Below the pieces are notes generated by a model. It was not told where the DNA came from, made no database searches, and saw nothing but the letters and a program-made list of their open reading frames with translations. The position numbers were made by a program, and so were the translations under genes. From Nautilus pompilius (taxonomy: Eukaryota > Mollusca > Cephalopoda > Nautilida > Nautilidae), in NCBI GenBank assembly GCA_018389105.1, contig JACATO010000589.1, positions 980,001 to 1,044,000 of the forward strand: 64,000 nucleotides of DNA, read 5' to 3'. Shown piece after piece: positions 1 through 64,000 of the stretch (positions within the stretch are counted from its first letter, which is position 1; every line of letters starts with the position of its first letter).

Positions 1-1046
1 TTTTTTAAATAACTGCATCAGAATTAGAATTAGACTAAACCATTCTCATTATGAATCATTGCAAAAAATTGTTTATCTCATGGTTCAGGCAGGTCTGCCA
101 ATGAAAGACTGAATGACTATAACAGATCCATTCTTCTTGCTATCTGCAATAAAATTGATTGTATCTACTGTAAGGTAAATGCCAGTATTTTACAGGAAAT
201 AACCTTGCTCAGCAGAAGATCTGAAGCTGCATTTTTCATACAAAGTGTTACTTATTTTTACTTTGCCATTTTAAGTATGCCGGTTTTATTTATAATTTAT
301 TCTATTTTTTTACAAAATGTCTCTTTCAAACAGGAAGTCATTTTGGTGTTTACATCTCCCTTAACAAAACTCAAAATGTATTGCATCACTATGTCACATT
401 TTATAATGCATGATGGGATAGCAGAAAAGAAAGAGAAGCCATGCAGGGAAGAAAGCAGTTTGTCGAGTTAAAACATTGTTGCTCAATCAGTCCATTTATC
501 ATATTATTAACACTGAAAAAAACCGACAGTACCATGGTATTGGGTCATCAGTCTGTGAATCCTGACTGGTTAATGCACCACATCAACCACCTCGTTTGGT
601 CTGTGGTTCTTAAGCGTATTTGCATCTTGATGTTTGCACCAACCTAGTTGTCATTTTGTTCGTATCTAAATCGTCAGGGGTCTGTGCAATTTGGTCAACC
701 TGTTTAGTTTGCGCACTCTACCTTCTCCTAAAGTGCTCACATTTACTTGGTTCTAAGAGTGTTCACTTTCACCAAAATGTTTGGTCTATGCACATCTTTT
801 TTTTTTTTTGGAAATAAGTATTTCTTAAAATGTCATCTGTGATTTAATTTTTAACACTTAAATTTAAACAATAATAGTATGTGAATTCTTAAGTATTTTG
901 TCACACAGTTATATAATATTGAATTTTAAACAAAACAAGTTTTTGAAATAATTAATTTTACTGAAATTGTACTCACTTTTAAGAATGTTTATTTTATTCC
1001 AGTTAAAATTCTAACTACCAACAAATTAGTTGCTTTAAATTAAATA
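1..1046. other. AT-rich stretch, no gene seen
   Basis: Several short open frames (up to 88 codons) occur here, but none shows a recognisable motif, signal peptide or splice context. The base composition is like the introns of the phosphatase gene further right. I see no repeat termini or RNA gene. Confidence 0.5.
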
Positions 1047-1468
1047 TTGTGTGTTGGTGTTGGTTTTGCTTTACACCCGCCTGCTTTGCTTTCTACTGCT
1101 CACCGCTGGCTATCCATCAGGCAAACAGAAAGCCGAGTGCATAAGCCTTTCCTGCCAGTACATAACCTCTCCACTGATAAGACTTCTATAGTGCCTCCTC
1201 ATGGCAACATACGGTCACTGGACACCTTGCGGCTCCAGGCTGAACTACAGAGGTTCTCGGAGAAACATTGGCCCTAGAGGCAGTTTGTGCAGGCCCACTG
1301 GTGGCTGGACACACCCTGGTATTGTTCCAACCATGTCCCTGCTGTAGGGTATACAGCACCAACCATGGTCAAATGGTGAGACAGACACAGTCTCTGAGCA
1401 GACGAGATCAAAAGGATCAAATGGTCAAGTGTCAAAAATAGGTGTTAATCACCTGAGATGCTCCAACT
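1047..1468. other. Unassigned stretch of higher GC just upstream of the LINE
   Basis: From about 1060 to 1460 the sequence is visibly richer in G and C than its surroundings and holds a 76-codon open frame with no recognised motif. It abuts the LINE remnant and may be that element's 5' untranslated region or an older insertion. I cannot tell which. Confidence 0.3.
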
Positions 1469-1578
1469 TTGGAGCCCCTCATTTTTCCTTTCAATATGAT
1501 ACTCAACAATGATACAAACCCAAGCCAGATCGGACGCTGCCTGGAAAAACAAGTTCTGAGTAGCAAATTGAGTGGGGC

Positions 1579-1782
1579 TTGCTGCGAGAAATCCACTACC
1601 ATGACTCCACCTGTGCTAAATGTGGAAAGGTATATGTACGAAAAGAGCCATTAAATAAACATCAAAAGAACTGTGCAGGTTCCAATAATGTGGTCAAGAA
1701 CATACCTATTTTATCATGTAAATCTTGTGGAAAGCAATGCATTTACAAGTCAAGTAATGAAAAGCATGTACATCAGTGTTAA
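1579..1782 (+). pseudogene. LINE first-ORF fragment with two C2H2/C2HC-like zinc fingers
   Basis: The translated frame has two similar units of about 21 residues, each with a CxxCGK start and a closing HxxxC (CAKCGKVYVRK...HQKNC and CKSCGKQCIYK...HVHQC). The first ORF of many animal LINEs binds RNA or DNA through zinc knuckles or fingers. Position just upstream of the endonuclease supports that role. After the second finger the frame ends, and a further stretch of basic residues (about 1890-2190) continues in another frame, so the ORF is broken. Confidence 0.6.
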
Positions 1783-2282
1783 TCAGCTATCTTCGCTGAA
1801 ACTGATAATTCAGTCTACAAATCTGATCAGGCAACAACAGTCAACAATGCCATCCACCAAAGGTTTTAAAATATCAGGAAGTCTCAACATCCAGACAGAC
1901 TGAAAGTTATCATATGGAAAGCCCTCAAACATCTAAAAGATAACTTTACTATCAAACATTTTTGGAAGCAACTAAACATTGACAATAAACTTCAAGTTTT
2001 CATAAGAGGCAAAAAGAGGAGCCAGAGAATAGAAATATGGTGCCATGATAGACTAACAACAATAGAAACATTTAAGAGACTTCAAAAATTTTGCAAAATC
2101 AAAAAGTGCTCTCCCTTTTGTACCGAGGGTTCAGAATACTCAGATTGTATCAAGAAAAGAGCACAAAGAATTTCAGTTCCTTGAACTATTATTCAAGCAA
2201 ATTCCCTAACTACTGATGTTCATGTAGATCATCCTAATCCAGCAATCCCAGAGAATGAATTCAGATGTGCTACTACTATAGT

Positions 2283-2900
2283 ACTCAAGATTTTGCAATG
2301 GAATGCACAGTCTCTTAACAAGCTAGATAAACTTCGACTTCTGCTGTGGGAAGAAAATATTGACATTGCCTGCATATCGGTAACCAGGATTAAATCTTCA
2401 GACGATTGGACAAATAAGATCAAAGGTTACTCTGTTTACAACTTTGCTAGACCTGACTGAGGAGGAGGTGGAGTGTGCATCATTTTGCAAAACAGTCTAG
2501 GTATATCAAGTTTATCCACCAGATATTTTGATATTGTAGAATACATCTCAGCAAATGTTACTGTTAATAAAGAGTTCACATTAACTTGACATCCTCATAT
2601 GCAGGAGATGGTTGCAAAAATATTACAACAGAATTAGATCATATTCCTAATGCAAGACAATCACTTTTAGCTGGTGATTTTAATGCCAAACACCCTCTTT
2701 GGGGCAGCACAAAGACAAATCAGTCAGGTTCAAGGATTACAGGAATGGATCAATCATCCTAAACAACAAAGAACACACCTATCAGAACCATCCCTCCGGA
2801 CAAACAGACTCAATAGATATCATTGGCCACCAAACTGGGATAGTGATTGAGTCAACGAGTAGAGAATTTTTTTTAGCTCTGACCAATTTCCCATAGTAAC
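2283..2900 (+). pseudogene. LINE endonuclease domain remnant
   Basis: Frames in this stretch give ILQWNAQSLNKLDKLRLLL, then GGGGVCIILQN, then LAGDFNAKHPLWGS and finally a QTDSIDIIG block. These match in order the N-terminal strand, the central loops and the catalytic D-x-N and terminal strand of LINE APE-type endonucleases. The usual Glu of the (Q/S)ET block is replaced (VTRIKS), and there are in-frame stops near 2458 and 2590 plus frame changes. The domain would not be functional. Confidence 0.8.
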
Positions 2901-3389
2901 CTGCATAGAATATCCAGGAGCAAAAAGAAACATTCAAGCACAGCCCAAATGGAACATCAGAAAAGCAAACAGGCAGCTATTTAGTTTGGTTATTCAGCAA
3001 AAAAAAACAGCTGATCTTATCAGTATCTCAAGTAAACAACAGCTGAACATCGATGACAAAGTTGAAGCTGTCACATCTTGCATAACCAATGCTGCAGAGG
3101 AAAGCTATTCCATAACAAGACCCAATAAATACCCTCCAATGCCATGGTGGAATGAAGAAATTGCCAGGGAGTGCCAAATAAAGAGGAAAGCAAGGCGAAA
3201 GTGGAAAAATCACACTATCAAAGACAAGGTTGCTTACAAAAGATGACAAGCTGTAGTCAGAAGAATCATCAAACTAATAAAAAGCAGCTCATAGAAAGAT
3301 TTTGTTAGCTCAATCAATCGAAATACCCCTTCAGACATCATCTGGAAAAGAAGGCTATCAACGGCTCAAGTGGACCTAGCCAAATAGCT

Positions 3390-4317
3390 TTGGAGAATGA
3401 AGGTACAATCGTCACAAATCTTCAAGACCAAGTCCACTTATTTGGAGAACATTATTCCGAAAAATGCAGCATTTTGGATTCTTCTGTCAATCCTAAATTA
3501 TTTTCAGATACAGGTAGCCTTATCAACCAATCTATAGACCTGCTCTGTGATAGAGAAGACATATGTGATCATCCCTTCATAACGGAAGAACTCAATCTTG
3601 GACTTGCTGAGCTTTCCAACTCAGCTACTGGAGATGATAAGATCCACAACCAAATGCTTCAAGATTTACCAATCAATGGCAAAGACATGACACTCTCACT
3701 CATCAATGACATCTGGAAACAGGGAACATGCCTCTCATCATGGAAGATTAGTAAAATTATTCCTTTGCTAAAACCTAATAAGGATAAGCAAAAACGTAAG
3801 CGTTACAGACCAATAGCTCTCATATCCTGTCTAGACAAGCTGTTCAAAAGAAATAATCAACACCTGCTTGAACTGGAGACTACAAAAAGATAAAGTCTTC
3901 CACCACTCACAATGTGGATTCCAACCAAAGGCTGGAACTGTTGATGCTCTAATGAAGATCACCGAGCAGTGTTACAAAGGTCTGTACAACAAGGAATATA
4001 CTGTTGTAGTCTTAATTGATCTCGAGGGTGCCTTTGATAAGGTGTGGTTGGAGGGTCTCATCACTAAGGCAGCAAAAATTGGAATAACAGGGAATATGTT
4101 AAAATCAATAAGATGCTTCCAAAATGAAAGATAAATTAACATTCAAGTATCTGATCAAACCAACCTCAAAGCTATTCACATAAGTACTGGCACACCACAA
4201 GGTGTGGTTCTGAGTCCAACAATTTTCAATATCATGATGTATGATCTCCCCTCCATCATTCCAAAGCCCTGCTCTCAAACTACTTATGCTGATGATGTTA
4301 CCATCATCATCTCTCAA
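3390..4317 (+). pseudogene. LINE reverse transcriptase domain remnant
   Basis: Family reverse transcriptase blocks appear in order: RYRPIALISCLDKLFKR, HSQCGFQPKAGTVDAL, VVLIDLEGAFDKVW (first catalytic Asp), STGTPQGVVLSP, and TYADDVTIII (the catalytic Y-x-D-D box). The first frame ends at 3893, the next starts at 3868 in another register and stops at 4134, and the TPQG and YADD blocks lie in a further open stretch to about 4317. At least one frameshift and one stop are therefore needed to explain it. Nothing of the thumb or C-terminal region follows. Confidence 0.85.
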
Positions 4318-4320
4318 ACG

Positions 4321-6841
4321 CTAACCTTTTATTGAAGTCAGGAAATAGCAAATAACCTCCCATTTTGTAAATTCAAGACATTTGAAAAATGATCAAGACA
4401 TGGCACAGATGACAAATTTCATTGAAAAAATGCCTTAGCCTGCACTTTGAATGAATTTGTTTATATTAGTGATTCTATACAGCTCAAGTGCATGCTGCTG
4501 TCACTGTGACTATTAACAAGTAATTTCCTTTGTTTTGATAACAGGACATTTATTTCTTAAACTGAGCACACCAAAGATTTAATACAGTTAGGCTATATGT
4601 CAATGCCACTCTAGCCAACATACATCTTGTAAATTACTTTCCAGCTTTGTTTTGATAACAGAACTTTTAAATTAAATTTCTCAGATAATTAGATCTCACC
4701 AGAATTTCTGTACTTTTGTAGAAAAATTACAGACTGCAAATTCAAAACTTTAAAATGTTTATTAATATCAACTTCTTATAAATTAGCATATTTCATTCAT
4801 ACTCAGTATGTTGTTTGAATCCAACATATATATGTTATATGTATTAAAATATTGCATTGCATTTTTACTTGTGTTTTACTTATAGCTGTCATCCATTATT
4901 TTAGGTTTTGTTTCTAAACAGTATTTATTATTATTGTATTTTTTCTAGCCATTTCATAGCTTTTAAATATCTCAGAATAGTGTCAACAGTCATTAAATAC
5001 TTGATATAAAAACTAGACTTTTGGATGTCATTACATAGATTTAGAAAATTCACATTTGTATATTTTCTACCTTTTTTAAAGATGAATTAATTTTTTTCAT
5101 GCGTAGGTGTCAGTAATTCCCCCTTTACCAGTCATTCTGAAGAAATGCGTCGAGTGAAGAATCAAGGGATTAGAAGACCATTCTTTAATCTGTGAAGCAT
5201 AACAGCAAAATTTCTCATTGCTAAAATTTAAAATAAATAAATAAATATATATGTTGTTTGAAATTATAAACTGATGATTGATGCTAATTTCTTTTTGGCA
5301 GAAGAATTATTGACTTTCATCGTGTTAAATAAATTCAAACTTCCTTTCATTGATGTAGTTTTTACTTCAGTTCAGCTTACGATAGTAACTGACCAAAAAA
5401 CAAACTATTGTGGTACGTTGGTGATTACTGATGGACAAAACAATAGACTCTTGGGATCTATTACAAGTATCAGCAGCAGCACCAGTACAGGTAAACGCTA
5501 CGGTAATGTGTTCAGCTGTAATCTTGATTTCGCTAGAGAAAGGGATCATTGAAAACAATAATGGCAGCAACCATTTGAAAAATATAAAAATGGGACAATA
5601 ATAAAATACTGGAACACCTGACAGGTAGGTCTGATTGCATAGATAATTCTGTCTAGAGTGCTTTTCATTAGCAATAAGGAAACACAAATAGGTTGACTTA
5701 TGCAATCTAATTTGTTCTACTGCTGTGAGGTTGTATTTGAACGGTAAGTTTATAAACTTACCAACTGATGAAATGGATTGTTTATGAATCTTCAGGATAT
5801 CACCTCAGTTAAAAAACAAACAAAGCAAACAATTGCTAAAGGAGGCAGAAAATGGACTTTTTCATTTAAGGGTTTTACTAATATCCCATAATAGTTGGAG
5901 AATTTGCAGATATCTGCTGATTGGCATAAGTTAATATACTGTCAACAAATTTGCATCAGGTACTGGAAAAGTACTTTGAGGTTTTAAATGAGCAAATGAT
6001 GACCATGGAAGATACAAGAGGCCAGAATCTCTGACTCTACAGCAGAATCCATGTGGTTTAAACCAGGATCTGCACCTTATTCACCTGAGGTACTACTATC
6101 CAGTGTGGTCATTTGATAGCATTATTGAAGTTTCTAAGGTCATGCCAGATATTTAGTTTTCTTCTGTGAGACTTCTAAAAATACCAAAAGAGTTAATCTC
6201 AGTGGTGGACTCAGCATCTGTAATTATGATATCCATTTCTCCAAGAAGGATGCACATTTCAGTTGATTCTGGTGTTAGATGAATAGTGAATCTACTATGA
6301 AATGTGTCTATGCATGCAAAATATGCTTTTGAATTTTGTTCAGATGGGTTCTTGTGCCATCACATTCATTTGGTTGGTAAACTGTTGAAACTATGGAGAG
6401 AATTGAATAATTGTAAGGGTCATGTATGCTGGCTGGTCATTTAGAGGTGATTTTGTTTCATCAATATAAAACTGGGGACATTTTCCATTGCTGTGGTGTC
6501 CGCACTCAAATCAGGTGACCTAATACGAACAGGTGGAGAGGAGCTCCACCATCAGTGACCAATGTAAATCAATGTCACCTGGCTCTCAGTGGATGTTAAT
6601 TTTTTTTTTCTGAGTTTTCTACAAAATCATTTGTTGTGTTGTGATGCATTCATTAGTTGGATTAACTAATGCAGTAATGAAATCAATTAACTCTTGGTTA
6701 ATGGCCAAAGCTCTGCTTCAAGGGTGTCTTGTATGCTGTTCACTTTCCTTTGCTTTTTGTTTTTTGTCAGTACACAACTTGTGTTTCACGAGCTGATCCT
6801 TATTTTTAGCTTTCCATATTGTAAATCTCTGGTAATTTCAT
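4321..6841. other. Long AT-rich stretch without a recognisable gene
   Basis: Open frames here (for example 5274-5552 on plus and 5367-5705 on minus, which overlap each other) have no motif I recognise and no splice-site pattern linking them. The stretch from about 6490 to 6600 is slightly richer in GC and may be a further fragment of the decayed Gypsy element to its right, but I could not confirm this. Confidence 0.5.
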
Positions 6842-7290
6842 TCATAGTTTTGAACCAAACATTAATTCAGTTGATGAAGCACCGCTGATTCTACGTGGAC
6901 TGGCTGTATAAGCAAATAAGTATGTTTGCACAATATTTATGGCATGGGCAATTTTAATATGTTTAAGCAGAGATCTGTTTTGATGCTTCATTTTCCAATT
7001 TTCTGCTGGATGCAAATGCATAACCCATTGAGGTTTCATGCCAACCATCACAGATATTTCTTAAATGTATCAGATCTAAACTGAGGTTCTCATTTAGAGG
7101 CAACTGACAATGGCAGGCCTTGATGAAACAAATTGTAGAAGCATCAATAGTCTTTTACTGGAAGTGCCCTTGGTAGTTTTAATTCTGTAATGATTATAAT
7201 AGTTGACATACGCACAACCTGAAGGCAGGGGCCTTAAAAGACCAACTGCCAATTTCTGCCACAGTCTTATGGACATAGGTGCTGATCAGA
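6842..7290 (-). pseudogene. Gypsy integrase remnant
   Basis: Two minus-strand frames carry integrase pieces. WQKLAVGLLRPLPSG (about 7260-7215) corresponds to the start of the catalytic core with its first Asp changed to Gly. FAYTASPRRISGASSTELMFGSKL lies at the left end (about 6915-6842) and corresponds to the family's A-Y-x-x-S-x-H-x-x-T-G-x-S-P-x-E-L-x-F-G-R block. Intervening sequence is scrambled by stops. Confidence 0.7.
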
Positions 7291-8466
7291 GTCTGGAACC
7301 ATGACATGATTTAACATACTTTTCTACATCCCCTTCCATGCTAGGCCACCAGCATTTGATATTTAGTGCTTACCATCTCCAAATGTTCCTAATGTGTTAA
7401 TTCTGCACATTTTATTTCAAGTTTTTGAGGGCTATATCCAACTTAACTGAATTAGTCTGACTGGATGATAATTTACTCACGTTTTCTTAATCTCTAGTAG
7501 TTGTGAAACTAAAATTCCAATGTTTATTTTGCTCCAACTGTTGATATGTATGACCTGAGAAGTTTTCTCCCTTAACTTTTCTCTTTGACTTCACAATTTG
7601 TACAGTTGATCATTTTTCTGAAATTCACCAAACATGAACATTCATCTTCGATGCTCTGTTGTCTCTTTGAATGTGTGCAGCATTAAGTTTAATATCTCTC
7701 TCTCTAAATTCTAGCATACGATTTAGACTTTTGGTCAAAACAACACATCTAATGGTTTATGATCTGCAAATAGTTTAAATGCAATACCATACATATAGAC
7801 ACGCAATTTTCCCCACACCCACACAATAGCTAAGGCTTCTTTTCCATTTGCTGAACATCTCCTCTTCCAAATCCATCAATGTTCTATTTGTATAACTCAC
7901 CTTGATCTGTCCATCATATTTTTGAAGAACTGCAATAAGACTTGCATTACTAGCATCTGTTATTAACTAAGTTCAAATTGCATCAAGTCAGTGATAGTAT
8001 CCAGATGTTTTACCCTTAACTAAACATTATTTATTTCTCAAATTCTCCTCTTGTTTTTCTTTCCATATGAACTTAACATTTTTCTTTGTCACTTTTCTCA
8101 GAGGCTCTCACAATATTGCTAAATTTGGTATGTGACTCGCTTTGAAATCCAGGAGTCCTAGAAAATTCTTCAGTTCTAACACACTCTGTAGTTCTTTTAC
8201 ATTTAAAATAGCTTTAAGCTTTGATTCATTTTAATGTTGGTCCCATTTCTATTTTTAGATAAAACATTTTCCACTTTTCTGAGTCTTTCATCAATCATGG
8301 TCTTACTCATTATTTTCTTGTGCCATGATGTCATCAGATATGTTTTCCATTTCCACACAAGCACAAATGATTTGTGAGATCACTTGCTGATCTTTTCTTT
8401 TCTGCAATGGTTCCATGCATTAGTTTCTTGTACCTATATAAATCTCTACATATTACAAACAGTTAT

Positions 8467-8700
8467 CTAACTTGATGATGACTCCATTTCAGTTTGGTAA
8501 TATTCGTATTTGAAATCCAGCTTACCAAATGTTTCACTTCCATTTGTATTGTACAAAACCTTGTCAAAAATTAGAATTGGATGTCTTTCATGGATTGTAG
8601 CCCTATTGGTCCTCCACATGATGATGTCTTTGTTTGGATGTGAGACAATAATCACTGGGCTTAGCCATCATTTTGGTGGTTTGTTTTCTCTGTGATATCT
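8467..8700 (-). pseudogene. Gypsy reverse transcriptase remnant
   Basis: The minus-strand frame has ATIHERHPILIFDKVLYNTNG then GKLDFKYEYYQTEM. These match the family's (R)xxHPIPTxDEVLxxLNGS and FSKLDLxxGYHQIEL blocks, including the first catalytic Asp. Further weak pieces of the same domain follow towards lower coordinates (a DDI-like stretch near 8330) with stops between them. Confidence 0.75.
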
Positions 8701-8935
8701 TATGGGTAACTTTTCTAATTTCTTACTGACCTTCTGCTTAAAACTCTATAGAATCCTGTGCATGAGTTGTAGTAAAAAAATTTGTACTTTCTCAGCAATG
8801 TGTAATTTCAGTTTTCAGTCTCTCTTCTTTTCTACACTCTTCATATTGCTAAAGGATGTCTCCTTGAAATACTTTTAAGCTCATCAAGATCCGCTACTGT
8901 AATTTTCCGTAACAGTGCTGAACCTTCATGACTAT

Positions 8936-9220
8936 TTACATAAAATCCATAGTAAACCTTCCTAACAGTTCTGATGGTTTATTTGACCTGTTTGCTTGCA
9001 TTTTTGAGCTACATCTTACCTTCTGCTTTGACACATCGTCCCACAATACTCTGTCAATCACATTCACTGTTGTGCAACTATTTACGAGTACATCAAAATG
9101 CTGACCATCAATGTGATTCCAACTGTCTGATTCATCGCGTTGACCAATATTAAAACCATTTCTTTCATGACTGACCAAGTTGAGTAAGGTCATCACGTGT
9201 TTTGTATTTACCAATAGCAT
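8936..9220 (-). pseudogene. Gypsy aspartic protease region remnant
   Basis: This 94-codon minus-strand frame contains FDVLVNSCTTVNVIDRVLW followed by a basic Cys-containing stretch and LLGRFT. This is the arrangement of Gypsy proteases (V-D-S-G-A-s-x-N-V-I-D), but the catalytic D-S/T-G is replaced by N-S-C. The protease would be inactive. It lies upstream, in element orientation, of the reverse transcriptase remnant, as expected for a pol polyprotein. Confidence 0.65.
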
Positions 9221-9640
9221 TTAGTTCAGTGTGAAATCCAAGCTGACTCTTTCTTTGGTTTGTTTATTTGGGCACTAAATGCAGCTTTGTAAACTCTTAG
9301 CACAGAAAACCTTTTTTCTATGCTGCTATTAACCCAAGCAGCTATTGTGATGCTGTCTGCTTGCTATGCTGTTCTATGCTTTTATCTATTTTAATTCCTT
9401 TCAGTTGTTCCTCTTTTCAGATTGTACATTATGAAGTAGATTCTGAAATCGTTGCTGAGCTTACCAGCTAAGAGTTTGGATGTTTAGTCCTAAAGCTATC
9501 TCTCAAACCCTGCTGTAACATTCCGCATGAATGACCTCCATGTTATCTGCTATCAGTCGATGCTCATCTGGATTATTGTTGGGGCGCAGTTAGATTTTTC
9601 TGCTAGAAAGACATCATCTGCAGGGTTTGAAAGCTTTGTT

Positions 9641-10778
9641 ATAAATCTGGTTAACTGGTGTTGAAAATTTATCATTTTATTCATGTAAACTCCTACTATA
9701 GCAAATATTCATTTAGTGTTGCCATGACAAATGATATTCAAATGGCTTATCTTTAAATTTTAGCAAACTATTTTCTAAAAAAAAAGCACTAACAATGAAT
9801 TAAATGAAAAATCAATTTTAAAAATAAACCCTTTATATTGTAAATCAAACGAATAATCATGACAGCAAAAATTATTATGGTAAATCAAAATCACCAGGTA
9901 TGTATCTCCCTTGAAAAGTCTGATGGTGTTGTGCTGAAAGACAACTGTTTTTCTGACTCGCTGTCACCTAACTCGGGAGGAATTACTTTTACTTCTAGTA
10001 ATGGATGTAGGAAGAGTGAGTTGTTCCGCATTATCTGGAATGTAATTTACATGGCAGAAGTTGATGGAATTGTTAACCCTTTGCAGACTGTCAGAGCTAT
10101 GAACACGCTAAAGAGGGAATTTATTGCAAGTAGTGTAAGTGTTATCGATCATCTTCCTAATATCGATAAAACTGTTACTACTAGAGAATAAAGTAAATAG
10201 TGAGAATAGTGGAAAATATTGTGGAAATAACAGAAATTAAAGGAATTTTGCTAGACAATGTGTATTTAAAAGAGAAGTCACAAAATAAGGTAGGATATGT
10301 GTATTCTATTTCTTTGACTTAATATTCAAATGAATTAGAAAAATATAGATTAAAAATTTTATTCTTATCTAGTTTTCACATTATTTTAGGAAAAGCTTTT
10401 TAAAATTTAGCTGATACTTTTCTGCCAATCTCACTGCGAGAATTAAATGTTTGGATGTAGCAGCAGAGAGTTTAGAAATGTATAATGTGTAAACAAACAC
10501 AGATTGGTAGCGCACAAAGCTTGGGATGTGCAAACAGGCGAGAAATATTTTAAAAACAAAAGCCTGATATTTCTGTTGCGAATAATGAGAGTTTTGTTTG
10601 TGTTGAAGCGACCAGGCGGTTTCTCATCATTCATACCATCTATTCTTCATATTCCATCGTATTGTTTCTCACTTATCTCAGCACCAGTGTAATTCCTATC
10701 ATCAAGCAATTGCACGACACCCGAAAAATGATGGTTCTATTTTCTACATCTATCGGCTAATCTGTGGAGGAGATGTAG
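9641..10778. other. AT-rich stretch, no gene recognised
   Basis: It includes a 110-codon plus-strand frame (9859-10191) with unremarkable composition and no recognised motif or signal sequence. I could not link it to splice sites or neighbours, so I do not call it a gene. No terminal repeats were seen. Confidence 0.4.
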
Positions 10779-10802
10779 TATTATTATTATTATTATTATT
10801 AA
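10779..10802. repeat. (TTA)n microsatellite
   Basis: Perfect trinucleotide repeat of about eight units directly before the GC-rich island. Confidence 0.9.
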
Positions 10803-10856
10803 CCAGTTTAATCAAGCTAGAAAGCCCTGAACTGTCAGGTAGGTGTAAGCTGGACA

Positions 10857-10872
10857 TGTGTGTGTGTGTGTG
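10857..10872. repeat. (TG)n microsatellite
   Basis: About eight TG units at the left edge of the GC-rich island. Confidence 0.85.
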
Positions 10873-10884
10873 AGAGACGTAGCT

Positions 10885-12530
10885 AGATCGGTTCCACGTT
10901 CGGCCCCCCCACCCCCCACCGGGGTATCCGGCCACTCACCTCCTTCCCGCGGGGCAGGGGAGGTGCGATTTATCATTCTAGGGGCTCGGCTCTTCTCTCT
11001 CTAACAGGATGAAAGGGGGGGGGAGAGGGTTGCGACTCGGGAATCCGTGCTTAAGTCGGGTGTTCGTTACGCGTGATGACACGCAGAATTAATTATTGTT
11101 GTTTCTCTGCCTTCTAAGCGGCCTAAACGCCGACTGCGCGTCCGACAACCGTTCGTCTGCTCGGGCCCCGGGTGCTGTTGGTGCAGGGGACTTTCGAGGT
11201 CCCTTCTGAACATCAATCCGGCCGGCCGGAGGGGAAGTTCCGCGAAGCCCGGCGATGGGGGAGAAGAACCAAACGGGCCGGTACAAATTAGGGCTGTGGG
11301 GCTCTTAATGCTCGGGTCAAACACCGGACGAGGGGTCCCTCCCAGGTTCGCAGGGAAAAGATGCTGTGGATAACCGTATCAGCCAGCATCCCGGAGAGGT
11401 AGTTGGTGTCCGTTTGTACTCGTTCTCCCGCCTGAGGAGTTCCCAGTGGGTGTCAGTCTGGCCGGCAGTCTCTCGAATTTTTTCCATGGCGTCGTCTGCC
11501 GTGGAAGGAGAGATGGCGAGCGGGTCAGGGCTGGGTGGGTTCCCGCGTCCTCGGGCTGTGAGGCCGACACGGTGCTGGCTGCTTTTACGAAATCCTCTGC
11601 GGGAGGTGGATCACCTGTTTAGTCGCCAAATGCTTGCGTCCTTGCCGCGAGAACCCTATAACCCCAGCGTTAATGGCGGCGCCCACCTAGTCTGGCACTC
11701 CGGTGATTTTACACCCACGGTCCTGCAGCAGCTACCGGACTCCGTCTGTCTCCCTTACCGACAGTTATTAAGTTACTTTTACATCGTCATCTGGTACTTG
11801 GCCAGTTGTCCCCGTCTTCGTTTCCACAGCCAGGTAGGGGAAAACACGGTAGCCAGAGTTTCTGTCCCGTCCTTAGCCCATTTGATGCCGAAACCGTCGG
11901 GGTTGTGCTATTCTGTCCGAACACAGCCCGGCCCCCTCGTACAGCTCGAGCTTGTCGAACACAGCAGGTTGGCTCTTCGTGTTCCGCAGGACGATCGTAG
12001 TCGTCGACAGCTTCTGTTTCACCTGTTATTTCCGAGCCTTCTACGGGGCCTTGTTCCTCGTGAGGGCCTGAAGTAGGCCGACCTGAAACCGTTCTGACTA
12101 ATTCTTGTCTGAACATCAGAGCAACGTAGCCGTATCCAAACTGTTCAGTCTCCCAAACAGAACACTCCATCCTATTGAACGCTTTCATCTAACAGCGTGA
12201 CAGCTGGGTGGTGTCTCCAGAATTCCTGTGATCATCGGAGCGAGTCCGTTATGGTTCTTCCTCGGGTTTGGTCCTCATTGATTAGCTTAGGCATAACTTT
12301 GGCTATGTACGACCTCAGCTGTGATTTTATGATCTGCTCAGGAGAGAGACAGGTATCCGGAGAGGCCCTGTCTCCTTCCTCAAACAGTAAGGTGGCAGTC
12401 GCAGTCCGCCGGCTAAGGGAGAAGGCCCCTTGTTCGAACAGCTGTGGATGCCAGATTGCCAGAAAGCTGAGCACCCAGTCACTCACTCTACTGTCCATTG
12501 TGCTTAGAGAATTTATCCTGAACATGGGGT
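10885..12530. other. GC/CpG-rich island with broken minus-strand frames, origin unknown
   Basis: For about 1.6 kb the composition changes sharply from AT-rich to GC-rich with many CpG dinucleotides, then returns to AT-rich by about 12.6 kb. The longest frame is 236 codons on plus (11366-12076), but the minus strand reads more like protein. Pieces such as AMEKIRETAGQTDTHWELL (about 11495-11440), NPDGFGIKWAKDGTETLA (about 11905-11852) and STTTIVLRNTKSQPAVFDKL (about 12004-11945) lie in shifting registers. This suggests a decayed inserted coding element of GC-rich origin. A CpG-island promoter for a flanking gene is an alternative. I recognise no family. Confidence 0.55.
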
Positions 12531-12627
12531 TTATATTGTTGGAACAAGCAGGCCACGGAAAATACCAGACATTTTCCCCTCCAAAGATGGTTATGACTAT
12601 TCTTGCATTATTGACTATGTAGGTGAA
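12232..12627 (-). pseudogene. Unassigned minus-strand open frame at the right end of the GC island
   Basis: A stop-free minus-strand frame of about 131 codons runs from 12627 to a stop at 12232-12234, with an internal Met at 12525. It has protein-like composition, with aromatic and charged residues mixed (for example VWYFPWPACSNN, DWVLSFLAIWHPQLFEQG and SQLRSYIAKVMPKLINEDQ). Just past the stop the same register continues as SQEFWRHHPAVTLLDESVQ before another stop, so I suspect a longer coding region broken by point changes. No family was recognised, and a chance open frame in GC-rich DNA is possible. Confidence 0.35.
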
Positions 12628-14714
12628 CTAATTACAAAGGTCATAACAATATGTCTACTGACCTTCAGTGGCACTGATTTCTTACAGTTCTGTCAGTTTG
12701 CTTTGATTTTTGGTCATGTGACAGCATCCCCAGACTAGATCACTTTTCAGTTCAGTGTTGTAATGTTCTCATTGCTTTAACCTTTTTAAACCTTGTTATA
12801 AGTATTATTTGGAAAAGTAACCAAGAACAGAAGTGTCATTTATATGTAGTGTGGAGCTCCTGAGTAATGGATGTGTCTCAAAGATCTTCTAAGATTACTG
12901 AAATAATTAAACCATATAAAGGTTGAACAAATCAGAATTGAAATGTTAATTTTTCGATAATGTCATTATGTTCTTTTTATTATTTTTAAGAGTAATTTTT
13001 CTGTGAAACATTTTAAAATATTGAATAAATAGGAAAACAATTTGTATAATGTTTGGTCCCTTGCATATTTTCAAACTCTTGTCTTGTGTGTGTCAAATAG
13101 TAAAGAGCTGAAATCATTTAATGTAGCACACACGCGTGTAGATATTATGGTATGTGCAAGATGTATCCTCACTGCTTGGATATTGTTTGAGCAAAGAAGC
13201 AATTTTACAGCTTGCACATCCTGTGTGTGATTTGACACCATATTTACGAGACGGCCCTTTCTGTAAGCATATTGTTGAGCTCAGTAAGATTGGCCACCAC
13301 CCAATCAACTGTACAGGCAGAAGATCACACTTCATCGATTTACTTTGCCATTTTGTTTGCTATTTTATTGTCATCATTGAAACAATTAGCTTTCTGCTAA
13401 TTAAAAATTATCTGGTAGTGACCGTTAATTTATATAATACATAAATGCAGAGAAGCCTTTTTATAATAATTTTGCTAATTAAATTAAATTAAATTAACTT
13501 CTGGTAGTTTTTGTTGAATAGAAACAGGTGATAAAAATTGTATGCTGTTTCAGATGTTATGTCTCTTTGATGTAATTTTTTCCGCCTTAAATGTATGTAC
13601 ATCACTTCTCTGTTCTGATTTCAGCATTCATTTTCTTTTTATAAAAAAATCAATTGTTTGATTTAATAACTTTGATAAATTTGTTATATTTATTTTGCTT
13701 AAAATTCTAATTAATGATGCATTTCCTTTTTTTATGAAAAGAATAATAACACTAGTTTTTGAATTAATATATTTACTTTGTAAAATGGGTCATTAATATT
13801 TGTTTCAAACTATTTCCAGATATTTCAAAGAAATATCCAGATGGTTGTTAGATGATTCTTTTGTTTGCATTACTGTAACTCCATTCAACATTGATCTGAG
13901 GTGGCATTCATTATTTCTCATCAGAATGGTCTTTAATCACATTTATTTTTTCATTGAATGATGTAGGTTTGTACTTAGATGAGTGTACTCCATTTAAAAA
14001 CCAACAACCCATGGCTTTTGATAACAATGATATTTATGTGAAGATAAGCCATGAATGATGAGATCACTGAATATGTGAAATTTTAGGATCTCTCTTAAAT
14101 GTGTAACAGTATAGCTAGAAAGCAAAACATTCCTTTTTGTGTTATGTATCTATTGCTAGATGACTGCTATAACTTGTGTACCACTTTTATTGTGCTGCTA
14201 CATTATTAACTACCATCTACTGTAAAATAACAATGGCACATCTTTAATGTGCCTTAGTAGTTAATTAAATATTTTAAAGCTGAATACTTTAATGTGAATA
14301 GATTTTTTATCTGTTATCCTGAGTGCACACTGATGAAAATAACACCGTTACACAAAATGTGCTGTTCTATAAAATGTTTAATTAAGTCATGCATGGCAGA
14401 GAGATTTAGCTTACATTCACAATTCCAAATAATCCTTACATGCATATTCTATTTGTTTATTCGTTTTAACAGAACTAGTTCTGTGTAATAAACTAGGTAC
14501 TTGCATCTACTGGCAGATATGTAAAGACAATTGCTTTTTTTCTCTATCAGGAAACATCCCTTTTAATTAGCTTTCTCTAATTTACATTATATTCCCCTGA
14601 TAACTATGAACAAGGAAGAAGAGAAATATAAAATATCCATCTACTGTTATTAGCTTTGCGTTTGTCCTACTAGTGGCTGCTGAAGATTTATTGTCTTGAT
14701 AAAGGAAAACCAAG
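12628..14714. other. AT-rich upstream flank of the phosphatase gene
   Basis: No coding exon was recognised between the GC island and the signal-peptide exon at 14715. The promoter and 5' untranslated exons of the phosphatase gene may lie here or further left. I see no diagnostic element that would place the transcription start. Confidence 0.4.
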
Positions 14715-14781
14715 ATGATTATCTTTGAATGGATTTTCTGGTTGGTTTTTCTGCCATTGTTGGAGCATACCTTTTCTAAAG
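14715..14781 (+). CDS. Exon 1: signal peptide
   Basis: ATG is followed by a hydrophobic run (IFEWIFWLVFLPLLEHTFSK) and then GTAAAT as donor. Twenty-two codons plus one base place the boundary in phase 1, which matches the G-AA acceptor codon of the first EGF exon. An in-frame upstream start was not seen close by. A 5' untranslated part probably precedes it. Confidence 0.85.
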
Positions 14782-17700
14782 GTAAATTTGCTTTTATATA
14801 TTTTACTTCTAGATTACTTTTAGCAAATTTTCTTGTTTTTTATGACAATGATATGTTTAACTTGCTCATATCAAAGATTGTTATGCAAAATTATAATATT
14901 ATAGAGTTTGGTCTTTTTCAAATTTAAATATTATCATTTGTTTCCTAGTTTTCATCTTGCAAGCTGCCATATTAGTTTTCTCTCTCTTTCTGCCCAAGGC
15001 GATGATATTTGTCTTTGACTTCATTTTTTTACTATTTAGTTTGTCTATTTACATGCTGTTGGCAAAAAAAAATATGGAGGAACTATCTCCAGGTGTGTGA
15101 ACGTGGGATGTGAACCAATTTGAGAGTAAATAATTTAGTTTATAGATGGATCAGGAGCCAACACCAGTGGATCTTTTATTGGGAAAACATTTACATAAAA
15201 GATACCACTTCAAGATTTGACTCAACTAAAATGAGCCTATGAATGAAGGACTACTACTATTCTCTCTCCCTCATCCATAAGTGTGACAAAAATAAAAATT
15301 TTTTTTTTTTTTTCCAGAAAACTAAACAACCCTAATTTTCAGCGCCATCCTAAAATATCCCTAAAACAGTTCTGCTCAATTATCCATATAGTTGCTCATT
15401 GTACAGATGGCAGTTACCCACAATGAAGTTTTGCTAAAGGTTGAGCAGAGAAATAAATCCCCAACTTACCAGAGCATTTCAAAAATATTTTCAGAAAAAT
15501 GCTTTATTTTGTTTAGATCTGGCACAGACCAGACAATAATTGCTTAGGATGGTATCTGCATTTCAGAAGTAAAACCTGCACAGTATTGTTAGCACAACAC
15601 TTGAGTGTTAACTACCAGGTTAACTTTTGGTCAGTAATTGTTTCATTAGGTAGAGCAATGATTTTTCTTTTTTATTGTTGTAGAATGTGAGTCTGGACAT
15701 TTTGGATCAGGCTGTAAACAGGTATGTCATTGCAAGAATAGAGGAAACTGTCATTATCTTACTGGAAAATGTCAGTCTGAAGGATGTGATTTTGGATGGA
15801 CAGGTGACAGCTGTTCCAAAGGTACTGTTGAAGCTTATTATCAACTTATCAAGCAAGGTTTCAGATTATTCTAAATTTTTTAGATTTACTTATTTCTGTG
15901 ACTAAAATTTTGACAATAAACATGAACAGTTGAGTTAGTTTGGAGAATGTGTGGTATCATTCAGCTTGATTTAAAGTTTCAAAATTTCACCTTTTTCTTT
16001 TTATTTGAATGACATATTTTCTGTATGAATCGTTTGACCGTTATATTTACAGTAATATTATCATGAACAGTAGTGAGGGAGTTTGAGAAGCTTTTCTTTA
16101 TTTTGAACAAAGATTTCAGACTGATCCATTGGATCACCTCCATGTTTTCATGAGTTGTTTTGATCAATTAATGGTAAAAAAAAACAAAAAAACCAAGAAT
16201 GTGAAATGTTTCACAAAATCTAATAATATGCAGGTTGATGCAATTTAATTAGATTTGATTTCATGTAAACAGGGAGACATAAAGTGAGTTAATTCTACAG
16301 CCGCTTAAAGACCTAGAAAAATGGTAAACAATGAAGATGTTAACAGATTTGAAAAAAGTGTCAGAAATTCTAAAAATGTAAATTGTAAAATTTGTCAGAT
16401 TTCTTTGAAATTAAGGAACTTTAAGCAGATTTTAAATGAAAATACGAAAATGGAAGGACAATCTCGTACGTGTTTGTAATAGTCTGAGCTTAATTAAAGT
16501 TTACTGTTTAAAGTATATTATAATTTGGAAAACAAAATATAATCCTGGTGAACAAGAAAGTTAATAGAAATCACCACAGCTATGAGGCAGATGATCAGGG
16601 GAAAAACAGCTGGTGGTAGAGAGATTAATAAAACTGTAGCTAGGAAAGTAAGTAAAGGAAATGAAGGTAGAAAGAGTTGTATTTCTACATATAATTCTGT
16701 TCTATTCTTCATGATTCAAAATTTATTTTTCATCTTGTGTAGATGTCTTAGTAATATGAACTTTCTACATCTGTCTTAGTCTAATTTACTACATGGAAAC
16801 ATGCACATATGATCTCACATGCAACATATCAGCAGTAAGTAAAATAAAGCAATTGCCTCAGATCTATGAGATAAAATAATGCAATATATATATTTATTAC
16901 ATGTTAGATATTTTTTTTCAGTTATCGTTTTTAATTTAAATGTTTGTAGTATAATTAACTGTTTTCAATAGTATGTCAACAAACTATAATATATCTAATG
17001 ACAGTTATACGTGGTGCAGTTAGCATAATACAATAGAGTGTTTTATTGTCATATACCATAATATTTTAGATTTAATTAATTTTTTAATATAAGCTGTTTC
17101 ATTTAGAATGTATATATTTCTTCAGTTGTTTTGTATTTAATGGTTATTTCTATTTATTTGCTCTACTTCAGAATGTGAGGACTTCAGATTTGGAGAAAAT
17201 TGTGGGTATTCCTGCAAATGTTTGAATAAGACAGAGGTTTGTCACAAACGTACAGGAGAATGTCCCATCAGTGGCTGGCCATCCTCATACAGAGGAGACA
17301 ATTATCCATCTGGTATTTTGATATTTTTAATAATCAAATAATCTGCTTGATGTTGAAAACAAATTAATTCTTTATGTAATTTTGTTGCTTATTCTTTCCC
17401 ATAAAAAGCAATACTAGTGATTATACAACTGTAGGTAGAAATTTTTTTCTTTTTGTAATTATACAGCTCAGAAGCCAACCTTGGCTTATGCAGCATACCC
17501 CATCCTGAATAGAATTGTTCAATTCTGTCCCTTTTTACTGTTTATTTCATGGCTGAAGGAAAGAATCATTGCCATTACAGCTGTTGACAGTTGTTATCTT
17601 GCCATTAGTTTGCTTAGTGAACAGCCAGAAGAAATCCTGGCTATGAAATAAAAATACAACAAAAAATATCAGCAGCCACATTTTTGTTTAGATGAAATCA

Positions 17701-20700
17701 TGTAAACGTCTGAGATAAGTTTACTAAACTTTTATTTTAGAAGGAAATAACATGTAAACTTTAGGTATTTTAATTTAAGTGCTCATCAAGAGTCATGAGT
17801 GTAAGCTGACTGAGAAACCTGCTGAGTTGGACATGAAGAAATGTTTCTCGTTAGTAATTGTGTAATGTGTGCACGGAGATATTTTACCAAGTGTGGTGCT
17901 GGAGGCTGATATGTGAATATTTTTGTTTTTTTTATATAGTGGATTTTATCTATTTGTTTTTAACTTTTCTTGGCAAATGTGGCTTTTGATATATTTTTCA
18001 ATTTACTGTTTCTCTGATTTTCAATAAAATTTGCAGATTTTTTCTCATTGCTAAGAAAATTAACAACATTTGGAAATGTTCCATCTTGTTTCATCACCAG
18101 TTTTCTAATAACTACTCGTTAACTTACAGCTTGCCAAGATCATTTGTTAGGGGTTCACTGTTTTGACCATTGCTTTTGTGAGAAAAGTGAAGGTTGTACC
18201 CTCGAGGCTGATGTTGCTGACAAAAGGAAATTCTGTGGAAAAGGATGTCTAGCAGGATGGAAAGGAGACTACTGTTCACAAAGTAACTGAGTTTCGGCAG
18301 AACTATTGTTATTTCATGAGATTATAGCTGTTGGTATCAGTCTGCTTAGATCACATCATGTCTTTGGTGGTTACGAAAAGTATCGATCTCCATTAATGGG
18401 AGTTTTCTTTGATTTCTGAGTTTTTCTGAATATCAGATTATCATTTCAGAAAAATTAAGGCATCAAGACCAAATACTTTTATTAATTTTACATTCATTTA
18501 TTTATTTAGACAAAAGGCCACTCTTGTGTCTTTTTTCTTTGAGAGAGAGAAAAAAAACAAAAAACGAAGCATAAGATTTACTGAAATTTGTGAAGGAACT
18601 GTCTATATTCTGGAAGCATTCATAACTAATTCATTCATGGTATAGAGTCAGAAAAATCAAAACTGAATAAAGAAAAATTGATTAAAAAATAACTCATTTA
18701 TTTAGTTGATATCACACATTAGTATCTGGAATTCTGTGAACAAATGACTGTTATAAATGTGGAAAGAAACTGCATTAGTTGACTTTTGTGTGAAGCATTT
18801 GTACAATTTTGACTTACAAACGATGTTAAAATGCATGTTCCTCCTATTTCATTAGACTATAAATCGATGTGATTAGTTCCTGGATTTTCTCCTAATAGAA
18901 TACAAAGATTATTTTTAATGTTTAGAAACAGTTTTGCTACTGTAGACGTGTTGGTGATTAAACATTAGATACACATTAAAGTTGTATATACTTTTTTGGG
19001 GATGTTACACTTATGACCTCAGAGCAACAACTAAAAATAATCAGTTAATTACTTCAATAAATTTAATATCAAGAAGGCAGTGAATCTTTAAAAGAAAGAT
19101 CTATTGTGACATCATTCATAGATGCTGTATTTAATGTTTTTGTCATTCTTTACTGAACATTTCTTTCATTGGGGCTAAAACAGTTTAGTTCAAGATTCTC
19201 AATTTATAAATCTCATTAAAAACACAACAAACATATATTTATGACAAAGGTTATTTCCATAAATCGAATCATGAATTAAAGTTATATAACTTTTCTATTT
19301 TTCACTTTATTGATTTACATTCAACATTTAATAAATTTTTTTTTATTTCCCATGGTATAGGACATTTTGCTGGAAACAAATTTGTATAAACTCTTTCTTA
19401 TTCTGTTTTTATATTTAAAAAATTTAATCTATTTGTTTCAAATTTTTAAAAAGAATGGAATATTTACCGTTATGTGTCGTTAGTTTTAAACATTTCATAG
19501 CTTTACATATTTTATCATCCACGATTTCAAAGTTTTAGAAAAATATGCATTGCTTTTACAATAAATTGTTATTGTGATTCAGTGCATCTGTATTATGTTT
19601 TGTGTACGTAATTTTTACTTAATGATACATTTGTCTACAGATTGCTCTGATTCTGAGTTTGGACACAACTGCAGGTGGACCTGTCACTGTAAGAATGGAG
19701 AAGCTTGTGATGATGTCACTGGCAAATGTAAAAATGGATGTGCAGCTGGTTGGCAACATGACAATTGTACACAAGGTACAGTAAATAGCAATATGTTTAA
19801 ACTATATTTACATTTATTAATACTTGTATCTCTGACGGTTTTGTGTATGCTAAAAAACTGTATTATTTTGATGTAGAATAAAGATACAAAAACAGAAACA
19901 GGATATGAACTGTATTTTTGATGACTTAAAGAAGGATCTTCCACATTCATATTGTTATCCCTACAAATGATTTCATACATAGCACTCCTACTTCTGTCAT
20001 TATAAAATGCTATTAAAAGTAATTGCTTTTCAAGATTGATGCAGGATATTAGTTTTAATTAGGTTTCCTGAATTCTCATTGTATTTTTCTGATGACTCAC
20101 AAGGAAGTAGAATGATTATAAACAAGATAGCTTTTATGACTGCTGATGGTTGATGCTGCGATTTCAGTCTTGTTGAAAAAAAAATAGGAATATTATGATA
20201 TTAATTTTCTCATAATTTTATCTTTTACTATTAAAAGTTACCTTTTTCAACAGTAAACTTGTTTTTACATTTGTTATTTCCATATTACTTTTAACAGATC
20301 TTCATCCATGTTTGTAGTTTAACAATATACAGTTGTCCCCCCGGTATTCGCGGAGGTTACGTTCCTAGAGCACCCCCGAAGAGTGAAAAACCGCGAATAT
20401 TGGACGTGGTCCATAAAAATGCCTATAAATGCCTATAAACGTCAAAATATAACGTAAAATATAATAAAAAAATATATAAGTAAATATATAATAATAATTT
20501 AATAAAAAAATACAACACTCAGAGAAACACTCAGCAAAACACTCGACATAGCTACACGCCAGCATTAAACTGGGATGATGCGGAGTTGCTGGGCTGGATC
20601 TGCCTGAGACAGTGCCTCGTGGGCAGCAGCCAATCAGCAGCAAGGAGAAATGAATAACGCTCTCGGATTGGCTACTTTCAAAACTCCAGCCAATAGTGTT

Positions 20701-23700
20701 TTTTTTATATTGATATTTTGCTGAATTTACGTTAGTATTTATATTACAAAATTAGTAAATTATATTGTTATTAATAATTTAGTGTTAAAAAGCGTGAAAA
20801 AAAAATATATTGCCACGAAAAAAGCCATAAAATATCGCGGAAGATATTTGCGATTCCACAAATATACGAGGGTTTCCACAAACAATTATTAGTTAGGTTC
20901 TAAGGTAAATTCCGCGAATAACCGGGGCCGCGAATGCCGAACCGCGACTACGCGGCAGTCGATTGTATGGACAAACAGCATACATACCATCATCAGTCAG
21001 CCTCACATGCAAATCAACAATATCCCTTTCCATTAAACGGATATTTTACTTAAAAACCATGACTGCAGTAGTATCCTGTAATCCAGTGACACATCAGATG
21101 TTACCAGAGATGAAGGAAAAATCTCTGATTATCACTCTATTTATTCTGATGCTTTATGTGTAGCTGATATACACTGTACATAGTTTGTTTGGTGGTAGGT
21201 CTGCTTATCTATGTGCCGTCACATACCTGGGAAAAGTTTCAATGTATATTTTGGTACAAATGCAAAAATTCTTCCTACTATTTTTGATCATTGTTTGTTT
21301 TATCCATTCATTAATGTTTATTTAGTATTTCTATTTGGTTTAATGAATTGTTGCAGAGTGTAAAGCCTGATTATGTTTATAATTAACTTGTGTCTGTGAT
21401 GAAAGATTTCAAAATTAATGGGAATCATTCAATTTGTACTTCAGAACATTCAGTGTGAAGATGTGAAATCAATTGGTTTGGATGATCTAATGTTCCTAAT
21501 TTCATCCAGTTTTAATGAAAAGATTTAGATTATCTACTGATAATTATTGATGAATAGTAATTCAGATGTTTTGAGGTTGTCAATCACTGAAACTTCATTG
21601 ATTAGTAGTTTGTTAAATATTTTGTTTTCACTGTGATCTTGTGGATGATCCAACTTGCTTTAGCCACTTTAAAAATGAAAAGAAAACCTTGGAAATGAGA
21701 AATGTTTTACAAAAGCTAATATTGTGCACATTAATATGTTTATGTAAATAATGTTGCAGCTAAACTTGGATACAAAACCTGCTGTATATGCTCAAGAATA
21801 TCAACATAAATTTAAAAGCTTAAACAAATTGTATAATCTTGATTCATTGAGAGTTTAAGATATAACATGAAATTTTAAAAAGAAAATTTATAACCTTTTG
21901 TGAGATTAAAGATTATAATGATTATTTGGACATGAGAACATTAGATTGTTTGTAGATGACTACGTCAAAATGAAAATGGAAGAATTGCGTTGTTTATATT
22001 TGTTACCTGATTTTAATTAGGTAAAGTTTATTTTAGCCAATTAAATTGTATTTTGCAACCAAAGTGATGAGAATGGAAGTTTATACGAGAAAAAATAACG
22101 TGTTAGATAGAGAGAATCTTTCTTGCATATGTATAAGTGGACAGTTGCATTATTGTCAGAATGATCTGATTAAAACTGTAAATTCTTCTTTTCTAGTGTG
22201 CTTATTGGAAAGAGACTACTGCTTCATATGGACCTTCTACAGCATTTTTAGTTTTGTTTACTACATGCAGTTTTACACACACACACACACACACTGCAGT
22301 GTATTCAGTATCAATTTGAAGAATGACTCCAATCATATGTAATGATAGGAAAAAATAATTTTTGGTTCAGTATTTTTGCAGATTTTTTTTCCTTTCAATA
22401 ACAGACATTTTTATTGCAGGTAACTTGTACAGGTGTATGTCAACAATCCTCCCAACTCTGTGTAGTTTGCAAAATTATGTACAGAGTATCAATCTTACAT
22501 TCCACAATTTTTTTAAGATTCATTGTTAATTTTTACCTTCATTTACAAAAAGATTTAAACATAAACGTTTTTCTTTTGTATTATGTATAGTTCATCAAAA
22601 TTTTTTAAAATAATTATTTCTATTTATTTGCTCTACTTCAGAATGTGAGGACTTCAGATTTGGAGAAAATTGTGGGTATTCCTGCAAATGTTTGAATAAG
22701 ACAGAGGTTTGTCACAAACGTACAGGAGAATGTCCCATCAGTGGCTGTCCATCCTCATACAGAGGAGACAATTACTCATCTGGTATTTTGGAATTTCTAA
22801 TAATCAAATAATCTGCTTAATGTTGAAAACAAATTAATTCTTTATGTAATTTTGTTGCTTATTCTTTCCCATAAAAAGCAATACTAGTGATTATACAACT
22901 GTAGGTAGAAATTTTTTTCTCTTTGTAATTATACAGCTTGGAAGCCAACCTTGGCTTATGCAGCATACCCCATCCTGAATAGAATTGTTCAATTCTGTCC
23001 CTTTTTACTGTTTATTTCATGGCTGAAGGAAAGAATCACTGCCATTACAGCTGTTGACAGTTGTTATCTTGCCATTAGTTTGCTTAGTGAGCAGCCAGAA
23101 GAAATCCTGGCTATGAAAAAAAATACAACAAAAAATATCAGCAGCCACATTTTTGTTTAGATGAAATCATGTAAAAGTCTGAGATAAGTTTACTAAACTT
23201 TTATTTTAGAAGGAAATAACATGTAAACTTTAGGTATTTTAATTTAAGTGCTCATCAAGAGTCATGAGTGTAAGCTGACTGAGAAACCTGCTGAGTTGGA
23301 CATGAAGAAATGTTTCTCGTTAGTAATTGTGTAATGTGTGCATGCAGATTTTTTACCAAATGTGGTGCTGGAGGCTATATGTGAATATTTTTGTTTTTTA
23401 TATAGTGGATTTTATTTATTTGTTTTTAACTTTTCTTGGCAAATGTGGCTTTTGATATATTTTTCAATTTACTGTTTCTCTGATTTTCAATAAAATTTGC
23501 AGATTTTTTCTCATTGCTAAGAAAATTAACAACATCATTCATAGATGCTGTATTTAATGTTTTTGTCATTCTTTACTGAACATTTCTTTCATTGGGGCTA
23601 AAACAGTTTAGTTCAAGATTCTCAATTTATAAATCTCATTAAAAACACAACAAACATATATTTATGACAAAGGTTATTTCCATAAATCGAATCATGAATT

Positions 23701-26696
23701 AAAGTTATATAACTTTTCTATTTTTCACTTTATTGATTTACATTCAACATTTAATAAATTTTTTTTTATTTCCCATGGTATAGGACATTTTGCTGGAAAA
23801 CAAATTTGTATAAACTCTTTCTTATTCTGTTTTTATATTTAAAAAATTTAATCTATTTGTTTCAAATTTTTAAAAAGAATGGAATATTTACCGTTATGTG
23901 TCGTTAGTTTTAAACATTTCATAGCTTTACATATTTTATCATCCACGATTTCAAAGTTTTAGAAAAATATGCATTGCTTTTACAATAAATTGTTATTGTG
24001 ATTCAGTGCATCTGTATTATGTTTTGTGTACGTAATTTTTACTTAATGATACATTTGTCTACAGATTGCTCTGATTCTGAGTTTGGACACAACTGCAGGT
24101 GGACCTGTCACTGTAAGAATGGAGAAGCTTGTGATGATGTCACTGGCAAATGTAAAAATGGATGTGCAGCTGGTTGGCAACATGACAATTGTACACAAGG
24201 TACAGTAAATAGCAATATGTTTAAACTATATTTACATTTATTAATACTTGTATCTCTGACGGTTTTGTGTATGCTAGAAAAACTGTATTATTTTGATGTA
24301 GAATAAAGATACAAAAACAGAAACAGGGATATGAACTGTATTTTTGATGACTTAAAGAAGGATCTTCCACATTCATATTGTTATCCCTACAAATGATTTC
24401 ATACATAGCACTCCTACTTCTGTCATTATAAAATGCTATTAAAAGTAATTGCTTTTCAAGATTGATGCAGGATATTAGTTTTAATTAGGTTTCCTGAATT
24501 CTCATTGTATTTTTCTGATGACTCACAAGGAAGTAGAATGATTATAAACAAGATAGCTTTTATGACTGCTGATGGTTGATGCTGCGATTTCAGTCTTGTT
24601 GAAAAAAAATAGGAATATTATGATATTAATTTTCTCATAATTTTATCTTTTACTATTAAAAGTTACCTTTTTCAACAGTAAACTTGTTTTTACATTTGTT
24701 ATTTCCATATTACTTTTAACAGATCTTCATCCATGTTTGTAGTTTAACAATATACAGTTGTCCCCCCCCCCCCCCGGTATTCGCGGGGGTTACGTTCCTA
24801 GAGCACCCCCGAAGAGTGAAAAACCGCGAATATTGGACGTGGTCCATAAAAATGCCTATAAATGCCTATAAACGTCAAAATATAACGTAAAATATAATAA
24901 AAAAATATATAAGTAAATATATAATAATAATTTAATAAAAAATACAACACTCAGAGAAACACTCAGCAAAACACTCGACATAGCTACACGCATTAAACTG
25001 GGATGATGCGGAGTTGCTGGGCTGGATCTGCCTGAGACAGTGCCTCGTGGGCAGCAGCCAATCAGCAGCAAGGAGAAATGAATAACGCTCTCGGATTGGC
25101 TACTTTCAAAACTCCAGCCAATAGTGTTTATTTTATATTGATATTTTGCTGAATTTACGTTAGTATTTATATTACAAAATTAGTAAATTATATTGTTATT
25201 AATAATTTAGTGTTAAAAAGCGTGAAAAAAAATATATTGCCACGAAAAAAGCCATAAAATATCGCGGAAGATATTTGCGATTCCACAAATATACGAGGGT
25301 TTCCACAAACAATTATTAGTTAGGTTCTAAGGTAAATTCCGCGAATAACCGGGGCCGCGAATGCCGAACCGCGACTACGCGGCAGTCGATTGTATGGACA
25401 AACAGCATACATACCATCATCAGTCAGCCTCACATGCAAATCAACAATATCCCTTTCCATTAAACGGATATTTTACTTAAAAACCATGACTGCAGTAGTA
25501 TCCTGTAATCCAGTGACACACCAGATGTTACCAGAGATGAAGGAAAAATCTCTGATTATCACTCTATTTATTCTGATGCTTTATGTGTAGCTGATATACA
25601 CTGTACATAGTTTGTTTGGTGGTAGGTCTGCTTATCTATGTGCCGTCACATACCTGGGAAAAGTTTCAATGTATATTTTGGTACAAATGCAAAAATTCTT
25701 CCTACTATTTTTGATCATTGATTTTTTTATCCATTTATTAATGTTTATTTAGTATTTCTATTTGGTTTAATGAATTGTTGCAGAGTGTAAAGCATGATTA
25801 TGTTTATAATTAACTTGTGTCTGTGATGAAAGATTTCAAAATTAATGGGAATCATTCAATTTGTACTTCAGAACATTCAGTGTGAAGATGTGAAATCAAT
25901 TGGTTTGGATGATCTAATGTTCCTAATTTCATCCAGTTTTAATGAAAAGATTTAGATTATCTACTGATAATTATTGATGAATAGTAATTCAGATGTTTTG
26001 AGGTTGTCAATCACTGAAACTTCATTGATTAGTAGTTTGTTAAATATTTTGTTTTCACTGTGATCTTGTGGATGATCCAACTTGCTTTAGCCACTTTAAA
26101 AATGAAAAGAAACCTTGGAAATGAGAAATGTTTTACAAAAGCTAATATTGTGCACATTAATATGTTTATGTAAATAATGTTGCAGCTAAACTTGGATACA
26201 AAACCTGCTGTATATGCACAAGAATATCAACATAAATTTAAAAGCTTAAACAAATTGTATAATCTTGATTCATTGAGAGTTTAAGATATAACATGAAATT
26301 TTAAAAAGAAAATTTATAACCTTTTGTGAAATTAAAGATTATAATGATTATTTGGACATGAGAACATTAGATTGTTTGTAGATGACTACGTCAAAATGAA
26401 AATGGAAGAATTGCGTTGTTTATATTTGTTACCTGATTTTAATTAGGTAAAGTTTATTTTAGCCAATTAAATTGTATTTTGCAACCAAAGTGATGAAAAT
26501 GGATGTTTATACGAGAAAAAATAACGTGTTAGATAGAGAGAATCTTTCTTGCATATGTATAAGTGGACAGTTGCATTATTGTCAGAATGATCTGATTAAA
26601 ACTGTAAATTCTTCTTTTCTAGTGTGCTTATTGGAAAGCGACTACTGCTTCATATGGACCTCCTACAGCATTTTTAGTTTTGTTTACTACATGCAG

Positions 26697-26738
<42 letters not shown>

Positions 26739-29700
26739 GTGTATTCAGTATCAATTTGAAGAATGACTCCAATCATATGTAATGATATAAAAAAATAATT
26801 TTTGGTTCAGTAGTTTTGCAGATTTTTCTCCTTTCAATAACAGACATTTTTATTGCAGGTAACTTGTACAGGTGTATGTCAACAATCCTCCCAACTCTGT
26901 GTAGTTTGCATAATTAGGTACAGAGTATCAATCTTACATTCCACAATTTTTTAAAGATTCATTGTTAATTTTTACCTTCATTTACAAAAAGATTTAAACA
27001 TAAACGTTTTTCTTTTGTATTATGTATAGTTCTTCAGAATTTTTTAAAATAATTATTTCTATTTATTTGCTCTACTTCAGAATGTGAGGACTTCAGATTT
27101 GGAGAAAATTGTGGGTATTCCTGCAAATGTTTGAATAAGACAGAGGTTTGTCACAAACGTACAGGAGAATGTCCCATCAGTGGCTGGCCATCATCATACA
27201 GAGGAGACAATTACTCATCTGGTATTTTGGAATTTCTAATAATCAAATAATCTGCTTAATTTTCAAAAGAAATTAATTCTTTTTGTAATTTTGTTGTTTA
27301 TTCTTTCCCATGAAAAGCAGTACTAGAGATTATACAACTGTAGGTAGAAATTTTGCCTTTGGTAATTATACAGCTCGTAAGATTATGATGATTATTTGGA
27401 CATGAGAACATTAGATTGTTTGTAGATGTCTGTATAAATGATAATGGAAAAATTTCATTGTTTATATTTGTAACCTGATTTTATTTAGGTAAAGTTTATT
27501 TTTAGCCAATTATATTATGGTTTTCCAAACAAAATAAAAATTTCATTAGGATGCAGCTTGATAAAAACTATCGTTCAAAAAGAAAAGGAAATCTTTGTCT
27601 GTTCACAAAGTGACTATTAATGTTGATAGCTGGTGGGTTAAACCAAAAAATGACTTCTCCTGTAGAGAAACTAATGGTTCCCATTATGGGAGTTAGTTTT
27701 GGTCTTTGAGTCTTCCTTGAGGACAGAATTATCCTATCATATAAACCAAAGTATCAGAACAAAGAAAACCACACTTCATTACTTTGTTTAGGTTTGCATT
27801 TATTAATTTATGTAGATAAAAAGTTCTTTTTTATGTATTGTTTATTTTTTTCTTAAGAGAAAAAACATTATAAAGCATAAAATTTACTGATATTTGCATG
27901 GGTGTCCACAAGGTATAGCAAAAGGGGCAGCTGTTCTCCTCTCCTACTGGAATGTTGGTGGTGATTGCGTAATGATAGCATTATTTCTGTCCCAATTCTC
28001 CATGCACCAGTGAGCATGGTGAATTGAGCACCTGACTGTGTTTGGCCAAAGGCAAAAGATCAAAGGCTAGGAATAAAGTAGCAAGATAGGAAAATGCAAT
28101 ATAAGGTACTTAGAAAGCTTGTGCATTTCAAAGTGTATAGTTAAACCATCTGTCACTCTGTCTAGTTTTGAGAAACAAGCTGATAGTGTTATTTAAGATG
28201 TGAAGGGATTGCTAATTGATTATTATGACTCTATTTTTATTGATTAGTTAATGACCCTAGCAGCACATACATTGGTTAATTAATTCAGATCCCACTGGGA
28301 AGTACAATTTGGCAAAGGAATCCTCATCCAATAGCTGAGTGATTCAGTCAAGCTAAGTCAAGAATGATTTAACTTTGTATTTGTTTTAGATATTTCGTTT
28401 ATCTTCATTTTTTGAAAATGGATATCAGAAAAATTTTAGCAAAGCAGAAATTATAAACACCAAAGAAAAAAATACAAAAGAAGACAGGATCTTATGAACA
28501 AATCTCTGGTCCAGATTTAACAACATCAGCTAAATCTGATTACCCTAATCATTCTGATGATAATCCTGATGATGATATATTGCAGGTTAATTTGTATATA
28601 AAACTAACAGACAATCTTAAACACAGTCTACTTGTAAAAAGTAACTTATTTCTTGAGAATTACGATCTCAAAAAGGATCTTAGAGTTTCATCGAGTGTGG
28701 CTAAATCAATATTCACCATGGCTTAGTTATTCCCCACATGTAAAAGGAGCAATTTGTAAATATTGTACAATTTTCCCACAGTGAGTTCATCATGGAACAC
28801 AGGGGACCCTTCACCATGACAGCTTTTACAAAATATAAAGACTTTCATGAAAGTACAAGAAGTCATATTCTTCACACTTGGCACAGAAATGTGCAGGTGA
28901 ATGCAATTAAATTTTTGGCCATCAGGTAAAAACTGGAAACGAACAATGTGTGTGCCAACTGGTCAGTGCTTTGAAGTGGAGCATTGAACAGAACCAGAAA
29001 GCCTTATATCCAATATTGTCCACCATTCTATTTTGTTGTACATGTAACATTGCTTTACATGGTCAAGGAAGCAAACTGGAAATGTTTAATGCCTGCTTAG
29101 TTTTCATATTGAATCAGGAAATGAAATGCTATAAAGCATTTGGAAAATTCTCCAGCTGATGCTCTCTATACATCTGTCCATGTAAAAAATGAACTAATCA
29201 GTTTCAACAATTGCTGATGAAAGTGCTGACATAACTGGAAAGGAGCAATTGTCACTTGCAGTACATTTTATTGACACAAAGATTACTGAAAATATTATCC
29301 AAGAGGAATTTCTTTGATTTGCAAGACAATATGAACTGGATGCTACTTCAGTTGCCAATACTATTAGTGGTATTCATCAGAGTACAGAGTTTGGTTTGAA
29401 TCTAGAAAAATTACATGGCTAAGGATATGACAGATGCTTTGCAGTGGCAGGAAAAAAAAAATGTCTTGTAAACAACAATAAAATGTAAGTATTCAAAATC
29501 TGTTTTTGTCCATTGTACTGCTCATAAACTCAGTTTGGTCATGAATTACTTAATCATGTACCTAAGACACAATACAATTGGTACAATGAAAGGTATTATA
29601 CGATTTTTTCATAAGAGTCCAAAGAGAAGATATCCTTTCCAAAATATGCCACTACTATTTGAAATGCATTGGACTGTAAAACACTTAAGTATTAGAATTT

Positions 29701-32700
29701 TTCTGATAACTTTGTATGCATTTTTTATCAGTTAAGCATACTAGCCACTACAGCTTTAGGTAAAATATGATGGATGCACACCATTTAGAATCTGCTTCAA
29801 ACACAATGATGTTTATTTTTCATTTGATTGTAATTTCTAGCTATTCAGCAATACTAGAATCTGTAACACAAGTTCTCCGGCAGTTTTACTTGATATAATA
29901 AAAGTATTATAATGTTCAGGAACTTATAAGTGTGTTTCATGAACACTGACAAAAAGCAGAAGAACATTTCAATAAATTTTTTGCTAAAGCTCAACAGTTA
30001 TCAAAGAACTCTATCTGTCTGTTCCTGGCCAATGCAGATGGCAGAGATTTTGATCTATTGTTGGTAGCTCAATCGTGGAGGAATATTTTTGTCAAAATTG
30101 TTTGCACCATATTTAGACTCAACCATTTCATCACTAAAAAACCGGTTTGCTGCAGAAAATAAACAAAATTTCTGTCTTTTTCACTTTCATACCATATAAA
30201 TGGGGCACATTGGATGTGAAGAACCAAATTGTGAAAATAAGTAGTGTATGAAATTGAAAACTTGGAAGGTGATTCTATCATTTGGTTTGAAATGTGGTCC
30301 AAAAAGGAGGGTGGGCATTGTGTTAGCAAATTAAAAAGTTGACTCATTGAGCTGTTAGAGTACACTGATCTCTTCCCTTCCATTCATCAAGCATTTGATA
30401 TTGCTCTAACATTTCCAGTAAAAGTCTGCACAGCAGAAAGGTCATTCAGTGCTGAGAAGGTTGAAAACATGGCTGAGGTCAGCATTGGCAGATGATCATT
30501 GATCTAGACCAGAGGTCTCCAAACTACGGCCCACGGGCCACATCTGGCCCACAGCATGATTCTATCCGGCCCGTGGCAACTTTCCCCCAACCACACGGTC
30601 AGACGGTAGAAAAAACACAAACATCTAATTTTTATTTGCTCAAAAGGGTTTATAGACATAGATAGCTAGACGCATGCATGCGCCTTACCTTTAGGCCCTT
30701 CTTGTCTAGACATGCTTTATTGAGAATCAATGACCCTTTCACGCACTGATGTAAACTTAACCACTTTGATGCAGTTAACATGGTCATTATTCAGTGGCTA
30801 GTTTATAAATTGCATCTGCAGCTCAGTCAATCGTTATCAGCATGTTGAAACACTCGCAACATCTGGAAACTAACCGGAGAAAGAAAGTAACTGTTTAATT
30901 CTGTGAGTGACTCTATTTTGTCTTTGCACCAATTACTTATTCTATGTTTGAATTAGTTTCGGCTGTGCTATTGCATGTAGTACGATATAGAAGTCTTGCT
31001 GATTTCTCTGAATGTTACCTACTTAAATATTTAATACAGTCCACGTCCAAAGTCAGTGTGAATCTTAAATTGCAAGGTGAAACAAATCTGATTTGTGATC
31101 TCTTAATGCACGTCCAGGCTTTCCAAAAAAAATTGAAACTCTTTGAAGGACAGCTTCTTGTTAAGAACTTGGCTCATTTTCCATGCTCTGACAAGTTGCA
31201 GAACGAAAGAGAGGTGGAATTTCCTTTTGGTTTTGCTATAGAAGTCATTACAGACTTATTAGCACAATTTCTGCAATGATTTTCTGATCTTGATCAGAAA
31301 ACAGAGGAAATTAAGCTGTTTCAAAACCCGTTCGATTGCAATGTTGAAACTCTCCCAAACCGGCTTCAGTTAGAAATAATTGATCTTCAGTCAGATGCAA
31401 TGCTCCAAAGCAAGTATAAGGAGGGAGATCTTATAAAGTTTTATAAATCATTGCATCCTGAACATTTTCCGAATTTGAGGCGATTTGCCATGGGATTGCT
31501 GTCGATCTTTGGCACTACCTATCTCTGCGAACAAACTTCAAAGATGAAGTATATATTAAATCGAAATATCAATCAAATTTATCCGATGAACACTTGGCGT
31601 CCATCCTAATAATTGGCTCATCAAGCTTAAAACCTAAGTACGGAGACATTTTGAAATCAAAGACTCAGTTCCATCATTCCCATTAAACTTGATCTGATCT
31701 TTGTGTTCATTTATGTTAGTGTGTCTCAATATTCTTTCTTACTTTGATTAAATTTGTAATCTTAAAGAAAATACAATTGAACAAAAATGGCCTTCTTTTC
31801 CTATCTGCAGTTGAGTATTTGCTGATTCTGGCAGAACCCTTTCTTTGGTTTGAGATTATTAATCATTCATAAGTTTGATTGACATTTTTTTCTTTGTAAT
31901 TATCCAATCTGGCTCGTGCAGGTGTGTCAGACATGCCATCTGGCCTGCGGTCTGAAAAGTTTGGAGACCTCTGGTCTAGACCAGTGGTTCTCAACTGGGA
32001 GCCATATCACATTGCTGGGGGGCCACCTGAAGGAAATAGTATATTGGGGAGCCACAGACATATTTTAATGGACCATACCAATTTAACTTTGAGGCATTAA
32101 ATTACTTTGTCATAATCCTCACATTGCATTGTGTTAATTTCATGAGCAATGTTATTCAACATTACGATTGGTCTGCTTACGTACTATTTAGCAGCGGTTA
32201 ATTATTTTAATGCATACAGCTGTATCCCCCACTCTTGGAACATTCAGCAGTGATTGGTCATGCCTCTGGCAGCAAACAGCTGTTCCAACTTCAAGGGCTG
32301 CCAATGCTTGGATTTTCCTCACAGATCTTGAGTTTTCTCTTATTGTCTGGTTTTGAGTTTTTATTATCATTATTGGTACTATTGTACTTATTAATATTAT
32401 TATTATTGAGAAACTTTCTCTTTTACATATATTCAAAATAGCTCTTTAAATATTTTCACTTCTGTGAAAGCTGTATTTGACTGAACACGTTTCAGTACAC
32501 TTCTCACTGTACTGTCTGGGCAGCTTAGTGACTGCAGCCATCAGTCACCTGATTGCATCACAATCCCTCCGGGTTAGCTTACCCTGGTGTCACCAGCCCC
32601 CTGACGGCTTCCTGTCACTCTGCCACCAGGACAATATGCACTGCTGACAGTAGCCGGAAGTCATCCCGCCACCCTGGACAATGTGTCTAGTGGCAAAGGC

Positions 32701-35700
32701 TAGGAGCCCGAACTTTGACTGTACATGGTGGGACTGGTGCAGTCAAGCTGCACTCCCATTGGCTGGCATCAGCGGCTACAAAAGCTGGACAGGGACTTCA
32801 TGGGACACCAGCATCAGACACACACGAGCTAGTGAATATCAGGCCAATATCGGCCCCAACACATTAAAGCTACTTGGTCAGTGATTGTCATGTTGATGCA
32901 AGCATTTCAGTGAATTTCACTATTATTACAGTAAGTGTAAATGTGAAAACATTTAAAACCGTGTAATAACATTTGATTCTTCTTTATTAATGATAATTTT
33001 AACTAAAAAGTATTTTACTTCTCGTTACCAACACCCGTGGAAAAATTCATGGATATACTCATATTGGAATTTCTATGAAATGTTTTTATATTAGAAAAAA
33101 AACTAGTTATCTTATTTACATTTATTTACTGTACAAGTTCTTTAATTATATTACTTTTATAATTAGATTGAGAACATAAAAGATGAGTAGGTACAAAAAT
33201 ATCTATAGTTACGACATATTAGAAGTGCTAACCAACTGCACAATTGGTGTAACTTTATTCCTGTTATGCAAGATTTATACATTATATATAGAGATTTAAC
33301 CATAACTGAAGTGTCTCATCAGTCGGCAGACTAAATAGGTTTTGCCTCTCCTGAAGAAGTAAACGTTTATTATTCAATAAATAATGGAAATAATAATTTG
33401 TAGGTGTGCATTCTAATATACTCGTATATATTTAATTATGTTGGTTGTATAATTTTCATATTTCTAACAAAGATTAATAAAATGTATAACTTTATGACGA
33501 AGTTTTAAGTTGAGGGAAAACAAGAATATTGATGTTCTATGATTTTAAGATCTAACGATATTTGCTAAATCATTAGAAGCAGCATCTTTAAAATTACAGT
33601 AGATTTATGTGCGTTGCTTCCTAATGCAGTAAATATCTTCAATATTAGATCTATAATATTTTTGCACTCTTACAGTATATATATACCAATCAGATTTCAG
33701 CCTTTATTATTTGGTTTATTTTTTGACTTCAGATTACCCATGGCTGCTGCAACAAAGAAAAAATGCCGACAGCATTCCATTGAATATTTGGCCTATGGTT
33801 TTATTCCATCACAAGAGAGTATCACAAAACCAATGTGTCTTATGTGTATGACTGCACTGTCAAATGAAAGCATGAGGCCATGTAAGCTTCAAAACCATTT
33901 GGAGACAATGCACAAAGAAAAGAAAAACAAATCAATAGATTACTTTAAAAAACTATATGATGATTCTCAAGCAAGAAAAACATTGGATCAGATGTTTAGC
34001 AAACAAGTAAGCAAAAGAGATAAAGGTTTACTTGCATCTTATGAGACTTCCAAGATAATTGCAAAAGCTGGAAAACCTCATAATATTGGTGAAACTTAAA
34101 TTTTGCCAGCAGTATCTGTTGTAATTTCAGCTGTCATGAACCAAAATGCAAATGAAATTACTAATTTCATCCCTTTGAACAAGTCATCAGTATCAAGGCG
34201 CATTGACGAAATGGCTGATGATGTTGAAAAGCAACTAGTTGCCCAATTGCAAGTGAAACAGTTTGCCCTGCAACTCAATGAATCTACTTTGAGGGATAAT
34301 GAAGCCATTATTTTGGTGTATGACAGGTTTTTCGATGATAATCGGCAGAGAAAGGAAATGCTTTTTGCCTGAACTCTTAAAACAGACATAAAGGTGAAAC
34401 AATTTTCAAATAAGTTGAGACTTATTTCAAGGAGAACAGTATTCCACTTGGAAATATAATGGCTTGTGCTACTGATGGTGCTTCATCAATGGTAGGTAGA
34501 TATAGAGGTTTCATTGCACAGCTAAAAAAATGCTTTGCCTGAGTATTTTGCATACACTGCATGATCCACCGCCAACACTTGGTTGCAAAACAATTGGATG
34601 GACGTTTGCATGACACCCATACCATTGTAATAAAAGCTGTCAACCTTATTAAATCAAATGCACTTCAAGATCATCTCTTTCATGAACTTTGTAGTCAAAA
34701 TGGAGAAGAGTTTGACCACCTTATAATGCATACAGAGGTGCATTGGTTATCTGAAGGTAGTTGTCTTCGTCGCTTTGTTGCACTTTGGGACTATTGTTTC
34801 ATTTCTGAATAGCAAGCAGCTCGGCAAACAGTTGGTTGCTGTGAGATGTGATATATTTTACTCATCAGATGTATTTGAAAAGCTGAATTTGCTTAATAAA
34901 CAGTTACAAGGAAAACACTGTGATCTAATATCTTGCAAAGAAGCTATTACTGCTTTCCTTGGAAAACTCAAGCTGTTCAGGATTAATATAGGACGTCGTG
35001 CATTGGAGCAGTTTCCATGTCTGGCCTCGATTAGCAATGAATTGCATGATGATGACCTTGCTGTGTATGTTGAACATTTGAAAAATTTGCACGATGATAT
35101 GCAAGCTCGGTTAAACGATCTACTGGAGATAAATATTCCAGTTTGGGTGATGATTCCATTTGAAGTAAATGCTGCTGATGTAGACATTGCTTTACAGGAG
35201 AGCCTTATTAAAGTACAGAGTGACCAAGAAGCTCAAGCTAGATTCAAAGATCAGAAACATAATATATGGAAAAGTAGTGATGCTGCTAAGAAATATATAC
35301 TACTCTGGGAGAAAGCAAAGTTGTATGTTATTGCTTTTCCCATATCTTACCTTGTTGAATCTAACTTTAGTCGTGTGTCTCACTTGCTATCAAAAGCTCA
35401 TAACCACCTTGATATTGTACAAAGAGGTGATCTTCATCTGTCATTGACAACGCTGGAGACATATATTAAAAAACTTGCGGATCTACATCAACCACAAGGA
35501 TCGCATTGAATGAATAAACAATGATAAAAATGTTTTGTTTCAAAGATTTCCTATGAATATAGTGCACATTATAATAGGTCTTTGGCAATCCTTATATGTA
35601 TTGTAGGTTATGCTACTAGTGCACATTCATATTTCATAGAATTTTGTTTGTTAAAATATAAGTTTATTTGCATAGAATTGGTTATTTTTGTAAGCTAAAA

Positions 35701-38700
35701 TATTTTTGTTTTTTATAATACAACTGCAACTCATATATGCTGTAAATAGTAAAATAAGCATTTTTTTTAATTTTTACCTCTAACGACTATGAGAGGGCCA
35801 CCAAAGTAAATTACGAGTCAGAAGGGGCCATTAGCAAAAAAAAAGGGTTGAGAACCACTGGTCTAGACTTTGTGTGATAAATGTTTATAGAGTAAAAGTT
35901 ACAGCTAACAAGCATAAACTCATTCCAAGAGCAATTGATACATTTGGACAAGACCAGAGATGTTTACAATTTATTATCAATAAAAAATGTTTTTTTTTTG
36001 TTTGTTTAATCATTGGGATTGATGATGAGGTAACAGAATAGCAAAAGAAGAAACTAATATAGAAAAAATAAATCTTAAAAGATCATAGATGAATCATAAG
36101 AAATATTTGTAAGTAAAAAAAAAATACTGATCAGAATCAAAATATCTTCGATAGGAAAAAGAAACAAATTAGTACCTTTTTATTTTTTGACTGTAGTGTA
36201 TTTTCATTACTAGGCACAATCTCTGCACTTTAAATTATTTTGTCAATTTGCCCCTCTCCCCTGGAAAAAATCCAGCTGATGCCTTTTGTCATTTGTAAAG
36301 AGGTCATCTGTATTCTGAATCATTAATTTATTGTACAATCAGACAAATCAAACTGTCTATTAAAACCAAACAAAATGTATTTAAGTGTCTAAAACTCAGT
36401 TCACAAGTGACTGTTATAAATTTATATACAAACAACAGTTGTTAATTTTTGTATATATTTACTTATTAAAACAGATCTGTTAAGGTGTAACCCCATTTTT
36501 ATCTGATTATTTATTTCATAAATATGGTCACGTCTGGCAGATAAATGATTTCTGGGTTCTGTCCTAATAGAAGATAAATATTGATTATTTTCAAAGGTTA
36601 TACATATTATTCTTACTGCAGAAGCATTATGCTAATTTAATATTTCTTATGCATTATCCTGTAGAGAAAAAAATCAGTGCAGACTGACTCTCTCTCACAC
36701 ACAATAAAGTAAAATATGATGTTTTTCTAACACTTGAAGCTTCATCCTGTTTTTTTTTTAAAGAAAATGTCATGATTTTGTTCAACTGGACATTTAATGT
36801 ATACAAAAGGATATTAAAAACATTTAATTAAAGTCTATCACTTGTATAAAAACTACCAAGAATAGTGGTTATGTTTTCTGTGGGAAATAATGAACTTGTG
36901 GCACCATGAAAGATAATATGAAATAATTTGTATAATTGAGAATAACTCTAAAAGAGAAGAGTGTGACTCAGAAATAGTGGATGTGAAGGAAAAACTGTTC
37001 CTTGATTCACATAAAATATGATTTCGATATCTAAGCCTCAATGTCAGAAAAGGAATCTATAAACAATCTTTCTGGTATTGAAGTTTGTATGTACCTGTTA
37101 TTGGAAGAGATGGAAAGTCAAGTTGTTATTGGTAAGTGGTGTAGATGAAATTAAATCCATTGTAAGATATTTTGACATTTGAGTGACATTTGTTTGCTGA
37201 AATTGAGTTTAGAAATATATTTTGTTTGAATTTTATTGTAAATTTATTTTCTTACAGAAATCTTTTATTGAATGAAACACTCATCATTTTATTTTATTAT
37301 CGAAGATTCTTGTCAGTTTTAAACAATTTGATTATCTGCTTTGTCACTTGTGGCAATAGTTAAAATTTTAAAAAAGTTTTTATTGAAAATGTAAAAATGA
37401 TCAGTTTCTATATATGATATTATTTACATATTTATTTATTTTCAGAACAAAATGAAAAGGTATTCACATACCAAGCCCTTGCTTATGTAATTGTGGCCAT
37501 TGCTCTTCTGTCAGTTTTGTTATTTTTGCTGGTTTCACTTTTGGTTTACAAAAAGTAAGTTGTTGGTGTTTTTTTAGAATTAGAGGTCTGTTTTCTCTGA
37601 AACTCTAAATAATAAGAGAAAAGAAAAAATATAGGAATCAATAAATCACTCAAACTAACAAATTTCATTCTATTATACAGAAAAAAGAAACTTTACTTCT
37701 TGTACTTAGGTTTTTCTATGGAAAAGTTCTTTACTTATACACATTAGAATTCATATTAATGTTTCAATATTTAAATAATGTGCCAGTGAATGTTGTTATG
37801 TTTTTGTGAAAATATGTTTATACGAGTCATAATACTATATCTGTATCTCGTTTACCTAAAGTTAAAATGATACACATTTTTTGTTATTGAGATTCCCCAT
37901 TGAAAATTTAAATTATATTTTTTGTTTTGAATCAAAAGAATTTAACTATATACTACAATGAAATTATCAAGAAGGATGTTCTTAGCTGTACTTATGAGAT
38001 AAATTTCTTGAAGTCAGCTTACAAAAACATTTCAGATAACACTGGCCAAATTGATGATGGAGGTTGTAACTTGTAACAATGTTGACTGGTTGCTGTGGGA
38101 TTGTTCTGTAATATTGTGGGTATGATTTAGTCAAAGTCTGCACACATGAACTGTGACTAGAAATTTCTTTTGGTAGGTTAGTTGTAAAATGGCTCCACAC
38201 AGGTTGTATTTCATAAAAATTGCAGTGTTGCACAAATTTTCATTAGGAAAATAAATACATGCCACCACAGATACAATGACATTTGATGGCAGTCATAGGG
38301 ACACAAGAGTCTAAACAAACCATCAAGACACCCCTGTCTCTAAAGATTGCATGCCAGACCTCCATATGTTGGTATTCCATTGAGCAGTTATCAGTGCAAT
38401 ACTTAATAAGTCTGAACAAGGTAGCATCATCATTGAAAAAGAATCTGCTGGCAGAAGTACTGTTTTTTGTGAAAGTCGGTTCAGTTTAGATTTCTCCTGG
38501 GGCAGGTTACATAAATATTGTCATCAAAAAGAATGTTATGGTGGTAGTGGCAAAGTAATGTTTTGGGATAGATGTAAGTAACTGGATGAGATTGTGAGAC
38601 CAATAGTCGTCGTCGTCCTCCATCCAGAAATAGACCGGGGTTTGTGTTCTAAAATGCCAATGCCAGGATATGTTAACTGCATTTTATAGGACCACCAGTG

Positions 38701-41700
38701 TTTCAAGAATTTACTGGAACAACTATGTCCACAGGTCCTTCACTCATGAAGCATATTTCACAAATACATAAAACCCAGAATTTCTTTCCAAATAACCCAC
38801 ATGATCTGGGTATGGCCTTGGCCAAGGTGTTGTAAGCAATACCTGTAATTGGATTTCTTATTTCAAGCATCTGCAAATGATTTTGACTACCTATAGTCCC
38901 AACCTAGTCTCAAACAATATTGCCTGTCAGTTCTTTCATAATATTTTTACTTCATATAATGCCAGGAGAAATTTGATGAAATTTTTTGTTAACGTGTTGT
39001 AATGAAATGCATGGGCTAATTTGGCTAAGAAATAAGCTGTCATTTATTACTTGTGAAGAATTCTAAAAAGTGAAATTAAATATATAATGTCAAATTCTAA
39101 TATCTCTAGATTCTTTTCACCATATAAATTTTAACAATAGAGTATGTTTAGTGAATACCAATAATAATAGGAAACAAATTTATATTTGCTTAAAATTGCA
39201 GGTTTTTTATTCAATATTTGTTTACTTTTATTTCAGGAAATGTTCGCTTGAACAGGCTAAATCCTGCAGTCTTATCTCTACCAAAGGTTTGTAAAATAAT
39301 CTCTGACTATGTATGCTAGTTGAAAAAATGAATACGATATATTTTTGTTAATTTTGTTGTGTAACTACGATTTCAGATTTTTTTAACATTAATTTTCTGA
39401 TCCAGTTAAGGAGAAAATAATTACATTGAATTTCTTTTCTAAAGTAATGATTCCCAAACTGGAGGGAATGCTCTCAAAGGTCTGCAGGAATTCCAGGCAG
39501 GGCATTAGGAGAAAAAAATTTTTTCAATCACTGATGACTAGAAGATTCTAGAATTTGAAGTTTTCATAAAAATTCTTATTAAAACATTATTTTGTATTAC
39601 TTGACATTATTTCTTGCTAATTTGAAACTTTAAAATAAAATAAAGCAATATTAAATATCTATATGCATATTTTTCAATAATAGAACCATTAAATTAATTT
39701 CAATAAAAAATGGCGGGGGGGCATGAGGATTTGATAAACACCAAAAGGGGGCTTTATGTCCAAAGGATAGGGAACCACTGTTTTAAAGGGTGCATTTAAC
39801 TGAGACAGCAGTCTTTTCTACTGCATAATTTTATAATTAGAACCAAGAATGTTCATAATTGTTAGATTTATATTCATTAGTTGGTTTTCTGCCTGTATGT
39901 TTGCATACACATCTTTGTATGAATTTGTATTCCTGTATTAGAGTTTAAAAGATTTTCCATTTATTTGCTGATGGTTTGCCTGTGAATGCATTGGAAATCA
40001 GTGTTTTCTGCAATAGCTGAGTGACTGCAAACAAATTAAATAATATTCCATGCATGCTGAACTTTTCATTTGAAAATTATACTTGATCTGATTTTAAGCT
40101 ACTGAATATCCATGAAAATGACACAAGTTTATTCCATTAAGAAATATATTTAGATATTTTTATGATTGGTGTGATTATTGTTATCTTAGAAAATATCATA
40201 TTAAAAGACTGGGTATTGTTTTAATTTTTAATGAAAACACTGTAGCATGGATAACAGTCATTCCAAGAACAGCCCCAGTAAACAGATTGGCATTTTTTTC
40301 TCTTTCACACATACACATATCTATATATATATATATGTGGCATCTACAATTGAGGCTTAAACTGAGATTTCAGCCTTTTTATGTTTGTTGTGTGTGAATC
40401 CAGTACGAAGCAAAGTGAACACAGTTAAATAAACATAACAATCTTATTATGAGTAGTAGATTCAGGGAGGCCAGTCCAAACTCAGCAAACCACCTCAGTC
40501 AGCTGAACTCAAACCAGAACTCCCCTTAAAAGTATATTTATAAGATAAAGTAATTAAATATGTTTAGATAATCTTTAGCATGGTGTACTATGAAAAAACA
40601 AAACTGTTGAAATTCTCAACTTGCCACTAATTATTAATCAAGCAGTACATAAACTGATGAGTAGTATCTAGTTTTTAAAGAATAATCACAATAATTTAAT
40701 GTTTTATGGTACAAGATGGTGATGTGTAGCCAGGTGCAAGTGGATGATGCACCTACACATTGCAAAATCATAGCAACAATCTATTTTGGGAGAGAACAGC
40801 AACCCAGAGCCAGGTAAGTGAAGGACAAGCAACAGAAAGTTGGGTATGGGAACCATCATTAACTTTAGTGATGTTAGGATAACTAAACAGCTGGACAGGG
40901 CAGTGTTTGCTTCTCAACAGTTGAATCACTTCCTGGGTGTGAACTGGTCTCCTTTGAAATAGGACAGTCTTTTTTGAGACATACAATATTATCTCTGCTC
41001 TTGGTCATGTATTGTGTCTTTTACTCCTATCCTTATCACAAGAATGCTGTGATGTTCTTCATACTTTACATTTTTGCTTGGAGTAGGGTATTTTCTATAT
41101 GGAAACAATGCTACCACTCAGGGCCACTCACCATCATCAAGGAAATAGAGATCAATCACAACAGATGGCCACCAGAGAGTCTTCTGAGGCCACCAAAGCA
41201 AACCTTTCCATAACAGATGCTACATGATTTGTTTTTCAGAAGAAAACCAATGTACAGTTATAAACCCTGGGACAGTATATCCTGACTTGTTTGCATATAT
41301 AAATACATCGACCACTGTAGATGTGAAAGTAACTGACCAGTGGGATTTTGTATTGCAGAAGCTTAACTCTCCTGCTATAATGACAGAATTCAAGGTAAAT
41401 CTTGCCTGTCTTTATTTTTTTTGGTTTTGATAAACAATGAATAATTAATTATCAGTCAGTAATTTAGATATTTTTGCACAAACTATTACATATGTTTGTT
41501 TTTCTGGTTTTATCCCCAGACTTTATTACCTGGACTTATACATCCCCACAATGTTGGCAAGATGCTTGAAAACAAGCCGAAAAACAGATTCCAAACAATT
41601 CTTCCTTGTAAGTTTTTGCACGATGCTTACTGCTGTAGGTACACAAATAGCAGTAAAATTCTAAATTAAAAACTTGCTTACAACTATGAAGTTCTAAACC

Positions 41701-44700
41701 ACTAAATTTATGTCAAAAAATAATTTACTGATAGATGGTCACAAATGTGCACCATGGATTATTGTGGCTAGAGGTTGTAGCTGCTGATTAACTTTGCACA
41801 TTTAACATTTAGTGTGGCGAGAGCCATCAGTAACTACTGAACTAATGGGGTTTGCTGTATGTAGATAAGAACTTTGAAACTGGATTTCAGCCATAATCAT
41901 TCAAACAACAATCATTAGATGTACTAATAACTCTAGAATTTGTTGGTCAGATTGATGCTTGCCTACAGAAGACATTCCATCACATCTAATTATTTTAATT
42001 GTTATGCACAATGTTTAAAGTTTATTAAGAGCACAGTTCAGCTGTTCCTTTTGTCTGAAAAATTGAAGTTGAAGGCATTCAAAAATTCTAAAGGCAGATA
42101 ATGGGAAACTTCTTTTCCTATAAACCACTGCTTGGAAGAGATTTGATTATTTACCTCTTCAACTTCCTACAATAGGTCTTTTGATTAGTTATCATACAAT
42201 ACTTGATAAGCCTGATAAGGTTAAATTCTTTAGACAAGGTACTAGGGATGTTAACGAAACTTGGCTGAAATAGCATTGCCATGATAGTATTAAAACAGGT
42301 TTTACTTGAATGTCTCTAGGTAGAATATGTATATGGTATCACCAAGGAAAGTTCTATTTTGGCAGTGAGGTAATGGTGTTCAGATGTGTCTGTACACTTA
42401 ACACTGGTTTTTCCAGAGTACCAGGATTTTTTGGTGGATGAGTGGAAGTGACCATTCCACTTCTCAGCACTGAATGTAGTGCAACAGTAGAGAAGATCAG
42501 GTTTTGTACATAATCCCATTTACAACTCTTTTGACATACACTTGCCATGATATCAGTTTTGAGAACTGTGTTGTGGTTTCCTGAACAGATCTACTCTTGC
42601 AAGCTAGTCCTCAAATTGGTATAAATACTAAACAGTGACATCAAAAGGTAATTGCTGAATGAAAATCATTAAGAAGGTAGTTTTATAAGCCTGTGTGGCA
42701 TTTTCCTGACTATTTGGATGATAGCCAGTCATACTCTTAAGAAAACTGATATAGTTCAATTTTGTACAAAGAAGGAAGGTAAATCTTGTCATATTTGCAT
42801 TTTATACCAGTTTTCTTTATTGTTTCTTTAAATATTTTGTTTGTGTGTGTGTGTTTTTTCATTATGTACAGAAAAATACAACTACTGAAATTGTTGATAT
42901 ATGAGTATAGTGTATTAGCATAATGATTAAATATTGATAAAAAAAATGAGCTTTCTTTGCAAATGAAATATAACATATGGTCTTTAAATATCAAGAATTG
43001 TTTCATATTTGATCACTATTGAATACAACACTTATTTAAACATTATAGATTTTTATGTTTTTGGAAATTAGAATCATAGAAACAATTAAAGAGCTCATGC
43101 TTGCTGTTGTAGTTCATTCAGTGTATACAGGCTGTTTGCAAAATATTTAAATCTTGTTTTTCAGATGATCACCAGAGAGTTGTTTTGGATGTAACAGACT
43201 CTTTCACTTCTGATTACATCAATGCTTCCTACATTGATGTAAGTAAAATTTTTTTGTTCAGCATATATTTTCTGCATTTTTATTTTATACCAAGTAGATC
43301 TCATATTACTGATAAAAATATGTGTTATTTTAAAATGCGAGCAATATTGCATTTTAATAGTTTTTTGTTTATATTATTTGGATGTAAGATAAAACAGAAA
43401 AAATATAAACAAGATGATATAAAATGTTTAAACAGAATACATCAAACTTTTCATAATCTTGTTATATTTAAATTGATTACAGTAGACAAAATATCTGTTT
43501 ACTAATATTTTGGTTTTCTCCTCACTTTTTTCTTTCTATTAATATAGTCAAGGTGTACTAAAGCATTACATCTGTACCACCTAAATTATAAGTTTATTAA
43601 ATTCTCTGTTGTTGTTTTTTTTAGATGCGTATGAGACTTTGTCATAAGGATGCTTTATGAAACGTCTGATTAATGCTGGCATTGCCAGTACAATTTAATC
43701 TTATTCAAGACACTTGTTAAATGGCATATATGAACTTAAACTTTGTTGATTTACTTTAGGAAGTTTAAAAATAAAACAATATTACAATTTAGTTGTTTTA
43801 GGTAAAATGTTGTTTCAAATATTAGAAGTTTATTTTAACAAAATTGAAATCTTACATTTGAACAGATTCATTCCCATATCCATTTTTATTTATAAACCTA
43901 AACTTTCATGATTTCTGTTATAAATTGTTATACATGCATATGATATGCTAGTTTTATATATGGTATTAAATTGAATAATCAGCCACTTCAAATAGTAGTT
44001 AATCTCTCTCAATTTCTAATCAAGATAGGTCTAAGGTGAATATGTGATTGCAGAAAAAGAACTACACCAATCATCATTCTCTGAACTGATTGATAAAACT
44101 AACAAGAAACTCTGCTAGAGTTCAGCAAACTTTACTACAGGAATATGTAGTTTCATTACATGCTTTCTTGCTATTTGTAAACAGTTTTTACATTTCTTCT
44201 AAATCATCACTGTGCCAACCTCCCAAAATGCAAAAATGGGGCAAATAATTTTGACAAAGAGAAAGAGAACATTGAGACAAGCATCTTTTCCATATCATGA
44301 CTAGTAATTGTTTTTACTATCAGTTTGAGAAAGAAAGAAAGGATTTCAGCAACAAACATTTTTAGTACATGAATTTGTTGTAAACTGCATAATGATTCTT
44401 TGAGAGTTTCCAATATTACTCATTGTCAGCTTAGCATGACATCATGAATCCCCTTATGAATGCCTGCACATTTTTTTTGTTGTGATATTGAATTCTGATG
44501 TCTACTAGGGTCAGTGTGAGTATCTAAGTAACAAAACAGAGGGCATGTCTTTGGACAAATTTAATATCAAACCACAGTTACAAGGGTTTAAAACTGCATA
44601 AATGCTGCTACTTATTTTCTGTTTAATTGCTTGTACACTAATGAAATCTAAACTGCACAAAGATTTGCTATCATTACCAAAACCTCTACTTAAAGAAGAA

Positions 44701-47700
44701 ATTATTTTTGAAGATAAGGGGGTCTAACAGCTGTATAATGTTTGAATGATTGATGCTTGAAGTGTTAGAGGAATTATATTAGTGTTTTGGCAAGTAATGT
44801 ATATTTTACCAAAATATTAAATATTAAATATTTTTGGGCTAATAATAAAATTGTTCACTGTAAGTCATTACATCCATATTGAAGGTGTTCTTTGTCAAAA
44901 CTGGCATATGCAGATGTTTTTTTTATTATTATAAATGCCAAACACCACCAGCAAAAGTTACAAAAATATTTTCCTTTATTTAGTGTTTAATAATACTATT
45001 AACAAAAAATAAATATTGAATCAAATTAAAATAAATGCATTAAACAGTCTGATCAAGTCTGTTGTCAGTTATCATTTTAGTATATCTATATTTGTGTGTC
45101 TATGGGCATGTTTCTAAAACTACTGCCATCAGATTTCTTGTTTGCATTTTTAATCATTGAATATAGCCTAAACAAAGCTGATAATGTTCTTTGGGTCTCT
45201 GTAGATTGAATGAATATACACAAAGCATTAATCAGGATAAAGTATCCAAGCACTTGGATATATGGCAGTTACACATATGTACATGAAATAACAATGCCAC
45301 ATATGCAAAATGCATGGAGATTTAAAAAAAACAAAACAAGAAAAATATGTTTGTATTTTAATGCTTTTAGATTTACACATTTTTAGTTGAAAATCTATAG
45401 TACATATGTGAAATTTTTGAGTAGTACAGAAGTAAAACAGCTCTCAAGATTTCTCAAATAGTGGCTGACCATCTGTTAATTTTTCTTGTTGTGAATTATC
45501 TCTCTTGCAATTCAAATAGATTTGGTTTATATTATAAATGTGGAAAAACAAGCAAAAAAACAGAAGTATTAAACAAATTTTAAATGAAATGTTATTAATA
45601 TTTTTTCATTTATACTTCAGGGATATAATAAACAGAATAGATATATTGCAACACAAGGTATGTTAAATAGCATTTATTATTTATATTGCTAAAATTTATT
45701 TAATTTAATTTAACTAAACATGCTGACAATTTTTAAATGGTGCATACCGGCTTTTTAATTCCCACCTGTCTTCTGATGCATGATATGGTACATTTTCAAA
45801 ACTTTACCCTAAATTCTTGTTTCTAAAGTTTGGTTGTTGATAATGAATGACTATTATAAGGAAAGTTTAAGAAATATAGACTTTCTTTTTACAGAAAATC
45901 TTATTAATTTATTACTGTTGTTATTTTTTTTCAGGACCCAGCCCTGACACCATAGTTGATTTCTGGAGAATGGTTTGGCAGACCCATGCTGAGAAAATAG
46001 TGGTGCTCGTGAACTTGCAGGAAATTAAGTCTGTGAGCTGCTGCTGCTTTTGTTGTTGTTTACACACGTGTGCACTGTGCCTATGTTCTGTCTGCCAGTA
46101 ATTTAGAAAAAAAGCTTTCACATTGCAACGCTGCAATATATACAAATAGAACCTGGTCATTGTAGTTTGCATCCAGATATTTAGCAGCTATGAAGCCAGC
46201 ATGGTAGGTGAGGTAAACCAGTAGCCCAGGTGTTTCATAATTTATCATCGCTTCTTTTTTATTTGTTGGTAAATGTAGAAAATTTTTCAGTCCTCACTCT
46301 TTTAAGCCACTTGACATGTTTCACTCGATTTTGGTGACCACAATTTTAAAAATTGTTCTGAATCTTTTAAATACTTTAATCTACAAAAATTGTAGAGAAA
46401 CAAAAGTAATTCTTAATTTTCAATATAATAATTAGGTAAGTAAGATCTATTTTAAAAAAATCTAAACTTTATTTTTTTATCATGAATGCTTTGTCTGCTT
46501 CCTTATAACCAAACTCCTGAGTTTTAGGAATTTGGCTGTGTTTTACAGTCTGTGACTACACTGAATGCAGAAAAGCTGCTGATGACATTAATGGATGCAA
46601 CTCTTATGTGTATTTGTATGGAAGCATTTCACAAGCAAGTGACCATTAGATTGCTAATTTATAAGCAAGAAAAGTGCAGAAAAATCTATATTTGGAATTG
46701 ATAAATTAAAAAAAAATTTATATGAAGTCTGCTAAAATTTAAATCATTTGACTTTTTAATATTTTTTTGTGATGCAAGAAATAATATATACTATTTGTTC
46801 ATTTTCTTTAGCATGGATGTGCAAAGTATTGGCCAGAAATTGGAAAAAAACTGATCTATGGTTCTATAGAGGTGTCCACTGTGGCAACAGTGATGTATGC
46901 TGACTTCCTTATCAGAAAGATCAAAATATCAATGGTAAAACTCAGCTAGCAGATTTTTTTATGTAGAATTTTACAGTATCAATGGTAAATACATGCAAAA
47001 ACTGGTGATCATAATTGTGGATTCACTAATTAAATCTTTAAGTATAAAGAAGGTTATTTTAATTTTGATAAAATTTTCGTATGTTTATAAAAACTAACTA
47101 CACTAATAATTCAATGTTTGTATGAAATATACAATATCTTGTTGGTGAAACCATAGTTATTTTTGTTTTTGTTATTATTATATTACAGGCTGAAACTTCA
47201 AGATTCATTCATCAGTATCATTTTAAAAAATGGCAAGATCATGGTGTTCCTTATTACAGTACAGACCTTGTCAAGTTTAGAAACAAGATCTGCAGTACAT
47301 CTTCTGAAAATAATAGCCCAATAATAGTACACTGCAGGTGAGCATCTTGCACAACTTGATAATATAAGTTATTCTTATCAAAATAGTTTTGTAAATTCTA
47401 ATTAAACAGGAAGGACCATTACATTGTATTTGAATGAATTTTTAATATTTAAATTTTTCTGTCAGTAACCCATATCTTTATTTTATGATAATGCTTGTTT
47501 TATTGTTCATTGTTATATTAAAGTCAATAGATTGGGAAAGTCACTCATATTGTTATTTATCATTTTAGTTTTTTACTGGATGTCATTTTTATATCATGTT
47601 AGATTTCAGATCTGGTGTGAATATTTTCAACAAATTAAGGAAAATTTGTTGTTTTTTTTTGTATGTGTATTAGAAGTTTGTTTCTCCTGAATTGCTTTTA

Positions 47701-50700
47701 TATGTTGATAATAGATGCTGTTTTGTTATATTCTTTGTTTTGCTAGGAAACATTTTTGTTTACTTCCATGTTTTTTTTGTTGATTTGTTCCAAATGTGAA
47801 TTGACATTCTGCTTCCAAGTTTGCTTTTGAAAACATTCTGACATTTACAGAGCTGGTATTGGTCGAACTGGAACATTTATTGCACTGGATATTTTAGTGG
47901 ATGAAGGACTGCAGCAAGGACATGTGGACATACTACAGTGTGTACAAAAACTGAGACAACAAAGAGTGAGCATGGTTCAGAATGAGGTTTGTTTACTATA
48001 TTCAGGTTTCTAAACTGCTTGTATGTCATAGTTTGTAGTAATGTTGTAAGCAACATTTGTGCTTTTGTGTTTGTTGTAAGCGACATGCACGATCTGATGA
48101 TTATTTATCATGGCAGTCACTATTACTTGTATGCTTCAATTTATATCTGAATAAACCCTCTAATTTGAGTAATACAGCCTGTGTTTTATAGTAGAACTAC
48201 TACAATTTATTCAGACATAATTTTAATTCTATACTAGAATTATGGAACGTCTATTGCGACCAGAGTGTCTAGACACAGACCCAAGTTCGAGTACGGCTGC
48301 CAAAGAATGAAGTCACTGGTTGAAGACATTCAAAAATTTCATTGCAGTCCTTCCGCAAGAAGAATTAGATACACTGAGCGTGCTGACAAATTTTGTGACT
48401 CCGAAGTTATATGAACCTCTATCTGAATGCTCCAGTTATGAAGACGCAATCTCTACATTAGCATCAATATTTGTGAAACCCACTAACAAAGTATTTACTC
48501 GTCATTCCCTTGCTACCTGTCGACAGCAGCGAGGTGAGTCCCTTGATGAATATTTTCAAGCCCTACACTCACTTGCTAAGGACTGTAACTTTAAATCTGT
48601 GACTGCTCAACAGCATCAAGATGAAGCTATATGGGATGCCTTTATCACTGGCCTATGCTCACCTGTAATTCGGCAGCGTTTGTTGGAAAACAAGATACTT
48701 GATATTAGTAACGTGTTTGATCATGCCAGAGCCCTAGATGCTGCTCAGAGAAGTTGTGAATCATATTCAGTCTCTCTTGAGTCAATTCCCAGTGTGTCGG
48801 TAGTACCTGAAATTAAGCAAACTGAAAATACAGGAACTTTACTGGATTCGCAGTTGTCGGTTGCTGTTGGTCAATGTTTCTTTTGTGGATTAAATAGGCA
48901 TCACCGGTCTCGTTGCCTAGCACGAGAAGCAATTTTCCACAAATGTAAGAAAGTGGGGCATTATGCTGGTGTATGTAACGAATGTCGAAATTCAACTACA
49001 GGTACTAGTCAGTCAACCCCCAGTGCTGCAATTCAACTAGCAATTACTTGCATAACTTCGGCTACTACACCTACTGGATTGTCACCTGCTGTCAATTCCA
49101 TCTACATTATTGGCTTCATGTGCAAAGGACTGTTTGATAGTGGTAGCACTGATAGTTTTATACACCCAGATGTTGTGAAGGAACACTCATTTCAAGTATT
49201 TAATTCTCAAAAACAGTATCTATGGCTACATCCTCCCTTGCCTCTAAAACAGATGGATACTGCAAAGTGCAAATTGAGATACAGGGTGTAGCATATAAAG
49301 ACATTGAGCTATCAGTATTGCCTGGCCTGTGTTCTGATGTGATTTTAGGTCAAGATTTTCAAAGGCAACATGAAAGTGTGACCGTGAATTATGGTGGAAA
49401 ATCCCCCCTCTTGTCATATGTGGATTAACTGCTTTAAATGTGGAACCTCCCAGCTTATTTGCTAATCTCACAGCTGACTGTCACCCCATAGCTGCCAAAT
49501 TACGTCGATACAGTTCTGATGACCGTAAGTTCATAGATTGTGAGATTAAACATCTACTGCAGGAAGGTATAATTGAACTTAGTAATTCTCCGTGGAGGGC
49601 ACAGGTTGTTGTTACTAAATCAGAAAACCACAGGAAACGCCTTGCAATTGATTATTCAGAAACTATAAACAAATTTACACTCTTAGATGGTTGTCCACTC
49701 CAACGTATTGATGAAACCATACACAAGATTGCTCAACATAAAGTCTTCAGCACAATTGACCTGAGGAGTGCATACCATCAAGTGACTATTTGTGCTGAAG
49801 ACAAACCCTATACTGCTTTCGAGGCTAGTGGAGCATTTTACCAGTTTACTCGAATTCTATTTGGGGTTACTAATGGTGTAGCATGTTTCCAACGCATCGT
49901 GGATACCTTCATTAAAGACAATAATCTTGATGGAACATATGCTCACTTATTACAATATAACGATTTGTGGGGTGTTGCAAAAGGAGCATGATTTTAATCT
50001 GAACAGATTTTGAGTGGCTGCAGAGAAAGTAAATATCACTTTCAATGAAGACAAAAGCATATTTTCAACAAAAAAACTCTATTTTTGGGTATGTGATTGA
50101 GAATGGTGAATTACAACCTGATCCTGAATGTCTGAGACCTCTTAAAGAATTGCCGATACCCAGTGATATGAAAATGCTTCGTTGTTGTCTTGGACTTTTT
50201 GCATACTACTCAAACTGGATCTATAACTATTTAGAGAAAGTCCGCCCGCTTATTACTACCACAACCTTTTCAATGTCAGATGAAGCACATGGGGCATTTA
50301 TACTAATCAAAGATGATGATATACAATCAGTAGTACAGGCTATTGATGAAGATTTAGCATTTGAGGTCGAGACAGACGCATCAGACAATGCCATAACAGC
50401 TATGTTAAACCAAGCTGGACGTCCCGTGGCATTCTTCTCTTGTACTCTCCAAGGATTGGAACGACACCATGCTGCTGTTGAAAAGGAAGCCCAAGCTATT
50501 ATAGAGTCAGTTCGACATTGGCGGCATTACTTAACTGGAAGGCATTTTACCATGAAGACTGATCAGCGCTCTGTGAGCTACATGTTTGACAAGACCAGAA
50601 GAAAGAAGATTAAGAACGATAAGATCATGCGTTGGAGGGCAGAACTTTCCTGTTTTGACTTTGACATTGTTTATCGTCCTGGCAAGGATAATGTCTCAGC

Positions 50701-53700
50701 TGATATCCTTTCAAGGTCATTTTGTGCTTCCCTTATTTATAGTGAAGGTCACTTGCAAAGTATTCATGAGTCATTATGTCACCCTGTAGTAACACGCATG
50801 TACATTTTGTTAGGTCCCAGAATCTTCCTTATTCTTTGGAAGAGGTAAGAAGGGTCACAAGAGTATGTAAAATCTGTGCAGAGTACAAACCAAGGTTTCA
50901 CAAGTCGGATCAAGCCCATCTTATTAAAGCTACCCAACCTTTTGAACGTTTAAACATAGATTTTAAAGGTCCCCTTCCTACTAATAGTAAGAACAGATTT
51001 TTACTTTGCATAGTAGATGAGTATTCACGTTTCTCCTTTGCATTTCCTTGCCATGACATATCTGCATCAACAGTTATTGCATGTCTTAATCAACTGTTTT
51101 CACTTTTTGGCATGCCAGCTTATGTTCACTCTGATTGTGGATCTGCATTTGTTAGTAGAGAGCTAAGGAAATTTTTGACCTCTAAAGGTATTGCATGTAG
51201 CCATACAAATGCATATAACCCTGAAGGAAATGGGCAAATTGAACGCTATAATGGCATTATTTGGAAATCCATTTCAATGACTCTTCAATCTCGAGGCTTA
51301 AATGTTAAAAATTGGGAAATGGTTTTGCCTGATGTATTACACTCCATTCTCTCTTTACTTTGTACGGCCACAAATACCACTCCTCATGAGCGTATGTTTA
51401 ACTATTCCAGGCGATCCACAACTGGGGCTTCTATTCCATCATGGTTATGCGTCCCTGATCCTGTATTGCTAAAGAGGCATGTCCAATACAATAAGACTGA
51501 CCCACTTGTTGATGAGATTCAACTATTAGATGCTAATCCTCAATATACACACACGTCATACAGACGGTTGTGAAAAAATTTTATCAGTCAAACACCTGGC
51601 CCCAGCTGGTAGTGTACCAGCCCCCACACCTGTTGAGAATGTCCCTACCAACAACTCTGGGCATCCTTCTTTCGTGCCTACTCTGGAAAACTCTTTGTCA
51701 TCCAATGTCCCTTCTAATGACCAAATAGATTCTGTATCTATTAAAAGGATTGTACTTGAGCCACAAAAAGTAACTTTAGAACCTCCAGATGTGGATACCT
51801 CGTCAAGTATACCTACAGTTTGCATATCTGGGCATACTCGCCGTGCCCCAGACTGTTTAGATCTTTAAGTTTAATTTTACTCTTCAATGGTTGTTCATTT
51901 TTGAAGATAGGGGTGAATGTCATAGTTTGTAGTAATGTTGTAAGTGACATGCACGATCTGATGATTATTCATCATGGCAGTCACTTTTACTTGTATGCTT
52001 TGATTTATGTCTGAATAAACCCTCTTATTTGGGTAATACAGCCTGTGTTTTATAGTAGAACTACAACATCGTGTTAATTGATAGCACACAGTGAGATGTG
52101 CACACCTTGTGTTCTGATTCTGGTGAAACTTTCCTTTGAATCTGATTAGACTGAAAGCTTATTAAGGCCATCCATCAATCTTGAAAAATACTACTCCCAA
52201 GTCTCTCTGAAATGGTACATTTTACATTTTTCAGCATTTTGAAAAAAAAAAATTTCAAAAGTTATTTAAGTATCTTGAGGTCTTTTTAATTTTAAAAAGT
52301 TTGGACATTTTTCAGTTATACTAGAATATATTATATATGAGAAAGGAATCAACCAACTAAATCCATGATTACAGAAAATATGTTATTTTGTAAATTTTTA
52401 ACTTGCATCCAAAAATCTCCAGAAATCCAGTTTGGAAATTACAGTATACTATTTTGGTCATAAATTTCTGGTCTACAACATATCATCATGAATATGACAT
52501 GTACTTAGTTTTGAAAACCACGCTGTTAACTTTTGTTAGTGGTTGTACAAATAATTTTCTCTAGAAAAGGTTCTTATAGTTTGTAACTGTTGAAGTCCTA
52601 GTTGAAAAGTACATCTTTATTTCATGTAAGTACAGTTTACACTGGTGAATTAAATAATAAATCTAATGTGTCTATCATAGACTTGCTACAACTAAAGCTT
52701 TTGTTTGTTTATTGCTTTTTGTTGTTTTATTCCTTGTAGATGCAGTACAAATTCTTACACGCAGCACTTTTGGAGTCTTTACTCTTCTGTGGAACTGAGA
52801 TTTCTGTTTGTGATTTTATCAATGTTCTGCCTCAAATACAAAATACCAGTATTTCAGGAAATTTTCATAAGAGAATGGTAGAAGAATATTGGGTATGTCC
52901 TCATGAGATACATTATCTGCTTCTTCTTGCTTTTTTCAAATGAGAATACAAATTCAAATCTGTGATAGTATCAGACTAATCCTATTCAGATTATGTTGTT
53001 TTGTATATCCATTTTAGTTGCTCATGTTTTAAATAAAATATTTTTGCTATTAATAAGATTAATCAGTCTTCAGCAAATGACTAGCTAAATGTTTAATTTT
53101 CTTTTTCGTGAGCATTGCTAATAAAGTCAGCCTTGCCCAATAATTCATATTCAGATTTTTGCTGTCATTTTATTGTAAATGATCAGAATGTGAAATGCTT
53201 TACTAGTTTGAGACAATTTTATCCTGTCTCCATGCAGAAACGTTGTATGATATCCACTTTAAAATTAAAGCAGCAAGTACAGTGATTAGAAAAGACATAA
53301 GGATGGGCTGTAACTGATCATAAGTTGTTACTAAAAGTTAAGCTCTTGAATGCTGGAGACAAAAAATAATACACTGATTTAAAAAAATAATTCACAAGGT
53401 TGATTGGCTGATAAATCCTCCATCTTGAAGGTGGTGGCTAATGAAGAGGATCATGACTGGAAAAAGTAGAACCTGGAAAGCAGGCATTAACCCTCTGTGT
53501 ATTACTTGAAGTGCATTTTCTCCCAACATTGTTCAAAGTATATCAATTAGCACAGGTTGAGCCAAAGGAGCTATGTATGATTCACTGTTTTCTTCAGTAA
53601 TATATAATTTGCAGTACAAGTACTAAATATGCAGCAAATTTAACACACATACTAAATAGTGCTTGGCTGGTATGGTATTGTATAAGTAATATACAGAGAG

Positions 53701-56700
53701 TTAAAAAAATTTGTTCAAAGTTGATGATCACTTTATTGGCATATCCAGTGATGATAATATCTTTTGTTCCAGAAACTAAAACGATATCGGGTTCACAAAG
53801 AAAGACAGCAATCTAATTTTGATGTTGTGGATGAGAAAATTTATGAAATCAGTAAGTTGGCTGATTTTCACTACCTGGAGAGAATAAATGCTGTAAACTT
53901 CCTTGTTCTTGGTTACATTATATGCTAAAATCATTTGCTACCAATAACCTTTGGCGCAATAATAGTAGTAATTTCTGTCATTAAAGTCTATTAAAATATT
54001 TTCACATCATCAAATAGCTGAGTAGTAAGGTAATTATTTGGTAATTTATGTCATCATTTATTGGTATACCATGAATACTTGGGTGTGGTATACAAACTGG
54101 AGCTTCAAGGAAAATAACCAACAAACAAAGCATTGCAAAGCCACAATTATTATATCTCATTTAAATGGGAGTTCATGCAAAAAGAAAGAAAACAAATGAC
54201 ATTTATACCATCATAAATAAAGAGGTAGGCAATCATTAAAATTTGTTTTTATTTTATAAAAGATTAAGATTTGTGAATTATAAGTTTGAAATCTGAACAG
54301 GATGTGGCCAGTGTCTACATCCTTCAACACTAATTTATCATTAGAATTAAAAACCATCTGACTGAATAGGATTAAATGTCTGCTAGACACATATGGTGTG
54401 AAACACATGGACTTTCCAGGTGGCCTACACAACCAACATTTATTTATTTGCTGGAAGAATATTTAGAAGTCCTGGTTCAAATTGATTGCATCACATAAAA
54501 CCATATTAGTTGCAGTTCTTAGATTTTGAAGGTTTTTAAAGCCTTAAACCAGACAATAAAATGATATACAAATAAACAGAAAATAAAATAAACTTTAAGA
54601 ACAGATTATGTACTCTTTTGATATCTTGTTTAGTTTAATAATACCATTATTTACTTTATTGACATTGTCTTTGTTGTTTTTTATAGTTGATGAGAAAACA
54701 CCTTCACAAATGAAACATTTAGACAATCATAAGCTTGCTGTTAACTTGTCTGTAAGTATTCTTTAAAGCATTAATTGTCAGCTAAAGTTTTTAAAAGATA
54801 AATAAGTATGGTAATTAAAAAGTGTATATTTTGTGAGAACGAGCACTAATCTAAAATTTTTTAAAATATATCCTCCTGTTAATCCTTGTTTGAATCAAGA
54901 TGATTTCAACTGAGGCAACTGTCAAGTATTATTCTTTCTATCAAATACAGAACTTTGTTGAATCATAGTTACCTTGATTGATGCATCTTGATCTCTAGCC
55001 AAGAATAGGTAGTGCAACAAATTTGTAATAAATTTTATCTTGGGATGACAAGTTTTTTCATTTGCATATTGTCATTTTTGTAGGAGATCCAGATTATATA
55101 TATAAATGTATTTGTGATTATCATTTGCTTTTTATCTAAATGTCTGGAAACATTATATGTGGCATAATAGGGTTAACATATAAAAGCAGTGCAAACAATA
55201 GAAAGGAAACAATGGTCAAACTCCAGATGAGCATGTTCTATTTGATTTTCATGAATTCTCACCTAATCACTACATAATTTACTTTTGTGTATTCAGTTTA
55301 ATGTTTGTACAGGTAATATAAAATCAGTTTTATTGTTATCAGAATGCAGTTATGCAATCATCATGCCTTAGTAAAATGTTTGCTTCATTTCTTTTCTATG
55401 ATGGTGTAATTTTCATGTTGTAGGCAGTGGACATAGAACCAAATTTTTGTAAAGTATCAATAAACCATCATCAGCACATTTGACTCTTATAGAAGTGTGT
55501 GTGTGTGGTGTGTGTTGGGAGATAGTGAAACTTGACCTAATAACAGTTCTCAGAACCAGGAGAAGACACTTTATGAATTCCTGTTTACTCAGCCTGACTA
55601 GCATGATTAGAGTGAAGTGTGTTATTTTAAGTTAGAACCTTTCATTATTAATGTTTGTTTGTAAGTAGAAATTACTTTAGATTTTGACTCTGTGGAATAC
55701 AATATGGAGAACTTTTTGATTCATTATTTAGCGGTAGAGTTCCAATGTGAGTGGGGAAACCAGTTTTTTCAGTATGCGGAAAGATTGGGTTTTCCAAGCC
55801 CACAAGTAAAAACAAATAAAAAAATAATGATTCTTTTCTTTTTTTGCCAGTAAGTTTACATTAAATGATTTTGATCATTCTCTCAGTTGAGTAGACAATA
55901 TATCTTAGTATATATTTTGGACTTTTATTTTATTTCCTGGAAAATGTTTGTCTGTAAAGTAATGGATACAGGTATTTAAAAAAATAACCAACTAAATTGT
56001 TATATACTAGCACTGGTAAATTAGGGAGAAAAGAGAAAAAGCCGGGTAATAAGTACAGTATAAACAAAAAGATTATTCTCCATTACATGTAAGCAAGTGT
56101 CTTGCACTAGTTATGTCATTTTCCTTCATACCACAAGTTTTAACATTGGCTCATGGTGATGAAAACTTTGAACTGGTTGGAAAATTAACAAACTTTCTTT
56201 TGTTTTAACTACTACTGCTAACAGTTTTATCTACCATCCCCACATCTCTTTACTAGGAATCACAATTTGTTGTTTCTTCTTTAGAGTTACACACAAAACA
56301 ATCTGTTCATTGTCATCCAGACACCACCAGAAGAAATGGCAGCTAAGTTTTGGGAGAAGGTTTATAAAAGGAAATCACAAATTGTTGTTATGCTGGATGA
56401 CTGCAGGACGAAGGTAAAGTTTGAAGTAGCAAAGTACTCACTCCTTAGTTTCTCTTTCTGGTTATATGCTGCCAAGAAAGGGGAGAAACTTTTATACACT
56501 AGTATAGCAGTATTTATGGCACAAACACTATTTGCTTCTCTTAATGAAAAAGAAATTGGGGGAGAAAACATGTAAAATTCACCAAATGATTAGATGACCC
56601 ACTAACAATTTTCACTTATGTTCAGATTTAAAGGAAAATTGATTGTTGAAACTGAATTATATATTCTTAAGATTTTTAAAAATATATAAGTACACAAAAA

Positions 56701-58779
56701 TGTTTGGAGTGGTGGAAAACCATTTTATTTTTGAAATATTTGTAGCTTTCTGTGATATGCACACTACATTTTGTTGAATAGCATATATATTCTAATGATT
56801 CTATGCAGTAATAAATAAATATTGCAAATTCCTCTATCTTCTTAGTTTTGGCCAAGTGAAATCTTTGCACTTATTTTTTCTTTTTTTTTGTATTGGACTT
56901 TGAATATTTTGTTCAGTTTCTTGAATTCATTATCTAGCTGCATGTCTGGTATTATTTTAATCTTTAAAACAGACTATTTTTAGTTTAAAATTTGTATCAT
57001 CAACAAGATTAGCTATCTGCAGAGATAAATGATAGGAAAAGAATGAGAACAAGTAAATTCTGCTGTGTATGATAGCAGAAAAAGTGTCTAAGATTGCATT
57101 ATCTTGTTTGGGCTAAATGCAGTCATTTGCATTTTGTTATTCAAGCTTAAGTTTGGTGAGGAATTTACAATGTATCTTAAAATTTTGTGCTGACTTTTGG
57201 AGGAAAAACGACATCTAAAAATCAAATATATATATGTTAATTGGCATTTGTTTAAGTGAAAACATCAGACTTGAATTTTGTCTTTAAATATATACTTATA
57301 TATTATATATATAACAAATGACAATGTTATTGACAAATATTATTAGCTATTTCTTTCATTATCTCCATTTTAAATGGATATTTTATATCAGGAAGTTGTA
57401 ACTAGGAAGTATGGATCCATTTGTATGAAAGTCATCTCAAAAGAGGAGAGGGAACACTTCACTAAAGCATACATCCAACTTACTGATAACATGGTAAGTC
57501 TTTGGCATTGATAAGAAACTATACTAAAAATAATTGCAGAGAAATATTTTTTTTGATGTTTTGTTTTATTTATTAACTAGCTTTTAAGAGAAGAATTTTG
57601 AAAACTTTGGTAGGATGCCACATTCAAAACAAATGCATAAAAAATGTAATTATATAATAGATTGCCAATTACTGCAATGTTTTTGTGCATATACAGGGTT
57701 ATTCAAAAAGAATGAACTGATTTCATGACGAATTACTTCAGTTCCCAAGCATCGTCATGGAATGAGTCAGTGACCATTTGAAAGAGTAGTTTTCTAAGTT
57801 TTGATTGGCTGCCACAGGGGCGCTGTAGTCACGTCGTTTCTCCAGCAACATTCAGTTGTTTGTTTACCCTCGGAATGGTGAGTCCTCAGCAAAAGGCGTT
57901 CTGTGTTCTCGAGTTTGCGAAAACAAAATCGGTTGTCACGGTGCAGCGTGCTTTTTCTTATGGGGACATGTAAAAGATTGCATTTATGATCCACCGCTAC
58001 ACACTAACCTCGATGACCTTAAACATCAAATAACAACAGCGATCAACTCAGTGGATCGTGATATGCTGATACGCGTCTGGGAGGAATTCTCTTATCGCAT
58101 TGATGTTGCCCGTGCTGCAGGTGGTGGCCACATTGAACACTTGTAAGAAAGGAAATAAAACTTGATTGCGAGTGGAATACTTGTGACTTAGCTGGAGTTT
58201 TCTATTGCTTTTCCTTATTAAAATATTGTGTAATGAAATCGGTTCATTCTTTTTGAATAACCCTGCATATACCTTGTAGAGCTCTGATTGCTTTACTTTA
58301 GTTGATCTGTATGTATACAAATATAAATAAACAGTAGTAATATATGAAACATTTGTGGTTTATTCAGTAAGAAGGGTATTTTAAAAAATAACTCAAGATC
58401 TTACTGTGCCTTTAAATTCAGATTGCACCCATGATCCCTGTTAATAACTGACAGCAGTCTCATGTGGTAAATGATGTGCATAATTACAGAAATTAAATTA
58501 CATTTCAGTATATAGAATGTGAACAAGACTATAATTTGTTGATTATGTGTAATAAGAAAAAATACAAAAAAGCAACAGAGTTAACAAATTAAGGGAGAGT
58601 AAACACATATATTTAATATTTTAGCATGCTACCAAGGAATGGTTTGTCACAGTGTTTCATTTCCTTTGCTGGCCTAATGATTGCAAACTCCCTGCTGGTG
58701 TGAGCATATTCCTCAACTTTGTGGTAGAGGTGATGAACTGTCACAAGAAGGTTAAGAAGCCAATTGTTGTTCATTGCCT
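14715..58779 (+). CDS. Receptor-type protein tyrosine phosphatase with EGF-like repeats (24 exons, 3' end not in window)
   Basis: I chained 24 exons by GT/AG borders, phase continuity and motifs: 14715-14781, 15684-15821, 17172-17312, 18130-18282, 19641-19775, 22642-22782, 24065-24199, 27081-27221, 37446-37554, 39237-39286, 41240-41394, 41520-41607, 43165-43238, 45621-45657, 45935-46032, 46812-46934, 47189-47337, 47851-47986, 52740-52892, 53773-53851, 54687-54751, 56285-56413, 57392-57493, 58625-58779. Total is 2753 nt, about 917 residues. The order is signal peptide (1-22), seven EGF-like modules (23-350), transmembrane helix (about 358-384), D1 (about 455-740) and partial D2 (about 742-917). 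By family, it should sit in the plasma membrane and remove phosphate from tyrosines of intracellular proteins through D1. The ligand is unknown. The final D2 exons and stop codon were not found. Confidence 0.88.
15684..15821 (+). CDS. Exon 2: EGF-like module 1
   Basis: Forty-six codons in phase 1-1 encode one module with eight cysteines in laminin/MEGF-type spacing, from ECESGHFGSGC through CHCKNRGNC to GCDFGWTGDSC. The GWTGDxC end is the classic EGF finish. Flanks are TAG acceptor and GTACTG donor. Confidence 0.9.
17140..18069. repeat. Donor-like segment of the a-type EGF exon (third paralogue)
   Basis: This segment (exon a plus its downstream intron) is nearly identical to 22611-23535. Similarity begins abruptly at about 17140 and ends at the acat near 18066, exactly where the copy in the repeat unit jumps to the sequence found at 19109. 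It carries exon b beyond its right end; the copied version does not. Confidence 0.85.
17172..17312 (+). CDS. Exon 3: EGF-like module 2 (a-type, missing the last disulfide pair)
   Basis: Forty-seven codons, phase 1-1, from ECEDFRFGENC through CKCLNKTEVC to the end ISGWPSSYRGDNY. Relative to the eight-Cys pattern, position 7 is Trp and position 8 is Tyr, so six cysteines remain. Near-identical exons lie at 22642 and 27081. Confidence 0.85.
18130..18282 (+). CDS. Exon 4: EGF-like module 3 (b-type)
   Basis: Fifty-one codons, phase 1-1, with all eight cysteines (ACQDHLLGVHC ... GCLAGWKGDYC). The loop between Cys5 and Cys6 is longer than in the other modules. The donor is GTAACT. Unlike a- and c-type exons it has no intact duplicate in the window, only decayed relatives. 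Confidence 0.85.
19641..19775 (+). CDS. Exon 5: EGF-like module 4 (c-type)
   Basis: Forty-five codons, phase 1-1, with eight cysteines from DCSDSEFGHNC through CHCKNGEAC to GCAAGWQHDNC. It is preceded by CTACAG and followed by GTACAG. It is identical in sequence to exon 7 (24065-24199), its copy in the tandem duplication. Confidence 0.9.
20330..20965. mobile_element. Tigger/pogo-like nonautonomous DNA transposon (copy 1)
   Basis: The element begins CAGTTGTCCCCCC and ends GGCAGTCGATTG, flanked on both sides by TA, the target duplication of Tc1/mariner-type elements. The ends have the CG-rich style (ttcgcgg, accgcga) of Tigger-family termini and contrast with the AT-rich interior. No transposase was seen in about 636 bases, so it is a MITE-like derivative. 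Confidence 0.75.
22110..22235 (+). pseudogene. Decayed EGF-like exon relic (copy 1)
   Basis: The plus-strand frame reads LSCICISGQLHYC and then VCLLERDYC. The stretch tgtgcttattggaaagagac followed by tactgctt resembles the 3' end of exon b (tgtctagcaggatggaaagg then agactactgtt). No proper donor or full cysteine set remains, so I read it as a dead b-like EGF exon. A chance similarity is possible. Confidence 0.4.
22276..22294. repeat. (AC)n microsatellite, short allele
   Basis: About nine AC units in copy 1 of the duplication. Confidence 0.85.
22642..22782 (+). CDS. Exon 6: EGF-like module 5 (a-type, retains Cys7)
   Basis: It is the same exon type as 17172-17312 but reads ISGCPSSYRGDNYSSG, so Cys7 is present while Cys8 is still Tyr. 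That leaves seven cysteines and presumably one unpaired. Only a few bases differ from exon 3, and the flanking intron is also nearly identical. Confidence 0.85.
24065..24199 (+). CDS. Exon 7: EGF-like module 6 (c-type copy)
   Basis: It is an exact copy of exon 5, lying 4424 bases downstream inside the second copy of the tandem duplication. Phase 1-1 is kept, so its inclusion leaves the reading frame intact. Confidence 0.85.
24755..25392. mobile_element. Tigger/pogo-like nonautonomous DNA transposon (copy 2, duplicated with the host segment)
   Basis: It is the same element as at 20330-20965, carried along by the tandem duplication rather than by its own transposition, because the flanks match too. 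The run of C near its left end is much longer here. Confidence 0.8.
26536..26661 (+). pseudogene. Decayed EGF-like exon relic (copy 2)
   Basis: It is the duplicate of the relic at 22110-22235, with minor base changes (for example LESDYC for LERDYC). It is present only because the host segment was duplicated. Confidence 0.4.
26701..26733. repeat. (AC)n microsatellite, long allele
   Basis: About sixteen AC units at the equivalent place in copy 2, so the tract changed length after the duplication. Confidence 0.85.
27081..27221 (+). CDS. Exon 8: EGF-like module 7 (a-type copy)
   Basis: This is the third a-type exon, again with Trp in place of Cys7 and Tyr for Cys8. It ends in phase 1 and joins in frame to the transmembrane exon at 37446, after a 10.2 kb intron full of transposons. 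Confidence 0.8.
27376..27896. repeat. Older diverged paralogue of the EGF-intron sequence, left half
   Basis: 27376-27530 resembles 21912-22070, and from about 27590 the sequence resembles the intron after exon b (18275-18600). It includes a ctgttcacaaagtgac relic of the exon b end. It then stops where a hAT element was inserted. Confidence 0.65.
28418..30501 (+). pseudogene. ZMYM1-like hAT transposase remnant
   Basis: Recognisable family pieces appear in order: MDIRKILAKQ (N terminus), a WLNQYSPWLSYSPHVKGAIC-like block in another register near 28715, a KWSIEQNQKALYPIL block, then ERSFSAEKVENM at the C terminus. The transposase would excise and insert the element, but frames change repeatedly and stops are frequent, so it is dead. 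Reading across the nested insertions, the last residues lie at 35869 onward (a LCVINVYR-like end), which shows that the two inner elements landed in the very 3' end of this gene. Confidence 0.75.
30502..30509. repeat. hAT target-site copy (atctagac)
   Basis: First of three copies of the 8-base target; one base differs from the other two (31974-31981 and 35861-35868, both gtctagac). Confidence 0.85.
30510..31973 (+). mobile_element. hAT element with GTF2IRD2/Charlie-like transposase fragment (internally deleted)
   Basis: Termini are CAGAGGTCTCCAAAC at the left and GTTTGGAGACCTCTG-like (gtttggagacctctg) at the right, perfect inverted repeats of at least 13 bases. The 8-base flanks are atctagac and gtctagac. 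Only the C-terminal half of the transposase remains (30944-31609), so about 1.46 kb is a deletion derivative. It needs a relative's transposase to move. Confidence 0.9.
30944..31612 (+). pseudogene. C-terminal GTF2IRD2-like hAT transposase fragment
   Basis: The frame contains KLQGETNLICDLLMHVQAF, then FQNPFDCNVETLPNRLQLE, then FPNLRRFAMGLLSIFGTTY and CEQTSKMKYILNRN. These are the family's late blocks, including the FGTTYxCEQTFS dimerisation region. A stop at 31277-31279 splits it in two. The N-terminal BED-like finger and the catalytic first half are absent. Confidence 0.85.
31974..31981. repeat. Shared hAT target-site copy (gtctagac)
   Basis: It lies directly between the two inner hATs and serves both as a target-site duplication. 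It fits the nTCTAGAn preference known for hAT-Charlie elements. Confidence 0.9.
31982..35860 (+). mobile_element. hAT-Charlie element (3879 bp) with ZBED/SCAND3-like transposase pseudogene
   Basis: It starts CAGTGGTTCTCAACTGG and ends GGGTTGAGAACCACTG, the well-known Charlie-type inverted terminus. Both sides carry perfect 8-base gtctagac. The left copy is at the same time the right target copy of the neighbouring hAT, so this element inserted exactly into that site. It carries a nearly full-length but broken transposase. Confidence 0.93.
33740..35509 (+). pseudogene. ZBED/SCAND3-like hAT-Charlie transposase, broken
   Basis: From MAAATKKKCRQHSIEYLAYG it shows a BED-type zinc finger (CLMCMTALSNESMRPCKLQNH then HxxxxH), then ACATDGASSMVGRYRGF, IHCMIHRQHLVAKQL and HTEVHWLSEGSCLRRF, and at the end NFSRVSHLLSKAHNHLDIVQ and the SLTTLETYIKKLADLHQ tail. 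The DGA Asp is a catalytic residue of the family. Stops occur near 34098, 34370 and 34541, a stop and frame change occur near 34810, and one more stop or shift lies around 34400. The protein is not producible as it stands. Confidence 0.9.
35861..35868. repeat. hAT target-site copy (gtctagac)
   Basis: Right flank of the larger inner hAT; after it the outer transposase reading resumes. Confidence 0.9.
36288..36650. repeat. Older diverged paralogue of the EGF-intron sequence, right half
   Basis: After the hAT insertion the similarity to the exon-b downstream intron resumes: the gtcatctgtattctgaatcat stretch resembles 18601-18622, and gtgactgttataaatt resembles 18745. The two halves bracket the transposon and show the ancestral locus was one continuous EGF-bearing duplicate. 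Confidence 0.6.
37446..37554 (+). CDS. Exon 9: transmembrane segment
   Basis: The exon encodes EQNEKVFTYQALAYVIVAIA and continues with a Leu/Val-rich run ending LVSLLVYKK. That is a helix of roughly 25 apolar residues followed by lysines, the normal stop-transfer pattern with the cytoplasm on the C-terminal side. The acceptor is TTTTCAG, the donor GTAAGT, and phases are 1 in and 2 out. Confidence 0.85.
38283..38830 (+). pseudogene. Possible decayed Tc1/mariner transposase
   Basis: Fragments such as AEVLFFVKVGSV and a GGSGKVMFWD-like stretch (about 38540-38572) resemble the FSDESxF and GGGSVMVWG blocks of Tc1 transposases, in the right order and spacing. Frames are broken, the other blocks are unclear and no termini were found. 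This is a weak call. Confidence 0.3.
39237..39286 (+). CDS. Exon 10: short juxtamembrane exon
   Basis: Fifty bases complete the codon left by exon 9 and encode KKCSLEQAKSCSLISTK, with a TTTCAG acceptor and GTTTGT donor. Support is phase continuity on both sides. It has no known domain, as expected for a juxtamembrane linker. Confidence 0.65.
39445..39780. mobile_element. hAT-type MITE (336 bp)
   Basis: It starts taatgattcccaaactgg and ends ggatagggaaccactg, a degraded Charlie-style inverted terminus (consensus CAGTGGTTCCCAAA). Flanks ttctaaag and ttttaaag agree in seven of eight bases as a target-site duplication. The interior has no coding and includes a run of G near 39714. Confidence 0.8.
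40318..40336. repeat. (TA)n microsatellite
   Basis: Short tat/ata run following acatacacatat in the intron between exons 10 and 11. Confidence 0.7.
41240..41607 (+). CDS. Exons 11-12: linker and start of phosphatase domain D1 with KNRF loop
   Basis: The exons are 41240-41394 and 41520-41607. The first encodes a wedge-like segment including QWDFVLQKLNSPAIMTEFK. The second ends with KPKNRFQTILP. KNRF corresponds to the phosphotyrosine-recognition loop, KNRY in most active PTP domains, so the aromatic Tyr is replaced by Phe (about residue 479). The next exon continues YDHQRVVL, the standard sequel. Confidence 0.85.
43165..43238 (+). CDS. Exon 13: D1 core, DHxRV and YINASYID motifs
   Basis: It encodes YDHQRVVLDVTDSFTSDY followed by INASYID, two of the most conserved blocks of tyrosine phosphatases. 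GTAAGT is the donor. Phase 1 in and 0 out fits both neighbours. Confidence 0.9.
45621..46032 (+). CDS. Exons 14-15: D1, YIATQGP and DFWRMVW motifs
   Basis: The exons are 45621-45657 and 45935-46032. Together they read GYNKQNRYIATQ / GPSPDTIVDFWRMVWQ, then AEKIVVLVNLQE. These match the family's (Y)IATQGPxxxTVxDFWRMxW and IVML blocks in order. The second exon ends in phase 0 with a GTGAGC donor. Confidence 0.9.
46812..46934 (+). CDS. Exon 16: D1, KYWP region
   Basis: It encodes HGCAKYWPEIGKKLIYGSIE and onward to FLIRKIKISM, matching the family's K(C)xxYWP block and the TIRxF strand. It begins and ends in phase 0. Confidence 0.9.
47189..47337 (+). CDS. Exon 17: D1, noncanonical WQD loop and start of the active-site loop
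   Basis: It encodes AETSRFIHQYHFKKWQDHGV and onward to PIIVHC. The W-P-D loop, whose Asp is the general acid, reads W-Q-D-H-G-V-P (TGG CAA GAT), about residues 610-612, so the Pro is replaced while the Asp stays. The exon ends inside the Arg codon after the catalytic Cys (about residue 644). Confidence 0.9.
47851..47986 (+). CDS. Exon 18: D1 active-site loop and Q-loop
   Basis: Joined to exon 17 it gives HCRAGIGRTGTFIALD, the H-C-x5-R signature with catalytic Cys and Arg present. It continues to RQQRVSMVQNE, which contains the Q-loop Gln. D1 should therefore keep the machinery for the cysteinyl-phosphate step. Confidence 0.92.
48024..48204 (+). repeat. 5' LTR (181 bp)
   Basis: It starts tgtcatagtttgtag and ends agaactactaca. 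Compared with the 3' LTR it has a 30-base extra segment after gttgtaag, bounded by that same repeated gttgtaag word, so it probably arose by local slippage or duplication. Confidence 0.88.
48242..49428 (+). pseudogene. Gypsy gag-protease region
   Basis: The frame begins at ATG 48242 and has a stop at 48308-48310. It then runs open to 49291 as a capsid-like gag (RQQRGESLDEYFQALHSLA) followed by two CCHC-type knuckles: CFFCGLNRHHRSRC, and an altered second one with H in place of the first Cys (HKCKKVGHYAGVC). The protease follows with LFDSGSTDSFIHPDVV, which holds the catalytic D-S-G. The last part of the protease continues in another register (49222-49428, ending with ILGQDFQRQHESV). Confidence 0.88.
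49440..50030 (+). pseudogene. Gypsy reverse transcriptase, YxDD box destroyed
   Basis: It contains LLQEGIIELSNSPWRAQVVV, KRLAIDYSETINKF, FSTIDLRSAYHQV (first catalytic Asp) and FGVTNGVACFQR. The expected Y-x-D-D box after GTYAHL is replaced by LQYNDLWG, so the two catalytic Asp residues are altered. A stop follows at 49989-49991. The polymerase is inactive. Confidence 0.88.
50045..50848 (+). pseudogene. Gypsy RT connection and RNase H
   Basis: The frame resumes with IFGYVIENGELQPDPECL, then LGLFAYYSNWIYNY. The RNase H shows FEVETDASDNAITAML, HHAAVEKEAQAIIESVRHW, FTMKTDQRSVSYMFD and VYRPGKDNVSADILSR, which place its acidic residues (D in TDAS, E in EKEA, D in TDQ). It looks intact in itself but is cut off from the upstream polymerase by a stop and frame change. 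Confidence 0.9.
50776..51573 (+). pseudogene. Gypsy integrase
   Basis: It has the end of the HHCC finger (VCKICAEYKPRF), then catalytic core blocks ERLNIDFKGPLPTNSKNRF (first Asp), AYVHSDCGSAFVSREL (second Asp) and NAYNPEGNGQIERYNGIIW (Glu). The overlap with the preceding frame in another register implies a frameshift near 50800. A further open stretch to 51868 holds a Pro/Ser-rich tail. Confidence 0.9.
51918..52068 (+). repeat. 3' LTR (151 bp)
   Basis: It starts tgtcatagtttgtag and ends agaactacaaca, and differs from the 5' LTR at several single bases besides the 30-base segment. It contains a gaataaaccctc polyadenylation-like signal, as does the 5' copy. Confidence 0.88.
52740..52892 (+). 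CDS. Exon 19: end of D1
   Basis: It encodes MQYKFLHAALLESLLFCGTE and further, matching the family's EQYxFxHxALLE helix that closes the domain. It is separated from exon 18 by an intron that now holds a Ty3/Gypsy element. Phase 0 at both ends. Confidence 0.88.
53773..54751 (+). CDS. Exons 20-21: D1-D2 linker
   Basis: The exons are 53773-53851 and 54687-54751. They encode a basic start (KLKRYRVHKERQQSNFDVVD) and then DEKTPSQMKHLDNHKLAVNLS. In a normal tandem receptor phosphatase this stretch would include the D2 start with NRxxxIxPxDxxRV and YINAS-like blocks. None is visible. Either D2 has lost its N-terminal lobe or an exon has diverged beyond my recognition. Confidence 0.7.
56285..57493 (+). 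CDS. Exons 22-23: partial D2
   Basis: The exons are 56285-56413 and 57392-57493. The first reads SYTQNNLFIVIQTPPEEMAA then KFWEKVYKRKSQIVVMLDD, aligning with the family's FIxTQxPxxxTxxDFW...IVML block. The second (EVVTRKYGSICMKVISKEER and onward) aligns with the following strands. Sequence is more diverged than in D1, as usual for pseudo-phosphatase D2 domains. Confidence 0.8.
57694..58265 (+). mobile_element. 572-bp IS630/mariner-type deletion derivative
   Basis: Ends are CAGGGTTATTCAAAAAGAAT and its inverted complement (attctttttgaataaccctg), with similarity extending to about 30 bases. It is flanked by perfect catata on both sides. Inside are the first 28 or so codons (from ATG 57877: MVSPQQKAFCVLEFAKTKS, the helix-turn-helix start of DUF4817-bearing transposases) joined to the last 60 or so in another register. 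It is a nonautonomous element in the intron between exons 23 and 24. Confidence 0.9.
57877..58146 (+). pseudogene. Transposase N- and C-terminal remnants joined by an internal deletion
   Basis: The N-terminal frame MVSPQQKAFCVLEFAKTKS continues to TVQRAF and stops at 57970. The C-terminal frame (DCIYDPPLHTNLDDLKHQI, then INSVDRDMLIRVWEEF and GGGHIEHL) ends at 58146. The two lie in different registers and meet around 57950, where ctttttcttatgg allows both readings. The middle of the protein, with its DDE core, is gone. Confidence 0.85.
58625..58779 (+). CDS. Exon 24: D2 WPN loop and start of the D2 active-site loop; last exon seen
   Basis: It encodes HATKEWFVTVFHFLCWPNDC and onward to KKPIVVHCL. 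The WPD loop is WPN (TGG CCT AAT), so the general acid is lost. The Cys of the HC pair is present. The exon ends in phase 2 with GTGAGT. The sequel with the loop Arg was not found to the right, where transposon sequence begins about 460 bases on. Confidence 0.82.
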
Positions 58780-59238
58780 GTGAGTACTGGAGCTTGATTT
58801 TCTGTTACATGCATCATAACTATTTCCATTACACCTTCATTATACATGTGTCACTATTACTGGTTGGTCATTAATAGCCTGACCACCACCTACCATTACA
58901 GTAAATCTACATTGTGAAAGTCTATTTTAAAATACAAATCTACAATAAATTTTGTTGAATTTGTACAAGGGGTCAGTTAAAAATATGTCTTCGTATTTAT
59001 TTTAGGATTTAAAGGTCATTATAATACTTTAGTAGAGTTAAAATTATTTTTATTTATTCAAATCCCTTTTGAAGGTTTTTTTTCATGCATACGAAACACA
59101 AGCATTCTATTGCCTCCTGAGACTCTTCACCGTGAATAGTGAATACTATAACACATGCAGATTAAAAATACTGTAACACTTTAGCAACCTGAATTTTAAA
59201 AAAAGGATTAGATACAGTAATTAATTGGACATTTGTTA
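58780..59238. other. AT-rich intron or 3' flank, no exon recognised
   Basis: I looked for the missing D2 exon that should complete the HC-x5-R loop and found none between the last donor and the transposon at 59239. Confidence 0.5.
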
Positions 59239-61572
59239 CACAGGTCTGCAATGGAAAAATTGTCTGAAAACTAATAGCTGATTCTTATAGATTTTGGGGT
59301 GCTGTTTTCAGTAAAAATAGCTAAAATAATTCCATCATATACCATTTTTTCACAAACTCAAATTTCTGATTTCAATATCTCCAAAATCACTGTATTAAGC
59401 TTCTAAACAAAAAATTAATTATAATTAATTTTTCTTTTTATTACTCATTTTTACTCACTCTTTTTTGTTTCCCCCTCTCCACACTCCCTACTTGGACTCA
59501 GTTGCAATTAGATCTTTGTGTGAGAAGGTTCTGTCATAACCAGTGTACTTTTCCAGCGTGTCATTTCTGCAGAAGTTTACATTTTTTCTCCTTTTTCCTT
59601 AGTGGTTTTTATTTGTTGTTTTTTCTTCTGTTTATAAGTGTACTAAATGGCTGCAATTGGTTGTTTTAATACACCTGATAACTTTTGTAGTGAAGAAACA
59701 GCAAAGAAACATTACAGGCTTTAAGAAAGTGTATTATGCGTATTTTGGTGTGAAACTTGGTAACCAGGATAAGTCCTCGGCCCCCACATAAAGTGTGTTC
59801 TATTTGTGTGGAAGAACTCAGACAGTGGTCTCAAAGTAAGAAAAAGTCTCTCTGTTTTGGGATCTCTATGATCTAAAGGGAACCTCAAAATCACAGTTAT
59901 GACTGTTACTTTTGTTCTTGTAACATACAGGGGTTCAATCTAAAAAATTTTCTATCCAAACCTCTCGTCGACAATACGCCCTGTACCTCAAGGCCCGGGT
60001 ATATTAGTACTTTTACCTCCAGAAAAACTAGAAGACACACCTGAAGACTCTGAAAAAGAAGGCCAGGATTCTAATGAGGACTTTCATGATGTTTCAGGCA
60101 GCAGCAAGCCCCAACATTTTTCACAGCTTGAATTGAATGACTTAGTCAGAGATTTGGGTCTTCCTAAAGATGCAGTAGAACTGTTAGGCTCTAGTTTAAA
60201 GGAAAAGAACTTGTTGGCCCCTGGTACCTCTTTCTCATGGTTTAGAAATAGAGAAAAATATTTCATTCCATACTTTTCTAAAGAAGGTGACCTGGTTTAC
60301 TGTAGAGATTTCCCTGGACTGATGGAGAGGTTTAACATACAGTATGACGTGAACGAGTGGAGGCTCTTTATTGACTCATTAAAAAAGAAGCCTCAAAGCA
60401 GTGCTTCTCCACAATGGCAGCAAGTACGCTTCAGTACCAGTAGTGCATTTTGTGTATCTGAAAGAATGTTACAAGAATTTAGCCTTAATTCTCACCAAAC
60501 TGAAATACAAGGATCAGGGATGGACGATATGTGACGATCTAAAAGTAATTTCCATGCTTCTTGGACATCAGGGAGGATACACCAAGTACCCCTGCTTCTT
60601 GTTTGAATGGGACAGCTAGGATAGGGGCCAACACTGGATCTAAAAGGAGTGGTCGTGGAGTGTAGAATTAGAACCTGGAAGCAAAAATGTAGTACAGGAA
60701 AGTTTGGTTGATCCAAGGAAAGACCTCCTGCCTCCACTTCATATCAAGCTTGGACTGATGAAACAATTTATAAAGACACTGTCAAAAGAAGGAGAGTGTT
60801 TTAAATACCTGTGCAACAAGTTTCCAGGACTGTCAGAAGCAAAAGTGAAAGGTGTTTTCATTGGTCCAGATATTCAGAAACTTCTGAAAGATGATCATGA
60901 TGTGTTTGAAACAAAAATGGAAACAGTTGAAAAAGAGGCCTGGAAAGCTTTCAAAGAAATTGTACAGAAATTTCTTGGGAACTATAAGGACCCAAGCTTT
61001 CAGTGTATTGTGGAAAACATGCTGATGAAATTCAAAGACTTGGGTTGTTCAATGAGCTTGAAGAGGCACTTCCTGAATTCTCATTTAGACTACTTCCCTG
61101 AAAATCTTGGTGCTGTTAGTGAAGAGCAGGGGGAAAGATTTCATCAAGATATCAAGGAGATGAAACGCAGATACCAGGGTAGGTGGAACATCAACATGAT
61201 TGCAGACTACTGTTGGATGCTGTACAGAGAAGAGCCACAAGCTGCCTACAAGAGAAAAGGTACCAAAAGGAGCTTTGAGAGAAAACGGAAAAGGCAGTAT
61301 AAGGACTTGTAAAGGTGAGTAAGTGTTGAGAGCGGTTTTCTATCAATGATTTTGTAAATGAAACTATTTTAAAATTTTTTTTGCAAATAAATGTTTCAAC
61401 CAGAATACGTATTAATAATCTCTTTTCCCATATTTTCGGATTCACTTTGTGAAAAATCCTTATGTGATAGAGAAAGATAGTGGTCATATTTGAAATCAGC
61501 ACACCAAACAACATAAAAATCAGTTATAACATTGCACACATTCTTCAATGACCCAAATTTTGCAGACCTGTG
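59239..61572 (+). mobile_element. 2.33 kb DNA transposon with CACAGG termini and TTA flanks, family unnamed
   Basis: The left end CACAGGTCTGCA (59239-59250) and right end TGCAGACCTGTG (61561-61572) are perfect 12-base inverted repeats. Both are flanked by TTA. The single coding region between them is a decayed copy of a widespread protein family. CAC-starting termini and 3-base target duplications are known for CMC (EnSpm/CACTA-like) elements, and TTA/TAA targets for PIF-Harbinger. I cannot decide between them or a separate group. Confidence 0.75.
59650..61312 (+). pseudogene. Putative transposon protein of the GERFHQD family, broken
   Basis: A Cys-bearing N-terminal part (CSICVEELRQW-like and DCYFC-like blocks in shifting registers, about 59790-59935) is followed by LELNDLVRDLGLPKDAVELL, YDVNEWRLFIDSLKKKP, a VLLHNG relic, CDDLKVISMLLGHQGGYTKY, PPLHIKLGLMKQFIKTL, LGCSMSLKRHFLNSHLDYFP, EEQGERFHQDIKEMKRRYQG and MIADYCWMLYREEPQAAYKR. 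I know this protein as a multicopy, unnamed family in many animal genomes. Conserved acidic and His residues suggest a nuclease-like transposase, but that role is inference. Frames break near 59760, 60400-60540 and 60620-60700. Confidence 0.7.
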
Positions 61573-61689
61573 TTATTGTTATTATTTTTCTTTTTAATTT
61601 AAAAAAAAAATGTATTTTCCTTAATTCCTAGTGTTGGCTTGCTTACATGAAGGGCGGAAGGAGAAGAGGTGGGGAGGGTTCAAGCTCTT
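61573..61689. other. Short spacer between two transposons
   Basis: AT-rich, with an A-run near 61602; nothing recognised. Confidence 0.5.
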
Positions 61690-63362
61690 CTATAGGGAGG
61701 TCGGGCTCAGGTATGCGGGGTGCTGATGGTCCAGGTGGTGGTGACTGTTGAGACGAAGGGGTTTGAGTGGCAGAGGTTGGTGCTTCAGGTACTTCAGAGG
61801 AAGCACTAGAAGGTTTATCAACCTTGTTAAAGAAGACATCATGGGTTTATTGAATGGCTGCTTGCCTATTTTCTTCATAAATGATTTTGTAGCAGGATAA
61901 TCTATTCTGCTAACTTTACCCAGTCTTGATCCATCTTCTCAAGAGCAGCCATCCAGCATTAAACAACCTCAAGGTGTTGGCTTACCCCTTTGTCATAAAC
62001 TTCTTTCGATGTTCTCATCGGCAGGGTTGTCTTCATGGCGCTCCTTCTCGGCCTCCAACTTCATCAGGTCTTCATTTGAGAGCTCCTGTGAATGGCTCTT
62101 GAGTAATGTTGCCCCATCTTTAACTGGCACCTCCAGCTATTGTTTTTGAGCCAAGTTGACCACTTCTTTGGACACGTTGTTGACATTGTCCGTAAAGCTC
62201 TTGAAGTTGTGGACGAACAGAGGGCAGACTTTCTTCCAGACACCATTCATATTCATTGCTTTGACCTCGTCTCACACTGCTGCAATGTTCCTGACAGCTT
62301 GAAGGATATTGTAACCCCTCCAGAACACCCTCAGTGGCTTCCCCTTCTCATCAGTAGCCTTAATAGTCTGGGCAAATGTGCGGAGGAGGAAGTAGGCCTT
62401 AAATGTTGCGATGACTCCCTGGTCCATTGGTTAAAAATGGAAATGCTGCTTGCCAGCATGTGAGGGTTGGTGGATGACCAGGGGCATTATTGAGGATGGC
62501 AATATCTTGAAGGGATTATTTGATTCCCTGCAATATTCCTTCAACTCAGGAATCAGGTGGTCTCAGAATCACTCCTCGGAAGTGTGCCTTTTCACCCAGG
62601 CACTGTTATTGGACTTCCAAATCATGGGAAAGGAACCTTTACAGATGCCCATGAAGAGCTGCGATTTTTGGCGTGGTACACTAGCAGAGGCATGAGCTTG
62701 AGATCCCCCTTCGCATTACCCCCAAGTATCAATGTATGGCGGTCCTTTGCTGCCTTCAAACCAGGCATCATCTCATCCTTCCCAATGTATGTCTGTTCCA
62801 GTATTTTTTTCCAAAATAATCCCATCTCATTAACATTAATCACTTGTTTGGGCAAATACTCTGTCGTCAACATCCCAACCAGCATAATAGAAAAGTGTTT
62901 GACTGCATCTTCACCAGCTCTAGGCTCTCACCACTAACTTTCACGTTATGTAGGTTTGCATGAGCCTTGTACTGATTAAACCATCCATGACTTGCCACAA
63001 ACAAACCCTTAGTTACACCTTTTTTCACTTTTAAGTCTTCATAGAGACTTGGCTTTTGCCTGGATAAGCTGGAGACTGAGTGGTGATGCAAGCCACTGAC
63101 TTTGGTCTTCAATCCACAAGGTTAATAATTTTTCCATTTTCCCAATTAAGCCAGAGCATTGCTTTGTAATTGCTATTGCTTTCTTTTGGGCAGATCCTTT
63201 CATGTGTTCTTTTATTCTCTCCTTCAAAATTGTGTTTATTGTCGATATGGCCATCCCCATAGTATGTGCAATGGTAGTTAGATGCTTATGGATCACCAAC
63301 ACTCGAGATGCAGATAAATATGAGACCACCACTGCACAACTACAAGTAGTACCCAAATTCAT
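61690..63362 (-). pseudogene. TIGD1-like Tigger transposase, broken
   Basis: Minus-strand blocks in order are MGMAISTINTILKERIKEHM and KMEKLLTLWIEDQ (CENP-B-like DNA-binding region), then GLFVASHGWFNQYKAHANLH with NVKVSGESLELV. The DDE core follows: QVINVNEMGLFWKK, where the usual catalytic D in N-x-D-E-T-G-L is replaced (VNEMGL), then RHTLILGGNAKGDLKLMPLL. Later come a PMDQGVIATFKAYFLL-like block near 62430-62385 and a Pro-rich tail. Stops and frame changes occur throughout. Confidence 0.85.
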
Positions 63363-63942
63363 CTGTACATAAAGAATTTATGCACCTCAGTTTTTTTTTG
63401 GTATTCTTTAATTTACATATGTCAAGTGTTACATAAACCAAGGATTTCTGTACAAAAGAAATACCTATTGCATATGAAATGTTCCAGCTTACCTCCCCTG
63501 TACTTTGAATGTATTCAGTGCCCAAGCATATATTAGTGCTTACATTGTTTCCTAAAGGTGTAAAAAGGTCAAAATTTGTGTCTCAAAAATTGTTTTACTT
63601 TTTTATCTTTTGATAATCTACACAGTAAATCTTAAAAAGTAACTTTAAATAACATCTAATTCAACTAAAAAAGCCAAAAACAAACGTTTTTTTTTCTTTG
63701 TTTAACACCATTAAACATAATCATAAATTTGTCATAAACTCTTTTGATATGTAAAAAAATCCCTGCTGTTTAAAAGACAGTGTGAAAGTGATTTTGTGAT
63801 ATTCTATAATTTATTACTTCTCTAATTACTAGTCATGGACTGTGTCTCTGTCTCACACGCATCACAAATGACTTATTCTGAGCATCTTTCCACCTGTCAC
63901 CTAGTATAATTCAATCAGTGGACCATAGACTAAGGTTAACTG
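61690..63942 (-). mobile_element. Tigger element with TIGD1-like transposase, minus strand, decayed
   Basis: On the minus strand the transposase order is complete from helix-turn-helix to C terminus. The probable 5' end is at 63942, where the minus strand reads CAGTTAACCTTAGTCTATGG with TA outside it, in the style of Tigger termini. I did not find the matching 3' terminus, so the lower limit is only the end of coding. Confidence 0.8.
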
Positions 63943-64000
63943 TATAAATTCAAAACTGAACATATTAGAAACTGAGAATTATTGTTGTTGTTTTCAAAAC
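63943..64000. other. Right edge of window
   Basis: AT-rich flank beyond the Tigger terminus; too short to interpret. Confidence 0.4.

Follow-up and report, generated by a model that had tools for sequence, protein, structure and literature searches.

A decayed transposon with a GERFHQD-type protein in Nautilus pompilius, its probable placement in Chapaev3 and its sister families

The window analyzed here is a 64,000-nucleotide stretch of contig JACATO010000589.1 of Nautilus pompilius. Toward its end lies a compact unit in which inverted repeats, with the same three bases outside, enclose the remains of a protein carrying the peptides GERFHQD, SHLDYFP and PPLHIKLGLMK. The locus raises the question of whether ends and protein together form a mobile element, and of what kind such an element would be. 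An earlier note on this DNA had proposed an under-described transposon whose transposase belongs to an orphan protein family.

The element, its genomic copies and an empty site

An inverted-repeat search of the window found perfect 14-nt arms at 59238-59251 and 61560-61573. If TTA is taken as the duplication, the element spans 59239..61572 on the plus strand (2,334 bp), exactly as the earlier note had placed it, with 13-bp arms CACAGGTCTGCAA at 59239..59251 (plus strand; commonest form in the family CACAGGCCTGCAA) and TTGCAGACCTGTG at 61560..61572 (minus strand). The left TTA, at 59236..59238, is preceded by G, and the right one, at 61573..61575, is followed by T. The window copy carries the 12-mer quoted in the note, CACAGGTCTGCA, which is a variant of the form seen most often in the family, CACAGGCCTGCA. 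All three peptides fall inside a 222-aa frame at 60644-61312.

Copies were sought across the assembly (2,558 contigs, 727.6 Mb in all). With at most 2 mismatches allowed, the family 5' end, TWACACAGGCCTGCAATGGAAAA, is found 198 times, compared with 0 for the reversed control pattern. The 222-aa frame gave 150 scored matches from 6,107 first-look candidates, all of those listed at E <=1.1e-69. We examined the top 30 loci (L004-L033, which include the window copy), hereafter family A. Both ends, accepted with no more than 8 of 24 letters mismatched, are found in 25 of the 30, including L007, which stands at exactly 8 mismatches and whose 5' end is probably spurious; identical 3-bp flanks, TTA or TAA, are found in 15 of these 25. 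Flanks are common to L026 and L030 and also to L018 and L021; these pairs were counted as duplicated segments, and therefore the 15 copies with identical flanks represent 14 independent insertions. Among the ten remaining two-ended copies, L019 reads TAA/TAA once its start is re-set, the flanks differ at one base in L008, L013, L016 and L020, and they are unmatched in L007, L018, L021, L029 and L032. One or both ends are absent from the stretch read in L005, L011, L014, L015 and L028.

The duplication lies inside A-TWA-T in 14 of the 15 copies with identical flanks, the exception being the window copy with its G on the left. Some decayed copies have changed end letters. Among 18 of the 30 copies, picked for near full length, the mean K2P distance is 0.093 and each copy lies 3.7-6.4% from the column majority, a divergence which is that of an old burst. 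The sharing of termini and 3-bp duplications among copies, which the earlier note had proposed as a check, is thus borne out. Its concern that the protein might also occur without these termini is partly realized: some copies have other inner ends, but all of these belong to sister families that keep CAC..GTG ends and TWA duplications.

The window copy interrupts a repeat at 59147-59238 and 61573-about 63400, and the end of that repeat recurs in the genome. From the resemblance of its frames we take the interrupted minus-strand element to be a decayed Tigger/pogo-like one, with the insertion in its non-coding end. A query made of joined flanks, those of the window copy and of five family B copies (described below), returned 48 match rows in the genome; for the flanks of the window copy, six places match across the junction unbroken and at eight more the two flanks lie within about 12 bases of one another. 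Four of these 14 places were read (L072-L075). L072 reads CATTTATTATTTTT, where the element is absent and a single TTA stands in the context A-TTA-T; the base to its left is A, where the window copy has G. The other three (L073-L075) are also without the element, but they are without the T-rich stretch around the site as well, and therefore the TTA is not shown by them. For family A there is accordingly an empty-site locus with a single TTA, the absence of which the note had named as grounds for giving up its reading. Since the copies are many, share their ends and duplications and have an empty site, we conclude that the element is a mobile DNA transposon and the protein its transposase, as the note had suggested.

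The transposase remnant and its comparison with known proteins

The transposase gene of the window copy is broken by a frame change, two in-frame stops and a ruined N-terminus. A decayed N-terminal part, presumably a Chapa-like zinc finger, was delimited by eye at 59647..59943 (plus strand), its start being set by comparison with sister copies L013 and L028, which it resembles. Open frames, sister frames and an alignment then place a first open frame at 59944..60534 (plus strand), which holds the presumed first catalytic Asp (WRLFID) at 60373-60375. From about 60383 the transposase runs on in a different frame, 60383..61312 (plus strand), with in-frame stops at 60617-60619 and 60641-60643. This second frame contains the presumed second Asp (ICDDLK) at 60536-60538 and a C(2)C motif at 60593-60604, whose second Cys is replaced by Phe in the window copy (CFLF). 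Further along the plus strand, open frames and alignment identify an LH motif (PPLH) at 60731..60742, described in PMC4079192, and an H(4)H motif (HFLNSH) at 61067..61084. The presumed catalytic Glu of QGERFHQD, at 61133..61135, is invariant in all six rows of the alignment, in which C(2)C, LH and H(4)H are present together with D, D and E. The D or E is gone from some other decayed copies.

Fold prediction for an intact relative suggests a transposase core that may resemble RAG1, which leads the lists of similar folds with HzTransib close behind. The equivalent of the Glu in this relative, E524, falls in a predicted helix at 521-537. The second D of the transposase stands 19 residues ahead of the first C, and in RAG1 the second D likewise stands 19 residues before the first C.

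Searches by sequence returned little. No Pfam-A model rose above its cut-off for the transposase proteins searched, which may explain why such proteins go unnamed. With 14 aligned members, only weak matches to unrelated Pfam families were obtained (best E 0.014), and for a sister family described below, family D, the hits to PF12560 (RAG1 importin binding; E 0.01) and zf-AD (E 0.017) stayed short of the cut-offs. The N-terminus of another, family B, has CYIC, CHNC and CYFC pairs and reached no Pfam model. The PDB search gave one match with the intact family B protein and three with a profile, with no transposase among them. The best E in PHROGs was 0.034, and a phage collection gave 79 matching records, with E values of 4-7 among the 20 listed. 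No relatives beyond the own genome were confirmed in viral or genome contig collections, and the PPLHIKLGLMK-type pattern had no match outside it. Two sets of matches were set aside as chance: 15 PDB rows for the window protein at E 0.03-0.41 (14 bacterial enterotoxin, one Cas12-type), and three loci found with a degenerate GERFHQDI pattern (L001-L003), which are alike in a short peptide only (the best, L002, has a tblastn E of 3.4e-4 over 28 residues). The strings GERFHQD, GERFHQ, HIKLGLMK and SHLDYFP were not found in the literature text searched; alignments usually appear as figures, and such a text search therefore proves little.

Probable assignment to Chapaev3 and alternatives

Published descriptions of Chapaev3 transposons give CAC/GTG ends, empty sites and TWA duplications with A on one side and T on the other, and the motifs C(2)C, LH and H(4)H are named together for Chapaev (PMC4079192). 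The same paper describes the Chapaev3 families Garfield, Merrow and Conan (Zhang et al. 2014), which have the CAC..GTG ends, A-TWA-T context and C(2)C, LH and H(4)H set found here. Garfield_BM is 2,289 bp long with a transposase of 556 aa; the element here measures about 2.3 kb, and the family B transposase has 574 aa. Two exons are described for Garfield and Merrow and a single one for most other Chapaev3 (PMC4079192); family B has one open frame. An N-terminal Chapa zinc-finger domain has been reported for Chapaev3 (PMC4411706). We therefore do not regard the protein as an orphan kind, contrary to the earlier note: its ends, TWA duplications, A/T context and motifs are already published for Chapaev3 (PMC4079192). 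The window element is very probably an old, inactive copy of an autonomous cut-and-paste DNA transposon of Chapaev3 (CMC group), an assignment made against published descriptions of ends, duplications and motifs.

One alternative is that chance inverted repeats surround a host gene or domesticated protein. Within the window such pairs are not rare: two 12-mer inverted pairs separated by 1-4 kb carry matching 3-bp flanks, and 60 shuffles of the window in 500-base blocks gave 1.05 of them on average. Once at least 6 G+C letters are required, only the pair at the element is left, and a pair of that kind turns up in 3 of 200 shuffles. The inverted-repeat signal within the window alone is thus modest, and self-comparison found no second copy of the element within the 64 kb. 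The reality of the element follows from its genome-wide copies (198 ends against 0 controls, 25 of 30 copies two-ended) and not from window statistics. These copies with the same boundaries, the empty site and the broken frame make a chance origin so improbable as to be negligible.

Two further explanations accept a transposon and classify it differently. It could belong to another superfamily with 3-bp duplications, either PIF/Harbinger, for which TWA is a target too, or EnSpm/CACTA. The latter shares the CMC group, CAC..GTG ends and 3-bp duplications with the element (PMC12730594). However, the combination of C(2)C with LH and H(4)H is the one named for Chapaev (PMC4079192), the Pfam searches with the proteins studied here listed no model of Harbinger or EnSpm type, and the predicted fold lists are headed by RAG1 and then HzTransib; insertions here also fall in TWA, which sets them apart from EnSpm/CACTA. 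Membership in either superfamily is very unlikely. The same holds, at the same low level, for a new DNA transposon superfamily with an orphan transposase. It would agree with the lack of a convincing Pfam, PHROGs or PDB sequence match and of the peptide strings in literature text, but the published Chapaev3 ends, duplication, A/T context, empty site and motifs are found here.

Transib and RAG1 also invite comparison, with a core fold predicted to be like that of the transposase here and a D-D-E triad combined with C(2)C/H(4)H. They give no detectable match to it in PDB sequence and profile searches. Transib makes a target-site duplication of 5 bp, in contrast to the 3-bp TWA of this element.

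For a Chapaev3 element of this kind, the ends CACAGGCCTGCA would be bound by an intact transposase (574 aa in family B), probably via the zinc-finger region at its N-terminus. Excision would then fall to an RNase H domain of RAG1/Transib type, in which a D-D-E triad is combined with an inserted C(2)C/H(4)H region that binds zinc; it would presumably proceed by DDE chemistry and possibly, on the model of RAG1 and Transib, through a hairpin intermediate. Reinsertion with a 3-bp stagger into A-TWA-T would then leave the TWA duplications.

Sister families and other features of the window

Family B comprises 18 of the 20 loci of one search (L034-L049, L051 and L053) plus L058. Its copies are about 2.31 kb long, and 16 of 18 have both ends, CACAGGGGAACA and the counterpart TGTTCCCCAGTG; TWA duplications lie inside A-TWA-T in all 16. 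Among 15 copies the mean K2P distance is 0.0041 with a maximum of 0.0093. A full 582-codon frame is found in 5 of the 18 (L037, L038, L042, L043 and L044), L038 having H in place of the second Asp, and the intact transposase of 574 aa is encoded in a single open frame. When 2 mismatches are allowed, the 5'-end pattern is found 93 times in the genome and the controls 0 times; 69 of the matches are exact, with TWA. Sixteen of the 2-mismatch matches have another end in common, CACTGGGAAACA, and probably form a further family; in the same set of matches, the end type CACTGGGAAACAAATTTTAA after TWA at 16 places suggests another Chapaev3-like family. The joined flanks of five family B copies returned no junction-spanning empty site.

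Families C and D are represented by fewer loci. Family C (L054, L055 and L057) consists of units of about 1.76 kb, 98-99.8% alike, with ends CACTGGTCAACA and frames of 354-367 aa that cover the catalytic part only. By eye, one of the three has identical flanks, TAA on both sides with T before it; more matches of the same score lie on other contigs. Family D (L050, L052, L056 and L059) has ends CACAGGGTAACA, sought starting from CACA, and its flanks are TAA in L056 and TTA in L059, in a search that required identical flanks. CAC..GTG ends are thus seen in families A and B, in C by eye, and in D with the search begun at CACA.

The low K2P distances, intact frames and many exact ends with TWA suggest recent activity of family B. 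We tentatively propose, with somewhat less than even confidence, that family B is a Chapaev3 element which moves at present or did so very recently, and that family C also spreads, as a 1.76-kb unit with only the catalytic part of the protein. If family B is mobile, excision and the hairpin mechanism could be tested directly on a RAG1-like transposase that occurs intact in nature; the young intact copies make a predicted RAG1-like transposase testable, which is of practical value. The transposon type itself is ordinary and the novelty is limited to its members, four Chapaev3-like families read in one genome. An unnamed kind of protein is hereby identified as a Chapaev3-type transposase and tied to ends, duplications and an empty site.

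The telomere-type repeat TTAGG was found at a single internal place (7 overlapping matches, compared with 1 and 1 for the reversed control). Other repeats were seen in the window. Frames at 33569-35506 resemble what we take to be a hAT/ZBED-type transposase remnant. Direct repeats of about 140 bp (92%) span 48064-52068 around gag-pol-like frames at 48311-51865, presumably a Ty3-like retrotransposon. Self-comparison also revealed a direct duplication of 3.85 kb, 98% identical, at 19109-22938 and 23532-27375, with further pieces at 17144-18069 and 22614-23535; it could be either a tandem duplication or an assembly artefact.
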